Positions 1-64,000 of a stretch of DNA of 64,000 bases are shown piece by piece. The DNA is from Rhodobacteraceae bacterium Alg231-30 (GTDB taxonomy: Bacteria > Pseudomonadota > Alphaproteobacteria > Rhodobacterales > Rhodobacteraceae), in contig FREU01000002.1 of the NCBI GenBank assembly GCA_900143615.1, forward strand, positions 104,663-168,662, read 5' to 3'. Made by a program: the position numbers and the translations under genes. Under the pieces are notes generated by a model. It saw only the letters and a program-made list of their open reading frames with translations. It made no database searches and had not been told where the DNA came from. The number at the start of each line of letters is the position of its first letter. The stretch's first letter is position 1.

Positions 1-320
1 GGGCCGTCAGCTGCGTTCACAACCAGGATCGCGCCGTCCATCTGTGCCGCACCAGTGATCATGTTTTTCACATAGTCAGCGTGGCCGGGGCAGTCGACGT
101 GGGCGTAGTGACGGTTTTCGGTCTCATACTCAACGTGCGCTGTCGAGATGGTGATGCCGCGGGCTTTTTCTTCTGGTGCGCCGTCGATTTCGTCGTACGC
201 TTTGAAGTCACCATACTGTTTGGTGATCGCTGCCGTCAGCGTGGTTTTACCGTGGTCAACGTGACCAATGGTGCCGATGTTGCAGTGCGGTTTGCTGCGT
301 TCAAACTTTTCCTTAGCCAT
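1..320 (-). CDS. tuf: Elongation factor Tu, N-terminal part (3' end beyond window)
   Basis: GTPase that delivers aminoacyl-tRNA to the ribosome. About 106 N-terminal residues are present; the gene runs off the left edge. Seen: the P-loop GHVDHGKT (about residues 19-26), the switch I motif RGITI and the G3 motif DCPGH. The start ATG at 320-318 is preceded by AAGGAGG with five bases of spacing, the strongest ribosome-binding site in this cluster. It is the last visible gene of rpsL-rpsG-fusA-tuf and lies 54 bp after fusA. Alphaproteobacteria often carry two tuf copies; only this one is visible. Confidence 0.97.
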
Positions 321-374
321 GATGGCCTCCTTAATGTTGGAGGGGGAAGCGACAGATCGCTTCCCCGAATAGAT

Positions 375-2492
375 TTAGGCGTATTTAGCCTGAATTTCGT
401 CAGAGATGTTCTGTGGAACCGGATCATAGTGATCGAACTGCATCGAGAACTGGGCGCGGCCCGAGCTCATCGAACGCAGCGTGTTGATGTAACCGAACAT
501 GTTGGCCAGAGGCACAAATGAATCGATTGCAACAGCATTGCCGCGCTGTTCTTGACCAGTCACCTGACCACGACGCGATGTCAGATCGCCGATGATACCG
601 CCGGTATAGTCTTCCGGAGTGATCACTTCGACTTTCATGATTGGCTCAAGCAGTTTCGCACCAGCGATCCGCATACCTTCGCGCATGCCCATACGTGCTG
701 CGATTTCAAAGGCCAGAACCGAGGAGTCCACGTCGTGGAACTTACCGTCGATCAGAGCAACCTTGAAGTCGATCACAGGGAAGCCTGCCAGAGGACCGGA
801 GTCCATGACCGACTTGATACCCTTTTCAACACCAGGGATGTATTCTTTTGGAACAGCACCACCAACGATGCGGCTCTCAAACGAATACCCTTCACCAGGC
901 TCAGTTGGAGAGATGATCATTTTCACCTCAGCATACTGACCAGAACCACCCGACTGTTTCTTGTGGGTGTATGTGTGCTCAACTTCGTGACCAATAGTCT
1001 CGCGGTAAGCAACCTGAGGCGCACCAATGTTGGCTTCAACTTTGAATTCGCGCTTCAGACGGTCCACCAGGATGTCGAGGTGAAGTTCGCCCATGCCCTT
1101 CATGATGGTCTGGCCTGATTCCAGGTCAGTTTCCACACGGAAGGAAGGATCTTCTGCTGCCAGACGCTGCAGACCCTGAGACATTTTCTCTTGGTCAGCT
1201 TTTGTCTTAGGCTCAACGGCGATCTCGATCACAGGATCGGGGAACGTCATTGTTTCCAGAACCACTGGCTCTGCAACAGCACAAAGTGTGTCACCAGTTG
1301 TGGTGTCTTTCAGGCCCGCAAGCGCGATGATGTCACCAGCAAATGCTTCGGTGATTTCTTCGCGGTTGTTGGAGTGCATCATCATCATACGACCAATGCG
1401 CTCTTTACGACCTTTGGTCGAGTTGAGCAGCGTGTCGCCTTTTGACAAAGTCCCCGAGTAGATGCGGGTAAAGGTCAGCGAGCCAACAAAGGGGTCGTTC
1501 ATGATTTTGAACGCCAGACCAGAGAACGCCATGTCATCGTCCGCACGACGTGCGATGTCACGAGTTTCTTCTTCGTCACCTGGTTTAAAGCCCATGTAAT
1601 CAACAACGTCCAGCGGGCTGGGCAGATAGTCGATCACAGCGTTAAGCAGCGGCTGAACACCTTTGTTTTTGAACGCGGAACCGCCCAAAACAGGTACAAA
1701 CGCCATTTCCAATGTGCCTTTACGCAGCAGTTTGCGCAAAGTTGGAACATCGGGCTCTTCGCCTTCAAGGTAGGCTTCCATGGCGTCGTCGTCCATTTCG
1801 ACAGCCGCTTCAACCAGTTTGCCACGCCATTCGTTGGCCATGTCCTGCAGGCTCTCACGGATCGGTGCTTTGATCCATGACGCACCAAGGTCTTCACCCT
1901 GCCACAACCATTCTTCCATGGTCACCAGATCAACCAAGCCTTCCAGCTCGGTTTCGGCGCCGATTGGAACACCTACAGGCACAGCAACAGCGCCGGTGCG
2001 GTCTTCAATCATGTGAACGCAGTTAAAGAAGTCCGCGCCGATTTTGTCCATTTTGTTGACAAAAACCATCCGTGGAACTTTGTAGCGGTCAGCCTGACGC
2101 CAAACGGTCTCAGTCTGAGGCTCAACACCAGCGTTGGCGTCAAGAACACAAACAGCACCATCAAGAACCGCCAGCGAACGCTCAACTTCAATAGTAAAGT
2201 CAACGTGGCCGGGGGTGTCGATGATGTTCAGACGGTGCTTTGGTGTTTCAGCAGTTTCGCCATCTTCGGTGCGTTCCCAGAAAGTGGTGGTCGCCGCCGA
2301 AGTGATGGTGATGCCGCGTTCCTGCTCCTGCTCCATCCAGTCCATGGTGGCCGCACCATCGTGCACCTCACCAATGTTGTGGGATTTGCCGGTATAGTAC
2401 AGGATACGCTCGGAACAGGTAGTTTTACCTGCATCGATGTGCGCCATGATACCAAAGTTGCGGTAGTGTTCGAGTGTATAGTCGCGTGCCAT
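375..2492 (-). CDS. fusA: Translation elongation factor G
   Basis: GTPase that drives ribosomal translocation. The protein has 705 residues, a normal bacterial EF-G length. Seen: the P-loop AHIDAGKTT near residue 17, [13 protein letters not shown] and [10 protein letters not shown] (the G4 NKxD box), followed by the domain II-V body and an ending typical of alphaproteobacterial EF-G. The ATG at 2492 is preceded by AGAGGAC. It follows rpsG by 21 bp and precedes tuf, the standard str-operon order. Confidence 0.98.
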
Positions 2493-2513
2493 TGGTCTAA
2501 TGTCCTCTGGAAA

Positions 2514-2999
<486 letters not shown>

Positions 3000-3371
3000 T
3001 TACTTGGGACGCTTCGCGCCGTATTTCGAACGACGTTGCTTACGGTCTTTGACGCCTTGGGTATCCAAAACACCACGCAGAATGTGGTAACGGACACCGG
3101 GAAGGTCTTTTACACGACCGCCACGGATCAGAACCACAGAGTGCTCCTGAAGGTTGTGGCTTTCACCTGGAATGTAGGAAATCACTTCGTAACCGTTGGT
3201 CAGGCGAACCTTTGCAACTTTACGCATAGCGGAGTTCGGTTTCTTAGGTGTCGTTGTATAGACACGTGTGCAAACGCCACGCTTTTGCGGGCATTGCTCG
3301 AGGTGCTGAGACTTGGAAGTCTTGCGTTTTGGCTGGCGCGGCTTGCGGATCAGCTGTTGGATCGTTGGCAT
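3000..3371 (-). CDS. rpsL: 30S ribosomal protein S12
   Basis: Decoding-centre protein of the 30S subunit, 123 residues. The two loops where streptomycin-resistance changes arise read wild type: [13 protein letters not shown] near residues 38-50 and [13 protein letters not shown] near residues 83-95. It is the first gene of the rpsL-rpsG-fusA-tuf unit. Its upstream region (3372-3707) is divergent from a glycosyltransferase gene, so the promoter of this transcript must lie there or farther upstream. Confidence 0.98.
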
Positions 3372-3707
3372 AGGGTCTCTTTCCCGTTTGCTTCACTCAA
3401 TATACGCGGGGCGAACCCGCGCGGCTTTTGTCTTTCTCGCAACTTGTGTTTCCACAAGCGCAAAAACCGCAATCGTTTCCATTCCGAGGCAAACGACGCG
3501 GTGGGTCTACAGAGGTTGCGAGCTTCAAATTAGCTCAGAACTTGACCACTACAGGTATGAATTCGGCTCACGAGGGGCTGCCCCCAATTGCCGGATGTCG
3601 CGCATATATGGGGAGTCGTTACACTTGTCAACAGCGCCCCTCGTATTGCGCCGCGCAACTGGCAATGTCATGGTCTCCCAAAGCAGGTCTAAAAAGAGGC
3701 GCAGAAC
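3372..3707. promoter_or_regulatory. Divergent intergenic region, rpsL leader
   Basis: 336 bp between rpsL (minus) and the glycosyltransferase (plus). It contains two small perfect inverted repeats on the rpsL leader side: 3405-3410 with 3416-3421 (CGCGGG/CCCGCG) and 3443-3448 with 3453-3458 (CTTGTG/CACAAG, loop TTTC). They could fold in the rpsL leader RNA. No confident promoter hexamers were identified. Confidence 0.35.
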
Positions 3708-4529
3708 ATGCCAAGCCGTAATATGCAGGTCATCGGGCTGTGTCGCTTTTCCTATCCGGCACTGGGCGGATTTCAAGTGGAACACGACACCACCGCCGCG
3801 CGCATAGACTATTTGTTTGACCCAGCGCGGCTGGAAGAGAGGTTTCGCACCTTTCAGGCTTTTACCCTGCCCTGTATTGCGGCCCAAACCGACCCTGATT
3901 TCACCTTCCTTGTGGTCATCGGTAATCAGATGCCCAAGCTCTATCGCGACCGCCTGATGGATCTGCTCTCTGCCGTGCCGCAGGCCGTCGTCCAAGAACA
4001 CGCCCCCGGCCCACACCGCCAAGTCATGCAGGCTGCTCTCAATTCTGTGCGCCGCGACACTCTTGCGCCTTGCCTGCAATTCCGTCTGGATGATGATGAT
4101 GCGGTGTCAGTGCAATACGTCGAAGAGTTGCGCAATGCCGCGCGGCAACTGGACACTTTGGTCAGCACGAACCGCCACATCGCGATCGATTTCAATAACG
4201 GCTGGATCGCCAAACCAAGTAGTGCCGGTTTGTCGGTGGTGAACACAGTGCAATCCTTTTGGACGCCCGCTCTCGCGATCTCTGTGCAGCCGGGCACGGG
4301 CAAGTCGATCATGAATTTTGGTCACTCCAAACTGGCCCATCACATGCCTGCAGTGACCCTGCCCAACGAACATATGTTCATTCGCGGCCATAACGACTTC
4401 AACGACTCGCGGCAAAACAAACGCCGCACCAAACAATTCAATCTCGCACCGATCACCCAAGACCAAGCCGACTTGTTAAAACTTGGTTTTAACGTCGATA
4501 CCGATCAGGTCCGCGCCTTATACGCCTGA
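3708..4529 (+). CDS. Putative rhamnosyltransferase-family glycosyltransferase
   Basis: 273 residues. The start MQVIGLCRFSYPALGGF and the acidic RLDDDDA motif near residue 125 resemble the putative rhamnosyl transferase family (Pfam PF11316), a GT-A-like family common in Rhodobacteraceae; I recognise this by pattern, not by search. The DDDD stretch would be the metal/nucleotide-sugar site. No signal peptide or membrane segment is seen, so it is probably cytoplasmic. The start may be the second ATG five codons in (3723), where the family consensus begins. Its 3' end overlaps the convergent EamA gene by 25 bp. It interrupts the expected rpoC-rpsL junction. Confidence 0.75.
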   Translation: MPSRNMQVIGLCRFSYPALGGFQVEHDTTAARIDYLFDPARLEERFRTFQAFTLPCIAAQTDPDFTFLVVIGNQMPKLYRDRLMDLLSAVPQAVVQEHAPGPHRQVMQAALNSVRRDTLAPCLQFRLDDDDAVSVQYVEELRNAARQLDTLVSTNRHIAIDFNNGWIAKPSSAGLSVVNTVQSFWTPALAISVQPGTGKSIMNFGHSKLAHHMPAVTLPNEHMFIRGHNDFNDSRQNKRRTKQFNLAPITQDQADLLKLGFNVDTDQVRALYA

Positions 4530-5386
4530 GGCACCCTGTTGCCGCGCACCAAGGTGAAAACACCCGCTCCGACCACGATAGCCGCGCCCAATAAGGTGAG
4601 CATGTCTGGCCATTCATCAAAAAACAGCCATCCCAACACAAGCGCCCACAACAATCCGGAATACCGGAAGGTCGATGTGAAAGAGACCTCCCCCACACGC
4701 ATGGTCATCACTGAAAACAGATAGCCGCCCATGATAAAACAGGACGCTCCCACGATCAGCCCCATTTGGCGCACCTCCAGCGGCACCCATTGCGTGCCCA
4801 GCCCCGCGATCCCAGCAAATACGGTGATACCCAATGTCGCCGCCAAGGTGACCGTCATCGACGGCACCGCCGCCGACATGCGCCGCGTGGACAAGTCGCG
4901 TATCGTGACACAAACCACCGCCGCCAAGGCATAGAGCGCATAAGTATCAAATCCCTCTGGCCCGGGTCTGACGATCAACAACATTCCGCAGAACCCTACA
5001 AGGATGGCCGATAGGCGGCGCCAGCCGACGGCCTCACCAAACAACATCGCGCCGCCCAGCGTAACGGTCAGCGGCAAAACTTGCAGCACTGCCGTCACGT
5101 TTGCAATCGGCATGTGATATAGCGCTGTAATAAAGAAATAAGCTGCCACGGCTTCGGCTACCGTGCGAACACCGACCAAGGCCCAATCACGTTTAGGAAA
5201 CCGCAACTGGATTTTCCCGATCGAGCGCGCCAAGGCGTAGACCAGAACTGATGTCAGCACACCGCGCAAAAACAACATCTGCGACAGCGGCACCTCTGGG
5301 CCCAAGGCTTTGATGAACGTGTCATTCAACGTAAACCCAGCCATGGCGCACATCATCAACAACGCGCCTTTGGTATTGTCCGTCAC
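4505..5386 (-). CDS. EamA/DMT-family inner-membrane transporter
   Basis: About 293 residues with ten predicted hydrophobic segments in two halves, the architecture of drug/metabolite transporters (two EamA repeats). Each half shows the typical alternation of helices and short loops (for example TAVLQVLPLTVTLGGAMLFGE in the first half). I chose the GTG at 5386-5384 because GGAGGGGAG lies eight bases upstream; the reading frame stays open to an ATG at 5446, which lacks such a site. The substrate cannot be told from sequence. It converges on and overlaps the glycosyltransferase gene and sits between rpoC and rpsL. Confidence 0.85.
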   Translation of the reverse strand: MTDNTKGALLMMCAMAGFTLNDTFIKALGPEVPLSQMLFLRGVLTSVLVYALARSIGKIQLRFPKRDWALVGVRTVAEAVAAYFFITALYHMPIANVTAVLQVLPLTVTLGGAMLFGEAVGWRRLSAILVGFCGMLLIVRPGPEGFDTYALYALAAVVCVTIRDLSTRRMSAAVPSMTVTLAATLGITVFAGIAGLGTQWVPLEVRQMGLIVGASCFIMGGYLFSVMTMRVGEVSFTSTFRYSGLLWALVLGWLFFDEWPDMLTLLGAAIVVGAGVFTLVRGNRVPQAYKART

Positions 5387-5529
5387 TGCGAAACTCCCCT
5401 CCGCTGACAGCTGGATGACCCTAGAGGCGGTTTGAAATCTTGCCAAGTGGGGAAATGACTTGCCTTTTGAGTTGCAACCACCGCTATGGTTGACTTGGGC
5501 CTTAAACGGTTCGTCAAATATAGGCGAAA

Positions 5530-5664
5530 ATGATGTTCTATCGACTATACATATGGATCAAACACGACGTGCTTGGTTATCCACGTTACTTATGCGGAAC
5601 GCCTGCACTGCGTGCCAGATTTGATCGCGCAACCCACATTCCCGACAAAGACACGCTGCACTAA
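5530..5664 (+). CDS. Possible small ORF (44 aa)
   Basis: An ATG-ATG start follows AGGCG and opens a 44-codon frame ending in TAA 20 bp before a hairpin whose plus-strand tail is T-rich. The peptide contains DVLGYPRYLCGTPALRARF and matches nothing I recognise. The promoter-like hexamer TTGACT at 5490 is consistent with a short plus-strand transcript. It may be noise; only the combination of promoter, ribosome-binding site and terminator suggests otherwise. Confidence 0.22.
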   Translation: MMFYRLYIWIKHDVLGYPRYLCGTPALRARFDRATHIPDKDTLH

Positions 5665-5683
5665 CCGCTTCACCATCTCAAAG

Positions 5684-5716
5684 CAAAAGCCCCCGACCTT
5701 TCGGACGAGGGCTTTT
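5684..5716 (-). terminator. rpoC terminator
   Basis: Inverted repeat CAAAAGCCC/GGGCTTTTG (5684-5692 with 5708-5716) just downstream of the rpoC stop, with T-rich sequence on both sides. It is probably bidirectional, but its position fits the end of the rplJL-rpoBC transcript. Confidence 0.75.
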
Positions 5717-5741
5717 GTTTGTCAAGCTGATCAGATTAGTC

Positions 5742-9983
<4,242 letters not shown>

Positions 9984-10035
9984 TTTGATACCTCAAATAC
10001 TAGTGGGAGGGTGAAGGGGAGGAGAGCCGAAGCCC

Positions 10036-13000
10036 TCACTCCTCATCCTCCGCATCCAGGAGTTCCATATTCAGGCCGAGACCACGGACTTCTTTCACCA
10101 GAACGTTAAACGATTCTGGGACGCCCGCTTCAAAGTTGTCCTCGCCCTTGACGATCGATTCATAGACCTTGGTGCGGCCTGCCACGTCATCCGACTTCAC
10201 AGTCAGCATCTCTTGCAGGGTATAGGCAGCGCCATAAGCTTCCAGAGCCCAGACTTCCATTTCCCCAAAGCGCTGGCCACCGAACTGCGCCTTACCACCC
10301 AGCGGCTGCTGAGTCACAAGCGAGTATGGTCCGGTCGAACGAGCGTGGATTTTGTCGTCCACCAAGTGGTGCAGTTTCAGCAGGTATTTGACACCCACAG
10401 TCACTTCACGTGCGAATTGCTCACCTGTGCGACCGTCAAACAGAACCGACTGACCAGATGTGTCAAAACCAGCACGGATCAACGCATCGTTGACGTCTGC
10501 CTCTTTGGCACCATCAAAGACCGGTGTGGCGATTGGAACACCGCGCGCAACGTTTTGCGCAGCTTCAACCAACGTGCCTTCGTCCATGTCGCGGATGCCT
10601 TCTTCGTAGACATCTTCACAATAGGCGTGGCCCATTGCGTCGCGAACAGGCGTCAGATCACCAGTGCGGCGATAGTCCTGCAGGGCGTCATCAACTTTGA
10701 TGCCCAGACCACGTGCAGCCCAACCCATATGTGTTTCAAGGATCTGACCAACGTTCATCCGCGAAGGCACACCCAGTGGGTTCAAACAGAAGTCAACTGG
10801 CGTACCATCTTGCAGGAACGGCATGTCTTCCATTGGAACAACCTTGGAAATAACACCTTTGTTCCCGTGACGACCGGCCATTTTATCACCTGGCTGAAGC
10901 TTACGCTTCACAGCGATAAAGACTTTAACCATCTTCATCACACCCGGTGGCAGATCATCGCCGCGACGGACTTTTTCAACTTTGTCCTCAAAACGGGCAT
11001 CAAGCGCACGCTTCTGGATTTCGTACTGTTCGTTCAGGGCTTCGACAATCTGTGCGTCGGCTTCGTCTGCCAGCGCAAGCTGCCACCACTGACCGCGGCT
11101 CATGCTTGCTAGCAGCTCTTCAGTGATTTCCGAGTTCGGACGCACACCTTTGGGGCCTTTAACAACCACTTTACCGGTGATCATACCACGCAGGCGCGCA
11201 TAGATGTTGCGATCCAGAATGGCGAGCTCATCGTCACGGTCACGTGCCAGACGTTCGATCTCTTCACGTTCGATCTGCAGTGCACGTTCGTCTTTTTCCA
11301 CACCATGGCGGTTAAAGACGCGCACTTCGACGACTGTGCCGAAATCACCCGGTTTCACACGCAGCGATGTATCGCGTACGTCCGAAGCTTTCTCGCCAAA
11401 GATGGCGCGCAAAAGCTTCTCTTCCGGTGTCATCGGGCTTTCACCCTTTGGCGTGATCTTACCGACCAGAATGTCGCCCGGCTCTACGTCCGCACCGATG
11501 TAAACAATACCAGCCTCATCGAGGTTGCGCAGCGCTTCTTCACCGACGTTCGGAATATCGCGAGTGATTTCTTCTGGGCCGAGTTTCGTGTCACGAGCGG
11601 CGACTTCAAATTCTTCGATATGTACCGAAGTAAAGACGTCATCACGCGCAATACGCTCAGAGATCAGGATCGAGTCTTCGTAGTTGTAGCCATTCCAAGG
11701 CATAAACGCGACGACCACGTTTTTACCCAGAGCCAATTCACCCAGATCCGTAGAAGGACCATCGGCGATGACTTCGTGTTTGCCAACTGTGTCACCCACC
11801 TTCACCAGCGGACGCTGGTTGATACAGGTGTTTTGGTTTGAGCGTTGGAACTTGCGCAGACGATAGATGTCCACACCAGCATCACCCAACTCCAGATCAG
11901 ATGTCGCCCGCACAACAATACGCTGCGCATCAACTTGGTCCACGATACCGGCACGTTTCGCCTGAATAGCCGCACCCGAGTCGATGGCCACTTTGCCTTC
12001 GATACCTGTGCCGACCAGCGGGGCTTCTGCGCGCAGCAGAGGAACCGCCTGACGTTGCATGTTCGAGCCCATCAAGGCGCGGTTAGCATCGTCGTTTTCA
12101 AGGAACGGGATCAACGAGGCCGCAACAGATACCAACTGTTTTGGCGACACATCGATCAGATCAACATGCTCGCGCGGTGCCAATGTGTAGTCGCCAGACT
12201 GACGTGTCGACACCAGATCGTTTTGGAACTTGCCTTCACCATCCAAGGACGCGTTGGCCTGCGCAACAGTGTGGCGCATTTCTTCCGTTGCGGACATGTA
12301 GTGTACTTCGTCTGTCACCTTAGCGTCTTTAACCACGCGATATGGTGTTTCGATGAAGCCATATTTGTTCACACGGGCAAAGGTCGCCAGCGAGTTGATC
12401 AGACCAATGTTTGGCCCTTCCGGCGTTTCAATCGGGCACATCCGACCATAGTGGGTCGGGTGCACGTCGCGCACCTCAAAGCCGGCTCGTTCACGTGTCA
12501 GACCACCTGGCCCAAGAGCTGAGAGACGGCGTTTGTGGGTGACTTCCGACAGCGGGTTGGTTTGGTCCATGAACTGCGACAGCTGCGAGGAGCCAAAGAA
12601 TTCACGAACAGCCGCAGCCGCAGGTTTCGCGTTGATCAGATCCTGTGGCATCACAGTGTCGATCTCAACCGAAGACATACGCTCTTTGATCGCGCGCTCC
12701 ATGCGCAGCAGACCAACGCGGTACTGGTTTTCCATCAACTCGCCAACAGAACGCACACGACGGTTCCCAAGGTGGTCAATGTCGTCGATGTCGCCTTTGC
12801 CGTCGCGCAGCATAACCAGCGCTTTGATACAGGAAACGATATCTTCTTTGCGCAGAGTACGCTGTGTGTCTTCCGCATCCAGCGCCAGACGCATGTTCAT
12901 TTTCACACGACCAACGGCCGAGAGATCATAGCGCTCGCTATCAAAGAACAATGTGTCAAACAGGTTGGACGCAGCTTCAACTGTGGGCGGCTCGCCTGGG

Positions 13001-14175
13001 CGCATCACACGGTAGATATCCATCAGCGCTGTGTCGCGCCCCATGTTTTTATCTGCCGCCATGGTGTTACGCATGTAGGGGCCGACGTTGACGTTATCGA
13101 TGTCCAGCACAGGAATATCGGTGATGCCCGCATCAACCAAGTCTTTCACGGTGCCGCCGATCAAATCGCCGTCTTTGTCATATTCAAGCGTCAGCTCATC
13201 ACCAGCTTCGACATAGATCGCGCCGTTTTCTTCGTTGATCATGTCAACGGCAACAAACTTGCCAACAATCTGCTCGAATGGGACCAGCAGTTGCGTGATT
13301 TTGCCTTCGTCGATGATCTTTTTGACCGAACGCGGGGTGATTTTCTTACCCGCTTCGCAGATGACTTCGCCTGTTGGCGCATCAACCAGATCAAATGTAG
13401 GACGTGTTCCGCGCACACGCTCGGGGAAGAACTTGGTGACCCAACCTTTGCTCTTCTTGTCCAAGCTATAGTTCACAGTGTCATAATAGGCATCCATGAT
13501 GCCTTCCTGGTCCAGACCCAGCGCATACAGCAGAGTGGTCACAGGCAGCTTACGACGACGGTCGATGCGCGCAAAAACGATGTCTTTGGCGTCAAATTCA
13601 AAGTCCAGCCACGAGCCGCGATATGGGATGATGCGGCAAGCAAACAGCAATTTGCCCGAAGAGTGGGTTTTGCCTTTGTCGTGGTCAAAGAACACGCCGG
13701 GCGAACGGTGCATCTGGGAAACGATCACACGTTCGGTGCCGTTCACTATGAACGTCCCGTTTGGTGTCATCAAAGGCATATCACCCATGAAGACGTCTTG
13801 TTCTTTGATGTCTTTAACCGACTTCGCACCGGTGTCTTCATCGACATCAAATACGATCAAACGCAGAGTAACTTTCAGCGGGGCGCTGTAAGTCATGTCG
13901 CGTTGCTGACATTCTTCGGTGTCGTACTTAGGTTTTTCCAGCTCATAGTTCACGAATTCCAGCACGCTGGTTTCGTTGAAATCTTTGATCGGGAACACTG
14001 ACTGGAAAACACCTTTGATGCCTTCACCGTCAGTTGGAATAATGTCGTCGCCTGATTTCAGGAACAAGTCATAAGAAGATTTCTGAACCTCAATAAGGTT
14101 CGGCATCTCTAAGACTTCACGGATTTTGCCATAGTATTTGCGCAAACGTTTCTGGCCAAGGTAGCTCTGAGCCAT
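10036..14175 (-). CDS. rpoB: DNA-directed RNA polymerase subunit beta
   Basis: Beta subunit of RNA polymerase, about 1379 residues. The rifampicin pocket reads [16 protein letters not shown] then [13 protein letters not shown], so the aspartate, histidine and serine positions commonly mutated in resistance are wild type; asparagine 518 of E. coli is threonine here. I start it at the ATG at 14175 ([17 protein letters not shown]), which matches alphaproteobacterial RpoB and has AAAGGTGA upstream. The alternative GTG four codons earlier overlaps that site. It is coupled to rpoC and lies 238 bp after rplL. Confidence 0.99.
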
Positions 14176-14351
14176 GGTCGATGTCACCTTTCATTTCTCA
14201 CCGAGCGCGGCTGCCGTCGGGTCCCCGGCACCACACCCATACGAGATGGTCAAAATCTGGACAATTCCCGGCCACCGTCCCAAAGGCAGCCTCCCGTTCC
14301 AAACCTTGCCTTAGTCAAAGCTTTGTCAAAAGCCCTCACTAAGACAGGTTT

Positions 14352-14407
14352 GGCCGGGCCCGGATATACCGGACCCAGCCTTAAAATCACATCCAGGCAA
14401 CGCCTGG
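14352..14407 (-). promoter_or_regulatory. Hairpins in rplL-rpoB gap, possible attenuator
   Basis: Two inverted repeats follow the rplL stop. The first is a perfect six-base stem CCAGGC/GCCTGG with loop AAC (14393-14407). The second is a long imperfect GC-rich stem at 14352-14380 with a short AT loop. Neither has a T-run on the minus strand, so they are not classical terminators. Partial termination between rplL and rpoB is known in enteric bacteria; a similar role here is inference. Confidence 0.4.
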
Positions 14408-14413
14408 CAGCAA

Positions 14414-14791
14414 TTACTTAACTTCGACTTCAGCGCCAGCTGCTTCCAGCTTGCCCTTAACTTCTTCAGCTTCGTCTTTGCTAACGCCTTCTTTGACAGC
14501 TTTGCCACCGGCTTCAACCAGTTCTTTAGCTTCTTTGAGGCCCAGGCCAGTCAAGGCGCGAACTTCTTTGATGACGTTGATTTTAGAAGCACCAGGCGAC
14601 TTCAGGATGACGTCGAACTCGGTTTTTTCTTCTTCAGATGCGCCACCAGCGTCAGCTGGGCCAGCCATCATTACAGCGCCGCCAGCAGCGGGCTCGATGC
14701 CATACTCGTCTTTGAGGATGGTTTTCAGTTCTTGTGCTTCCAGCAGGGTCAGACCCACGATGCTTTCTGCGAGTGCTTTCAGATCAGCCAT
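14414..14791 (-). CDS. rplL: 50S ribosomal protein L7/L12
   Basis: Stalk protein that recruits translational GTPases, 125 residues. It has the N-terminal dimerisation helix ([20 protein letters not shown]), an alanine/glycine-rich hinge (residues 36-52) and the conserved C-terminal domain with [15 protein letters not shown] and [11 protein letters not shown]. The start has GGAAAGAG upstream. It follows rplJ by 74 bp. Confidence 0.99.
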
Positions 14792-14865
14792 TTTAGACTC
14801 TTTCCGTTCTTAGGTATGTGTTCCAACGTTGGGCAATTGTGCCTACGCGGCTCTCATTAAGTTGC

Positions 14866-15384
14866 TTACGCAGCCTCTGCCTTTTCCTCGACGGTAGACA
14901 GGATGGATGCGATGTTCGAAGCAGGTGCGCCAATTGCACCGGCGATGTTGGAAGCAGGGGCACCAAGCATGCCAGCGATCTGAGCAATAAGCTCGTCGCG
15001 CGAAGGCATTTTCGATACTGCTGTAACACCAGCACGGTCCAGAGCGTTCTCACCCATAGCCCCACCAAGGATTTCGAACTTTTTGTTCTCCTTGGCAAAG
15101 TCTTCGGCCACTTTGGCAGCTGCCACAGGGTCCTCAGAATAGGTTAGAACGGTCATACCCGACAGAAGGTCACCAATGCTTTCGCATGGTTTCCCATCAA
15201 GGGCGATCTTGGCGAGCCTGTTCTTGGCGACACGAACAGCACCACCCGCATCACGAGCACGTGCGCGAAGGTCCTGCATGTCAGCAACTGTAAGACCCGC
15301 GTAGTGGGCAACCACTACAACGCCAGAGCTTTCGAAGATCTGGCCGAGCTCGTCGACCAATTTCTCTTTCTGGGCTCTATCCAC
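14866..15384 (-). CDS. rplJ: 50S ribosomal protein L10
   Basis: Stalk base protein that binds 23S rRNA and the L7/L12 dimers, about 172 residues. I start it at GTG 15384-15382 because GGAG lies seven bases upstream and the product then begins [18 protein letters not shown], as L10 does in this group; the open frame continues 16 codons further without homology. Conserved: [11 protein letters not shown] and the alanine-rich C-terminal helix for L12 binding. It is the first gene of rplJ-rplL-rpoB-rpoC. L10 normally represses its own mRNA through the leader. Confidence 0.97.
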
Positions 15385-15979
15385 AGTTTTACTCCAAATT
15401 TGGGGATTGCTCCCCGGCTCAATTTTGCACACCAGACGGCGTGCGTTCAGGTCCAGTTAAGGGTCCAGAGGCCAGGATCGCTCGAAGGAAAGCCTTCAAT
15501 AAATTCTTGTCTCGTTTCCCATCTCAGGAAGGAATTATTCTTGGCAGATGCCGCGAACCCTCCGTCTTGGACAGGCCATTCCACCATTACAGAATCGATT
15601 ACTCGAATCTCCGGCGGGATGGGCAGAGGTCATTTAACTGTGGGTCATAGTGTTTGCAAGCATAGAAAAACAAAAAACTCCCCCGCCGGAAGCAAATCGC
15701 CCCAGTTGCGGTGGCGCCTACGCCTCTTTGTTTGGCGCGACGTATTTCATTTACTTAAGGCAACAATACCTAATACCGACGACAACCTCAACCAGATAGG
15801 CGATTGAAACTTGCGGCGCATTGCAGGCCGCGACGGGGCCAGCAATCCGAAAACGTTGCCGAAACCACGCCAAAATGGTACCTTGAACCATATTTAGGCG
15901 GCATTTTGCGCAACCATAGGCAAAGGCCTACACCCTATGACCATGTTTTTTTTGCGCCGTTTTAACAAGGAGTCTAACA
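15385..15979. promoter_or_regulatory. rplJ leader and divergent RTX upstream region
   Basis: 595 bp between rplJ (minus) and an RTX gene (plus). It must contain the rplJ promoter and the L10 autoregulatory leader on one side and the RTX promoter on the other. I see no unambiguous promoter hexamers. The RTX start has a clear AAGGAG site. No further gene was recognised. Confidence 0.4.
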
Positions 15980-17080
15980 ATGCCTTTCATCGGCGGTACT
16001 GATGACGACGATCCATTTTTGGAAGGCACTGATCTTAACGACATTGTGAATGGGCGGGCGGGCAACGACGCTCTGTTTGGCAGGTTAGGCAACGACATCC
16101 TCCACGGCGAACTCGGCAACGACTTATTATTCGGCGGTCTGGGTAATGATTTTCTGTATGGAGGCACTGGTAACGACACATTGTTCGGTGGATCCGGCGA
16201 TGATTTCTTGGCTGCCGGAGAAGGCAATGATGTCGTATTTGGCGGTGGCGGAAATGACCGCATAATCTGGGACATCGGTGACCAAACCTTCGACGGAGGA
16301 CGCGGGTCGGACACAGTTTCGATGGTGCGGTATTTGGCAACCGAAGGTGTTACAATCGATTTAAACCTCAAAACTCCCCAGATAACCGAGTTCGGATCCA
16401 TCACGCTGCGCTCGATCGAGAACCTCGACGGCTCTGAATTCGGAGATTTGATTAAAGGAACCGCCTCTGCAAACAGAATTGTGGGGCGTGAAGGCGACGA
16501 CACCATCATCGGACGTGGGGGGGACGATGTACTGATGGGATGGAGCGACCACGACCTCCTTCGCGGCGGACGTGGAAATGACACCATTGAAGGGGACTAC
16601 GTGCCCGACTACTCCCACATCCCCCAGCAAGGAAACGACACGATATTCGGCGGACGAGGAGACGATAGTCTGTTTGGTGGATATGGGGATGATCGGATTT
16701 TCGGCGGAGAAGACAACGACTCCCTGAACGGCTATGTCGGCGATGACCTCCTAAACGGCGGAGCCGGAGACGATACGCTGATTGGCTTTTGGGGCGAAGA
16801 CACACTTATCGGCGGAACAGGCGACGATTCTTTGATCGGAAAAGGTGACAAAGACATTTTTGTTTTCCGTCCGGGTGACGGGCATGACGAAATTAAAAAC
16901 GTGCAACGAATAGACGTCATTGACCTCACCGCCTTCGAGATTTTCGCCAGCCGCGACGACATTTTGGCAATCTCATCGGATGATCCGGGCTATCTGGTGA
17001 TCAATCTTGGCATCGATCAGTCTGTGAGCTTGCTGAGCGAAACTTTAGCTGATTTTGACAATATTCAATTTCTGTTTTGA
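15980..17080 (+). CDS. RTX calcium-binding repeat protein
   Basis: 366 residues dominated by glycine/aspartate-rich nonapeptides (GGxGNDxLx), two blocks at about residues 20-100 and 160-290, separated by a non-repeat segment with DTVSMVRYLATEGVTIDL. Such repeats bind calcium and fold as a parallel beta roll after export. There is no N-terminal signal peptide; the hydrophobic C-terminal tail ending FDNIQFLF looks like an uncleaved type I secretion signal. The start has AAGGAG. It lies on the opposite strand between rplA and rplJ, far from the exporter genes at 22.8-26.2 kb, which could be its secretion system. Confidence 0.88.
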   Translation: MPFIGGTDDDDPFLEGTDLNDIVNGRAGNDALFGRLGNDILHGELGNDLLFGGLGNDFLYGGTGNDTLFGGSGDDFLAAGEGNDVVFGGGGNDRIIWDIGDQTFDGGRGSDTVSMVRYLATEGVTIDLNLKTPQITEFGSITLRSIENLDGSEFGDLIKGTASANRIVGREGDDTIIGRGGDDVLMGWSDHDLLRGGRGNDTIEGDYVPDYSHIPQQGNDTIFGGRGDDSLFGGYGDDRIFGGEDNDSLNGYVGDDLLNGGAGDDTLIGFWGEDTLIGGTGDDSLIGKGDKDIFVFRPGDGHDEIKNVQRIDVIDLTAFEIFASRDDILAISSDDPGYLVINLGIDQSVSLLSETLADFDNIQFLF

Positions 17081-17135
17081 TTACGCATCTCTGCGCATAC
17101 CCAGCCCCACAATACTGTCACACAAACCCGCCAAA

Positions 17136-17166
17136 CAAAAAAAGGCGCCCGCAAATGGGCGCCTTC
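17136..17166 (-). terminator. rplKA terminator
   Basis: Perfect stem AAGGCGCCC/GGGCGCCTT (17142-17150 with 17157-17165) with a run of seven T on the minus strand immediately after it. It lies 29 bp past the rplA stop and also downstream of the convergent RTX gene. Confidence 0.88.
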
Positions 17167-17194
17167 TCATAATCAGTTACTGTGCCAGCTCAGA

Positions 17195-17893
17195 TTACTG
17201 AGCGGCAGCGTTGTCCACAGAAATGGTCACGCCTGGGCCCATTGTCGAGCTCAGAGCGATTTTCTGAACATACGCACCTTTGGCGCCAGCAGGGCGGGCT
17301 TTTAGAACCGCATCCATAAAGGCGCGAACGTTCTCAACCAGCTTGCCTTCGTCAAACGAAGCTTTGCCAACACCGGCGTGTACAACACCAGCCTTTTCAA
17401 CTTTGAACTGTACTTCGCCGCCTTTGGCGTTCTGTACGGCTTGCGCCACGTCCATAGTCACTGTGCCAACTTTTGGGTTTGGCATCAGGTTGCGTGGGCC
17501 AAGAACTTTACCCAAACGACCAACAACCGGCATCATGTCAGGTGTCGCGATGCAGCGATCAAAGTCGATAGTGCCGCCTTGAACGACTTCCATCAGATCT
17601 TCCGCACCTACGATGTCTGCACCAGCAGCCTGAGCTTCTTCAGCTTTCGGGCCACGAGCAAAAACAGCTACGCGAACGTTTTTGCCTGTGCCGTTAGGCA
17701 GACCAACTACGCCGCGGACCATTTGGTCTGCGTGACGTGGGTCAACACCCAGCACAACTGCGATTTCAACAGTTTCGTCGAATTTCGCTTTGGCATTGCC
17801 TTTGACCAGAGCAACAGCTTCTTCAACGGTCAGGTTTGATTTACCTGCGAACGCTTCGCGCGCTGCGGTAGTACGCTTACCAAGATTTGCCAT
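17195..17893 (-). CDS. rplA: 50S ribosomal protein L1
   Basis: L1 stalk protein that helps release deacylated tRNA from the E site, 232 residues, normal length. Conserved: the N-terminal [10 protein letters not shown] start, [15 protein letters not shown] and the segment [23 protein letters not shown], which is diagnostic for L1. Its start overlaps the rplK stop by one base (TAATG) with GAGG upstream inside rplK, indicating translational coupling. Confidence 0.98.
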
Positions 17894-18318
17894 TACTTCA
17901 CCTCGATGCCCATAGAACGTGCAGAACCAAGGATGATCTGCATAGCAGCCTCGATGTCGTTTGCGTTCAGGTCTTTCATTTTCGCTTCGGCGATTTCTTT
18001 CACCTGAGCGGGTGTTACCGAACCAACAGTCTCACGACCTGGCAGGTTAGCACCGGACTTCAGCTTGGCAGCTTTTTTCAGGAAATAGGACGCAGGAGGC
18101 GTCTTAACGTCCATAGTGAACGACTTATCCTGATAGTATGTAATCACGGTTGGGCACGGCGCGCCGGGCTCAAGATCCTGTGTTTTTGCGTTAAACGCTT
18201 TACAGAATTCCATGATGTTGATGCCGCGCTGACCCAGCGCTGGACCAACGGGTGGAGATGGGTTGGCTTGACCTGCAGGAACCTGCAGCTTCATTGTACC
18301 AGCTAGCTTCTTAGCCAT
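17893..18318 (-). CDS. rplK: 50S ribosomal protein L11
   Basis: L11 of the GTPase-associated centre, 141 residues. Conserved: [21 protein letters not shown] (N-terminal domain; thiostrepton-site prolines) and the C-terminal RNA-binding part ending RSMGIEVK. The start has GGA upstream in an A-rich context. It is the first gene of rplK-rplA. The gene normally before it, nusG, is separated by an unrelated hydrolase. Confidence 0.98.
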
Positions 18319-18537
18319 TTGGTTTTCCTTTCAACATAGACGAAACGCGTTCCGCCCGGTTTGTGTTGCGTGGTCCGGTTCAGACATCGCGATGCCCGAA
18401 TCTCCCACGAGAGACCATCGCCCGAAGACGATAGAGGCGGCATTTACGCCCGAATTCACAGGTTGGCAAGAGGATTCGTCTGTTTGCGACGTAGCCCTAA
18501 TAAAACAGGAAAATCTCTCATGGTTCTGGGAGAATGG

Positions 18538-18584
18538 CTGTTTCGGACCGCATTGCGACTGCGCAACGCTGCGGCCCGAAACAG
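18538..18584. terminator. Long hairpin after the hydrolase gene
   Basis: A 47-base inverted repeat: outer stem CTGTTTCGG/CCGAAACAG (18538-18546 with 18576-18584), with further pairing inside (CCGCA/TGCGG and TTGCG/CGCAA). It begins eight bases after the hydrolase stop. T-rich sequence follows only on the plus strand, so termination of the minus-strand transcript by it alone is uncertain. Confidence 0.55.
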
Positions 18585-18591
18585 TTTTCAA

Positions 18592-19713
18592 TTAGTTACT
18601 TGGGGTCATGTCAACAATGGTTGGCTCTCGGTCGCCACTTGTCGCAAAAACGATCTTTTCATCACCCATATTGCCAAAGTCGATTTGTTTCATGTCCACC
18701 ATATGAACCGTGCGGTCAAACATTGTGTGATAGTAGTAGACGAGTTCCTTAGAGTCGCTGGCCATAGTAATTTGTGTCGCGCTGTACAGCAGGTCCTCAG
18801 ACTGGACATCGTCGTCGGCACCTTCTGCTGCATCAGCGGGAATGTTGAAGTTGTCGAGAATCCGGAACGCCTCACGTACAGTGTCATAGCCGCCTTGGGT
18901 TTCGCGCGCCGTTTGTGAGAAAGCAACCGCACGAACAAATCGCGAGGGCGGTGTGAAATCACCTGGCAGGCCAATCATGCCACTACCAGCACCCAGCGGC
19001 GCAAAGGAAACACCGCTCGCTTCGACGGACGGCAAACTGATCGCCGATAGGTTAACGTAGTTATTGAGATTGGTCATGTGCCAATCATAGTTTGGCGAGT
19101 TTGTAATGACACCAAGCGGTGCATCGAAAATGGTCAATTCGCCGTCGATGTATTCAACCACTATTCGACCACCGAACCGGTCAGCAACCAACATGTGAAA
19201 TGGGAAAGGGAACCCAAGAGTTTCATCTACAACACCTACAACATTGACTGCTTCGAGCCCTGCCTGCGCCTCTCCAACTGTTTCGTATTGTGAAAGCACA
19301 TAAGAGGCGAGCAAGTCACCGGGAATGGTGTTGTCGGCCAGCTCAGGCTTGTACTCTTGGTATTCGGTATACCCAGGAAGATAGAACAGTCCGGCCGTCA
19401 GCCCCGCTTCATTGATCCCGTCAGCAGGTCCTCCGTGATCCAGCATGCTGATCCCGACCATGCCATATTGACCGGTCCAAGTTGCGCCCATCGTACCATT
19501 AGGCATTTCGCCGGAATGATAGGTATAGCCGCGCGGAATAATGTTGATCTTCGTTTCGAGGTCAAACGGTCCCCATTCCGCAGTTCTCGCTCGAATTACA
19601 TGCCCATCAGAACTGGTCAACATAATGCCGGTACAGGCCCAAGCGACTGACACACTCGCGACCAAAGCAACACCAGCGCGTGTAGCAGCCTTCAAAAATC
19701 CTAACTGCGACAT
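18592..19713 (-). CDS. Exported linear amide C-N hydrolase, choloylglycine hydrolase family
   Basis: 373 residues, an N-terminal-nucleophile hydrolase that cleaves linear amide bonds (the family includes bile salt hydrolases, penicillin V acylases and some acyl-homoserine-lactone acylases). A signal peptide ends at AWA, and the next residue is C27, so export and cleavage would expose the catalytic cysteine. Other family features: RTAEWGPFDL near residue 43 (arginine), the NSPNYDWHMTNL segment (asparagine near 207) and PSRFVRA (arginine near 258). Likely periplasmic. The start has GGGAA upstream. It sits alone between rplK and nusG. The substrate is not predictable; bile salts are unlikely in a marine context. 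Confidence 0.85.
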   Translation of the reverse strand: MSQLGFLKAATRAGVALVASVSVAWACTGIMLTSSDGHVIRARTAEWGPFDLETKINIIPRGYTYHSGEMPNGTMGATWTGQYGMVGISMLDHGGPADGINEAGLTAGLFYLPGYTEYQEYKPELADNTIPGDLLASYVLSQYETVGEAQAGLEAVNVVGVVDETLGFPFPFHMLVADRFGGRIVVEYIDGELTIFDAPLGVITNSPNYDWHMTNLNNYVNLSAISLPSVEASGVSFAPLGAGSGMIGLPGDFTPPSRFVRAVAFSQTARETQGGYDTVREAFRILDNFNIPADAAEGADDDVQSEDLLYSATQITMASDSKELVYYYHTMFDRTVHMVDMKQIDFGNMGDEKIVFATSGDREPTIVDMTPSN

Positions 19714-20098
19714 CTATTTCCCTTTCTAAGAATTTAGCCAGGCACAGCATGCAAAACGGCGCCAACTCATTGCCTAACAACTTAGGCACCAACCAGTCCA
19801 ATTGAAGTAATGTCGGCCAAATACCCAACTTTTTAGCAAAATTTCGCGCAAACGCAAAAAGACCAATTTTTCTATTGAAGAATAGCTGAATGCCTATCCC
19901 TGCGGCCCAAAAGAACTTCCGGTCGAATTTTTCTGACATGCCAAATGCCATAATTCAGAAACGCCAAGAGTCTTAAAAGTCCGCCGACTTCATCCAATCT
20001 TCCTTAGCTGCAACTTGGGCACTTAAAGAATCCAGACAACAAAAAACGCCCTGATGGTCATCCATCGGGGCGTTATTTAAGTTCGTGGTCGAGTTGGC
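19714..20098. other. Intergenic region nusG to hydrolase
   Basis: 385 bp upstream of the hydrolase on the minus strand. It contains the nusG terminator at 20036-20074 and presumably the hydrolase promoter. I see no other gene or repeat. Confidence 0.4.
20036..20074 (-). terminator. secE-nusG terminator
   Basis: Stem AACGCCCTGATGG paired with TCCATCGGGGCGTT (20045-20057, 20061-20074; one G-T pair), loop TCA, followed on the minus strand by a six-T run. It lies about 25 bp beyond the nusG stop and cuts secE-nusG off from the downstream ribosomal genes. Confidence 0.88.
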
Positions 20099-20632
20099 TT
20101 ACGCCTGCTTGGTCACCTGAGTGAACTCCAGTTCGACCGGCGTTTCCCGACCAAAGATCGACACCGTCACCTTCAGGCGCTGGTTGTCGTCGTCAACTTC
20201 TTCGACCATGCCGTCAAAGTCTTCAAACGGTCCGTCGTTGACTTTAACTTTCTCACCAACCTCAAAGCTGATCAGCAGCTTCGGCGCGGCTTCACCTTCT
20301 TCAACGCGACCCAAGATGCCCTGCACCTCCGCATCACGCATTGGCATCGGGCGCCCCTGTGGCCCCAGAAAACCGGTGACGCGGTTAATTGAGTTCACCA
20401 AGTGATAGCCCTGATCGCTCATTTCCATGTGCACCAAAACGTACCCGGGCATAAAGCGGCGCTCAGCGGTCACTTTTTTGCCGCGACGAACTTCGATCAC
20501 TTCTTCGGTAGGCACCAAAACTTCGTCGATCTGATCTTCAAGACCCTGCTCTTCGACCGACTGCCGAATAGTCTCAGCGACCTTCTTTTCGAAGTTCGAC
20601 AGCACACTTACCGAATACCACCGTTTCGCCAT
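20099..20632 (-). CDS. nusG: Transcription termination/antitermination factor NusG
   Basis: 177 residues; elongation factor that bridges RNA polymerase with Rho or the ribosome. Seen: the NGN domain start ([20 protein letters not shown]), the [12 protein letters not shown] strand and the C-terminal KOW domain with [19 protein letters not shown]. It follows secE by 184 bp and is terminated right after, so the usual nusG-rplK linkage is broken. Confidence 0.98.
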
Positions 20633-20816
20633 GAATCATTCTTCCCGTCGTTAGCCAGCATCAGGCCGGAATATCATTAATGTCAAAGCCCCAAATGGGC
20701 CTATTTGAAACACAAAATCGGCGTGCAACTCGAATCGCCACACGCCACGTCCCAAAGTAAGGCGTCACCTACCGCCGTTGACTATTGATTTCAAGAGGCA
20801 AAGCCGCCCCTCGCGA

Positions 20817-21014
20817 TCAGCCAAACAGTGACAACACACCCTGCAATCCAGATTTAATCAGGATATCAACCAGCGAAAAGAACAACGCCGCCAGTGCTGA
20901 CATGATAAACACCATGACAGTTGTCAGCATCACTTCGCGGCGGGTCGGCCAAACAACTTTGGAGACCTCAGCACGCACTTGCTGGATAAATGTGATCGGA
21001 TTGGTTTTAGCCAT
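20817..21014 (-). CDS. secE: Preprotein translocase subunit SecE
   Basis: 65 residues, a short single-helix SecE as in other alphaproteobacteria. Conserved: FIQQVRAEVSKVVWPTRREV before a single transmembrane helix (about residues 28-52). It is the small essential partner of SecY in the inner membrane. It is followed by nusG in the usual order. Confidence 0.96.
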   Translation of the reverse strand: MAKTNPITFIQQVRAEVSKVVWPTRREVMLTTVMVFIMSALAALFFSLVDILIKSGLQGVLSLFG

Positions 21015-21086
21015 GACGCTCTTCTTTGCCTTGATCAGAGGTTCACATACTTTGCGCCGCCGATGATTTCAAGGGCTGTTGCGCGA

Positions 21087-21830
21087 TCATCCCCGTAACC
21101 GTGCTAACCTTGCTTCAAAAGAAGGATCAATGAGTCCATCCCACGTGTCATCATCGCCCATGGGGCGATATAAAAACGGGTGCAAGCGGCGTGGCAGCAC
21201 TTTCTGTAACGCTCGCCCTCTACCAGAATCCGCCCAGACGTATTTCTTTGTCAGCTTCAGCAGGAACCGGCCCATTCGGTCTTGGCCAATGAAGACCCCT
21301 ACCAAAAGAGGCAAGAAAAACAACGTAAGCACCACGACCAACACCAGCGAAGGAATAAACCAAGGACGCCAGATCGTGACGCCAGCAAGAAGCAAAATCG
21401 ATGCGCCACGTGGTGTAAACAGCGCTCTTCGCACGGCACGCGCGACAGCTCCCTCTACCAGAGTGAGCTTGCGCCAAGATCCACGAGAGCCGAGCTCTTT
21501 CACCGCCCCGGCCTCGACACCTTCTTGAACAGGCGCACTGTGTATATGCGTGTCCAAGCCAATGTTAGCTTGCGTTTCTTGTGGCTGTGATTCTAATGGG
21601 TTGGACCGCTTGCGGCGACCAATCAATGTCGACATAGCCCCCTCAAACAGAGGCATTGTACCTTCATGCAGCTGTTCACTGGACACATCTGAAACGTCGT
21701 CGCTTTGAGCAACTAGATTTCGAATTGCGTCCAACGTGTCCCTGTCAAAAGGTTCACCTTGTTCAATAAGTTCTTCGCCATACTGGCGGGCCGACTCATC
21801 CAGGCGATCGGCAGCGCTTTCTTCGCTCAT
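21087..21830 (-). CDS. Hypothetical membrane protein, acidic N-terminus
   Basis: About 247 residues, not recognised. The N-terminal 125 residues are hydrophilic and acidic; two hydrophobic stretches at about residues 143-155 and 162-187 (SLVLVVVLTLFFLPLLVGVF) form a membrane hairpin; the C-terminus is basic then acidic (KVLPRRLHPFLYRPMGDDD). I start at ATG 21830, with GGTGA five bases upstream; a GTG three codons earlier is possible. It has the same plan as the next gene upstream (hydrophilic head, membrane hairpin, charged tail). Both lie at the end of the type I secretion gene cluster, so an accessory secretion role is possible but unproven. Confidence 0.7.
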   Translation of the reverse strand: MSEESAADRLDESARQYGEELIEQGEPFDRDTLDAIRNLVAQSDDVSDVSSEQLHEGTMPLFEGAMSTLIGRRKRSNPLESQPQETQANIGLDTHIHSAPVQEGVEAGAVKELGSRGSWRKLTLVEGAVARAVRRALFTPRGASILLLAGVTIWRPWFIPSLVLVVVLTLFFLPLLVGVFIGQDRMGRFLLKLTKKYVWADSGRGRALQKVLPRRLHPFLYRPMGDDDTWDGLIDPSFEARLARLRG

Positions 21831-21999
21831 TTTAGTCACCGTGAAACGTTTGCCGGAAGACGGTTCAAATTGCCGACATACAGATCACGTCGGCTTCACC
21901 ATCCCGGTGGGCTTCGCATTTACAGGAGTGACACATTCTTCGAAAATTCGGGCGACTTGACAGCATTTTAGTGACCAAACTGTGGCGTCTCCTCCTAAC

Positions 22000-22578
22000 C
22001 TAGGACGCGAACCGCTTTCGTTGCCGCTGCACAAACCGCCAAACAAAGGCGAGTTCGGCTCCCCAAAGGCGTGCGAAACGCTGGCATGGGATTCGGATCA
22101 CATCTCTTGCCCGCTCAGGGCCAATCGAAACCGAAGCGACAAGAAACAAAATGAGCGCCCAGATCAGCAAACGAAGAACGACGTCGGGAACCGACACTCC
22201 TACGATCATCACCAAGATTAAGCCAACCAATCTTGGCCGCGGCCAAAGCGCCTTTTGCTTAGGAGACATTTCCTCTAGCGCAGCCGTAAAGCACTCTCCA
22301 CGACCAATGGCACCCTGCAAAGTTTGAGGTGCGGCCTCTGTATTTTCACAATGCCCTTTTTGCAAGATCACGTCTTGCTTCGCATTGGTTTCCCAACGCC
22401 GCGATGCTTCTTGCAACAGTTTATGATAGGTCGCGGGCTGCCCTTCAGGGTCATCACCTAACGGGGTATATTTCCACACCTCAGTTTCGTCCTTTCGGCC
22501 GTTCAATATGTCGCTGCAAACCACTGCATTCCCCGTAAATCGATCACCCCAAGAATATCGATCATCGCGCCCAACCAA
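22000..22578 (-). CDS. Hypothetical membrane protein downstream of hlyD-like gene
   Basis: 192 residues if it starts at TTG 22578, which has GAGG seven bases upstream; no better start is visible. Not recognised. Residues 1-110 are hydrophilic, residues about 115-150 form one long or two short hydrophobic segments (LVGLILVMIVGVSVPDVVL then LLIWALILFLVASVSI), and the tail is strongly basic (RFVQRQRKRFAS), suggesting a cytoplasmic C-terminus. It lies 199 bp after the HlyD-like gene and 169 bp before another membrane protein of similar plan. Confidence 0.6.
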   Translation of the reverse strand: MVGRDDRYSWGDRFTGNAVVCSDILNGRKDETEVWKYTPLGDDPEGQPATYHKLLQEASRRWETNAKQDVILQKGHCENTEAAPQTLQGAIGRGECFTAALEEMSPKQKALWPRPRLVGLILVMIVGVSVPDVVLRLLIWALILFLVASVSIGPERARDVIRIPCQRFARLWGAELAFVWRFVQRQRKRFAS

Positions 22579-22777
22579 ATCGGCGCCTCAATCCTTAATA
22601 TTTGATAAATGTGCGCTTGGGTTGACGGACATGGGGAAAAACAGGGGAAGAAAAATGTTCAAAAACGTCGGCAGGCCAGCAAGCTCTCAAACCGTCTGTG
22701 CCCCCCCCTCCTACGAGTCAGCGCTCTCCAAAAACTGGGACACCGCGTAAAAGGCTCTGACAATTGATAGTTCGAAA

Positions 22778-24079
22778 CTAATCCTGCAGCGCCATACTTA
22801 AAAATTCCCAAAATGGCCCTAGCAGATAGGCGCCAAAGGTAATCTCGCGCCCTTCAAAGACCAAATTAATCGGCATATCATTCACAAGAGAGACATCACC
22901 CGCCAACTCAAGCAGCAAGTGGTCAAGCGCCTGAGCATCTATTTTTGCCACTCCGTCATAACCTAAAATAGTCCCCTCACTGTCACGCCGAGCGTCTGGC
23001 GAAAGAGACTGTATTTGAACTTCCACCCTAGGGTGATTGCGTTGTGAGAGAGACGTGATTGTTAAAACGCCTGTCATGCCTGCTCGCACTTGATCGATGA
23101 GGTGTGGCGAAACCCTAAAGGACACCGTGTGATCCTGTGTCAGGCGTGTAAGGGTTAAGACGGTTTGGCCACGCTGTACGAACATCTCGTCTGTTGGGTA
23201 ATGCAGCCGCGTCACCACACCCGCTTCCGGCGCGCTGATTTCCGACTGATCAATCATGGCATTCAGACGGAGTATCTCCAGCCGCAACTTAGGTATTGTT
23301 TCAACAAGTTGAGCCTTGCGATCCAACAGATTCTGGCGAAATTCCAGCAGTTCCCGCGCCGTTTGCGTCCGTGTTTGAACGGCCTGATTGCGCAGCGATT
23401 GAATTTCGGCTCGTTCTGCCTCAAGACTGGCCTCAAGCTCAAGTATCTCCTCGAGCAGCACATCGTTTTCACTGACCCGCAGCGCGCCGTTTTCAACCAG
23501 AATGCGATATCGCTCAAGTCGCGCATGCATCGACTCTCTCTGGTTCAAACGTGCCGCCATGCTTTTCTCTATCCCCTCTGCACGTTGCAGGAACGCAGTT
23601 TCTGTGGCCTGCCCAACCTCGCGTTGCATCCTCAAAACCGCCTGCATATTTTTGACCCGCTCCTCCGAGAGATTTGCATACTCCGTCAGATCGCGAAGGG
23701 CCTCCCCAACGCCTTCAACAAGCACAATGTCCAATACGTCCAATTCCTGTCGCAGCGGTAACAGAGTTGCTTCCAGCTCGCGGCGTTGTGCTTTTGCGTT
23801 TTCAACATCAAATGCCAACAAAGCTTGTCCCGCCTCAACCACATCGTGTTCCCGCACATAAATAGCCGCAATGTCCCCGCCAAACGGATGCTGAATATCA
23901 AAGCTCGGATTGGCTGCGTTCAAATATCCAGCAGCATGTATAGATGTCGACAGAGGTGCGTGTGTTGCCCAGATCGTAAAGGCCGCAATGGCGCTAAAGA
24001 TCACTATAAAGCCTACTCGAATAGGACGTGTCACGCCTTTGGGAAGCTTTGCGACCTCACGATGGATTTGCTCACTCAT
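22778..24079 (-). CDS. HlyD-family type I secretion periplasmic adaptor
   Basis: 433 residues; membrane fusion protein that would link the inner-membrane ABC exporter to a TolC-like outer-membrane channel. Seen: one N-terminal transmembrane helix (about residues 22-44, GFIVIFSAIAAFTIW), a lipoyl-like half motif (HPFGGDIAAIYVREHDVVEAGQ), a long coiled coil (about residues 100-270), the second half motif SAPEAGVVTRLHYPTDEMFVQRGQ and a C-terminal beta barrel. It overlaps the ABC gene by four bases (ATGA), indicating coupled translation. No TolC homologue is in the window. Confidence 0.93.
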   Translation of the reverse strand: MSEQIHREVAKLPKGVTRPIRVGFIVIFSAIAAFTIWATHAPLSTSIHAAGYLNAANPSFDIQHPFGGDIAAIYVREHDVVEAGQALLAFDVENAKAQRRELEATLLPLRQELDVLDIVLVEGVGEALRDLTEYANLSEERVKNMQAVLRMQREVGQATETAFLQRAEGIEKSMAARLNQRESMHARLERYRILVENGALRVSENDVLLEEILELEASLEAERAEIQSLRNQAVQTRTQTARELLEFRQNLLDRKAQLVETIPKLRLEILRLNAMIDQSEISAPEAGVVTRLHYPTDEMFVQRGQTVLTLTRLTQDHTVSFRVSPHLIDQVRAGMTGVLTITSLSQRNHPRVEVQIQSLSPDARRDSEGTILGYDGVAKIDAQALDHLLLELAGDVSLVNDMPINLVFEGREITFGAYLLGPFWEFLSMALQD

Positions 24080-26151
24080 AGTTGCGCCACCTTCTTAAGC
24101 GGGTGGGGGTCCATGCTCAGCCTTGCGCGAAACTTAGATTGTCCTTGACTGTTTTGCACATCAAATTCTTCGGTCATTTGCAAAATCGCAGCAATTGCGA
24201 CCTCGTCACTTGGCAAGGGAGGGGCTGTTGTGTCTACCAAACGCGGGCGCTTTGACACCTTTTCAATCATATCGGGCACCTCGGTTGGTGCGTCTTCTAC
24301 AAGTGTGATCTCACAGGTCCCAGAACTCAAAAAGCCAAAATGAAGCGCCACGGTTCGCGGCGTATTTCTCTCCCCACTGTGCAAAACCAAGTTGTAAAGT
24401 TCGGTCGCCACGATCTCTGCGCGATGGGCCAACTCGGTGTCTCCGCCACGGGAAAACTGTGCATGAACCCAGTCGACCAGATCCTGTGTGGAATGCGCAT
24501 TGAGCGGCAGCACAATACGACGGCGTCCCCCGCTCAGTCGGCCCAGAACCTCGGCGCGCGGGCCAAAGTCCGTGACCCGGCCAAAATCCATCGCTAACAC
24601 ATAATCAGCCAAGGCCATCACCCCCGAGCGGTGAACGATCATCACTATAGTCGTACCCTTGGTTTTTAGGCGCGCCAAAGTGGCGCACAGCTGGCGCTCG
24701 CCCAAGGCATCCAACAAAGCATTGGGTTCATCCAAAAACAAATACGTCGGGGTATGAAAAATCGCCCGCGCGAGGGCGACACGTTGCTTCTGTCCGGCGG
24801 ACAACACATACGGCTCGACACCAATGTCCGTCTCATAGGAGTTCGGCAAGGCAGAGATCAGCCCATGAACCCCGGCTGTTTTGGCGGCGGCGATAATATC
24901 ATCATCATTGCGCGCGGCCTCAAAACCGCAAATATTTTCGGCCAAACTGCCGCGAAACAAGTGCCCTTGTTGGGGGAGATACCCAATGTGATCTCTTCGA
25001 CTGCTCAATGGCAGAGATTTGACTTCACTTTCATCCAAAAAGACCGAGCCGATCGGGCTTGGAACGGTGCCACTCAGGGCTTCTATCAAGGTTGTTTTGC
25101 CGCTGCCGGAGGCCCCCACGATCGCGAGACAGCTACCCGGAGTAAGTTCAAAACTTATTCTATCTAGCCGTGGCGGGGCGCCACCACCGCGTGGAAAAAT
25201 CAATCCTTCACACTTTAAAGCCCCGGACAATTCGGGAATATGCAGCGTGGTGACCTCATGATCCGACGATACCGCATTCAGCATACCATAGGCCCGCAGC
25301 CCTGCGCGCAACTCACCCCAAGACATCACCACCATTTCAAAACTTGTCACTGTTTTGGTCAAAATGAGGCTGGCCGCAATCATTCCTCCCGCGCTCAACT
25401 CACTTGCGACCACCAAACTGGCGCCCAGACTCAACCCCACCAACTGGGTCGCGCTGCGTAAAAATGCCGACAGCGCCGCTGTTGTCGCGCCAACCACTTC
25501 CATTTGGTCGGCAAGCTCTGTACGCGCGCTTTGATAGGCGGCAAAGCGATCCATCAGGTTTTTAACCAAAACCGGAATCGAAGCCTGGCTCATCACGTCG
25601 CCCATATCCTGACGAGCAGAAGCCTCAGAATTTCTGCGCTGTGCGAGGTCTTTTTGATCCTGCGCAGAAAATGCGGCCGAGCCCATTCGCACCGCAGCCG
25701 CCACTCCTACAAGCATCAATGATACCGCCAGAAACCATGGGTGAATGACCCACAAAACGAGCAAGAAAAACGGCAACCAAGGCGCCGTCAACGCTGCGCT
25801 TACGGCGCCTCCCGACAGAACGGCGCTCATTTCAGCCAGCGCATTTAGGCGGACCTCCCTGAGCGGCGCATTCCCGGCTAAAATCACAGGCAGGTATTCC
25901 CGCTCAACCCAATGTGCCAGCCGCTTCAAGCTTAAGTTACGCAGCCCCTCCACAATGGCTTGCAGCACGAGCGCCCCTAGAGCGACGATCAGAAGCAAGA
26001 CCAAAGTGTGCAGATTTCCCGTAGGAACGACCCGGTCCAACACCTGCATCATAAAAATTGGGCTGACCAAAATGGCCAGATTCGAAACGATGCTCAACGC
26101 CAACAGGGACGGCACCATCCCTTTTATAGGGGCCAATGAAACATCGCGCAT
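24076..26151 (-). CDS. Type I secretion ABC exporter with extra C-terminal domain
   Basis: 691 residues. The N-terminal half is an ABC-type-1 membrane domain without a C39 peptidase part (PrtD-like). The ATPase domain has Walker A GASGSGKTT (about residue 350), signature LSAGQKQR and Walker B YLFLDEPN. Family members normally end near residue 560-580; this one continues from about residue 540 to 691 with a distinct domain. It reads like an RsbW/GHKL ATPase fold: a strand-helix start (IVLPLNAHSTQDLVDWVHAQF), an N-box-like TELYNLVLH (E584, N587, H591), a VEDAPTE stretch where the G1 box would be, and a last helix-strand AIAAILQMTEEFDV. Its start site overlaps the RTX stop. Confidence 0.93.
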   Translation of the reverse strand: MRDVSLAPIKGMVPSLLALSIVSNLAILVSPIFMMQVLDRVVPTGNLHTLVLLLIVALGALVLQAIVEGLRNLSLKRLAHWVEREYLPVILAGNAPLREVRLNALAEMSAVLSGGAVSAALTAPWLPFFLLVLWVIHPWFLAVSLMLVGVAAAVRMGSAAFSAQDQKDLAQRRNSEASARQDMGDVMSQASIPVLVKNLMDRFAAYQSARTELADQMEVVGATTAALSAFLRSATQLVGLSLGASLVVASELSAGGMIAASLILTKTVTSFEMVVMSWGELRAGLRAYGMLNAVSSDHEVTTLHIPELSGALKCEGLIFPRGGGAPPRLDRISFELTPGSCLAIVGASGSGKTTLIEALSGTVPSPIGSVFLDESEVKSLPLSSRRDHIGYLPQQGHLFRGSLAENICGFEAARNDDDIIAAAKTAGVHGLISALPNSYETDIGVEPYVLSAGQKQRVALARAIFHTPTYLFLDEPNALLDALGERQLCATLARLKTKGTTIVMIVHRSGVMALADYVLAMDFGRVTDFGPRAEVLGRLSGGRRRIVLPLNAHSTQDLVDWVHAQFSRGGDTELAHRAEIVATELYNLVLHSGERNTPRTVALHFGFLSSGTCEITLVEDAPTEVPDMIEKVSKRPRLVDTTAPPLPSDEVAIAAILQMTEEFDVQNSQGQSKFRARLSMDPHPLKKVAQL

Positions 26152-26160
26152 TTTCAGACC

Positions 26161-28572
26161 TCAGAGCAGAAAATTGCTTTCATCCAATTCGTCCGGCCCC
26201 ACAGATTTAAGAATTAAACGATCACCGCTCTCCCCGCCTGTCAGAGCGCTCAGGTCAATGACCGTAGCCCAGCCCTGATCTTGCAAATGTGCGGCCAAAT
26301 CACTGTACTCAAGACCATAGGCGCTCAGATCAATGACGTCTTTTTCCACTTCAAAGTCGTGGATCATGTCTTTTCCGCCACCAGCAGAAACAACAAACAT
26401 GTCGGCCTCACCATCGCTGGACCAATTGCCGCCCCACATGTTATCATCGCCGCTGCCTCCGACAATCGTGTCAGCGCCTGTACCACCGACCAGCTTGTCG
26501 GCTCCTGCGCCACCGTCGACACTATCGTTCCCTGATCCGGCATTCACATAGTCACGACCGTCCCCACCAGAAAGGCTGTCATCGCCTGCTTCACCAAGCA
26601 CATGATCATCACCCGCCCCGCCCGAGGCGACGTCATCGCCAGCTCCGCCATATACACGGTCCGCCCCTGCATCCCCACGCAAGACGTCATCATCAGCACC
26701 ACCATGCAAAGTGTCGTCGCCGCCGCCGCCCGCCATCGTGTCATTGCCCTCACCGCCACGTAGCTGGTCATTCCCCCCGGCATCACTGGACACTTCTGGG
26801 TTTCGGATAAGCAACGTACTGTCATGGTCCACAGTCGCGAAAGGATCGCTTGAACGGGGATCTACCGCCCCATCATTACTCCCAGTGGATTGTGCCTCCG
26901 CCATATATTCGGCATAGGCCGCGCCACCGCTCCAATCGACGTTGACCTTGTAGATCGCCCCCGCAGCGGCTGTTTCGCCATCAAGATCATGGTCGCCACG
27001 GTTCAAGCCAAAAAACAGATTTCCGTCACCATCCAAAAAGACAGCACCATAAGCGCCGCGCGGCATGCCCGCGGACATACCATCATCAAACAACGTGGCA
27101 TTGATGGGAACTGAAGAAATTTCCGGCGCGCGCCCCTCTTCAATCCCGCGCAAATCGACACGATGAACCGTACCCTCGGCTCCGTTTCGTACTGGTGGCT
27201 CAACGGCATAAAAAACACCTTCGCTGGTGCTATAGGCAACGTCATAGGTGCGACCCGAAAACAGATCATTAGGCAGATCAAACTGTGTAGATTGCGGCGT
27301 GCCGTCGTCGTTGAGAGTGTCCACATCAATGCGCGTCACACTGTTCAAGGACGAGTTGAAAGCCCACAGATTGCCGTCACCGTCAAAATCACCGACATAG
27401 CTGCTCACAGGTGTCTTCCCAATGCCGTAGGCGTTGCCCTCAGCATCAACCATCACCAGATCCTGTACAGACACCGGATTGCCCAACGCATCTTGGCCAT
27501 TGGCCTTGGCAATCCCGTAAATCAGGTCGTCTTCGGTATTAAAGCCAATCGCGTTGATTTTTAGCCCCGTCGGCTCACCTGCGACCTGATATTGCTCGGT
27601 TTCGGGGTCAAACACATTTAATTGCCCACTGATCATCTGGAACAATTTCGATTGACCCGGCGCAAAGGCGGCCACGTCAACATCCTCCTCACCAATAGCC
27701 ACTGTCTTTTGGTAGGAAAAAATCGGGCCATCCGTGTTGATCTCGGGGCCATCAGAGGGCGGCGTTAACTCCCGAAAAGTCAGTTTGCCTTCGCCACCGC
27801 CTTCAACCGTAAACTCATGTGTTTCAAAGACACCCGAGGTGCTGGCCACTTCTCCAATCACCTTACCGTTCCACAGCACTTCAACCGATCCGCAGGTTGC
27901 ACCTGCCGCAAGGTTGGCCGCCAATTCAAAAGAGACCGTATAACTCTCACCCGCCTGTGTCCCAACAGACTGGCTCATCTGGCGCTGCCCATCTTCTTGG
28001 CGCACATCCCAAGCCCCCGCTTCGCCATATTGCGCAAGCGAGGCCGCGCCCATGTCTGCGGCACTTAGCAAGTTATCCGTGGCCAGATCACCAAAAACCA
28101 CATCATTGCCCGCGCCTGCATTGATTGTATCTGCACCAATGCCCCCCTGCGCCCAGTCATTGCCATCCTCCAGATTGAGAACATCATCGCCTGAACCGCC
28201 ATCGACTGTATCTTGCCCAGTGCCCGCATTTACCAGATCATCACCGCTGCCCGCCGACAGAATGTCATGACCACCGTTGCCCAAAACCACATCATCTCCG
28301 CCACCAGCGTCGATAACGTCATTGTAGTCTCGCACAACACCGCCGCCGGTCACGACAATGTTCTCCGCGTTATAGACCCAACGCCCATCGATCAGTGCCC
28401 ACTCCGCACCAACCATGTCTCCAGCGGTAAGATCATTACCATCGCCCGAGGAAATTGTATCGCTGCCCTCATGGCCGTTGATTGAACTTACGCCATCGCC
28501 GGAGTCGATAATATCATCGCCTTGCGACCCAATAATGACGTTCTGCGGCTCTTGGGAATTGCTCTGGGACAT
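26161..28572 (-). CDS. Large RTX protein, type I secretion substrate
   Basis: About 803 residues from ATG 28572 (MSQSNSQEPQNVI); the open frame continues 45 codons upstream with no RTX character. Order: N-terminal RTX block (about 15-155), a central region of about 400 residues with a beta-propeller-like pattern (DFDGDGNLWAFNSSLNSVTRID; also DPETEQYQ and LDGDGNLFFGLN), a C-terminal RTX block (about 640-740, repeats like GGAGDDVLRG) and a tail ending LDESNFLL, a typical uncleaved secretion signal. It is immediately followed by the ABC exporter: its stop codon lies inside the exporter's ribosome-binding site. Probably a calcium-dependent extracellular protein; no enzymatic motif is seen. Confidence 0.9.
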   Translation of the reverse strand: MSQSNSQEPQNVIIGSQGDDIIDSGDGVSSINGHEGSDTISSGDGNDLTAGDMVGAEWALIDGRWVYNAENIVVTGGGVVRDYNDVIDAGGGDDVVLGNGGHDILSAGSGDDLVNAGTGQDTVDGGSGDDVLNLEDGNDWAQGGIGADTINAGAGNDVVFGDLATDNLLSAADMGAASLAQYGEAGAWDVRQEDGQRQMSQSVGTQAGESYTVSFELAANLAAGATCGSVEVLWNGKVIGEVASTSGVFETHEFTVEGGGEGKLTFRELTPPSDGPEINTDGPIFSYQKTVAIGEEDVDVAAFAPGQSKLFQMISGQLNVFDPETEQYQVAGEPTGLKINAIGFNTEDDLIYGIAKANGQDALGNPVSVQDLVMVDAEGNAYGIGKTPVSSYVGDFDGDGNLWAFNSSLNSVTRIDVDTLNDDGTPQSTQFDLPNDLFSGRTYDVAYSTSEGVFYAVEPPVRNGAEGTVHRVDLRGIEEGRAPEISSVPINATLFDDGMSAGMPRGAYGAVFLDGDGNLFFGLNRGDHDLDGETAAAGAIYKVNVDWSGGAAYAEYMAEAQSTGSNDGAVDPRSSDPFATVDHDSTLLIRNPEVSSDAGGNDQLRGGEGNDTMAGGGGDDTLHGGADDDVLRGDAGADRVYGGAGDDVASGGAGDDHVLGEAGDDSLSGGDGRDYVNAGSGNDSVDGGAGADKLVGGTGADTIVGGSGDDNMWGGNWSSDGEADMFVVSAGGGKDMIHDFEVEKDVIDLSAYGLEYSDLAAHLQDQGWATVIDLSALTGGESGDRLILKSVGPDELDESNFLL

Positions 28573-28714
28573 AACACACCACCAACTGACTAAAAACGAG
28601 TGCCAGACTGCTGTGTTCAACATAAAGAAGCGTAAACTGAGGGGGTAAATATGTCTTTTGGGTGTATGTTTATGTGGGGCATTTGACTCAAAATGAGAAG
28701 CGCGCACCTTTTGA

Positions 28715-28750
28715 AATTAAAAAGCCGCCGCACTCATGGTGCAGCGGCCA
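28715..28750 (-). terminator. Terminator of the synthase-family gene
   Basis: Stem GCCGC/GCGGC (28724-28728 with 28744-28748), extended by pairing of CGCAC with GTGC, followed on the minus strand by TTTTTAATTTC. It lies 24 bp beyond the stop of the downstream-facing gene at 28772. Confidence 0.78.
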
Positions 28751-28771
28751 ATCTCTTCATCGATGATGCGG

Positions 28772-29986
28772 TTAGCCCGCCTTGCGAACGGCCTCAACGA
28801 CAGCGGCGAATTCAGCGTCACTTAGAATGTCGCGTTTCTCGATGCCTTTTTGCTTCACCTTGGCCAAGATTTCCGCGCCCTCTGCGTCAGACACGTCCCC
28901 CAAGCTCAGCTCTTCCAGCTTATACTGGATCGACGCCTTACCGGACTTCTTGCCCAAAACCACTTCACCCGCACGCCCTGTCAACGCAGGATGTGTGCCA
29001 AACATCACCAGCGGATCATTCATAACATATTGAATGCCAATGCCGGACTCGCGGATAAAGTTGCCATGTCCCAGCACCGGTTTATTGCGCGCAATCGGGA
29101 TATTAGACAACTCAGATAGCAGATTGCCCAACTCGGGCAATTTGTCCAAATGATAACCCGTGTCATAGCCATACAGCAGATGCAGACCCAGCATTAGCTC
29201 TTCCAAGGCCGCATTGCCGGTACGCTCGCCCAAACCGTTGGCACAGCTGTGCACAACTTCCGCACCAGCGGTCACCGCAGCCAGCTCGGTCGCCACGCCC
29301 ATGCCAAAATCATTGTGAGTGTGGATTTCGATTGGCAAGCCAGTCATGCCTTTGACCCAGCGCACCATATATTTAATTGCTTCAGGTGTCGCACAGCCCA
29401 TTGTGTCAACGATGCCGACACTATCGGGTGGGCTTTCACGCATGATGTTGGTCAACAAATTGGTAAGATCATCCGGTCGCGCGCGGGTTGTGTCATACGG
29501 AAAGAACACCGTATAAAGCCCCTGCTCGCGCGCATAGTTGATCACATCGCGGCTTTTCTTGAAAACATCTTCCCATGTCCACCCAAACTGCGTGACCAGC
29601 TTTGGATAGCCGATTGGCACTTCGATAATCACACCATGTGCGCCACATTCCAGCGCCATATCGATGTCTTGCTTCATCGCGCGGGCAAAGGTGAAAATCT
29701 TGGACTTCAGACCAAGCTTTGAAATTTCCTTGATTGCCTCAGCATCTTGAGGCGACACCGCCGGCATTCCAGCCTCAATTCGCTCTACACCCACTTCGCT
29801 CAGCTTGGAGGCAATCCGGATTTTGTCATCGATAGAAAACACGACACCTGGCGTCTGCTCTCCATCGCGCAAAGTTGCGTCATGGATTTGAACATTTTGC
29901 GGCAGGTCTAGTGACTGACGTACTTCTGGCTGGAAATTGTAGGGGCTGACCCACCACTTACCATCTTCAAAATGACTTTCGCGCAT
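28772..29986 (-). CDS. 2-isopropylmalate/homocitrate synthase-family enzyme
   Basis: 404 residues from ATG 29986, which has AAGGGGAC upstream; longer in-frame starts lie in an AT-rich non-coding stretch. A DRE-TIM metallolyase: HDATLRDGEQTPG near residue 35 (metal and substrate arginine), the HTHNDFGMG metal-binding motif near 210 and NGLGERTGNAALEEL near 240. It condenses an acyl-CoA with a 2-oxo acid, or does a related aldol reaction. It lacks the long C-terminal regulatory domain of leucine-regulated LeuA, so homocitrate, citramalate or a specialised substrate is possible. It is divergent from a GntR regulator, suggesting local control and a catabolic rather than leucine-biosynthetic role. 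Confidence 0.85.
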   Translation of the reverse strand: MRESHFEDGKWWVSPYNFQPEVRQSLDLPQNVQIHDATLRDGEQTPGVVFSIDDKIRIASKLSEVGVERIEAGMPAVSPQDAEAIKEISKLGLKSKIFTFARAMKQDIDMALECGAHGVIIEVPIGYPKLVTQFGWTWEDVFKKSRDVINYAREQGLYTVFFPYDTTRARPDDLTNLLTNIMRESPPDSVGIVDTMGCATPEAIKYMVRWVKGMTGLPIEIHTHNDFGMGVATELAAVTAGAEVVHSCANGLGERTGNAALEELMLGLHLLYGYDTGYHLDKLPELGNLLSELSNIPIARNKPVLGHGNFIRESGIGIQYVMNDPLVMFGTHPALTGRAGEVVLGKKSGKASIQYKLEELSLGDVSDAEGAEILAKVKQKGIEKRDILSDAEFAAVVEAVRKAG

Positions 29987-30332
29987 CGGCGTCCCCTTAG
30001 GCTTAATCTCTATATCTCCGCCAATCGTTTTATTCGATAATCGAAGCCAAAACAACAAAAAAACGATATTATTGCAATCAAGCGAATTTTCTTTCCAAAG
30101 TTGTTGCTCGCCAAAGCCCAGTCGCGCACATATCCCCTGTTCATTTCGAGACGTCTGTTCCACCACAGAACAAAGAAGCTCTACTTTAATGCCTTTTCCG
30201 ACTGATAATTCACCGGCGATAGAGTAAATTCGAAATTTCGACGGAATCGACAAAGTTACCGCCAAAACTTTTCCATCAGCGGAAAAATCGATATTAATTG
30301 CCATGCCGTCACAATTTTGCTTAATTACCACC
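29987..30332. promoter_or_regulatory. Divergent regulatory region with palindrome
   Basis: 346 bp, AT-rich, between the synthase gene (minus) and the GntR gene (plus). It contains a perfect 12-base palindrome TCGAAATTTCGA at 30230-30241 and repeated ATCGAT/TCGATA-like words. A GntR-family regulator commonly binds its own divergent promoter, so the palindrome is a candidate operator. No other gene was recognised. Confidence 0.4.
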
Positions 30333-30995
30333 ATGCCAACATCTGTTCAAAAAACTGACCTCAACCAATCCGCGACACAGCGCACCTATTTCAGGCTGCG
30401 TGACGAAATCATCACTGGCCGTCTCGCACCGGGTGAACGGCTCAAGGTGGAAACGCTAAAAGAGGCCTACGGGACAGGGGCCTCACCGATCCGCGAAGCT
30501 CTGAGTCTTCTGACCTCTGACCAATTGGTTGAGCGGCTTGATCAGCGCGGATTTCGCGTCGCCGAGACCAGCGCACAACAATTTCAGGAAATTTTAAACT
30601 TGCGTTGCACGCTGGAAGACATGGCCCTGCGTCAAAGCCTACAAAACGGCGATCAGCCGTGGGAAGAAAACCTCGTCTTAATGCACCACTACTTGAGCCG
30701 CGAAGACCGCCAAGACCTGGAGCATTTTGAAGAACGCCATAAACAGTTTCATATGGCGCTGATCGGCGCATGCGACTCCCCCATTCTCATGCGGTTATGT
30801 GCGCAGCTTTACGACCTTAATGTGCGTTACAGGTTTCTTGCAGGCCGCGCCAAAACCTATTCACGACGCGACGTGGAAGCGGAACATCTTGCGATATTGA
30901 ACTCAGCCGTCAGCCGCGACGTCGAAAAAACCTCACGCCTTTTGATGGACCACTACCGCAGCACCGGTGCCTTTCTTGGAGAACTGGTGACTTAA
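30333..30995 (+). CDS. GntR-family transcriptional regulator (FCD type)
   Basis: 220 residues from ATG 30333 (an ATG ten codons earlier is also possible; neither has a clear ribosome-binding site). The N-terminal winged helix-turn-helix spans about residues 12-75 (IITGRLAPGERLKVETLKEAYG, SPIREALSLL). The C-terminal all-helical FCD effector domain contains the aspartate/histidine pattern (E, H in HKQFHMAL and EAEHLAIL) that binds a metal and a carboxylate ligand in this subfamily. It is divergent from the synthase-family gene and 53 bp before a GST-like gene on the same strand. Confidence 0.88.
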   Translation: MPTSVQKTDLNQSATQRTYFRLRDEIITGRLAPGERLKVETLKEAYGTGASPIREALSLLTSDQLVERLDQRGFRVAETSAQQFQEILNLRCTLEDMALRQSLQNGDQPWEENLVLMHHYLSREDRQDLEHFEERHKQFHMALIGACDSPILMRLCAQLYDLNVRYRFLAGRAKTYSRRDVEAEHLAILNSAVSRDVEKTSRLLMDHYRSTGAFLGELVT

Positions 30996-31048
30996 AGCGA
31001 AAGCCTACTTTTCTCGCCCTTATAAAACCGCCATCTCAGGAGTGCTTT

Positions 31049-31858
31049 ATGCTCAAATTGTATCACGGAAGCACCAGCGTTTGCTCGGCCAAGGTGCGCG
31101 TTGGACTGGCAGAATTGGGCCTGAAATGGTCAGGGCCAATATTGAATCTGGCCAAAGGAGATCAACACGCCGAAAGCTATCTCAAGCTCAATCCCAAAGG
31201 GGTCGTTCCTACATTGATGGATGGGGAATTCGTGGTCACGGAATCAAGCGTGATCTTGGAGTATCTTGTCAACATCTCCGCCAATAGTGCGCTTGTGCCC
31301 ATCACTGCTGTGGACCGCGCCAAAGTCTCTATGTGGCTCTCAGACTGCATAGACATCCATGCGGCGATCAACACCATGACCTTTGCGACGTCCAAACGTC
31401 TCCAGATACTTGAGAGTAAAACACCCCGGCAGATCGAAACCTCGATTGCAAAAATCGCACATCCAGCCAACGCTGCAAAACGCCGCGACATCATACAAAA
31501 CGGTGTGGCCTCGGTTCATGTCGACATCGCGTTTTTCACTCTAGTAAACATGTTCTCAAAAATGCAGTCCGCGCTAGCAGATGCCCGTTGGTTGGTTGGT
31601 AATCGCTACAGCTTGGCAGATATTGCCCTGATAGCCTACCTAGACCGTCTGGACCGGTTAGGCCTGGCGGGACTATGGCAAGACGACTTTACAAATGTTG
31701 CGCACTGGCTTGAGAACTCGCGCAAGCGCAGCAGCTATCAAACAGCAATCGAAGATTTTGCAGGTCCTGCTCAATCGGACAGGGAAAATGGCCTCCATAG
31801 GGGAAACTGGACCCAGATTGCACCATTGTGGCGCACGCACCTTGCACAGCAGACCTAA
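31049..31858 (+). CDS. Glutathione S-transferase-like protein
   Basis: 269 residues. The N-terminal thioredoxin-like domain has LYHGSTSVCSAKVRVGLAE, then NPKGVVPTLMDGEFVVTESSVILEYL with the cis-proline and the glutathione-binding glutamate-serine pair; the C-terminal part is helical with SLADIALIAYLDRL. The AGGAG site supports the start. It is longer than typical GSTs (about 200-220), mainly through the helical domain. It may belong to the dehalogenase or ring-cleavage side of the family; the substrate is unknown. It follows the GntR gene by 53 bp and may be co-transcribed with it. Confidence 0.85.
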   Translation: MLKLYHGSTSVCSAKVRVGLAELGLKWSGPILNLAKGDQHAESYLKLNPKGVVPTLMDGEFVVTESSVILEYLVNISANSALVPITAVDRAKVSMWLSDCIDIHAAINTMTFATSKRLQILESKTPRQIETSIAKIAHPANAAKRRDIIQNGVASVHVDIAFFTLVNMFSKMQSALADARWLVGNRYSLADIALIAYLDRLDRLGLAGLWQDDFTNVAHWLENSRKRSSYQTAIEDFAGPAQSDRENGLHRGNWTQIAPLWRTHLAQQT

Positions 31859-31912
31859 TACCAGCCTAACAGCCCTGCCAGACCCTGCGATGACTCCAAT
31901 AAGTTGGGTACG

Positions 31913-31930
31913 CCCCTTAAGAAAAAGGGG
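31913..31930. terminator. Convergent terminator between GST and MCD genes
   Basis: Stem CCCCTT/AAGGGG (31913-31918 with 31925-31930), loop AAGAAA, followed on the plus strand by a T-rich stretch. It lies between two convergent stop codons and probably serves the GST-like gene. Confidence 0.55.
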
Positions 31931-31935
31931 CTCCG

Positions 31936-33204
31936 TTATTTTGTAAGCTGAGCAATCTTTGAATTGCGCTGCGCCAGCTTAGCCAATGATCTGACCCCCG
32001 ACGCCGACGCCACAGTATTTTTCTCCCCAAAAGCTTCGACGTTCTGCGAGATTTTGGGCAGGTCATACAAGTAGTTCACCATAGCGCCCCGAGATTGCTG
32101 CATACCTTTTTCCGATCTATCAGCCTCGGCATGCACCATATGCACAAGCGCCCCATTGCTCAGATGGAACCGCGCAACCGGATCTAGAGGTTTGCCACCA
32201 TCCCGCTTGGCTTCCAGCAGATATTGCGCCGCCAGTTGCCGCAATTCTTCGGCTTCAATGTCAGCCTCTGCCAATCCCTGCGATGTCAGCCACTTCTCAA
32301 ACCCCGGAATGGGCGACAAGGTCACAAAACGCTTCAAATTGGGAAGCTCAGCCGACAAATCTCGGACCACCTGTTTGATCAAAGAATTACCAAAGGAAAT
32401 ACCTGCCAATCCGGCCTGACAATTGGAGATCGAATAGAACACCGCCGTATCCGCCTCATCCGCCATCAACTCTGAACGGCTGTCTGACAGGACATTCTGA
32501 ATAGATCCCGGCACACCTTTCGTCAGCGCCACTTCGACAAAGATCAAAGGATCATCAGGCATGGCCGGATGGAAAAACGCAAAACAGCGTCTATCCTGCG
32601 GTTGTAGACGGCGGCGTAAATCGTCCCAGCTGTGAATCTGATGCACCGCCTCATATGCGATGATCCGCTCCAAGATTGACGCAGGTGTGTCCCAGGTGAT
32701 CTGGCGCAGCACCAGAAACCCGCGATTGAACCACCCCCGTAGCAAATGCACCATATCCAGATCGGTGCGCCCAAATTCGGGATGTTCCTTCAAAAGCTTC
32801 AACAAACGCGCGCGCATCGCCACCAGCTCAGAGGTTCCATTGGGAACTTGGTTTAGGCGGCGAAACAAAACTTGGCGGCGCGATTCCGTTGCGCTGACAA
32901 GACGTTTAAAGTGGGCTGGGCTCGGGTCCTCTTTATAAGCTTCTGCCCTTGCCAGAACATCCACCGCATCAACGTCAAAAGCGTCGTTTAACATCGTGAA
33001 GAATTCACGCGCCTCATCATCAGACAGATTGCGAAACTGCTCTAGCACAGCCGCAGCCGACTGAAGTCCTGTTGCCGCGCCCTGCCCTGTTAACAACTCG
33101 GCACAGAGATGATCCAACGCGCCTTTCGCGCCGGATTTCCGATAAAACGGCCGCCGCTCCAGCAACGTCCCTAATAAATCACCCAATGGCCCAGTCTGAG
33201 GCAT
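31936..33204 (-). CDS. Malonyl-CoA decarboxylase
   Basis: About 422 residues from ATG 33204, which has GGGAG five bases upstream; a second ATG four codons earlier directly follows the YciI-gene stop without a site. It converts malonyl-CoA to acetyl-CoA and CO2. Seen: an N-terminal helical domain (ERRPFYRKSGAKGALDHL onward) and the GNAT-fold catalytic domain with FYSISNCQAGLAGISFGNS (catalytic serine) and RFHLSNGALVH (catalytic histidine). Length and motifs match bacterial MCD. It is coupled to the YciI-like gene and near an acyl-CoA condensing enzyme, hinting at malonate or odd-acid catabolism. Confidence 0.92.
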   Translation of the reverse strand: MPQTGPLGDLLGTLLERRPFYRKSGAKGALDHLCAELLTGQGAATGLQSAAAVLEQFRNLSDDEAREFFTMLNDAFDVDAVDVLARAEAYKEDPSPAHFKRLVSATESRRQVLFRRLNQVPNGTSELVAMRARLLKLLKEHPEFGRTDLDMVHLLRGWFNRGFLVLRQITWDTPASILERIIAYEAVHQIHSWDDLRRRLQPQDRRCFAFFHPAMPDDPLIFVEVALTKGVPGSIQNVLSDSRSELMADEADTAVFYSISNCQAGLAGISFGNSLIKQVVRDLSAELPNLKRFVTLSPIPGFEKWLTSQGLAEADIEAEELRQLAAQYLLEAKRDGGKPLDPVARFHLSNGALVHMVHAEADRSEKGMQQSRGAMVNYLYDLPKISQNVEAFGEKNTVASASGVRSLAKLAQRNSKIAQLTK

Positions 33205-33216
33205 ATCGGCTCCCAT

Positions 33217-33603
33217 TCACGTCAATTTTGCAATACCTGTGGACAATCCAACGCTCACATTCAGGCTGCCTTCGTTGACCAGCCATTTTCGCAACGTGAA
33301 ACTACGCGCACCGGAAGAATGCATTGGATCCGCCTCAGCAATAGCGCGTGCCGCCTCCATTGAAGCCGCCCGATACAAAATCATCCCGGCGCCCTGCATA
33401 AGCTCCCCACTGTCATCCGAAGTCGGACCAGCCATCACAAGAACCGACTGTTCTTCCATTTTACGCTGATAGTCCAAATGATCCGGCAGAGCTGCTTTAA
33501 CATCTTCCGGTGTTTTCGCAGGCGTCGTTACAACTACGTACAGCTCCAGCGCCAACGCGCCGCGTCCTCGCGCCATTTCCTTATAATCGTTCCAAGATGG
33601 CAT
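33217..33603 (-). CDS. YciI-like domain protein
   Basis: 128 residues. The core ELYVVVTTPAKTPEDVKAALPDHLDYQ with PDH, then VLVMAGPTSDD and the helix AARAIAEADPMHSSGARSF fit the YciI ferredoxin-like fold, whose conserved histidine and aspartate suggest an active or binding site of unknown chemistry. GGAG lies seven bases before the ATG. Its stop is adjacent to the malonyl-CoA decarboxylase start region, so the two are probably one operon. Confidence 0.8.
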   Translation of the reverse strand: MPSWNDYKEMARGRGALALELYVVVTTPAKTPEDVKAALPDHLDYQRKMEEQSVLVMAGPTSDDSGELMQGAGMILYRAASMEAARAIAEADPMHSSGARSFTLRKWLVNEGSLNVSVGLSTGIAKLT

Positions 33604-34160
33604 GTCTGGTCTCCAAATTCCAACTCCCTCAAAATATCGATTTTATTTGATAAGTCAAAACATCATCGTCAAAAAATCACCTTTTGCTGGATTGCGGCTC
33701 TGTCCGAAAGCCTGGCATCACATCAAGATCGACGTTAAGTTTTGATTTTCAGACGCAAGGGTGGCAATTGGGTCTGCCACTTTTTCAGAGCACATGGCGC
33801 TCAGGGCAATACTCTGGTATTTGAAGCGATTCTATATTCCAAGGCGCCGGCAATCATCGTTTGGAGGGACAAAAGCCCTTTGGCCTTTCCGTCCAATGGC
33901 TGCCTAATTGAATGAAGCGGCCGGGGCTAAAGAGAAACAAGTCCACCTTGGGACTCAGGTTATGTTTATCAGCCTAAAGTTGAGATTGCCTATCAGGATG
34001 TAGGCGACTATGACGGCACCGCATCGTTTACGCCCCATGACCTGCTGTATCGACCCCCGACATATGGGTGGCTTCGGCGCCTCAAAGGTGTTTTTGTTCG
34101 CAAAGGCTCACGCATCGACATAGAAACACGTAGCTATTCTTAACTTAGGAAACCGCAACG
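33604..34160. other. Gene-poor stretch before glycosyltransferase patch
   Basis: 557 bp upstream of both the YciI-like gene (minus) and a glycosyltransferase-like gene (plus). The left 300 bp show no coding signal I can support. The right end holds a truncated reading frame (33931-34143), listed separately. Confidence 0.4.
33931..34143 (+). pseudogene. 5'-truncated gene remnant (about 70 codons)
   Basis: An open frame with no start codon begins after an in-frame TAA at 33928 and ends in TAA at 34141, just 17 bp before the next gene. The translation contains VYQPKVEIAYQDVGDYDG, FTPHDLLYRPPTYGW and KGSRIDIETRSYS, which looks like real protein rather than random sequence. I do not recognise the family. 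It fits the 3' end of a gene whose 5' part was lost during rearrangement, but chance openness is not excluded. Confidence 0.33.
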
Positions 34161-35117
34161 GTGACACGACCCAAGCCAACTGTCCATTTTGTCTACTGTA
34201 AACCGAAATGGGGCAGCACGCTTTTACGCATTTTTCAGCTAAGTGAGATCGTCGCGAAATATCTGGGTGATGAATGCGAGGTCCGACTAACCCGTTTGCC
34301 ACGCCAGGCCCTGCCGGGCGCGCAATGGCTATGGGCAAAGGCTCAACCCAATGGCGGTGTCTATTTCTTCGGAAAAGCGTGTCTATCAAGGATTGATCCG
34401 GCGGCGTTTGATGTCATCCGTCGCAAGGCTACCGCGATTTGCTTTGACCATGTGGACGGGGATTTGCGAGAATCTCCGATCGCGGGCTGTGACCTGCACA
34501 TTTGTACGTCCTACGCGCAAGCCACGGCGGTTGAGCGATTGACAGCCACCGGCGCGATGGGCGCGGGCCAACCCTTCGTGCTTCTACACAACAACGACAC
34601 CCGATTGCCCGACCCACCACACGAGCGATTGAACGAGTTGCGAACTCTATATGTAGGCCTGCAGCGAAATCTACTGTTACCCAGTGAATTTAGCGGTCTT
34701 GTTGATGTTTTTGATCTCAGCGACGGCACACCATTTGAGAGCATTCTGCCAAAATTCTCTCAGTACAATTTCCACTATGCTGTGCGCCCGCCACGTGATC
34801 CTTCGACCGAAATATACAAACCGTTTCTAAAGGGATTTGTCGCAAGCAAGTGCGGTGCAAATGTCATTGCTCATAGAGAAACTGAGGACGTGATTCACTT
34901 CCTTGGGGATGACTACCCATATCTGGTAGACACCGTTTCATCGGACAGCGTGGGGGCAGCGTTTGCGCGAGCACAGCACGACTTTGGAGGTGCGGACTGG
35001 GCACGCGCACTAGACGTCGTGTCGTCAATGAAGGCCGATGTTGCCCCGCAAGGCATCGCCAATCGCTTCTTGGAAATGATTGAGATGCTGGGCATTGTCG
35101 CTCGCAAAGCCCGCTGA
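34161..35117 (+). CDS. Putative GT-B-like glycosyltransferase
   Basis: 318 residues starting at GTG 34161 with AGGA upstream. Weakly recognised: the C-terminal half has YKPFLKGFVASKCGANVIAH and FLGDDYPYLVD, resembling the nucleotide-sugar side of GT-B glycosyltransferases, and the N-terminal half has ICFDHVDGDL. No signal peptide or membrane helix. The neighbours are another glycosyltransferase-like gene 71 bp downstream and a GT2 gene, consistent with polysaccharide or surface-glycan synthesis. The exact activity is unknown. Confidence 0.6.
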   Translation: MTRPKPTVHFVYCKPKWGSTLLRIFQLSEIVAKYLGDECEVRLTRLPRQALPGAQWLWAKAQPNGGVYFFGKACLSRIDPAAFDVIRRKATAICFDHVDGDLRESPIAGCDLHICTSYAQATAVERLTATGAMGAGQPFVLLHNNDTRLPDPPHERLNELRTLYVGLQRNLLLPSEFSGLVDVFDLSDGTPFESILPKFSQYNFHYAVRPPRDPSTEIYKPFLKGFVASKCGANVIAHRETEDVIHFLGDDYPYLVDTVSSDSVGAAFARAQHDFGGADWARALDVVSSMKADVAPQGIANRFLEMIEMLGIVARKAR

Positions 35118-35188
35118 GTTGATCAAAAACTCCTTGGTGCCCTAATCAGTTTCAATTACTACGACTCATCGAACGAAAGTAGACAGCC

Positions 35189-35947
35189 ATGACCAAGAAT
35201 TGCATCTGCACCAAGTGGGGCGACAAATACACCTCAGAAGAGGTGAACGCGCTTTTCGCGGCAGTCGCGCGGAATACTTCGGGCGATGTCCGGTTTTTCT
35301 GCCTTACAGATGATGCGCAGGGACTGGCACCATGGATCGAAGCCCTGCCCCTTGAGGCCACCCCCCTTCAGAAGAGAATTGAAGCGGCGCAACCCAACCT
35401 TCGCCGCAGCGCCGGCGCGCTTCGTAAAGTGGCCGTTTTTTCCCCTGACCTGATCTCGGATCTTGATGGACCTTTGCTCTGCCTCGACATTGATGTGTTG
35501 ATCACCGGATCCATGGACGCACTCTTTGAGTATATGCCAGACAAGGTCTGCATGCCGCCGCCCTTCAAGGCACGATCCCATATTGAAACCCGAGGCGAAG
35601 GATCGGTTATTCGGTTTGATCCAAAAATTCATGGGTTTCTATATAGCGAAATTGATGAGAACACCGAGGAAGCTCTGGTTTTTTCAAAGGGATCTGAGCA
35701 ACGCTATACGTCGATGACCGCAGCTCGATTTGACGCGTTAGAGAACTATCCTTCGGAGTGGGTTGTAAGCTTCACCCGTAACTGCCGCCCCCCGCTCCCG
35801 CTTAACCTGTTCATGCAGCCTCGCTTGCCTGAAGGGGCAAGCGTTTTGTGTTTTCCATCTGAGCCCAAAGCGCGTGAGGCCGTTAATGGTCACAGAAACG
35901 GCCTCAAGTCCTTGCGACCGGCGCCTTGGATTACACAGTACCTCTAG
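35189..35947 (+). CDS. Putative GT-A-fold glycosyltransferase
   Basis: 252 residues. The start (ICTKWGDKYTSEEVNALFAAV) and the central LCLDIDVLITGSMDAL, with a DxD metal motif after a hydrophobic strand, match nucleotide-diphospho-sugar transferases of GT-A type, often annotated as hypothetical glycosyltransferases. Later residues include the loop NCRPPLPLNLF. It is co-directional with the gene before it and convergent with a GT2 gene 15 bp away. Confidence 0.65.
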   Translation: MTKNCICTKWGDKYTSEEVNALFAAVARNTSGDVRFFCLTDDAQGLAPWIEALPLEATPLQKRIEAAQPNLRRSAGALRKVAVFSPDLISDLDGPLLCLDIDVLITGSMDALFEYMPDKVCMPPPFKARSHIETRGEGSVIRFDPKIHGFLYSEIDENTEEALVFSKGSEQRYTSMTAARFDALENYPSEWVVSFTRNCRPPLPLNLFMQPRLPEGASVLCFPSEPKAREAVNGHRNGLKSLRPAPWITQYL

Positions 35948-35953
35948 GAACGT

Positions 35954-35983
35954 TAAGAGCGTCTAAGAGCGTCTAAGAGCGCG
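35954..35983. repeat. 10-bp tandem repeat, three copies
   Basis: TAAGAGCGTC repeated at 35954 and 35964, with a near copy at 35974. It spans the last codons and stop region of the GT2 gene, so copy-number change would alter or extend its C-terminus. Confidence 0.7.
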
Positions 35984-36895
35984 TCTCTCGCGACTGCGCT
36001 CAGACACCCAGCGCTGAAGAGCTTTTGGGGTTTCAAGGACTGCCCGCCCCAATGCTGCAACAAACCCTTCCTCTAGGACTTGTTGACGCAACCGTTGATC
36101 CTTTGCCGCATCACGCAAAAGAGAAAGAACGGCATCATTTTCAGAGTATCCAAAAGTTTGGGCATCTTGCAGGCGCGTTTCAAATACTTCTTCATAGAGA
36201 CGCAAACGCTGTCCTCGCGCTGCGCGCCACTTGAGCTTTGAGGTGAGGTCTTTCTCGGTTGCGCTGATTCCAATCCCTGTTCGGTAGCGCACCAATGGTT
36301 CATCGATAAACACTGCCGCATCTTCTAAAGAAGCCCGAAATCCAAGGACAAGGTCCTCAAATGCTACGTTTGGTAGAGGACCATATTTCTCAAATAGCGA
36401 TCGATGCCACGCGCCTGTTGCTCCGATGTGCATTGTTAAAGACGTCGCAACTTGCGTTAGGGCGTTTGCAGTGTGAAGCGCAGCACTTTTTTCTTCGGGC
36501 AGAGCCCGTCCGGCGACATCAATCAATTCGACCTGACTATGAACCAGCTTGGCTTCCGTGCGTGCAAAGGCTTCAAGAGTACGTTCAGATCGATGGATCT
36601 TCGAGCAATCGTCACCAGCGCCATAGATAATAATTTCCGCGTCTGTCGCTGATATACAGTAATTTATGTGTGCGTTGAGGCCCAAGTTTTTAGGTGTTTG
36701 CTGTACGAAAACGCGGTGTGGCCCCCGATACTCAGCCACAGTGTGTTTAATCGTCTCAAATGTGCCATCACGTGAGCAATCATCTGAAATGAGGATGTCC
36801 AATTCTGGACCAGATTGCCGCAGTGCTGCGCTGACCGCCTCGGCAACAAAGGCTTGTTGGCAGTAAGTCAGAAGAAGAAATAGTGGGCGTGACAC
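35963..36895 (-). CDS. Glycosyltransferase family 2
   Basis: About 310 residues from GTG 36895, which has GAGG nine bases upstream; the frame is open farther but without family similarity. N-terminal GT2 signature: LFLLLTYCQQAFVAEAVSAAL, then DILISDDCSRDGTFETIK (first aspartate pair), and YGAGDDCSKIHR with the catalytic-region aspartates. No C-terminal membrane segment. Likely adds a sugar to a surface polysaccharide. Its 3' end lies in a 10-bp tandem repeat. Confidence 0.85.
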   Translation of the reverse strand: MSRPLFLLLTYCQQAFVAEAVSAALRQSGPELDILISDDCSRDGTFETIKHTVAEYRGPHRVFVQQTPKNLGLNAHINYCISATDAEIIIYGAGDDCSKIHRSERTLEAFARTEAKLVHSQVELIDVAGRALPEEKSAALHTANALTQVATSLTMHIGATGAWHRSLFEKYGPLPNVAFEDLVLGFRASLEDAAVFIDEPLVRYRTGIGISATEKDLTSKLKWRAARGQRLRLYEEVFETRLQDAQTFGYSENDAVLSLLRDAAKDQRLRQQVLEEGFVAALGRAVLETPKALQRWVSERSRERRALRRS

Positions 36896-37517
36896 TTTGG
36901 AGTACCTCGTCAGAAGCAAGCGCACCGAACATTGAATAAGATCGGTTGTCAATCCTGCCTAGATTGAGCTGTGGTGGATTCAGCAGATCAGCGAAACTCC
37001 GTTTTGGGTTCGTTGATTTTCTGGGCCGCGCCGATGCTCAAAACGGGACCAATGTATGAAATGTGAATTCGACGGCCGGACTCAATCATTAATTGGGGGG
37101 ATTACCGACCCAGAAAACTGGGCAGTCAGCTAAGGTGTATCCCAAACCTTTGAAAGGATACGAACATGGCGAAGCGCCGGAACTATTCAGATCAGTTTCA
37201 GGCCAGGGTGACATTACAAGCGCTGCGTGGCGACACGACCGTGCAAACACCGTGAACACTTTATCTTTGTGATGACATATAGCGCCCTTCAGTTGATCGG
37301 TTGATCGCAGCCCCAAAAGAACGCTGTGAAATCTAAATCCAGCCCGCGCCGCCTTACAGACGTTAAAACCATTCCCGATTGGCCCAAAAAACCGCCGAAA
37401 CATCCAATGCAAAAATTGTTCATGCCTTGTGTCTCCCGCTATGAGTAGTACATAGTTGGTTCGCGATAATTATCCCACGATGCACCTGCGCACACATGTC
37501 AAAAATGGACGGATTTC
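36896..37517. other. Intergenic region with insertion-sequence debris
   Basis: 622 bp between the GT2 gene and the sulfotransferase gene. It contains an IS3-family OrfA remnant at 37166-37255 and otherwise no supportable gene. The remainder may be decayed mobile-element sequence. Confidence 0.45.
37166..37255 (+). pseudogene. IS3-family transposase OrfA fragment
   Basis: 29 codons ending in a premature TGA. The product starts MAKRRNYSDQFQARV then LQALRGDTTVQ, matching the N-terminal helix-turn-helix start of IS3-family OrfA proteins (typically RRNYSxEFKxKVALEALRGDKTIQE). AAAGG lies upstream. The rest of OrfA and all of OrfB are missing, so it is inactive. Confidence 0.75.
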
Positions 37518-38189
37518 ATGCTTCTTTCAATGTCACGAAAGTTCATTTTTATTCATATTCCCAAAACTGCCGGGTCTTCCATGAATCGCTTGCTTTTCCC
37601 CTACTGTGACAGACCACCGCGCAGTTTTAAGGGATCTCTGTATCGCCGACTTCCCATGCAGGTGGATCCGCGCAAAGCACACTTTCGCAACCATGACACC
37701 GCGTTGAAAGTCAGAACCAAGCTTGGTGCCGATTTTTTCAATAGCATGCACAGTTTCGCTGTGGTCAGAAATCCGTATGATCATGCGGTTTCCCATTATG
37801 AATATATGAAGCAGTACCGAAGCAAGCGTATCTCGAAAGAGTTTGCCCAGCTAAGCTTTGTGCAATATCTCAACCTGCGCCTTAAACCACGATATCCATG
37901 GCACCGTGTTTTTGCGCATTTGCCAGATCAAACCTACTTTGTTGTCGATAAATCCGAAAACATAGTCGTCAACGACGTTCTACATTTTGAAACGTTGCAG
38001 TCCGACATGGCTAAGCTGCAAGCACGTCTAAAGCTTGAGCCCGTCCCTTTGGGCCACAGTAATAAAACCAAAAGCCGCAAAACGAGCCGTTCCATTCAAG
38101 ATTATTATGGTGACGAAGAGGTCAGTTTGGTGAACACACTCTACGATCGGGACTTTTCTCTTTTTGGCTACTCCCGCGATCTAGCTTAG
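37518..38189 (+). CDS. Sulfotransferase-family protein
   Basis: 223 residues. The 5'-phosphosulfate-binding motif HIPKTAGSS lies near residues 13-21 and the 3'-phosphate-binding motif RNPYDHAVSHY near residues 84-94, both typical of PAPS-dependent carbohydrate sulfotransferases (Sulfotransfer_2 type). No signal or membrane segment, so it probably modifies a glycan precursor in the cytoplasm. The start could be the fifth codon ATG (MSRKFIFIHIPK). It lies next to glycosyltransferases and an IS remnant; a sulfated surface polysaccharide is plausible. Confidence 0.82.
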   Translation: MLLSMSRKFIFIHIPKTAGSSMNRLLFPYCDRPPRSFKGSLYRRLPMQVDPRKAHFRNHDTALKVRTKLGADFFNSMHSFAVVRNPYDHAVSHYEYMKQYRSKRISKEFAQLSFVQYLNLRLKPRYPWHRVFAHLPDQTYFVVDKSENIVVNDVLHFETLQSDMAKLQARLKLEPVPLGHSNKTKSRKTSRSIQDYYGDEEVSLVNTLYDRDFSLFGYSRDLA

Positions 38190-38563
38190 TGTTAAGTGGC
38201 AACTTCACGTCAACCGCCGCCACAGTCCTTTTGGTTTTTTCAGCTTCCCAAAAGGGTTTCTGACGCCGTCAACGTCCACCTCCAACGCGGCTTTGTTGAC
38301 CTCGGCGCGCTATAGTGATTTCCCTATCGAAAGCGACAATCGCACCGTTTGGCCGAGCTCTCCACCAAGGTGAGCTCTTGGTTGCTCGTAAAGCTTTTAC
38401 AAACCCGAGTTCGAAGGCAACTAGGCCGACGAATTCCCTCAGTGTCGTTACCTTGATTGTTCCAATCTACCTCAGTGTATTCCACCGAAATTGGGGAATA
38501 TAAGGGGAATAGATCCTCAAGCTCAGCTCAACACTATGAAAAATAACACTTTCTTGGAAAGTT
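38190..38563. other. Gene-free stretch next to tRNA-Leu 3' end
   Basis: 374 bp. It holds a possible weak hairpin (CCTTTTGG/CCAAAAGG at 38227-38234 with 38248-38255), an imperfect inverted repeat around two GAGCTC sites near 38354-38375, and the tRNA-Leu terminator. No gene was recognised. Confidence 0.4.
38538..38562 (-). terminator. tRNA-Leu terminator
   Basis: Immediately after the tRNA CCA on the minus strand: stem ACTTTC/GAAAGT (38548-38553 with 38557-38562), loop of three, followed by GTTATTTTT. Confidence 0.75.
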
Positions 38564-38650
38564 TGGTGCGGTCGAGAAGACTCGAACTTCCACGGGTGTT
38601 ACCCCACAGCGACCTCAACGCTGCGCGTCTACCAATTCCGCCACGACCGC
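38564..38650 (-). tRNA. tRNA-Leu (anticodon GAG)
   Basis: An 87-base class II tRNA with encoded CCA. The acceptor stem GCGGTCG pairs with CGACCGC, the discriminator is A, the D-arm has GAATTGG, the anticodon loop reads TTGAGGT giving GAG, a long variable arm (TGGGGTAACACCC) is present, and the T-arm has GTTCGAGTC. It reads codons CUC/CUU. Confidence 0.97.
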
Positions 38651-38778
38651 ACAGTCTTAGGCTTGGTGCGGCGGTTCCTATCGAAGCACTTCAGGAATGT
38701 GAAGAGCAAAAACGACGCAAACAGCAGATTCATGCTCACGGGCCGGCAATGACCGCCCCGTGATCTGACATTTATTGA

Positions 38779-40398
38779 TCAATTCTCAAGGTTAAATGAT
38801 GGCAAGGCGGCCGCGGTCGGCTGCGGCGCCGCAGTGTCGCCATTGGCAGAGCTCAAAGCAGCGCGTAGCAATTCCACGCGCTCTGGCTGTCCTGGCGCAA
38901 CCACAGGCTCGGCACCTGCTGCCAGCGCATCAATTGCCGTCATATACCACCCTGTCGACTTGCTTGCATCAGCGCCAATACCAAACCCGTGCTCAAGATG
39001 ATGTCCGACCAACTCGGCATAGGGTTTCTGACCCAAACCAACCATCAACAGAGCCGAGCCCAGCGCGACCTCCATGTTGTCACGACGATAACCCGAGAAC
39101 AGACAGATTTTTGCGGTCCCAGCCAGTTGCTCAATCGACATGTTGGACTGCAACACAAAAGACTGCACCTCGGAAATCAAACCTGCCGCATCGCTGAGCG
39201 CCAGCTTTTGCACATAGGGCGCAAGCACGGGACCAAAGCTGTCACATTGCTGATCGACCTGCTGCGGCGTCACGCCCTGCAAACCACTGACGATTTGCTC
39301 ACCGGTGCTGATCGAATAGGTCCGCGCAAGACAAAACTGCTCGCTGAGCGCCAAGTCGGGATCGGTGATATTGGACACAGTGGCAAACCCGCCATTCGAG
39401 CTGGTCAGCAGAGACACTTTTGAACAATGGCTGGCCAGAGACGGCGCTGCGGGCTGGGCCGGGGCTGTGTTAAACAACGCGAGACCGCTTAGACCGGTTT
39501 CCGCCGTATCAGCTCTGTGGCCGGAAGCCGCCACAGTGACCGGTTCTTGAGGGGCCGCTGCTTGTGGCGCGGGGGCCACAGCCAGCTGCGTGTTGGGTGT
39601 TTCATTCAAACGACAAACCGCCTGATGACATGAAAACATCGCCGGCGTCGCATCATGCGTTAGAAAATCGCTGCGCTGAAACCCCTGCGGTGTGGAGGCA
39701 AATACCATCACTGTACAGTTTTGCGCGCCACACCAGAATGAGCTGCCCGACACCGAAGTGTCCACGATATAGTCGGTTTTGCCATCGCCGTTCAGATCCG
39801 CCAATTGGATAAAGCCTGAGCGTTGCAGCAATTGCTCGGCACTTGGGTCCGAACTCTCGGCCACCTCATCAATAGCGGCGCTGACCGCAACCGGCATGCC
39901 AGCATATGTTGAGCCGGTACTGCGGGTGCCCGTGACCTCGTCATACCAAGTTGTGAGCAGGCTGCGCACACCATCTTGGTTTGTCTGCATCGCCTTTATG
40001 ACTTGCGGACCACCAACTTGGGCGCGGTTATAAGACGACACAAGGAAATCGCGCTCATATTGCGACAAATTTCCGGTTACGGCAAAGCCAACATAAGCTT
40101 GGTACTGCGACACCGCCGTGCGCGAGCGGCTGCCCAGCACCCCATCCGGCGTTCCGGCATTGAACCCAAAATAATTCAACGCGGTCTGGGACTCACGATT
40201 ATACGCGCGCGTCGCGGAATACTGCGACGACGTCGCGGTTGAGCGCTTCTTGTTCTTACTGGCTTCGTTCACGATGACGCCGCCAAGGATCGCTCCGGCG
40301 ATCGCAGCGCCCACATCACTCGCATAGGCAGGGGTGACCGTCGCGCTCGCGGTCAATGCCGCGACAACATAGGCTTTCAAGGGTCTGAATTGCATCAT
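38779..40398 (-). CDS. Secreted peptidoglycan-binding-domain protein
   Basis: 539 residues. A signal peptide ends AYA near residue 26, then a glycine-zipper-like segment (DVGAAIAGAILGGVIVNEA). A peptidoglycan-binding type 1 domain spans about residues 68-125 (QTALNYFGFNAGTPDGVLGSR). An FG-GAP-like calcium motif LADLNGDGKTDYIVD lies near 210. The rest is low-complexity alanine/proline-rich sequence and a helical C-terminus with paired cysteines. GGAGAGG precedes two consecutive ATG codons. Likely periplasmic; no catalytic domain identified. The long stretch after 130 is not recognised. Confidence 0.72.
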   Translation of the reverse strand: MMQFRPLKAYVVAALTASATVTPAYASDVGAAIAGAILGGVIVNEASKNKKRSTATSSQYSATRAYNRESQTALNYFGFNAGTPDGVLGSRSRTAVSQYQAYVGFAVTGNLSQYERDFLVSSYNRAQVGGPQVIKAMQTNQDGVRSLLTTWYDEVTGTRSTGSTYAGMPVAVSAAIDEVAESSDPSAEQLLQRSGFIQLADLNGDGKTDYIVDTSVSGSSFWCGAQNCTVMVFASTPQGFQRSDFLTHDATPAMFSCHQAVCRLNETPNTQLAVAPAPQAAAPQEPVTVAASGHRADTAETGLSGLALFNTAPAQPAAPSLASHCSKVSLLTSSNGGFATVSNITDPDLALSEQFCLARTYSISTGEQIVSGLQGVTPQQVDQQCDSFGPVLAPYVQKLALSDAAGLISEVQSFVLQSNMSIEQLAGTAKICLFSGYRRDNMEVALGSALLMVGLGQKPYAELVGHHLEHGFGIGADASKSTGWYMTAIDALAAGAEPVVAPGQPERVELLRAALSSANGDTAAPQPTAAALPSFNLEN

Positions 40399-40595
40399 AC
40401 CTCTCCAATTATTTATGTTTATTGCTTTGAAAAACGCGGACTCTTTAAAAATCTGAATTCACGATAGACCATTCGCTCACCTCAAGCGAGAATGAATTAT
40501 CTGAAAATCGCGTCAATTCCGCCCCTCTGGACAATCGCATGACGGCAGCGCTAAGTGCCTAGTCATCGTTCAGGCGCATCTAGGCGGACACACGC

Positions 40596-41264
40596 ATGGT
40601 AGAATGGATTACAACAGACGGGCTCACCGACTATCAGGACGCCCTGACTTTCATGGAAGATCGCGCCAATGCCATCGCGCGCGGCGAGGCGGATGAATGC
40701 ATCTGGTTGCTGGAACATCCGCCACTCTATACTGCGGGCACATCAGCGGACCGCAAAGACCTCACCGACCCTGATCGCTTTCCCGTCTATGACGCCAAAC
40801 GCGGCGGCCAATACACCTATCACGGACCGGGCCAGCGGGTGGTCTATGTGATGCTTGATCTCAACAAACGTGGCCGCGACATCCGCGCCTTTGTGCAGCA
40901 CCTCGAAGAATGGGTGATAGCGACTTTGGACGAGTTCAACCTGCGCGGCGAAATCCGTGAGGGGCGCGTGGGGGTCTGGATCGAGCGTGACGACAAGCCG
41001 CGCACCGCCTCTGGTGCCAAGGCCGAAGACAAAATTGCCGCCATCGGTATTCGCCTGCGCAAATGGGTCAGCTTTCACGGAATCTCAATCAACGTGGAAC
41101 CGGACCTTGAGCACTTCAGCGGCATTGTCCCCTGCGGCATCACCGAGCATGGTGTCACATCGCTGGTGGATCTGGGATTGCCGGTAACGATGGATGACGT
41201 CGACGTTATCTTGCGCCGCCAGTTCGACATAACCTTTGGGGACACCCCGACAGACAGGCTCTAA
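40596..41264 (+). CDS. lipB: Octanoyltransferase (lipoate biosynthesis)
   Basis: 222 residues. Transfers octanoyl from acyl carrier protein to lipoyl domains, the first step of de novo lipoate synthesis. Signature: [12 protein letters not shown] (residues 69-80), the catalytic lysine K146 in [20 protein letters not shown], and catalytic C180 in GIVPCGI. Length and motifs are typical for alphaproteobacterial LipB. It stands alone; lipA is not in the window. Confidence 0.97.
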
Positions 41265-41445
41265 TTCGCTGAATTTTATTCTATAATTTCAAGCAGATGC
41301 CAGCATCACGGCGAAATCCCCATGCGTCAATCGGCCGCTTCTAGCTCATCTCCCACGCCCCCATTCTCTCGCCAGCTCGGCGTACCTACGTCTTAAGCAC
41401 AGCGGCGCCGCCGCTTCGAATTGAATTGTGCGAAAAGGTAGACCT

Positions 41446-41982
41446 ATGAAATTTGCATCCACATTGAGCGCCATTACCTTGGCAACGACACTGGCTGCTG
41501 CGCCAGCGATGGCCACAGATTGGACCGGCTTTTATGTCGGTGGTCAATTGGGCTATAGCGACGTTGAAACAAGCTCTGCATCCGGCGATGACGTCAGCTT
41601 TGGCATTCAGGCCGGCTATGATCACCAATTCTCTAACAACATGGTTCTTGGTGGTGAAGTCGCCTACAGCTACAGCGACACCAGTCTGAGCCGTGGTCAA
41701 GGCGACTTTAAGGACAGCATCGCGCTGAAAGGCCGTCTGGGCTACGCCCACAATGATTTTCTGTTTTACGGCACCGCCGGTATTGTCCGCGGTGAGGTCG
41801 ACGGCGGCAGCATCAATTCCTCCGACAACGGCGTCGTCTACGGCGTGGGTATGGAATATATGATCAGCCAGCAGGTCAGCCTCGGCTTTGAAGTCCTGCA
41901 AAGCGAATATGACTCATTTGGCAACTCCGGTCGTGCGCTGCGCGACACAAGTGCAGCCGTCAAAGTGAACTACCGCTTCTGA
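41446..41982 (+). CDS. Outer-membrane beta-barrel protein, copy 1
   Basis: 178 residues from ATG 41446 with AAGGT upstream. A signal peptide ends AMA near residue 23; the mature protein begins TDWTGFYVGGQLGY and ends KVNYRF, an aromatic C-terminus typical of barrel assembly. The alternating strands fit an eight-stranded barrel (Omp25/OmpA-like surface-antigen type). It is paralogous to the next two genes. A ten-base perfect GC hairpin with T-run follows (41992-42033). Confidence 0.85.
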   Translation: MKFASTLSAITLATTLAAAPAMATDWTGFYVGGQLGYSDVETSSASGDDVSFGIQAGYDHQFSNNMVLGGEVAYSYSDTSLSRGQGDFKDSIALKGRLGYAHNDFLFYGTAGIVRGEVDGGSINSSDNGVVYGVGMEYMISQQVSLGFEVLQSEYDSFGNSGRALRDTSAAVKVNYRF

Positions 41983-41991
41983 TCCCCTGCC

Positions 41992-42033
41992 CCTGCGCCC
42001 GTTGCCGCGGGCGCAGGACACGGGCGCGTTTTT
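41992..42033 (+). terminator. Terminator of beta-barrel copy 1
   Basis: Perfect stem CCTGCGCCCG/CGGGCGCAGG (41992-42001 with 42008-42017), then a GC-rich linker and TTTTT near 42029. It separates the first barrel gene from the second. Confidence 0.7.
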
Positions 42034-42192
42034 CAGGTTGAACCACAATGCCTTTTGGAGAACTCGCCAAAAACCTGCTCAGAACTGCCAAGCTGCGTAT
42101 GCGCTATAAAAGAACCGCCCCGCCCTGACTATGTCTGCTTCACAGCGGCACGACCGCCTCGGTTAAGACAGCAGAATATAAAGGGTAAAACT

Positions 42193-42723
42193 ATGAAACT
42201 TGTCACTTCGCTCGGCGCCATCACTCTGGCAACAACTCTTGCAGCCGCGCCAGCCATGGCAACTGACTGGACCGGTTTTTACACCGGTGCCCAGCTTGGC
42301 TACAGTGACGTCGAAGGCGGTGGATCTTCAGGCGACAATACAAGCTTTGGCCTGCAAGCAGGCTACAACCACCAATTCACAAACAACATGGTTGTCGGTG
42401 GGGAAGCCGAATACCGCTATAACGACGCAGGCTTTGGCGGCGTCGCATTCTCTGACAGCATCGCACTCAAAGGCCGCGTTGGCTATGCGCACAACGATTA
42501 CTTGTTCTACGGCACCGCGGGTGTCGTGCGCGGTCAGATCGACGGCGGGGGCACCTCGATTTCTGACGACGGCGTCGTCTATGGCGTGGGTGTGGAATAC
42601 ATGATCCAACAAGACGTCAGCGTCGGCTTTGAAGTTCTGCAAAGCGAATACAGCAACTTTGGCGGCTCCAGCCGCTCGGTACGCGACACCAGCGCCGCTC
42701 TCAAAGTGAACTACCGCTTCTAA
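42193..42723 (+). CDS. Outer-membrane beta-barrel protein, copy 2
   Basis: 176 residues from ATG 42193. A close paralogue of the preceding gene: the signal peptide contains the same ITLATTLAAAPAMATDWTGF stretch, the core FYGTAGVVRGQ is near-identical to FYGTAGIVRGE, and both end KVNYRF. Sequence differences cluster in surface-loop positions (after GYSDVE and near residues 80-85). Eight-stranded barrel expected. A GC-rich hairpin without T-run follows at 42731-42756. Confidence 0.85.
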   Translation: MKLVTSLGAITLATTLAAAPAMATDWTGFYTGAQLGYSDVEGGGSSGDNTSFGLQAGYNHQFTNNMVVGGEAEYRYNDAGFGGVAFSDSIALKGRVGYAHNDYLFYGTAGVVRGQIDGGGTSISDDGVVYGVGVEYMIQQDVSVGFEVLQSEYSNFGGSSRSVRDTSAALKVNYRF

Positions 42724-42891
42724 AACGCTCCCCCTGCACCTGTTTCGGGTGCGGGGCACCCCCTCGCCACAAGGAACAAGGCCTGTTCAGGTGCATTTAG
42801 ATCACGGGCAATCTAGGCATTAAATAGATATTTCAATTAGTTACGAAGCAAATAGACTTACGGAAGACTTTCACTTTTCAAGAGACTTCCG

Positions 42892-43461
42892 ATGCCTTTT
42901 CGAACATTTCTTTCCGCCTCTGCCACAACCATATTTTTGTCCGCCCCCACGGTGGAGCACGACTGGACCGGCTTTTATGGCGGGCTCCAAATTGGTACAG
43001 GCCATTTCAACGAAAACTACGACGGCACTGATTACAGCACCGACAAATCCTTTAGCGGTGCGCAAATAGGCTATTTGCGCGACCTTGGCGACAGCGTGCT
43101 CGGGGTTGAGTTAGAATATCAACTGCCGCGCGCAGCGTATTACACATTTGATTATTGGGATGAATTAGAGCGGCTGTCTCACAGCTTTGCGCTCAAAGCA
43201 CGCCTTGGTCACGATTTTGGTGGCACGCTTCTTTACGGGACATTTGGTGCGGCACATGGCGTTTTCCAAGGTATCTATGGATCGGACAAGGAGAATTATC
43301 ATACCCGCGGCGTTCTTTTGGGCGTTGGTCTTGAACACGCGATCACCAACAATCTCAGCCTGGCGGTAGAATTGCAGCGGCAGCGATATGACGCGACAAT
43401 CTATTCAGTCAGCAAACACACACACGACATCGCAACCTTCAAAATGAACTATCGTTTCTGA
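42892..43461 (+). CDS. Outer-membrane beta-barrel protein, divergent copy 3
   Basis: 189 residues. It shares the mature start DWTGFYGGLQIG and the end KMNYRF with the two genes before it, but the strands between have diverged (DELERLSHSFALKARLGHDF, LLGVGLEHAITNNL). The signal peptide is short and atypical: MPFRTFLSASATTIFLSAPTVEHD has no clear AxA cleavage site, so export efficiency is uncertain. A hairpin (43469-43492, GTGGGGG/CCCCCAC) follows. Confidence 0.75.
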   Translation: MPFRTFLSASATTIFLSAPTVEHDWTGFYGGLQIGTGHFNENYDGTDYSTDKSFSGAQIGYLRDLGDSVLGVELEYQLPRAAYYTFDYWDELERLSHSFALKARLGHDFGGTLLYGTFGAAHGVFQGIYGSDKENYHTRGVLLGVGLEHAITNNLSLAVELQRQRYDATIYSVSKHTHDIATFKMNYRF

Positions 43462-43627
43462 TTTCAACGTGGGGGCTGCACAGCACCCCCACCAATCAAA
43501 ACACCGTCAAGCCAAAAACACCTAAACCCTCAAACTGCGCGGATTCGCGCCTTGTCAATTCTTGCATCCTGACCGAACCTTTGTGCACTCTTGGAAACAG
43601 GACAAATCTTGCATGAGGCGAAACCCA

Positions 43628-44032
43628 ATGAAAAACGTTCTGACCGCATTTGCGGCCACCCTGACCCTAGCAGCCCCGGCCATGGCCGAAGGCGACGCCG
43701 CCAAAGGCGAAAAAGAATTCAAAAAGTGCCGCGCCTGTCACTCGATTGTGGACGACGCCGGCGAAGCCATCGTTAAAGGCGGCAAAACCGGCCCGAACCT
43801 CTATGGTGTTGTCGGCCGTGTCGCGGGCTCCGAGGAATTTAAATACGGTGGTGGCCTCGCCGACGCCGCCGCAGCTGAATTTGTCTGGACCGAAGAAGCG
43901 CTGGCGGCCTACACGATGGATGCCAAAAAATGGCTGACTGACAATGGCTACTCTTCGCAGACAAAAATGACCTTTAAACTGAAGAAAGGCAGCGAAGACG
44001 TCGCCGCCTATCTGGCATCGGTTGCTGAATAA
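43628..44032 (+). CDS. Class I c-type cytochrome (c2/c550-like)
   Basis: 134 residues from ATG 43628. A signal peptide ends AMA at residue 20. Heme attachment is C34-R-A-C37-H38, with H38 as axial ligand and probably M114 (TKMTFKL) as the second. The insert after GKTGPNLYGVVGRVAGSEEF is like the long cytochrome c2/c550 forms of Rhodobacter and Paracoccus. Periplasmic electron carrier, likely to an oxidase or nitrite reductase. A strong terminator follows. ctaD lies 1.4 kb downstream. Confidence 0.93.
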   Translation: MKNVLTAFAATLTLAAPAMAEGDAAKGEKEFKKCRACHSIVDDAGEAIVKGGKTGPNLYGVVGRVAGSEEFKYGGGLADAAAAEFVWTEEALAAYTMDAKKWLTDNGYSSQTKMTFKLKKGSEDVAAYLASVAE

Positions 44033-44073
44033 ACAGTCTCGGTCTGTTGCACCACGCAACACATTGAAAGTCA

Positions 44074-44108
44074 CCTCGCGCCCCTATGGCGCGGGGTTTT
44101 CTATTTTC
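44074..44108 (+). terminator. Cytochrome c terminator
   Basis: Stem CCTCGCGCC/GGCGCGGGG (44074-44082 with 44088-44096; one T-G pair), loop CCTAT, followed by TTTTCTATTTTC. Confidence 0.85.
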
Positions 44109-44150
44109 AGTATCGACTGCCCGACGCAATCACGCAGCGGCAAAGCTTGA

Positions 44151-45017
44151 TTACACCGCCTCGTCGCGGGACACCGACACGCGACTTGGCAAAGCGGTCT
44201 TTGACATCAATCGTGCCAAATCCGCGCCAGCCATGGCCTCATCCGCATAAGAAAAACTGCCAGTGCTCAGGATTTCTTGGGCGGCGCGCTGGACGGCGCC
44301 AAATGCAGCGCGCGCCAGCGACCCACCAACGCTGATGCGTTTAACACCCGCCTCAGACAACTCTGCCACTGAATAAAACGGTGCGCGCAGCCCCATCACC
44401 ACATTCACCGGCTTGTCCACCTCACGACAGACTGTGGCAATCGCCTCAATGTCTGGAAGCGCGGGCGCATAAAGCACATCCGCCCCCGCCTCACCAAAGG
44501 CCTGAAGCCGCGCAATCGTGTCTTTTAGATCCGGCCGCCCCCAAAGGTAATTCTCCGCCCGCGCGGTCAATACAAAATCACGCCCGCGCGCGGCCTCGGC
44601 AGCGGCGCGCACCCGATCCACTGCCGCCTCAATCTCATAAATCGGCGTTGCGGCCTGCCCACTTGCATCCTCAATCGAGCCGCCGACCAGACCGACCTCG
44701 CGCGCCATGACAATCGTTTCCGCACATATCTCAGGGCCCGCACCAAACCCGTCCTCCAGATCCGCTGACACTGGCAAATCCGTTGCCGCAACGATCTCGG
44801 CAGCATTGCCCAGCAACGCGTCTCGACTCACGGCCTCCGCCGAATCCCGACGCCCGCGCGCAAAGGCATACCCCGCGCTGGTACTGGCTAAAGCCGCAAA
44901 CCCCATCGACGCCAACAGGCGTGCGGTGCCTGCATCCCACGGGTTAGGCATCACAAAAGCACCCTCGCGCTGATGCAAGCTCAGAAACTCTTCATACTTT
45001 GCACGTTGATCTTTCAT
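44151..45017 (-). CDS. PEP mutase/isocitrate lyase-superfamily protein
   Basis: 288 residues from ATG 45017, which has GGAGGG upstream; the open frame continues 40 codons without homology. TIM-barrel phosphoenolpyruvate mutase/isocitrate lyase family: MPNPWDAGTARLL at the start, SADLEDGFG (metal-binding acidic motif), SIEDASG and LTARAENYLWG. The absence of the isocitrate-lyase catalytic cysteine signature suggests 2-methylisocitrate lyase-like, oxaloacetate decarboxylase-like or related C-C/C-P chemistry. Convergent with the cytochrome c gene; no operon partner. Confidence 0.8.
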   Translation of the reverse strand: MKDQRAKYEEFLSLHQREGAFVMPNPWDAGTARLLASMGFAALASTSAGYAFARGRRDSAEAVSRDALLGNAAEIVAATDLPVSADLEDGFGAGPEICAETIVMAREVGLVGGSIEDASGQAATPIYEIEAAVDRVRAAAEAARGRDFVLTARAENYLWGRPDLKDTIARLQAFGEAGADVLYAPALPDIEAIATVCREVDKPVNVVMGLRAPFYSVAELSEAGVKRISVGGSLARAAFGAVQRAAQEILSTGSFSYADEAMAGADLARLMSKTALPSRVSVSRDEAV

Positions 45018-45480
45018 GCCATCCCTCCACACCTTTGAGACTGCCGCAAACCTGACTAGAGCAAACCGCCGAGACATTTCCAAGCGCCCAACAGGCACGC
45101 GCCCAGCCTCGCGCGTTTGCAAACGGCATCGAATCAATCAGCTTTGGACGCAAATTACCCTCTCAAAACAGGCAATTCCCTGCCACATCGCTCAAATTAA
45201 AGACAATTCTCCCACGCGTCCCGCAAAGCAGTTTTCACGACATACCTTTTGACACATCGCCGCCAATGACCCTCACAGGCCTTACTCTTTTACGCTTCGC
45301 GGGCCTTTCCTCTTGATTTCGCTCAAACTCCGTCCCCGAACTGCGCAGGGGGTGCGACAATTTTTTTTGATCTATATCAACTCCAGTTGTTGCCGCCTTG
45401 GCTTTCGGCCACTAAAACGACGTGGAAGCGACGTCGGCAAGAATCCGCGCGTCAGGAAACATACCAACAGGAGGCAACGC
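45018..45480. promoter_or_regulatory. ctaD upstream region
   Basis: 463 bp between the divergent PEP-mutase-family gene and ctaD. It contains the FnrL-type box at 45367-45380 and a T-rich stretch just before it. No gene was recognised. Confidence 0.5.
45367..45380. promoter_or_regulatory. FNR/FnrL-type box upstream of ctaD
   Basis: TTGATCTATATCAA is an exact TTGAT-N4-ATCAA palindrome, the consensus of FNR/FnrL, the oxygen-sensing Fe-S regulator. It lies 100 bp upstream of the ctaD ATG, suitable for activation or repression depending on the unmapped start site. Confidence 0.75.
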
Positions 45481-47154
45481 ATGGCAGACGCAGCCATTCA
45501 GGGCCATGACCATCACGACGAGCGCGGATTTTTCACCCGCTGGTTTATGTCCACAAACCACAAGGACATCGGTCTACTCTATCTGATCGTCTCGGCACTC
45601 GCCGGTCTGATCGCCGTATTTTTTACCGTTTTGATGCGCCTCGAGCTTATGGATCCCGGCGTTCAATACATGTGTCTGGAGGGCGCACGCTTCTTGGGCG
45701 GCGGCGATGGGGTTTGTACGCCAAACGGCCACCTCTGGAACGTGCTGATCACTTATCACGGCGTCTTGATGATGTTCTTCGTGGTGATTCCCGCACTGTT
45801 CGGTGGCTTTGGTAACTACTTCATGCCACTGCAGATCGGCGCGCCGGACATGGCGTTCCCGCGGATGAACAACCTGTCGTTCTGGCTTTACGTGGCTGGT
45901 GTGTCACTTGGTGTGGCTTCGATGTTTGCACCTGGCGGCAATGGTCAACTAGGCTCTGGTGTGGGCTGGGTACTTTACCCGCCGCTTTCAACCACCGAAG
46001 CAGGCATGTCCATGGATCTCGCCATTTTTGCGGTGCACGTCTCAGGTGCCTCGTCCATTCTTGGCGCGATCAACATGATCACCACCTTCCTGAACATGCG
46101 CGCACCGGGCATGACATTGTTCAAAGTGCCGCTGTTTGCGTGGTCGATCTTTGTCACCGCATGGCTGATCCTTTTGGCGCTGCCGGTTCTGGCGGGTGCG
46201 ATCACAATGCTGCTGACCGACCGTAACTTTGGCACAACCTTCTTTGATCCAGCAGGCGGCGGCGACCCGATCCTGTATCAGCACATCCTGTGGTTCTTTG
46301 GTCACCCCGAAGTGTACATCGTTGTGCTACCGGGCTTTGGTATCGCCTCTCACGTGATCTCGACCTTCTCGCGCAAACCGGTCTTTGGCTACCTGCCAAT
46401 GGTCTGGGCAATCATCGCGATTGGCGCTCTGGGCTTCGTCGTTTGGGCGCACCACATGTACACCGTTGGTATGAGCCTGACCCAGCAGTCTTACTTTATG
46501 CTGGCGACAATGGTCATCGCGGTGCCCACGGGGATCAAGATCTTCTCGTGGATCGCAACCATGTGGGGGGGCTCGATCGAGTTCAAAACCCCGATGCTGT
46601 TCGCCATGGGCTTCCTGTTCCTCTTCACTGTTGGTGGTGTCACAGGTATCGTACTGTCTCAGGCAGGCATCGACCGCGCCTATCACGACACATATTATGT
46701 GGTGGCACACTTCCACTACACCATGTCGATGGGGGCTGCCTTCACCATCTTTGCAGGGGTATACTTCTACTTCGGCAAGATGACAGGCCGCCAGTACTCC
46801 GAGTTCTGGGGCAAGGTGCACTTCTGGATGTTCTTCATCGGCGTAAACATCACCTTCTTCCCACAGCACTTCCTGGGTCGCCAAGGTATGCCCCGCCGCT
46901 ACATCGATTATCCAGAAGCCTTCGCGTATTGGAACAAGATTAGCTCTTACGGCGCCCTCTTGTCCTTCGCGTCCTTCCTGCTGTTCTTCGGTATCGTCTT
47001 CTACGCCCTCTTCCGCGGCGCACGGATTACCGAAAACAACTACTGGAACGAATATGCGGACACTCTGGAATGGACACTGCCGTGCCCACCACCAGAGCAC
47101 ACCTTTGAAATCCTGCCCAAGCAGGAAGACTGGGACAAGCCGCACGCCCACTAA
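45481..47154 (+). CDS. ctaD: Cytochrome c oxidase subunit I (aa3 type)
   Basis: 557 residues from ATG 45481 with AGGAGG upstream. Heme-copper oxidase core subunit: heme a ligands H93 ([10 protein letters not shown]) and H412, CuB ligands H275 (HPEVY, with Y279 forming the crosslink), H324 and H325 (WAHHMYTVG), heme a3 ligand H410 ([12 protein letters not shown]) and the K-channel lysine K353. Twelve membrane segments. It terminates aerobic respiration at the inner membrane. As in Rhodobacter, subunit I is encoded away from subunits II/III. An FnrL-type box lies upstream and a strong terminator downstream. Confidence 0.98.
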
Positions 47155-47180
47155 CGCGCGGGTCTCATCACAGACAACCA

Positions 47181-47214
47181 AAGGCCCCGACGCACATGCT
47201 CGGGGCCTTTTTTT
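47181..47214 (+). terminator. ctaD terminator
   Basis: Perfect stem AAGGCCCCGA/TCGGGGCCTT (47181-47190 with 47200-47209) followed by a T-run, 27 bp after the ctaD stop. Confidence 0.93.
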
Positions 47215-47235
47215 CATCCAGAGCCAAACCGCGCC

Positions 47236-47850
47236 ATGCCCGATCTCACCGCCATCAAGGCCCAGACCCTCGCCGTCTATGAACGGCAAGCACAGGCATG
47301 GGATCAGATCCGCGATGTTAGCCTCTATGAAAAGGACTGGCTCACCCGTCTTCTGGCAGATCACCCCTGCCCAGCGCGCGTCCTTGACCTTGGCTGCGGA
47401 TCGGGCCGCCCAATCGGACAACACATCACCGCACTCGGCCACCAGTTTACCGGCATTGACGCCAGCCCCGCCATGATCGAGATTGCGAAACACCACCTGC
47501 CCGCTGCCACATGGCACGTCATGGACATCCGGGACCTGTCTCTCCACCAAACCTTTGACATCGTGCTTAGCTGGGACGGCTTCTTCCACCTCAGCGAAGA
47601 GGAACAACGTGCCGCCTTGCCCCACATCGCCGCGCTTGTGCAAAGGGGCGGCAACCTTCTTCTAACCGTGGGCCCTGATGCTGGCGAAGTCACCGGCACC
47701 GTGGCGGGCGAAACCGTCTATCACGCCAGCCTATCCCCCCAAGACTACCAAGCGATCCTCGCCCAAGCCGGCTTCCAAGATGTCACTCTGACTCCCAACG
47801 ATGCCTCCGCATGGGGCCGCTCCATCCTATTTGCCCGCAACAAAGCCTGA
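47236..47850 (+). CDS. Class I SAM-dependent methyltransferase
   Basis: 204 residues. The Rossmann motif I is VLDLGCGSGRP near residues 49-59; motif II has GIDASPAMIEIAK and motif IV FDIVLSWDGFFHL. This is a stand-alone small-molecule-type methyltransferase; the substrate is not predictable. It lies 22 bp past the ctaD terminator and before a roseobacter-type hairpin repeat. Confidence 0.9.
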   Translation: MPDLTAIKAQTLAVYERQAQAWDQIRDVSLYEKDWLTRLLADHPCPARVLDLGCGSGRPIGQHITALGHQFTGIDASPAMIEIAKHHLPAATWHVMDIRDLSLHQTFDIVLSWDGFFHLSEEEQRAALPHIAALVQRGGNLLLTVGPDAGEVTGTVAGETVYHASLSPQDYQAILAQAGFQDVTLTPNDASAWGRSILFARNKA

Positions 47851-47870
47851 GACCATGTCAAACCGCGTTT

Positions 47871-47930
47871 CCTCTTGCCAAAAATATCCCGGGGTGAATT
47901 GTCCGCAGGACAAGAGGGGCTGGCCCCTCA
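47871..47930. repeat. Roseobacter-type dispersed hairpin repeat
   Basis: Contains CTTGCCAAAAATATCCCGGGG followed by two adjacent perfect hairpins, TTGTCC/GGACAA (47899-47904 with 47908-47913) and GAGGGGC/GCCCCTC (47914-47920 with 47923-47929). I recognise this layout as an interspersed element seen between genes in many Rhodobacteraceae; it lies between the methyltransferase and DUF2244 genes. Confidence 0.6.
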
Positions 47931-47947
47931 AGCAGGCGCGCTAACCG

Positions 47948-48451
47948 ATGCCACACCACTGGAACAACAGCCCAACACCCGACGCGCCTTTACTCACCCT
48001 GCGCCCGCACCGTTCTCTGCCGCGGCGCGGCTTCGCCGCAATGATCATGATGGCGTTCACTCTGGGAACCATGCCCCTCTACGGACTTTTGGGCACAGTC
48101 TTCCTCTGGGGCATCCTACCATTTGTGCTGCTGATGGTGGCGGGGCTGTGGTGGGGGCTTGAGCGGTCTTATCAGGATGGCGACATCCTCGAAGAACTCT
48201 CCCTTCAAGACGACGTTTTGCACCTCAGCCACAAGCCGGCACGCGGCGCGACCAAAACATGGGAGTGCAATATCTACTGGGTACGCGCCGAACTCCACGT
48301 CAGCGGCACCCCCCTGCCCTACTACGTGACCCTGACCGGAAATGGCCGCACGGTGGAAATCGGCAGCTTCCTATCGGAGGATGAGCGCAAAATATTATTC
48401 ACTGAACTTAAGGCGTTCTTAGACAGTGCCAACCGCGACAGACTCAGCTAG
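47948..48451 (+). CDS. DUF2244 membrane protein
   Basis: 167 residues matching DUF2244: two hydrophobic segments near residues 32-68 (MIMMAFTLGTMPLYGLLG and WGILPFVLLMVAGLWWGLE), then a soluble C-terminal domain with WVRAELHVSGTPLPYYVTLTGNGR and IGSFLSEDER. The family is often encoded near cytochrome oxidase genes in alphaproteobacteria, as here, but its function is unknown. The 3' end overlaps the convergent Hint-domain gene by 33 bp. Confidence 0.83.
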   Translation: MPHHWNNSPTPDAPLLTLRPHRSLPRRGFAAMIMMAFTLGTMPLYGLLGTVFLWGILPFVLLMVAGLWWGLERSYQDGDILEELSLQDDVLHLSHKPARGATKTWECNIYWVRAELHVSGTPLPYYVTLTGNGRTVEIGSFLSEDERKILFTELKAFLDSANRDRLS

Positions 48452-49468
48452 CAAGGTACAGACCGCCCCCTGTGCCACCATCCGCACTGTATCAAGGCGG
48501 CCTTGCTCCAAATCAGCGCCAAACAATTGTGCGACCTCGGCCTCTCCGGCCGCTCCCATCATGCCCGGCAGCAGGCTCTCACTGGCGAGCCCGTCCACAG
48601 TCAATATCTCATGCCCCTGCAGCAACACATGCACATAGGTAACATCCTCGATCGCGTGATCCACACAGATACTGTGATCATTGACCATCTTCACCACGGG
48701 CACCAGAACCTCGTCTTGCGCGCAATATAGCTCGGCCCGCCATCCGGTGACCAACACACGGTGCTGCGGTGATAAACGCGTAGCTCGCACCGGATGCCCC
48801 GCCCCAAAAGCATCCGCCTTAATCAGAATCGGCCGAAACTCCTGACACTGAGCCAAAACCGCTTGTGGCAAACAGGTTTGCATGACTTTCACAACCCGCT
48901 GAAACCCGTGATCTCGCGTTTTCACCAAATCACCAGAGCGTAAGCTTTCAACAGCCACTTCCCCGAGATCTGTTTCAATCATGCTTCCAGCCGTAAAGCA
49001 CGGCGGGCTCGCCAAGTCGGAATAGGCTATGGAAGGTCCTTCTTGGTTGGAAATCACCGTGAGTTCCACGCCAATTGGCGGAAAGCCCCCAACACCCCCG
49101 ACGAAGGCCAGACCTTCAACCGTCGCATAGGACGCGCCACCGCCTTCGTTGATATTAAATGCCACCAACGTATAGGTGTTGCCGTCGGGATCTTGCACCT
49201 CAATGGTAAATTCCGCTTCAACTCGGCTGCCGTCGCTGTAGCTGGTCCCATCAAACGTCTGATCACCGTCCAGCGTCTGAGAATTGTCACTGTCATCAAA
49301 GTTGGCTTCGGAATCATCGACCAGAACGGCTTCCCAGGCGTTGGCGTTCAACGTGATGGTCTGCCCAAGCAGATGCACCCCGCTGCCCTGTGATTGGCCA
49401 GACAACTCTTCACCACCGGAGACCGTGATGCTACTTTCCCCAAGGACGTAAACCGTTTCAGTTGCCAT
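48419..49468 (-). CDS. Hint-domain (hedgehog/intein) protein
   Basis: About 349 residues from ATG 49468 (GGA six bases upstream; ATG 49474 and TTG 49483 are alternatives). The N-terminal 150 residues are acidic, glycine-rich and beta-like (SDGSRVEAEFTIEVQDPDG). A Hint_2-type domain follows, beginning with the nucleophile cysteine in PCFTAGSMIET (about residue 157), with LRSGDLVKTRDHGFQ, LSPQHRVLV and a C-terminal segment. Such proteins may self-cleave; the roseobacter versions are often secreted by type I systems. Its end overlaps the DUF2244 gene. Confidence 0.85.
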   Translation of the reverse strand: MATETVYVLGESSITVSGGEELSGQSQGSGVHLLGQTITLNANAWEAVLVDDSEANFDDSDNSQTLDGDQTFDGTSYSDGSRVEAEFTIEVQDPDGNTYTLVAFNINEGGGASYATVEGLAFVGGVGGFPPIGVELTVISNQEGPSIAYSDLASPPCFTAGSMIETDLGEVAVESLRSGDLVKTRDHGFQRVVKVMQTCLPQAVLAQCQEFRPILIKADAFGAGHPVRATRLSPQHRVLVTGWRAELYCAQDEVLVPVVKMVNDHSICVDHAIEDVTYVHVLLQGHEILTVDGLASESLLPGMMGAAGEAEVAQLFGADLEQGRLDTVRMVAQGAVCTLLAESVAVGTV

Positions 49469-49817
49469 TGTCATTCCATGCAAAAACTATGAGCCAACCT
49501 CGCGCAGCAAGTGGTCAGCTTTGGGGCAGAAGTGGGGAAATATCCTCTCAAAAGGTGACACTTCGCTTAATCGCAGCGCTCAATAGAAAGGTCAGGCGCA
49601 ACACGGCGCACCCTGCGGTAACAATTGCGGATTACCGAAAATCAGCCAAAATCTGCACCGTCGCAATACCGACGTAATACCGACGTGGTGCAGCCTGACT
49701 GCTCTCGGCCGGATCGTGGCTATCCCACCAAATGTTAACAGCGTCAAATAAACCACGTATTTTTTCGCAAATCCCCCTACACTCCCCAAAGTGTTAGTAA
49801 ATGAAAGGACCAGCACC
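49469..49817. other. Intergenic region with short direct repeat
   Basis: 349 bp between the divergently arranged Hint-domain gene (minus) and EthD gene (plus). It holds an 11-base direct repeat AATACCGACGT at 49665-49675 and 49676-49686, a possible operator for either gene. No gene was recognised. Confidence 0.4.
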
Positions 49818-50126
49818 ATGTCCGTGTCTCTACAAGTGATTTATCCCGTCAGCGACGGATCCACCTTTGACCATGACTACTATACATCCACGCATATGGC
49901 CTTGGTGGGCGAACATATGGGGCCACATATTGGCTCGACCGTGGTGACCAAAGGCCTTGCGGGCGGTCCGGATGTTCCCGCGCCGTTTCATGCCATTGCA
50001 ACGATTGTGTTTAGCGATCAAGCGGCGATGGACGCCGCCATGTCAGCCGCTGGGCCGGTCATGGCGGACATTCCGAATTTCACCTCAGTGCAACCAACTG
50101 TGTTGATTGGAGAAGTGGTTGGCTGA
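49818..50126 (+). CDS. EthD-like dimeric ferredoxin-fold protein
   Basis: 102 residues from ATG 49818 with AAAGGA upstream. The pattern (IYPVSDGSTFDHDYYTSTHMALVGEHMG, then ATIVFSDQAAMDAAM) fits EthD, a small dimeric alpha-beta barrel found with ether-degrading and other oxidative systems. Function unknown. It is convergent with mrp, with no base between the stop codons. Confidence 0.8.
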   Translation: MSVSLQVIYPVSDGSTFDHDYYTSTHMALVGEHMGPHIGSTVVTKGLAGGPDVPAPFHAIATIVFSDQAAMDAAMSAAGPVMADIPNFTSVQPTVLIGEVVG

Positions 50127-51188
50127 TCAGGCCATTCCACCCCGTACAAGCCCCTCGGCCAGCTGACCGTAGGCTTTGGCCATATCACTGTCCCCTGCGG
50201 CGATGGGGGTTCCCCCGTCGCCAGCGAGGCGCGTGTCAAGATCAATCGGTAAAGTACCCAGAAGGGGTAGACCCAGTTTGTCGGCTTCGGCTGCCACACC
50301 GCCTTGACCAAAGATATGGGCTTCGTGACCACAGTTCGGACAATGGAAAGTGCTCATGTTTTCAATGAGTCCCAATACCGGCGTCTTGAGCTGATCAAAC
50401 ATGCCCAAGGCCTTGCGCGCATCCAATAGCGCCACATCTTGCGGTGTGCTCACGACAATAGCGCCCGTCAGCTCGGTCTTTTGACACAGCGTCAGCTGAA
50501 CGTCACCTGTGCCAGGTGGCAGATCTACGATCAGCACATCCAGCTCGCCCCATTGCACTTGGGTCAGCATTTGCTGCAACGCGCCCATCAGCATCGGACC
50601 GCGCCAAACCACGGGTTTGTCTTCTTCCAGCATGAAACCGAGCGACATAATAGTGACGCCATGTGAGTGAAGCGGAATGATGGTCTTTCCGTCAGGGCTG
50701 GCGGGACGTTTGTTCACGCCCATCATACGCGGCTGAGACGGTCCGTATATATCGGCATCCAGCAGCCCAACGCGACGGCCTTGCTTGGCAAGTGCCACAG
50801 CGAGGTTTGAAGAGACCGTGGATTTCCCCACACCGCCTTTGCCAGATCCGATCGCCAGAATGCGATCCACCCCCGCGACTTTCATCGGGCCTTGCTGTGG
50901 CTTTGGATGACCACCGACCTTCAGCGTTGGCGGGGCTTTGGCTTCATGTGCGGTTAAAAGCGCCGAAGTACTCTCAACTCCTGGCAAGTCCGACACGATT
51001 CGCTCCGCCGCCTGACGCAGTGATTCCATCTGCTTCGCCACCTCCGACGACGGCGCTTCGATGACAAATCGCACATTCGCGCCCTCAATCGTGATCGCAC
51101 GAACCATGTCACGTGTGACCAAATCGCCACCATCGGGCAAAGCGAGACGCTGAAGCGCGTCAAGCACCTGCGGTTTTGTAACAGTCAT
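50127..51188 (-). CDS. apbC: Mrp/ApbC Fe-S cluster carrier
   Basis: 353 residues. An N-terminal MIP18/DUF59 domain (residues 1-80) is joined to a deviant-Walker P-loop ATPase: GSGKGGVGKST near residue 113, DLPPGTGD (switch-like) and CPNCGHEAH near residue 288, the CxxC that holds the transferred [4Fe-4S] cluster at the dimer interface. It delivers clusters to target enzymes. It stands alone, convergent with the EthD gene and divergent from the DUF1127-CcsR locus. Confidence 0.94.
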   Translation of the reverse strand: MTVTKPQVLDALQRLALPDGGDLVTRDMVRAITIEGANVRFVIEAPSSEVAKQMESLRQAAERIVSDLPGVESTSALLTAHEAKAPPTLKVGGHPKPQQGPMKVAGVDRILAIGSGKGGVGKSTVSSNLAVALAKQGRRVGLLDADIYGPSQPRMMGVNKRPASPDGKTIIPLHSHGVTIMSLGFMLEEDKPVVWRGPMLMGALQQMLTQVQWGELDVLIVDLPPGTGDVQLTLCQKTELTGAIVVSTPQDVALLDARKALGMFDQLKTPVLGLIENMSTFHCPNCGHEAHIFGQGGVAAEADKLGLPLLGTLPIDLDTRLAGDGGTPIAAGDSDMAKAYGQLAEGLVRGGMA

Positions 51189-51358
51189 GTAACACTCCTA
51201 TGCTGCAACTGCAGAAAATCTCTGCGTATTCTGATCATCCAGACAAAAACTGTCGTTTTATACTGCAAACTTAGCTGGTTGCACAATTCATGTGCACTCA
51301 AAGTTGACGTTGGTTCCCCTATTCGTTTCGTGCATAGCTGCTTTGCATAGCTCCCCCA

Positions 51359-51385
51359 TTGTGCACGCGCAGCATTACCCTATAT
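51359..51385 (+). promoter_or_regulatory. Possible heat-shock-sigma promoter of DUF1127-sRNA locus
   Basis: TTGTGCA at 51359-51365 and CCCTATAT at 51378-51385, spaced 12 bases, resemble RpoHI/RpoHII promoters (CTTGnnn and CCnATnT). In Rhodobacter sphaeroides the equivalent DUF1127-CcsR locus is driven by RpoHI/RpoHII. The match is loose, so this is a candidate only. Confidence 0.35.
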
Positions 51386-51440
51386 CAAGGGTACAACAAC
51401 GACGCGAACACATTCATCCGAAACCAAAGGGGTTCTCAAA

Positions 51441-51656
51441 ATGGCCTTTGTCGCAAATCACAATCCGGTGGCTGCACGCGAAGTACGTAGCGAGCCTGGC
51501 ATCTTTGCGAAACTTGCACTGCGCTACAGCCAGTACCGCAAGTATTGCGAGACCTATAATGAGCTTTCCGCTCTGTCGACCCGCGAGTTGGCCGACTTGG
51601 GGCTGAACCACTCGATGATCCGCCGTATCGCCATCGAGGCCGCATACGAGCACTAA
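51441..51656 (+). CDS. DUF1127 small arginine-rich protein (CcaF1-like)
   Basis: 71 residues with a C-terminal DUF1127 core (ELSALSTRELADLGLNHSMIRRIAIEAAYEH). AAAGGGG lies upstream. It directly precedes four CcsR-type small RNAs, exactly as in Rhodobacter sphaeroides, where the DUF1127 protein CcaF1 is an RNA-binding protein co-transcribed with CcsR1-4 under stress. The synteny supports orthology; the product length is typical of the family. Confidence 0.9.
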   Translation: MAFVANHNPVAAREVRSEPGIFAKLALRYSQYRKYCETYNELSALSTRELADLGLNHSMIRRIAIEAAYEH

Positions 51657-51665
51657 GAATTTTTA

Positions 51666-51733
51666 GGAAGCCCACTCCTCCCTCAAGGCTTCCTTTAGAC
51701 TGCGGCGACCCGCTCCTCCCTGGATCGTCGCAG
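51666..51733 (+). ncRNA. CcsR/cuckoo small RNA 1 (divergent unit)
   Basis: Two hairpins, 51666-51693 (GGAAGCC/GGCTTCC) and 51700-51733 (stem CTGCGGCGA paired with TCGTCGCAG, one G-T pair). Each loop holds CTCCTCCCT, the anti-Shine-Dalgarno-like motif of CcsR RNAs. Stem sequences differ from those of units 2-4 and the spacing is shorter. It begins about 10 bp after the DUF1127 stop, so it is probably processed from the same transcript. Confidence 0.85.
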
Positions 51734-51747
51734 AGATACAACGAGAT

Positions 51748-51825
51748 CAAGGCGCCCCTCTCCTCCTCCCTGGGTCGTCTTGAGACTAGAGCGGCGGCAC
51801 CTCTCCTCCTCCCTGGTGCTGCCGC
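51748..51825 (+). ncRNA. CcsR/cuckoo small RNA 2
   Basis: Two hairpins, 51748-51782 (CAAGGCGCCC with GGGTCGTCTTG, imperfect) and 51791-51825 (GCGGCGGCACC with GGTGCTGCCGC, one G-T pair), each with the loop core CTCCTCCTCCCT. The linker between them is AGACTAGA, conserved in units 3 and 4. It is the first copy of an exact 110-bp period. Confidence 0.9.
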
Positions 51826-51857
51826 ACAGGAATTCGGGCGCAAGCCCAAAACAAGAT

Positions 51858-51935
51858 CAAGGCTGTTCTCTTCTCCTCCCTGAACAGTCTTGAGACTAGA
51901 GCGACGGCACCTCTCCTCCTCCCTGGTGCCGTCGC
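51858..51935 (+). ncRNA. CcsR/cuckoo small RNA 3
   Basis: Two hairpins, 51858-51892 (CAAGGCTGTTC with GAACAGTCTTG, one G-T pair) and 51901-51935 (perfect GCGACGGCACC/GGTGCCGTCGC). The loops carry CTCCTCCCT. It is the second copy of the 110-bp period. Confidence 0.9.
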
Positions 51936-51967
51936 ACAGGAATTCGGACCTAGGTCCAAAACAAGAT

Positions 51968-52045
51968 CAAGGCTGTTCTCTCCTCCTCCCTGAGCAGTCT
52001 TGAGACTAGAGCGGCGACACCTCTCCTCCTCCCTGGTGTCGCCGC
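51968..52045 (+). ncRNA. CcsR/cuckoo small RNA 4
   Basis: Two hairpins, 51968-52002 (CAAGGCTGTTC with GAGCAGTCTTG) and 52011-52045 (perfect GCGGCGACACC/GGTGTCGCCGC). The loops carry CTCCTCCCT. It is the third copy of the 110-bp period. No T-run terminator is seen right after it; the converging GST gene ends at 52080. Confidence 0.9.
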
Positions 52046-52079
52046 ACCTTCTCTCAAAAAAATCAGAAACGAGCCAATC

Positions 52080-52709
52080 TCAAAGCCCTGCGCTTGGGCG
52101 TTGTTTTATGGCGGCAAACCAGCTTTGCGTTGCCTCACTGGTCTCAGGGATCCGTTTGCGGACCACCCGCGCAAAGTCACAGAACACAAATCCAGTGATA
52201 TCCGCCATCGTGAACCGCCCTGAGGCCAGCCAAGGGCTTTCTTGCAATCGCGCCTCCAGCGTTTCAAAGAACACGTCAATCTTGACCAGCCCACGGGCGG
52301 CCAATTCCGGAATTTGCGCGTAATCCAAATGCCCCGGAAGCGCGCGCCCCTTCATCGCGGGGCTAGAGTTTCTCAGAGCTTCCGCGATGGACATGCCCCC
52401 TTGGGCTTCACAGATTGCGTTCCACATCGCGACGGCGGCTTTTTCTTCAGCGCCCTCCCCCAACAGCGGCGGCGTCGGAAATTCCGCTTCCAGATAGGTG
52501 GCGATTGCGATGTTTTCGCTCAACACTTGCCCGCCTTCGGTCACTAGGACCGGGACAGTGGCGCGCGGGTTTATCGCCAGAAACGCGGCGCCTCGATGCT
52601 CATCATTGCGCAGATCAATATCGCGCGTTTCAATCTTGAGCCCTTTTTCCGCAATGAACATGCGCGCACGCCGTGGGCTGGGCGCGGTTGGGCAATCATA
52701 AAAAATCAT
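52080..52709 (-). CDS. Glutathione S-transferase
   Basis: 209 residues from ATG 52709, which has GGAGGA upstream. N-terminal thioredoxin fold: MIFYDCPTAPSPRRARMFIAE with the potential catalytic serine, NPRATVPVLVTEGGQVLSENIAIATYL with cis-proline and the glutathione-binding ENI; the C-terminal helical domain has SGRFTMADITGFVF with the conserved N-capping aspartate. Normal GST length. Substrate unknown; probably a detoxification or redox role. It converges on the small-RNA array. Confidence 0.88.
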   Translation of the reverse strand: MIFYDCPTAPSPRRARMFIAEKGLKIETRDIDLRNDEHRGAAFLAINPRATVPVLVTEGGQVLSENIAIATYLEAEFPTPPLLGEGAEEKAAVAMWNAICEAQGGMSIAEALRNSSPAMKGRALPGHLDYAQIPELAARGLVKIDVFFETLEARLQESPWLASGRFTMADITGFVFCDFARVVRKRIPETSEATQSWFAAIKQRPSAGL

Positions 52710-52774
52710 CTGGTCCTCCCTCAATTGAGGTTAGACAAAAGTGCACATCGCCCTAAGTCAATGCCAACGTGGTG

Positions 52775-55204
52775 TCAGAACGGAATGTCATCAGAAGCTG
52801 TCACAAACCGCGCCACCACTTTCTTTTCACCCGCTTTTTCAAAGGCAATTGTCAGCTTGTCACCCTCGATCGCAGCGACAGACCCATAGCCGAATTTCTG
52901 GTGAAACACCCGATCCCCCACTGAAAAGCTCGACACTGCTTCAAGGTCAATCACGCTCTTTTTGGTTTCCCGCGGCTGGCTGGTGCCATACTGCCCAGAG
53001 CGAGCCTGCATGCGTTTCCAACCCGGAGAATTATAGGCACTCGCTTCCGATGCGCGCTCTTCAAGTCGGGACGACCCAGACGATGTTGCGGCCCCTGTAT
53101 GTCCATACAAACCCGGAGGGGTGAGCACTTCGACATTTTCTTCCGGCAATTCATCAATGAACCGGCTCGGCATCTGACTTTGCCACTGGCCAAACACGCG
53201 CCGATTGCCTGCAAAAGAAATCGTGCACACTTCCTCGGCCCGCGTGATCCCCACATACGCCAAGCGCCGCTCTTCCTCTAACCCTTTGAGGCCGGACTCA
53301 TCCATCGAGCGCTGTGACGGAAATAGCCCGTCTTCCCAACCGGGTAAAAATAAGGCCGGAAACTCCAAACCTTTGGCGGCATGCAGCGTCATGATGCTAA
53401 CTTTTTCGCCCGCGTCGTCACTGGCATTGTCCATGACCAAACTAACGTGCTCTTGAAACCCTTGCAGGTTATCAAAGCTCTCCAACGCCTTGACCAGTTC
53501 CTTGAGGTTTTCAAGCCGCCCGGGTGCTTCCGGTGTTTTGTCGTTTTGCCACATCATAGTGTAGCCCGCTTCATCCAGAATCACCTGCGCCAATTCGACG
53601 TGAGACAGCTCTGGCTTCCCTTCCACAATACGAGTCGACTGCATTGTTGCACCATCATCAATTACAGCTTCATCATCCAGCGAAACCTCGATCTGCGGCG
53701 CCGTCCCTTGTCGCCGCCAGCGTTCCAAACCGTCGATCAGGATCGCCAACTCCTTGGCCCCCTTGCCACCAATCCCTTTTTCCTCAAGCAGAATGCGCGC
53801 GCCGTCGACAAGGCTAACACCGTTTTCCCGAGCACAAGTCTGGATCTTCTGCTGAGCAACATTGCCAAGGCCACGTTTTGGCGTATTCACAATCCGCTCA
53901 AAGGCAAGATCATCATCCGGGCTGACCACGAGGCGGAAGTAGGCCATTGCGTCCCGTATTTCCAAGCGTTCATAGAAACGCGGTCCACCAATCACTCGAT
54001 ACGGCAGGCCTATGGTGAGAAAACGATCCTCAAAGGCGCGCATCTGATGGCTGGCCCGCACGAGAATGGCCATATCGTCCAGCTTGCGCGGCTCCATGCC
54101 GCGTGTGCCGCGCTGCATCGCCTCAATCTCTTCACCGACCCAACGCGCCTCTTCCTCACCATCCCAATGGCCAATCAAGCGCACCTTTTCGCCGTCCGGC
54201 GCATCGGTCCAAAGCTCTTTTCCAAGTCGGTTGTCGTTACCGCGAATGACATTTGATGCTGCGGCCAAAATATTGCCAGTTGAGCGATAGTTTTGTTCTA
54301 GCCGCACCACATGCGCACCTGGAAAATCCTTTTCAAACCTCAGGATATTGCCCACTTCGGCCCCGCGCCAGCCATAGATCGACTGATCGTCATCCCCGAC
54401 ACAGCAGATGTTTTTGTGGCTTCCAGCCAGCAGCCGCAACCACAGGTATTGAGCGACGTTGGTATCCTGATACTCGTCCACCAGAACATAACGGAACCAA
54501 CGTTGATATTGCGCCAGCACGTCGGGATGCGTCTGAAATATCGTAACCATATGCAAAAGAAGATCGCCGAAATCGACAGCGTTCAACTCTCTCAAGCGCA
54601 GCTGGTACTGTGCATACAGCTCACCGCCGCGATTGTTAAAAGCCCCCGCATCAGCCGCAGATAGCTTTTGAGGTGTCAAAGCACGGTTTTTCCAACCATC
54701 AATCAACGAGGCCAACTGTCGTGCAGGCCAGCGCTTGTCATCTATATTAGCGGCCTTCACCAATTGTTTGAGCAGCCGTATCTGGTCGTCCGTGTCCAGA
54801 ATAGTAAAGCTGGATTTTAATCCAACCAATTCTGCATGACGGCGCAGCAGTTTCACACAGATGGCATGAAACGTCCCAAGCCATGGCACGCCTTCGATCT
54901 GATGCCCCAACATACGGCCAACGCGATTCTTCATTTCACGCGCTGCTTTATTGGTAAAAGTCACGGCCAAAATTTCATTCGGACGGGCGCGTCCGGTGTT
55001 GAGCAAGTGCACAATGCGTGCCGTTAACGCTTTGGTTTTGCCCGTACCAGCTCCCGCCAGCATTAACACAGGCCCGTCGAGTTTTTCGACAGCCTCGCGT
55101 TGCGCAGGGTTCAATTCATCAAGATACGGCATCGGCCGCGCTGCCATCGCGCGGGCCGAAAGGGATGCGCCGTCAAAGGCGTCGAATTCGTCAAAACTGC
55201 TCAT
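52775..55204 (-). CDS. uvrD: UvrD/PcrA-family DNA helicase
   Basis: 809 residues from ATG 55204 (a GTG two codons earlier is possible). SF1A helicase motifs: LNPAQREAV (Q motif), LAGAGTGKT (Walker A, about residues 50-58), VDEYQDTN (motif II), GDDDQSIYGWRGA (motif III), QNYRSTGNIL (motif IV) and TLHAAKGLEF (motif V). The C-terminal end has the Tudor-like FSVGDRVFHQKFGYGSVAAIEGDKL that binds RNA polymerase or partners. It unwinds DNA in repair and clears replication obstacles. Confidence 0.96.
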   Translation of the reverse strand: MSSFDEFDAFDGASLSARAMAARPMPYLDELNPAQREAVEKLDGPVLMLAGAGTGKTKALTARIVHLLNTGRARPNEILAVTFTNKAAREMKNRVGRMLGHQIEGVPWLGTFHAICVKLLRRHAELVGLKSSFTILDTDDQIRLLKQLVKAANIDDKRWPARQLASLIDGWKNRALTPQKLSAADAGAFNNRGGELYAQYQLRLRELNAVDFGDLLLHMVTIFQTHPDVLAQYQRWFRYVLVDEYQDTNVAQYLWLRLLAGSHKNICCVGDDDQSIYGWRGAEVGNILRFEKDFPGAHVVRLEQNYRSTGNILAAASNVIRGNDNRLGKELWTDAPDGEKVRLIGHWDGEEEARWVGEEIEAMQRGTRGMEPRKLDDMAILVRASHQMRAFEDRFLTIGLPYRVIGGPRFYERLEIRDAMAYFRLVVSPDDDLAFERIVNTPKRGLGNVAQQKIQTCARENGVSLVDGARILLEEKGIGGKGAKELAILIDGLERWRRQGTAPQIEVSLDDEAVIDDGATMQSTRIVEGKPELSHVELAQVILDEAGYTMMWQNDKTPEAPGRLENLKELVKALESFDNLQGFQEHVSLVMDNASDDAGEKVSIMTLHAAKGLEFPALFLPGWEDGLFPSQRSMDESGLKGLEEERRLAYVGITRAEEVCTISFAGNRRVFGQWQSQMPSRFIDELPEENVEVLTPPGLYGHTGAATSSGSSRLEERASEASAYNSPGWKRMQARSGQYGTSQPRETKKSVIDLEAVSSFSVGDRVFHQKFGYGSVAAIEGDKLTIAFEKAGEKKVVARFVTASDDIPF

Positions 55205-55314
55205 GTGCACAGACTACCCCAAGCCAACGCAATACGGAAGAACCGTTCACATTATGTTCTTCACTCAATTCACTCTTGTTCATCATCAAATAAACTACTG
55301 CAGGAGTTGATCTA

Positions 55315-55365
55315 ATGTCGCGATGTGAGCACGTCTCGAAATTCACGAGACACCTTACGCGTTGA
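55315..55365 (+). CDS. Possible 16-codon leader ORF before lldD-like gene
   Basis: ATG at 55315 has AGGAG eight bases upstream, better than any site of the large gene that follows. The peptide MSRCEHVSKFTRHLTR ends in TGA 40 bp before the likely start of the dehydrogenase. It could be a leader peptide acting in translational control, or noise. No attenuator hairpin was recognised. Confidence 0.3.
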   Translation: MSRCEHVSKFTRHLTR

Positions 55366-55405
55366 ATTTCCTAGACAGTCTGATGTACTTACGGAACAAA
55401 TACAT

Positions 55406-56545
55406 ATGGACTTACACGCCCGCTATCCTGCCCTTTCTGATTTGCGCCACAAAGCGCAAAAACGGCTCCCTAAATTTGTCTGGGAGTTTCTGGATAGCGG
55501 CACGGGTGAAGAACGCACCAAAGCGCGCAACCGTGCGCAGTTGGACACAGTTTTGCTCTCTCCGTCGATTTTGCACGGTGAGATAACACCAAACGTGGCA
55601 ACAACTTTTCTTGGCCTAGATTACCCTTTGCCAATCGGCATAGCCCCCGTAGGCATGTCCGGTTTAGTTTGGCCAAACGCCGAGCGACTTCTGGCCCGAA
55701 CCGCCGCCGAATTTGGCGTGCCTTTCACCCTATCAACAGTGGCAAGTCAAACACCACGAGACCTAGCCAGTGACATTGGACCGAATGCTTGGTTTCAACT
55801 TTATCCGCCCCGAGATGAAGAAATCCGACGCGACATGATAACCCAAGCGAAGGACGCTGGGTTTGGCACATTGGTCCTAACCGTAGATGTCCCAACCGCC
55901 AGCCGCCGCGAACGCCAGCAGCGCTCAGGTTTGACGACTCCGCCTAAATTGACACCGCGCCTCTTAGCGCAAATCGCAACACGGCCAACTTGGGCGATGG
56001 GGATGGCATCGGTTGGCATGCCGCGCATGCGGTTAATCGATCAATACGCAGGTCAGTTGACCGGACTAAGCTCGACTGCACATGCCGGATATTTACTGCG
56101 CACGTCGCCCGATTGGGACTATTTAAAGTGGCTGAGGGACAATTGGCAGGGTCCGCTGATTGTCAAAGGCGTTATGCGCCCGCAAGATGCGACGCGTTTG
56201 GAGCAATGCGGCGTTGACGCGGTATGGATCTCAAATCACGCGGGTCGCCAATTTGATGGCTCCCCTGCCACAATCGAAGTCCTGCCCGGCATTCGACGCG
56301 CCACTCTCTTGCCAATCATTGTCGACAGCGGATTTGAAACAGGTCTCGACATCCTGCGCGCCATCGCGTTGGGCGCAAACTTTGTGATGATGGGCCGTGG
56401 TTTTCACTACGCTCTAGCCGCGCTCGGGCCAGACGGCCCTGCGCATCTGATCGATATTCTAACGAAAGATCTCATCGCGAATATGGGGCAACTCGGGGCT
56501 TCCCAGTTGTCCCAAATCCCAGATGCTCTTATTCGGCCACACTAA
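55406..56545 (+). CDS. FMN-dependent alpha-hydroxyacid dehydrogenase (LldD-like)
   Basis: 379 residues from ATG 55406 (MDLHARYPALSDLRHKAQ), where homologues start; an in-frame GTG at 55325 is less likely. TIM-barrel FMN enzyme: IAPVGMSGLVWPNAE, FQLYPPRD, catalytic SNHAGRQFDG (histidine near residue 280, usually SNHGGRQ) and VDSGFETGLDILRAIALGANFVM (FMN phosphate site). It probably oxidises L-lactate or a related 2-hydroxy acid to the 2-oxo acid. Convergent with the rhodanese gene (17 bp overlap); pyruvate carboxylase follows 0.7 kb on, so a lactate-to-oxaloacetate route is conceivable. Confidence 0.85.
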   Translation: MDLHARYPALSDLRHKAQKRLPKFVWEFLDSGTGEERTKARNRAQLDTVLLSPSILHGEITPNVATTFLGLDYPLPIGIAPVGMSGLVWPNAERLLARTAAEFGVPFTLSTVASQTPRDLASDIGPNAWFQLYPPRDEEIRRDMITQAKDAGFGTLVLTVDVPTASRRERQQRSGLTTPPKLTPRLLAQIATRPTWAMGMASVGMPRMRLIDQYAGQLTGLSSTAHAGYLLRTSPDWDYLKWLRDNWQGPLIVKGVMRPQDATRLEQCGVDAVWISNHAGRQFDGSPATIEVLPGIRRATLLPIIVDSGFETGLDILRAIALGANFVMMGRGFHYALAALGPDGPAHLIDILTKDLIANMGQLGASQLSQIPDALIRPH

Positions 56546-56990
56546 GGTCAACAGGCATTGCGCTTTGTGCCTCATCAATTGACACAACGGGCAATCCAGT
56601 GGGGATCCAACCGCGACCATTGGGGCCGCCTTGCATGCCTTCGATGACATTCAAGACGCCATGAACCCCATTGTCCTCCAACATGTTCACAAGAGTGCTT
56701 GACCGTTTCCCGGTCCGGCAAATGACGGCAACCTGATGGTTAGGGTTGCGCTCAAGGACCGACATAAATGCTTCTCTGAATTCCGGATCGCGCACATTCA
56801 TTGGCCATGCGCCAGGCGCAACGCCCGTCTCATCCCATTCTTTGGGCGTGCGTACATCAACGAGTATAAGAGATCCCTCTTGTACGCCTGCAAACGCCTG
56901 CTCCGCAGAAAGAACATTTGAGTTGGCCAGTGCTGTCTGAGGAAAGAATGGCAGAGCCGCGAGGCTCAGGAGAATCATGCGTCGTTTCAT
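56529..56990 (-). CDS. Exported rhodanese-like protein
   Basis: 153 residues. The signal peptide MKRRMILLSLAALPFFPQTALA would place it in the periplasm. Single rhodanese domain: LILVDVRTPKEWDETGVAPGA (CH2A-like) and the active-site loop CRTGKRS with C91, a six-residue loop as in sulfurtransferases. Likely handles persulfide sulfur or acts as a redox partner. Overlaps the lldD-like gene tail to tail. Confidence 0.88.
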   Translation of the reverse strand: MKRRMILLSLAALPFFPQTALANSNVLSAEQAFAGVQEGSLILVDVRTPKEWDETGVAPGAWPMNVRDPEFREAFMSVLERNPNHQVAVICRTGKRSSTLVNMLEDNGVHGVLNVIEGMQGGPNGRGWIPTGLPVVSIDEAQSAMPVDLSVAE

Positions 56991-57226
56991 GGGATATCAC
57001 ATTCCAAAAAGAGTATATCAAATCCATGGCACGGCGTACCCGAGCATACAACGCGGCAATTTTTCAAACAGAGAAATGCGCATTTTCCCGCCGAGACCGG
57101 AAACGGAACAAATTCTTACACAAAAGTTACATACTCCGTAACAGTAGGTATTGCTCTGCGCTGCAGCATGCTTAAGGTTCGCGCACCAATCGACCGGACA
57201 GACGCCAAAAGAGGAGGAGCCTGCCC

Positions 57227-60200
57227 ATGTCAGACTTCGAAAAGATTCTAATCGCCAACCGAGGCGAAATTGCCATCCGTGTGATGCGCGCTGCCAACGA
57301 GATGGGCAAAAAGACCGTTGCGGTCTTTGCCGAGGAGGACAAACTTGGCCTGCACCGCTTCAAGGCCGATGAGGCTTACCGGATTGGCGAGGGGATGGGC
57401 CCGGTAGCAGCCTACCTTAGCATCGATGAAATCATCCGTGTCGCCAAGGAATGTGGCGCAGATGCCATCCACCCTGGCTATGGACTTTTGTCAGAAAACC
57501 CCGAGTTTGTGGATGCCTGCGAAGCCAACAACATCACCTTCATTGGCCCCAAAGCCGCGACGATGCGCGCCTTGGGCGACAAAGCAAGCGCACGCAAAGT
57601 GGCCATGGAAGCTGGCGTGCCGGTTATTCCGGCAACCAAGGTTCTAGGCGACGATATAGAAGCAATCAAAGCCGAAGCCGCAGAAGTTGGCTATCCTCTG
57701 ATGCTCAAAGCCTCATGGGGCGGCGGCGGTCGCGGCATGCGGCCCATTTTTTCGGAAGACGAGGTTGAAGAAAAAGTTCTGGAAGGCCGACGCGAAGCTG
57801 AAGCCGCATTTGGCAATGGCGAAGGTTATCTGGAAAAGATGATCACCCGTGCCCGCCATGTTGAGGTTCAGATCCTTGGCGACCAAATGGGCAATATATA
57901 TCACCTGTATGAGCGCGATTGCTCGGTCCAGCGCCGCAACCAAAAAGTGGTTGAACGCGCGCCAGCCCCCTATTTGTCCGAGGCACAACGTGAAGAGATT
58001 TGCGAACTCGGCCGCAAAATCTGCGCACATGTAAACTATGAATGCGCCGGCACCGTCGAGTTCCTGATGGATATGGAAACCGGCAAGTTTTACTTCATTG
58101 AAGTAAACCCGCGCGTTCAAGTTGAGCACACAGTGACCGAAGAAGTGACCGGCATCGATATTGTGCAGGCTCAGATCCTGATCTCCGAAGGCAAATCCAT
58201 AGCCGAAGCCACAGGCAAGGCCAGCCAATATGACATTCGCTTGAACGGCCACGCCTTACAAACACGGATCACCACCGAAGATCCGCAAAACAACTTTATT
58301 CCGGACTATGGCCGCATTACCGCCTATCGCTCAGCCACTGGCATGGGCATTCGTCTGGATGGTGGCACCGCATATTCAGGCGGCGTCATCACGCGCTATT
58401 ATGACTCGCTTCTGGTCAAAGTCACCGCACATGCGCCAACACCAGAAAAAGCCATTGCCCGTATGGACCGCGCGTTGCGTGAATTCCGCATTCGGGGTGT
58501 GAGCACCAACATCGCGTTTGTTGAAAACCTGCTGAAACACCCGACGTTCTTGAACAACCAGTACACAACCAAGTTCATCGACGAAACGCCGGGGCTCTTC
58601 CGCTTTAGCAAGCGTCGTGACCGCGGGACCAAAGTGCTGACCTACATTGCCGATATCTCAGTAAACGGTCACCCCGAAACAGACGGACGTGACGAGCCGG
58701 CAGCAGATGTCAAAGCGCCGACTCCTCCGAGCAAAAGAGCGGAACCCGCCTGGGGAACCCGCAATCTTCTGGAAGAGAAAGGCGCTCAGGCGGTTGCTGA
58801 CTGGATGAAGGCACAGCCCCAGCTGCTGCTAACAGATACAACCATGCGCGACGGGCACCAATCATTGCTGGCGACTCGCATGCGCTCAATCGATATGATC
58901 AAGGTTGCGCCTGCCTATGCGGCAAACCTTCCACAACTCTTCTCGGTAGAATGCTGGGGTGGGGCTACTTTTGACGTCGCCTATCGCTTTTTGCAGGAAT
59001 GCCCGTGGCAGCGCCTGCGTGACCTGCGTGCGGCGATGCCAAATGTCATGAGCCAGATGCTGCTGCGTGCCTCAAACGGTGTGGGCTACACGAACTATCC
59101 AGACAATGTTGTGCAGGAATTCGTGCGCCAAGCCGCAGAAACCGGCGTGGATGTTTTCCGAGTGTTTGACTCGCTCAACTGGGTGGAAAACATGCGCGTC
59201 GCGATGGATGCTGTGGTTGAAAGCGGCAAAGTCTGTGAGGGCGCGATTTGCTACACTGGTGACTTGCTTGACCCAGCGCGCAGCAAATACGACCTGAACT
59301 ATTACGTCGGCATGGCCAAAGAGCTGGAGGCCGCAGGCGCGCATGTACTGGGTCTCAAGGATATGGCAGGACTGCTTAAACCAGCATCTGCCAAAATCCT
59401 GATCAAAGCGCTAAAAGAAGAAGTTGGCCTGCCAATTCACTTCCATACCCATGACACCAGCGGCATCGCAGGCGCAACAATTCTGGCGGCGGCCGAAGCG
59501 GGCGTTGACGCAGTTGACGCTGCCATGGATGCGTTTTCCGGCGGCACATCACAGCCGTGTCTTGGCTCCATCGTGGAAGCCACGCGTAACACAGACCGCG
59601 AAACCGGCCTTGATATCCACGCTGTGCGCGAGATCAGCGATTACTGGGAAGGCGTGCGTGCGCAATACGCCGCATTTGAAAGTGGTACAGCGGCGCCAGC
59701 CTCCGAAGTCTATCTTCACGAAATGCCAGGTGGTCAGTTCACCAACCTCAAAGCTCAGGCGCGCAGTCTGGGACTTGAGGAGCGCTGGCATGAGGTTGCC
59801 CAAACCTATGCTGACGTGAACCAGATGTTTGGCGACATCGTTAAGGTAACACCGTCGTCCAAAGTTGTGGGCGACATGGCACTGTTGATGGTGTCACAAG
59901 GCCTGACCCGCGAAGAAGTTGAAAACCCTCAGACAGATGTCGCCTTCCCGGACTCGGTTGTCGACATGATGCGTGGCAACCTTGGCCAGCCCCCCGGCGG
60001 TTTCCCAACTGCAATCATTGACAAGATCTTGAAGGGCGAACAGCCCAACACCGAGCGCCCTGGCAAGCATTTGGCCCCTGTGGATATCGAAGCAAAGCGT
60101 ACCGAACTCTCCAAAGAGCTCAATGGGCTAAGCGTCGACGACGAGGACCTCAATGGATACCTCATGTACCCCAAGGTGTTTCTCGACTACATGGGCCGCC

Positions 60201-60667
60201 ATCGCACATATGGTCCGGTTCGCACCTTGCCAACACGTACATTTTTCTACGGCATGGATCCCGGCGAAGAAATCACAGCCGAGATCGATCCGGGTAAAAC
60301 ACTGGAAATTCGCCTACAGGCGATTGGTGAAACGGATGAGAACGGTGAGGTCAAAGTCTTCTTTGAACTCAACGGTCAACCCCGCGTCATCCGCGTCCCA
60401 AACCGGTTGGTAAAGTCTTCAACCGCGCAGCGCCCCAAAGCCGAACTGGGAAATCCTAACCACATCGGGGCCCCAATGCCAGGTGTGACTGCTTCGGTTG
60501 CCGTCTCTGCGGGGCAGCAAGTTAAAGAGGGCGATCTGCTACTAACTATTGAAGCCATGAAAATGGAGACCGGCATTCATGCCGAGCGGGATGCAATCGT
60601 CAAGGCAGTCCATGCAACACCGGGCGGGCAGATCGATGCAAAAGATCTCTTGGTCGAGTTCGAATAG
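57227..60667 (+). CDS. pyc: Pyruvate carboxylase
   Basis: 1146 residues, single-chain form. Biotin carboxylase domain (about 1-450) with the ATP-grasp GWGGGGRGM-like loop (SWGGGGRGMRP) and VNPRVQVEHTVTEEVTG; carboxyltransferase domain from DTTMRDGHQSLLATRMRS (about 535) with the metal-binding FHTHDTSG; an allosteric linker; and the biotinyl domain with EAMKMET, biotin on K1112. Carboxylates pyruvate to oxaloacetate for anaplerosis. GAGGAG lies upstream of the ATG. A TTCG-loop terminator follows. Confidence 0.98.
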   Translation: MSDFEKILIANRGEIAIRVMRAANEMGKKTVAVFAEEDKLGLHRFKADEAYRIGEGMGPVAAYLSIDEIIRVAKECGADAIHPGYGLLSENPEFVDACEANNITFIGPKAATMRALGDKASARKVAMEAGVPVIPATKVLGDDIEAIKAEAAEVGYPLMLKASWGGGGRGMRPIFSEDEVEEKVLEGRREAEAAFGNGEGYLEKMITRARHVEVQILGDQMGNIYHLYERDCSVQRRNQKVVERAPAPYLSEAQREEICELGRKICAHVNYECAGTVEFLMDMETGKFYFIEVNPRVQVEHTVTEEVTGIDIVQAQILISEGKSIAEATGKASQYDIRLNGHALQTRITTEDPQNNFIPDYGRITAYRSATGMGIRLDGGTAYSGGVITRYYDSLLVKVTAHAPTPEKAIARMDRALREFRIRGVSTNIAFVENLLKHPTFLNNQYTTKFIDETPGLFRFSKRRDRGTKVLTYIADISVNGHPETDGRDEPAADVKAPTPPSKRAEPAWGTRNLLEEKGAQAVADWMKAQPQLLLTDTTMRDGHQSLLATRMRSIDMIKVAPAYAANLPQLFSVECWGGATFDVAYRFLQECPWQRLRDLRAAMPNVMSQMLLRASNGVGYTNYPDNVVQEFVRQAAETGVDVFRVFDSLNWVENMRVAMDAVVESGKVCEGAICYTGDLLDPARSKYDLNYYVGMAKELEAAGAHVLGLKDMAGLLKPASAKILIKALKEEVGLPIHFHTHDTSGIAGATILAAAEAGVDAVDAAMDAFSGGTSQPCLGSIVEATRNTDRETGLDIHAVREISDYWEGVRAQYAAFESGTAAPASEVYLHEMPGGQFTNLKAQARSLGLEERWHEVAQTYADVNQMFGDIVKVTPSSKVVGDMALLMVSQGLTREEVENPQTDVAFPDSVVDMMRGNLGQPPGGFPTAIIDKILKGEQPNTERPGKHLAPVDIEAKRTELSKELNGLSVDDEDLNGYLMYPKVFLDYMGRHRTYGPVRTLPTRTFFYGMDPGEEITAEIDPGKTLEIRLQAIGETDENGEVKVFFELNGQPRVIRVPNRLVKSSTAQRPKAELGNPNHIGAPMPGVTASVAVSAGQQVKEGDLLLTIEAMKMETGIHAERDAIVKAVHATPGGQIDAKDLLVEFE

Positions 60668-60677
60668 CATAAGAAAT

Positions 60678-60701
60678 GGCCCAGCTTCGGCTGGGCCTTT
60701 A
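60678..60701 (+). terminator. pyc terminator
   Basis: Perfect stem GGCCCAGC/GCTGGGCC (60678-60685 with 60690-60697) with a TTCG tetraloop, then TTTAT. It overlaps the 3' end of the convergent glycosyltransferase gene by a few bases and may act on both strands. Confidence 0.85.
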
Positions 60702-61556
60702 TCGCCAAATTCCATATTTTTCTCGAAGGTAGGCTTCTGCGGTGAGATTAGCCGAGGTCCTGTCCTGACCATCTATGACAGTGCCTGCTAACCCATGCTG
60801 ATTGGATTGCGGCAAAGCACGAGGGGTTCTGAAAAACGGAATCACCCAAACCGGATGCCCATTCTTGGCAGCGTTGCCTGAAAGCCAATAATCATCAACG
60901 GCCCAAACCTCTCGAGGAATGTCAAACACGCTCTCGTCAAAAAAGGTTGCGCGCACCATGACACCGCCAAACCCTTGAAACACTTCTTGAAAACCAGCAG
61001 TCAAGAATAGGCGTCGCCCAAGGTAACTGGGAACTTTTCCACGCCAGCGAACATTGAAATACTCAATCAGCTTTCGAATTCTCAATTCAGGATCAAGTAT
61101 TGCCCACATTTTGCGTGGACGCGGGTACAAAGCATGCTCTCTCTGGCTAAGAGGAATCTGCGCAAGTTCGCCTCCAACCAAAGCCACGCATGCCTCTGGC
61201 TGCCGCGCACGCTGCCGGAGAAAAGCGGCGGCCCAATTTGGCGGATAATACATATCGTCGTCGCAAAAAAGTATATCAACGTCTGTCCCCGCAAATTGCA
61301 CGAGTGCTGGCAGCAGCTTTGTCGCCGGACCATAGTCTTGATCGCATCGAACCAGTTCGACACCCTCTGGAAGTTTGGGGAGCTGTCCATCCCAATCCGG
61401 AAACCTGCGATACTGGTGAGGGATGTACACTATGACGCGTTCCGCAGGGACCGTTTGACGCAATAGCCCCTTCAAAGTTTCCTCTAAATATGAAAACCTA
61501 GTCGGAATCGACGATAATGAAATGATATATCGGTTCTGTTTGATTTCAGATGTCAT
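60699..61556 (-). CDS. Putative glycosyltransferase, paralogue A
   Basis: 285 residues from ATG 61556 with AGGCG upstream (the frame is open 25 codons farther). GT-A-like: starts YIISLSSIPTRFSYLEETL, then YRRFPDWDGQLPKLPEGVE, ATKLLPAL, and ILFCDDDMYY with the DDD metal motif. The C-terminal VDDYWLSGNAAKNGHPVW resembles acceptor-site segments of related enzymes. Shares these blocks with the next gene. Activity unknown; likely a cell-surface glycan. Confidence 0.72.
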   Translation of the reverse strand: MTSEIKQNRYIISLSSIPTRFSYLEETLKGLLRQTVPAERVIVYIPHQYRRFPDWDGQLPKLPEGVELVRCDQDYGPATKLLPALVQFAGTDVDILFCDDDMYYPPNWAAAFLRQRARQPEACVALVGGELAQIPLSQREHALYPRPRKMWAILDPELRIRKLIEYFNVRWRGKVPSYLGRRLFLTAGFQEVFQGFGGVMVRATFFDESVFDIPREVWAVDDYWLSGNAAKNGHPVWVIPFFRTPRALPQSNQHGLAGTVIDGQDRTSANLTAEAYLREKYGIWR

Positions 61557-61736
61557 AGTTCGCCTGCATATGTTCCCCCAACAATTGCGATCTCGGTGGT
61601 TTTTTCTTTGAGGGCCGCGCAAAGAAATCATCGCCGAAGACGACCGTCAAAACATCCTACACTCACACCAAGAACGGTATCCTAGCGGGCTTCATGGTTT
61701 GCAGCCACGTCCGACAACCATACCTGCTTTGCTCTG

Positions 61737-62597
61737 TCAGAGCCAAATTCCGTAAGTTTCCTGAAAATATCTCACAACGGCCACGTTTGAATTACCCCTG
61801 TCTACACCATCAAACTGATTTTTATGCAAAGCAGTCTCATCCCTGTGCGAAGGTTTGGGAAAAGGTCCAAGTAGAGGACCAAACATGCTTCCAATGATCC
61901 AAGCCCCATGGCCATTTCGCATCAAATGGCCCGACAACCAAACGTCATCTACCGGCCATGCAAAATCCGGAAGGTCAAAGACTTCATCAGGGAAAAATCT
62001 GGGATCGACCATGGCCCCCATCCAGCCCTCTAAGCCGTCGGCAAACCCTGCTCGCAAAACGCGCCGCCGCCCTGGTTTAGCAACTGGTTTGCCGGAAACG
62101 GCCGCGAATAAACGCGCAAAAGCAAATTTCAGATGCCACACGATATTCAAACTGCGTCTAAATAGAATTCGCCGGGGTCGCATGGGCGACTGGCGCTTGT
62201 GGTTTGGCGGCATATCAAAATCCATCATACCGCTCACAGCCACAGCGTCATTAGGTCTTAGTTTGCGCCCAGATAGCAAGCATTCCGCAAGATGCGGGCG
62301 GTAAACCTGATCATCGTCGCAAAACAGAATGTCAAAACCACTTTCTCGGAAATCCCGAACTGCGGGCAGGATTTTCGTCGCAGGCCCGAAATCTTCATCA
62401 ACGCGCCGTATTTCGACACCTTCTGGAACGTTTGGTAAAACACCATCCCAGTTCGGAAATCGGCGGTATTCGCGGTTGATATACAGAATTATTTTTTCCG
62501 GACGCACGGTCTGTGCAAGCAAACTGTCCAGAGTAGTTTGCAATTGCCCGAACCTCGGCGGAATTGAAGAAAGCGAAATTATGTACTTCTGAGTCAC
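61737..62597 (-). CDS. Putative glycosyltransferase, paralogue B
   Basis: About 286 residues from GTG 62597 (VTQKYIISLSSIPPRF); the frame is open to an ATG at 62720, and neither start has a good ribosome-binding site. Block order matches paralogue A: KYIISLSSIPPRF, YRRFPNWDGVLPNVPEGVE, GPATKILPAVRDF, ILFCDDDQVY and WPVDDVWLSGHLMRNGHGAW. The central insert (RPRRILFRRSLNIVWHLKFAFAR) is unique. The two genes lie 180 bp apart on the same strand and arose by duplication. Confidence 0.68.
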   Translation of the reverse strand: MTQKYIISLSSIPPRFGQLQTTLDSLLAQTVRPEKIILYINREYRRFPNWDGVLPNVPEGVEIRRVDEDFGPATKILPAVRDFRESGFDILFCDDDQVYRPHLAECLLSGRKLRPNDAVAVSGMMDFDMPPNHKRQSPMRPRRILFRRSLNIVWHLKFAFARLFAAVSGKPVAKPGRRRVLRAGFADGLEGWMGAMVDPRFFPDEVFDLPDFAWPVDDVWLSGHLMRNGHGAWIIGSMFGPLLGPFPKPSHRDETALHKNQFDGVDRGNSNVAVVRYFQETYGIWL

Positions 62598-62819
62598 GAG
62601 GGCCAAGTGTTTAGCTATTGAATGAACCCTCAGTCGGTACCATGCGCCCGCCCTAGCGCAAGGCCTTTCCACGAATGAAGACCTGATTTTCCCTAAAAAT
62701 GCGATTTTTGAACACTTCATTTGGAGCGATCAAACAGGTTTGAACTTTTTTCAATTTAATCCCCGTTTTCCTCTTGCAGAGAACGCCGACTCTTTATATT
62801 CCACGCCTCACCCAAGGAA

Positions 62820-62894
62820 GCGGGCGTAGCTCAGGGGTAGAGCATAACCTTGCCAAGGTTAGGGTCGGGCGTTCGAATCGCCTCGCCCGCTCCA
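62820..62894 (+). tRNA. tRNA-Gly (anticodon GCC), copy 1
   Basis: 75 bases including CCA. Acceptor GCGGGCG/CGCCCGC, D-arm AGCTCAGGGGTAGAGC, anticodon loop TTGCCAA giving GCC, T-arm GGGCGTTCGAATCGCC. The sequence from the upstream ATTCCACGCCTCACCC stretch through CCA is identical to copy 2. Confidence 0.97.
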
Positions 62895-62921
62895 ATATCC
62901 TCCCTACCGGAGGAACAATGA

Positions 62922-62950
62922 AAAAGGCGCGGATTTTTTCCGCGCCTTTT
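62922..62950 (+). terminator. Terminator after tRNA-Gly copy 1
   Basis: AAGGCGCGGA paired with CCGCGCCTT around a T-rich loop, followed by TTCCTTTTC; 28 bp past the tRNA. Confidence 0.8.
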
Positions 62951-63065
62951 CCTTTTCTACAATGGCGCCCCAACAAGCAGTTTCCCGCTAACGCCATCAC
63001 AATAGAATCCTTTTTGCTCTTGCAGTCTGTCGCGACTGAGTCTATTCCACGCCTCACCCAAGGAA

Positions 63066-63140
63066 GCGGGCGTAGCTCAGGGGTAGAGCATAACCTTGCC
63101 AAGGTTAGGGTCGGGCGTTCGAATCGCCTCGCCCGCTCCA
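63066..63140 (+). tRNA. tRNA-Gly (anticodon GCC), copy 2
   Basis: Identical to copy 1 in all 75 bases, and about 20 bases before it are also the same, which points to a recent segmental duplication (246-bp spacing). Each copy has its own terminator. Confidence 0.97.
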
Positions 63141-63146
63141 AAAAAC

Positions 63147-63184
63147 AAAAAGCGCGGACTTCGGTCCGCGCTTTTTGTTTTTCT
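63147..63184 (+). terminator. Terminator after tRNA-Gly copy 2
   Basis: Stem AGCGCGGAC/GTCCGCGCT with a TTCG tetraloop (63151-63159, 63164-63172), flanked by A-runs and followed by TTTTTGTTTTTC. On the minus strand it also lies just past the amidohydrolase stop, so it may be bidirectional. Confidence 0.88.
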
Positions 63185-63196
63185 TACACCAATTTT

Positions 63197-64000
63197 TTAA
63201 AGCGCAAGCCCACGTGCCAGTTCATTTTGCCGCTGCACAGTCGCAGCAAGATCAATGGTTGTCACTTGACCGTCTCGCACAACCTGACGCCCCTCAACGA
63301 ACAGATCACGAACGGTCGTGGGCCCTGCCAATAAAATGGCGGCAGGATCCCAACTTCCTGCGCTTTGCACGCCACTGACATCCCAAATTGCAATATCAGC
63401 ACGCTTGCCCACAGCAATTTGTCCACAATCAGGGCGTCCAAGAACTTGGGCGCCGCCACGTGTTGCGATCTCCAAAGCCTCTCGCGCACTCATGGCATCT
63501 GCCCCTTGCGCGACGCGCTGCAACAACATCGCCTGCCGCGCTTCTAGAACCAAATTGCCCGCATCATTGCTCGCCGATCCGTCTACCCCCAGCCCCACCG
63601 GGACGCCAAGATCACGCATCTTGCGGACTGGCGCGATCCCACTGCCCAAGCGACAGTTTGAGCAGGGGCAATGCGCCACACCAGTGCCTGTCTTTGCAAA
63701 CAACTCCATTTCCGAAGAATCCAGCTTAACGCAATGTGCATGCCACACATCGGACCCAACCCACCCCAATTCCTCGGCGTATTGCCCGGGACGACAACCA
63801 AAGTTCTCAAGAGAGTATGCAATGTCCTCCTCGTTCTCTGCCAAATGAGTGTGTAACATGACGCCCTTATCGCGAGCGAGAATAGCCGCATCACGCATCA
63901 AATCACGGGTCACTGAAAACGGTGAGCACGGAGCGACCCCAACCCGAACCATCGCGCCCTCACGAGGGTCGTGATAGCGGTCAACCAACCGGATCGCATC
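63197..64000 (-). CDS. 8-oxoguanine-deaminase-like amidohydrolase (5' end beyond window)
   Basis: The C-terminal 267 residues are present; the frame runs past the right edge. Amidohydrolase-superfamily deaminase of the cytosine/8-oxoguanine/AtzB group: metal-binding HTHLAEN, HAHCV (second histidine set), CSNCRLGSGIAPV and the catalytic aspartate GVDGSASND. The SNCRLGSGIAP segment fits 8-oxoguanine deaminase and hydroxyatrazine-type hydrolases; I favour the former without certainty. It ends in QRQNELARGLAL and is followed by a bidirectional terminator shared with tRNA-Gly. Confidence 0.75.
   Translation of the reverse strand, partial: DAIRLVDRYHDPREGAMVRVGVAPCSPFSVTRDLMRDAAILARDKGVMLHTHLAENEEDIAYSLENFGCRPGQYAEELGWVGSDVWHAHCVKLDSSEMELFAKTGTGVAHCPCSNCRLGSGIAPVRKMRDLGVPVGLGVDGSASNDAGNLVLEARQAMLLQRVAQGADAMSAREALEIATRGGAQVLGRPDCGQIAVGKRADIAIWDVSGVQSAGSWDPAAILLAGPTTVRDLFVEGRQVVRDGQVTTIDLAATVQRQNELARGLAL

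Follow-up and report, generated by a model that had tools for sequence, protein, structure and literature searches.

An array of eight anti-Shine-Dalgarno hairpins behind a DUF1127 gene, preceded by an LsrB/VtlR-type LysR box, in a Shimia-like Rhodobacteraceae bacterium

Organization of the locus

The window (the whole stretch of 64,000 nucleotides analysed here, from contig FREU01000002.1 of Rhodobacteraceae bacterium Alg231-30) carries a DUF1127 gene followed by four covarying two-hairpin units and preceded by a conserved LysR box and the elements TTG and CCTATAT. The features are as follows:

51331 to 51345, plus strand: LsrB/VtlR-type LysR box TGCATAGCTGCTTTG, with GCAT-N3-TG-N3-T exact at 51332-51344 (motif, matrix, conservation)
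51359 to 51385, plus strand: candidate core promoter, TTG (51359-51361) and CCTATAT (51379-51385) (24-locus same-genus alignment)
51441 to 51656, plus strand: ccaF1-like gene, DUF1127, 71 aa (PF06568, E 1.3e-10)
51665 to 51694, plus strand: CcsR unit 1, hairpin 1, anti-Shine-Dalgarno (anti-SD) loop (sequence, fold, constrained fold)
51700 to 51733, plus strand: CcsR unit 1, hairpin 2, anti-SD loop (sequence, fold, constrained fold)
51748 to 51782, plus strand: CcsR unit 2, hairpin 1, anti-SD loop (repeat, fold; CcsR1 40.5 bits at 51744-51830)
51791 to 51825, plus strand: CcsR unit 2, hairpin 2, anti-SD loop (sequence, repeat, fold)
51836 to 51847, plus strand: small linker hairpin GGGC-GCAA-GCCC between units 2 and 3 (sequence, fold)
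51858 to 51892, plus strand: CcsR unit 3, hairpin 1, anti-SD loop (repeat, fold; ar14 45.2 bits at 51852-51945)
51901 to 51935, plus strand: CcsR unit 3, hairpin 2, anti-SD loop (repeat, fold)
51946 to 51957, plus strand: small linker hairpin GGACCTAGGTCC between units 3 and 4 (sequence, repeat, fold)
51968 to 52002, plus strand: CcsR unit 4, hairpin 1, anti-SD loop (CcsR1 49.3 bits, E 8.3e-11, at 51965-52050)
52011 to 52045, plus strand: CcsR unit 4, hairpin 2, anti-SD loop, without a U-run after it (sequence, Rfam, fold)

The DUF1127 protein matches PF06568 at 41.3 bits (cut-off 23.3) and no family in NCBIfam, and homologues are present in 23 of 23 other genomes from the same genus. It has the same length as CcaF1 of Rhodobacter sphaeroides, likewise 71 aa (PMC10253847). 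Only 8 nt separate its stop codon from the first hairpin, and on the other side of the array a glutathione S-transferase-like gene is oriented toward it.

The motif CTCCTCCCT occurs eight times in the 64 kb, always on the plus strand between 51675 and 52034 and nowhere else in the window, while shuffled sequences held 0.28 copies on average and none of 100 reached eight. Each copy sits in the loop of a hairpin, and the eight hairpins form four pairs at 51665-52045 (plus strand). The surrounding 412 nt (51654-52065) fold at -177 kcal/mol (z -9.08), a stability equalled by none of 100 shuffles, and all eight hairpins passed a local constrained fold with a criterion of at least five stem pairs. 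Units 2 to 4 are direct repeats of 110 bp, spaced 110 and 110 from start to start and with 84% and 75% identity to the first copy, and unit 1 (51665-51733) has diverged and falls outside this period. The original prediction of eight consecutive hairpins sharing a loop motif, placed directly behind a DUF1127 gene and with the last three units at an exact 110-bp period, is therefore borne out by these analyses. The complete 9-mer CCUCCUCCC is found in five of the eight loops (3, 4, 6, 7 and 8) and CUCCUCCCU in all of them. The linker hairpins between units 2/3 and 3/4 differ in sequence (GGGC-GCAA-GCCC vs GGACCUAGGUCC). A terminator scan returned none for the array on the plus strand, and a 16S rRNA gene was not found in the assembly.

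Relation to CcsR, NfeR1 and AbcR RNAs

The best Rfam matches in the window are CcsR1 (RF02791; 49.3 bits, E 8.3e-11) and ar14 (RF02344; 47.2 bits, E 3e-7). A covariance-model search, the check proposed along with the original prediction, was thus positive for both models, but both scores lie under the gathering scores of 65.3 and 58.8, which are curated cut-offs and not biological features. Remaining families reached at most 28.4 bits at the array (E >= 0.19), and ar15 had no match in this stretch. Across 20 related loci the ar14 cut-off was passed in three (the same-genus locus L021 with 59.2 bits, L112 and L116) and the CcsR1 gathering score in none. Because of the matches in the window and the three related loci above the ar14 cut-off, the array is continuous with the ar14/cuckoo group, in a gene order that corresponds to the ccaF1-CcsR arrangement.

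DUF1127-CcsR-type associations are frequent in alphaproteobacteria and have been named CIN1 (PMC10253847). In R. sphaeroides, ccaF1 and the CcsR RNAs are co-transcribed from an RpoHI/II promoter (PMC3320616; see also PMC3688512 for this arrangement), and the RNAs originate from the 3' UTR with the involvement of RNase E (PMC8625941), which acts first in their processing and is followed by PNPase (PMC7866481). CcaF1 is an RNA-binding protein whose gene shares a transcript with CcsR and which influences CcsR maturation (PMC10253847, PMC8307010); FlhR is a CcsR target (PMC8307010), and RS0680a has two stem loops with an anti-SD motif in each (PMC3927594). Compared by published description, the R. 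(Cereibacter) sphaeroides locus ccaF1-CcsR1-4 (RSP_6037/RSs0680a, RF02791) shares with the window a 71-codon DUF1127 gene whose 3' UTR holds four CcsR units, each of two anti-SD-loop hairpins, as well as RpoH-like promoter elements. It differs in that the window sequences stay under the Rfam cut-off, that the window's first unit has diverged, and that an LsrB/VtlR-type box goes unmentioned in the accessible portions of the R. sphaeroides descriptions. The homology to ccaF1-CcsR that had been proposed for this array is supported by the gene of 71 codons, the tandem two-hairpin units, the Rfam matches and the recurrence of CTCCTCCC downstream of DUF1127 in 104 out of 104 loci (see below). Judged by sequence, this is a ccaF1-CcsR (CIN1/cuckoo) locus of a Shimia-like Rhodobacteraceae and of a kind already known.

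Two groups of rhizobial RNAs are similar in other respects. NfeR1/alpha-r14 (RF02344, ar14) likewise has several hairpins with one anti-SD loop, is activated by LsrB and has an upstream box of the same kind, but it is a trans-acting small RNA of 115 nt that forms three hairpins, is served by a sigma70 promoter of its own, lies outside a DUF1127 3' UTR and is independent of Hfq (PMC10746234, PMC8844928). AbcR1 and AbcR2 (alpha-r15) are also anti-SD small RNAs, under LsrB (AbcR1) or RpoH1 (AbcR2), with targets that are largely transport and metabolic mRNAs (PMC8844928). They differ by carrying two distinct anti-SD motifs, and the window's array lacks an ar15 match.

Conservation and stem covariation

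Related loci were collected from the same genus (24, the window's own included) and from named Rhodobacterales (80, the best of 126 matches), which were fetched through the DUF1127 protein with an alignment of 12 of the 24 same-genus proteins as query. Removal of 16 duplicates from these 104 left 88 distinct loci for the logo, covariation, matrix and VtlR-motif counts. All 104 loci, among them that of the window, carry CTCCTCCC after the DUF1127 gene, and 102 of them at least twice. Copy numbers range from 1 to 15, with a single copy in two Tropicimonas loci. The largest arrays, with 15 anti-SD motifs, belong to two species of Limimaricola (L094 and L106), and 13 motifs were counted in Salipiger mucosus (L128). 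No array was present in six more loci whose DUF1127 matches were weaker (L025-L030), and among these L025 alone had a motif, a single one.

At least nine of ten stem pairs could be formed at 459 of 534 loop sites in the 88 loci, as opposed to 21 of 503 sites drawn at random from these loci and scored alike. The most frequent loop geometry, seen at 196 sites with 95 distinct stems, has 96.6% of its stem cells paired, compared with a mean of 62.0% and a maximum of 64.4% in 3'-arm shuffles, which are inflated by kinship and did not undergo the choice of stem boundaries for maximal pairing that was applied to the loop sites and the random-site control alike. Nine of ten stem positions in this geometry show five or six pair types. 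Because of the effect size and the number of pair types, there is little doubt that the covariation is real despite kinship and boundary choice. Variable, covarying stems around a strongly kept anti-SD loop, a feature of the alpha-r14/cuckoo superfamily, are hence present in this set. As an RNA, the array is one more member of a studied family, and its main use lies in displaying stems that vary while the loops stay fixed.

Tandem repeats of 110 bp and motif numbers that change from 1 to 15 between loci could also be expected from a neutral satellite or from expansion of a mobile repeat, with no function as RNA. The covarying stems and kept loops of 88 loci already contradict such an origin, and the constant position behind DUF1127 and the Rfam matches argue against it as well. 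A neutral repeat is scarcely credible here.

A conserved LysR box and an RpoH-like promoter

The region upstream of the DUF1127 gene contains an LsrB/VtlR-type box that did not form part of the original prediction. When the 24 same-genus upstream regions were aligned, a block GCATArCnGCnTTGC appeared, with TTG 26-27 nt from the block start and CCTATAT after it. A GCAT-N3-NG-N3-T box precedes the DUF1127 gene in 104/104 loci (88 distinct), and in 84 of the 87 loci aligned the TTG of the -35 element, a feature that was not imposed, begins at +26 or +27 counted from where the box starts. The logo was built from 87 loci, leaving out L073 (segment too short, probably a wrong start); its GCAT, G8, T12 and mostly C6 were imposed by the selection pattern and have no proof value, and its free positions include T-10 (86 loci), C-8 (85), G13 (85) and T27 (87). 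A matrix derived from 63 loci of other genera ranks the window site first in 64 kb (19.3 vs 9.4 for the runner-up; 18.0 vs 14.2 with the matrix core alone), and the exact sequence GCATANCNGCNTTGC has a single occurrence in the genome.

GCAT-N3-TG-N3-T is the VtlR/LsrB box of Agrobacterium, Brucella and the Sinorhizobium meliloti promoter PabcR1, in which it spans -61 to -49 (PMC7486931, PMC8844928); the distance between box and promoter in the window is about the same. The window box agrees with the Brucella VtlR motif (PMC12595884) at 13 of 15 bases. At up to two mismatches it is the only match in 64 kb, a uniqueness that is weak when taken alone because 24 of 100 shuffles also yield at least one match. 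At up to three mismatches the motif is found in 57 of 88 upstream regions vs 3 of 362 control windows, leaving 31 of the 88 upstream regions without a match. The Rhodobacterales logo, with TGC at -10 and GCAT at 0, furthermore resembles the NfeR1 motif TGCA-N6-GCAT (PMC10746234), and the window itself has TTC in place of TGC. Upstream of the box, at 51303-51324, the same-genus alignment contains another conserved block, TTGACGT..CGTC..TATTC, with partial dyad symmetry; in the logo of 87 loci it is not conspicuous.

The candidate core promoter resembles the S. meliloti RpoH1 consensus CTTGAA-N16-CCTATAT (PMC8844928) with a spacer 1 nt shorter, and the distance from TTG to CT falls one below that of the RpoH positions given for R. 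sphaeroides (PMC3441632). A sigma70 promoter scan found nothing. The promoter appears RpoH-like, although sigma70 is also possible and the sequence is not decisive in separating sigma factors.

The exact form of the box matched in 105 of 241 genomes of the class, and none of the 30 loci returned contained a DUF1127 gene (a regular-expression match in L260 was not DUF1127-like). Among these loci and 10 chosen stretches, a box beside DUF1127 and anti-SD motifs was seen in G142 alone, which is a family member; in G213, also of the family, two of four box matches were examined and had neither DUF1127 nor anti-SD motifs nearby. As a class-wide marker the exact box was accordingly rejected as uninformative outside the family (30 loci and 10 stretches examined). 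A separate observation concerns G142, in which a second LsrB-type box (L269, G142:C1:2820700-2822500, positions 378-530) is followed 110 and 149 nt on by anti-SD motifs. No DUF1127 gene lies between them and the second motif is in a strong hairpin, so this is possibly a stand-alone NfeR1-like RNA beside the ccaF1 locus. An LsrB/VtlR-type box before a Rhodobacterales DUF1127-CcsR locus was undescribed in the open-licence literature searched, a scope outside which the primary CcaF1/CcsR/cuckoo papers fall.

A putative LsrB orthologue

In Rhizobiales, a LysR regulator of the LsrB/VtlR type activates DUF1127 genes and anti-SD small RNAs, and for the DUF1127 proteins of Brucella the primary regulator is reported to be VtlR (PMC12595884). 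One clear candidate for such a protein is encoded in the window genome at G000:C8:120834-121697 (L201:2293-3228, minus strand; C8:120834 hereafter). Its best solved relative is 9HH1, the Agrobacterium LsrB (PMC11975290), with 252 bits vs 113 for the next, and the helix-turn-helix regions of the two proteins align closely. The candidate is 51% identical to the trxB-linked LysR protein of genome G024, to which the other own LysR proteins are at most 32% identical (8 of 13 compared; these 13 are further LysR-type matches at E <= 1e-15). NCBIfam gave nothing over its cut-offs among the matches listed. By similarity, C8:120834 is a putative LsrB orthologue. An LsrB-like protein occurs once each in 197 of 199 family genomes (E <= 1e-60). 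LsrB has been reported as unique to Rhizobiales (PMC11975290), but because of these 197 genomes at least its homologues are spread more widely.

In its published location, lsrB is linked to trxB and lies directly behind it. The same arrangement of a LysR gene is present in G024, G026 and G027, and in G029, G081 and G110 the gene is near trxB. A regular expression for LysR proteins had given 0 of 12 trxB loci, or 3 of 39 after loosening, and was too strict, missing G024, G026 and G027, which were found by protein search. The regulator as a neighbour of the window genome's own trxB was rejected, as that gene adjoins one judged by eye to be Lrp-like. The LysR gene itself has one degenerate box match upstream (GCATTAAGGTTTT, -54), too weak to count.

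The alignment to 9HH1 indicates that the LsrB cysteines C144/C273 and C236/C244 are all replaced in C8:120834, whose reading frame has its sole Cys at residue 200. As the LysR proteins of G024, G026 and G081 contain zero cysteines, the LsrB cysteines may have been acquired in Rhizobiales and not lost here. The regulon of Agrobacterium, Sinorhizobium and Brucella is similar in its LysR regulator, its GCAT-N3-TG-N3-T box and its DUF1127 and anti-SD small RNA targets. It differs in that DUF1127 genes and small RNAs are named as separate targets and in the linkage of the regulator gene with trxB, and the Shimia protein has none of the four Agrobacterium LsrB cysteines.

By homology, we infer a link between the box and this regulator, and the LsrB-like protein may bind there. 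Alternatively, RpoD or RpoH alone could drive the locus, or the box could serve another LysR protein or a different factor. The R. sphaeroides account, as far as it is accessible, names RpoHI/II alone (PMC3320616), which fits this alternative together with the reported restriction of LsrB to Rhizobiales, the Lrp-like neighbour of the own trxB and the 13 other LysR-type matches in the genome. Against it stand the agreement of the box with the VtlR motif, its PabcR1-like distance from the promoter, the far greater closeness of C8:120834 to LsrB-type proteins than that of the 8 other own LysR proteins compared, and the close alignment of its helix-turn-helix with that of Agrobacterium LsrB. A locus without LsrB-like input is on balance doubtful, and a role for the LsrB-like protein is preferred.

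Motif copies elsewhere and candidate targets

Elsewhere in the genome, CTCCTCCCT has 18 further copies, of which 16 are single and two share one locus (L031, G000:C6:334000-336500). There, at 1103-1165, a short repeat holds both copies at a distance of 54 nt, and the sequence around them folds weakly. None of the 18 sites lies in a comparable array, and other tandem anti-SD arrays in the genome were rejected. At 8 of the 18, the opposite strand has AGGGAGGAG just ahead of an ORF start. L040 and L047 were considered as anti-SD hairpins, since a fold with the motif in the loop is possible, but were dismissed as their opposite strands are Shine-Dalgarno sites.

The pattern GGGAGGAG-N2-9-ATG occurs 22 times in the genome, compared with once for the reversed control pattern. 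At nineteen of these sites an ORF of 60 codons or more begins (three were dropped), and Pfam names 18 of the 19. Five of the 19 candidate targets are solute-binding proteins (three DctP, one Peripla_BP_6 and one NMT1); others are acetyl-CoA synthetase, a DUF4212 protein, thiolase, acyl-CoA dehydrogenase, a sulphur transporter and two CO-dehydrogenase-type subunits. The predicted list, which comes without a genome-wide baseline, resembles the bias of NfeR1 and AbcR toward transport and metabolism.

The loops could instead act mainly as protein baits, in which case the array would sequester CcaF1, Hfq or another RNA-binding protein, or tie up RNase E, and pairing with mRNA would be secondary. 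Eight near-identical loops in one RNA would suit such sponge-like binding, the reported RNA binding of CcaF1 and its effect on CcsR maturation (PMC10253847, PMC8307010) provide a partner, and in the loci examined the motifs come after a DUF1127 gene, though these loci were fetched via that gene. The loop is nonetheless complementary to Shine-Dalgarno sites, and a reporter assay controlled with loop mutants showed that the homologous NfeR1 loops silence ntrB (PMC10746234). Baiting as the main function is improbable, and pairing of the loops with mRNA is favoured.

Proposed mechanism

Taken together, an RpoH-type promoter with LsrB-like activation probably gives rise to a ccaF1-4xCcsR transcript that is matured by RNase E and CcaF1 and whose loops block Shine-Dalgarno sites. 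Upon stress, RpoH would produce a single transcript from the conserved promoter, with the LsrB-like LysR protein (G000:C8:120834-121697) as upstream activator at the box. RNase E and CcaF1 would help to release the CcsR units, and the CUCCUCCCU loops would pair with AGGGAGG-type Shine-Dalgarno sequences and thereby keep a group of mRNAs for uptake and carbon metabolism from being translated. The presence of eight redundant loops could provide a higher dose and many targets per transcript. What we infer in this scheme is transcription, processing, binding and targets in this organism.

Perhaps the locus also belongs to an ancient alphaproteobacterial circuit of an LsrB/VtlR-type LysR protein, DUF1127 and anti-SD hairpin RNAs, condensed to one transcript in Rhodobacterales and equipped with a regulator lacking the redox cysteines (proteins checked). 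The signal would differ because those cysteines of Agrobacterium LsrB are absent. The chances for this reading are evenly balanced and are placed no higher, since the published motif at three mismatches is missing from 31 of 88 loci and regulator orthology is by similarity only. The promoter box is weightier than the array. If the interpretation is true, it links the CcsR stress RNAs of Rhodobacter to the LsrB/VtlR regulon of symbionts and pathogens, the confinement of LsrB to Rhizobiales needs qualifying, and R. sphaeroides ccaF1-CcsR, described as RpoH-controlled, has a second, unrecognised input.

Other RNA features of the window

Apart from the array, the window contains a Rhodo-rpoB RNA (RF03074) at 14206-14300 on the minus strand (68.6 bits). 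Two tRNA genes on the plus strand, at 62820-62891 and 63066-63137, have identical Rfam scores and starts 246 bp apart, and are perhaps duplicate copies.
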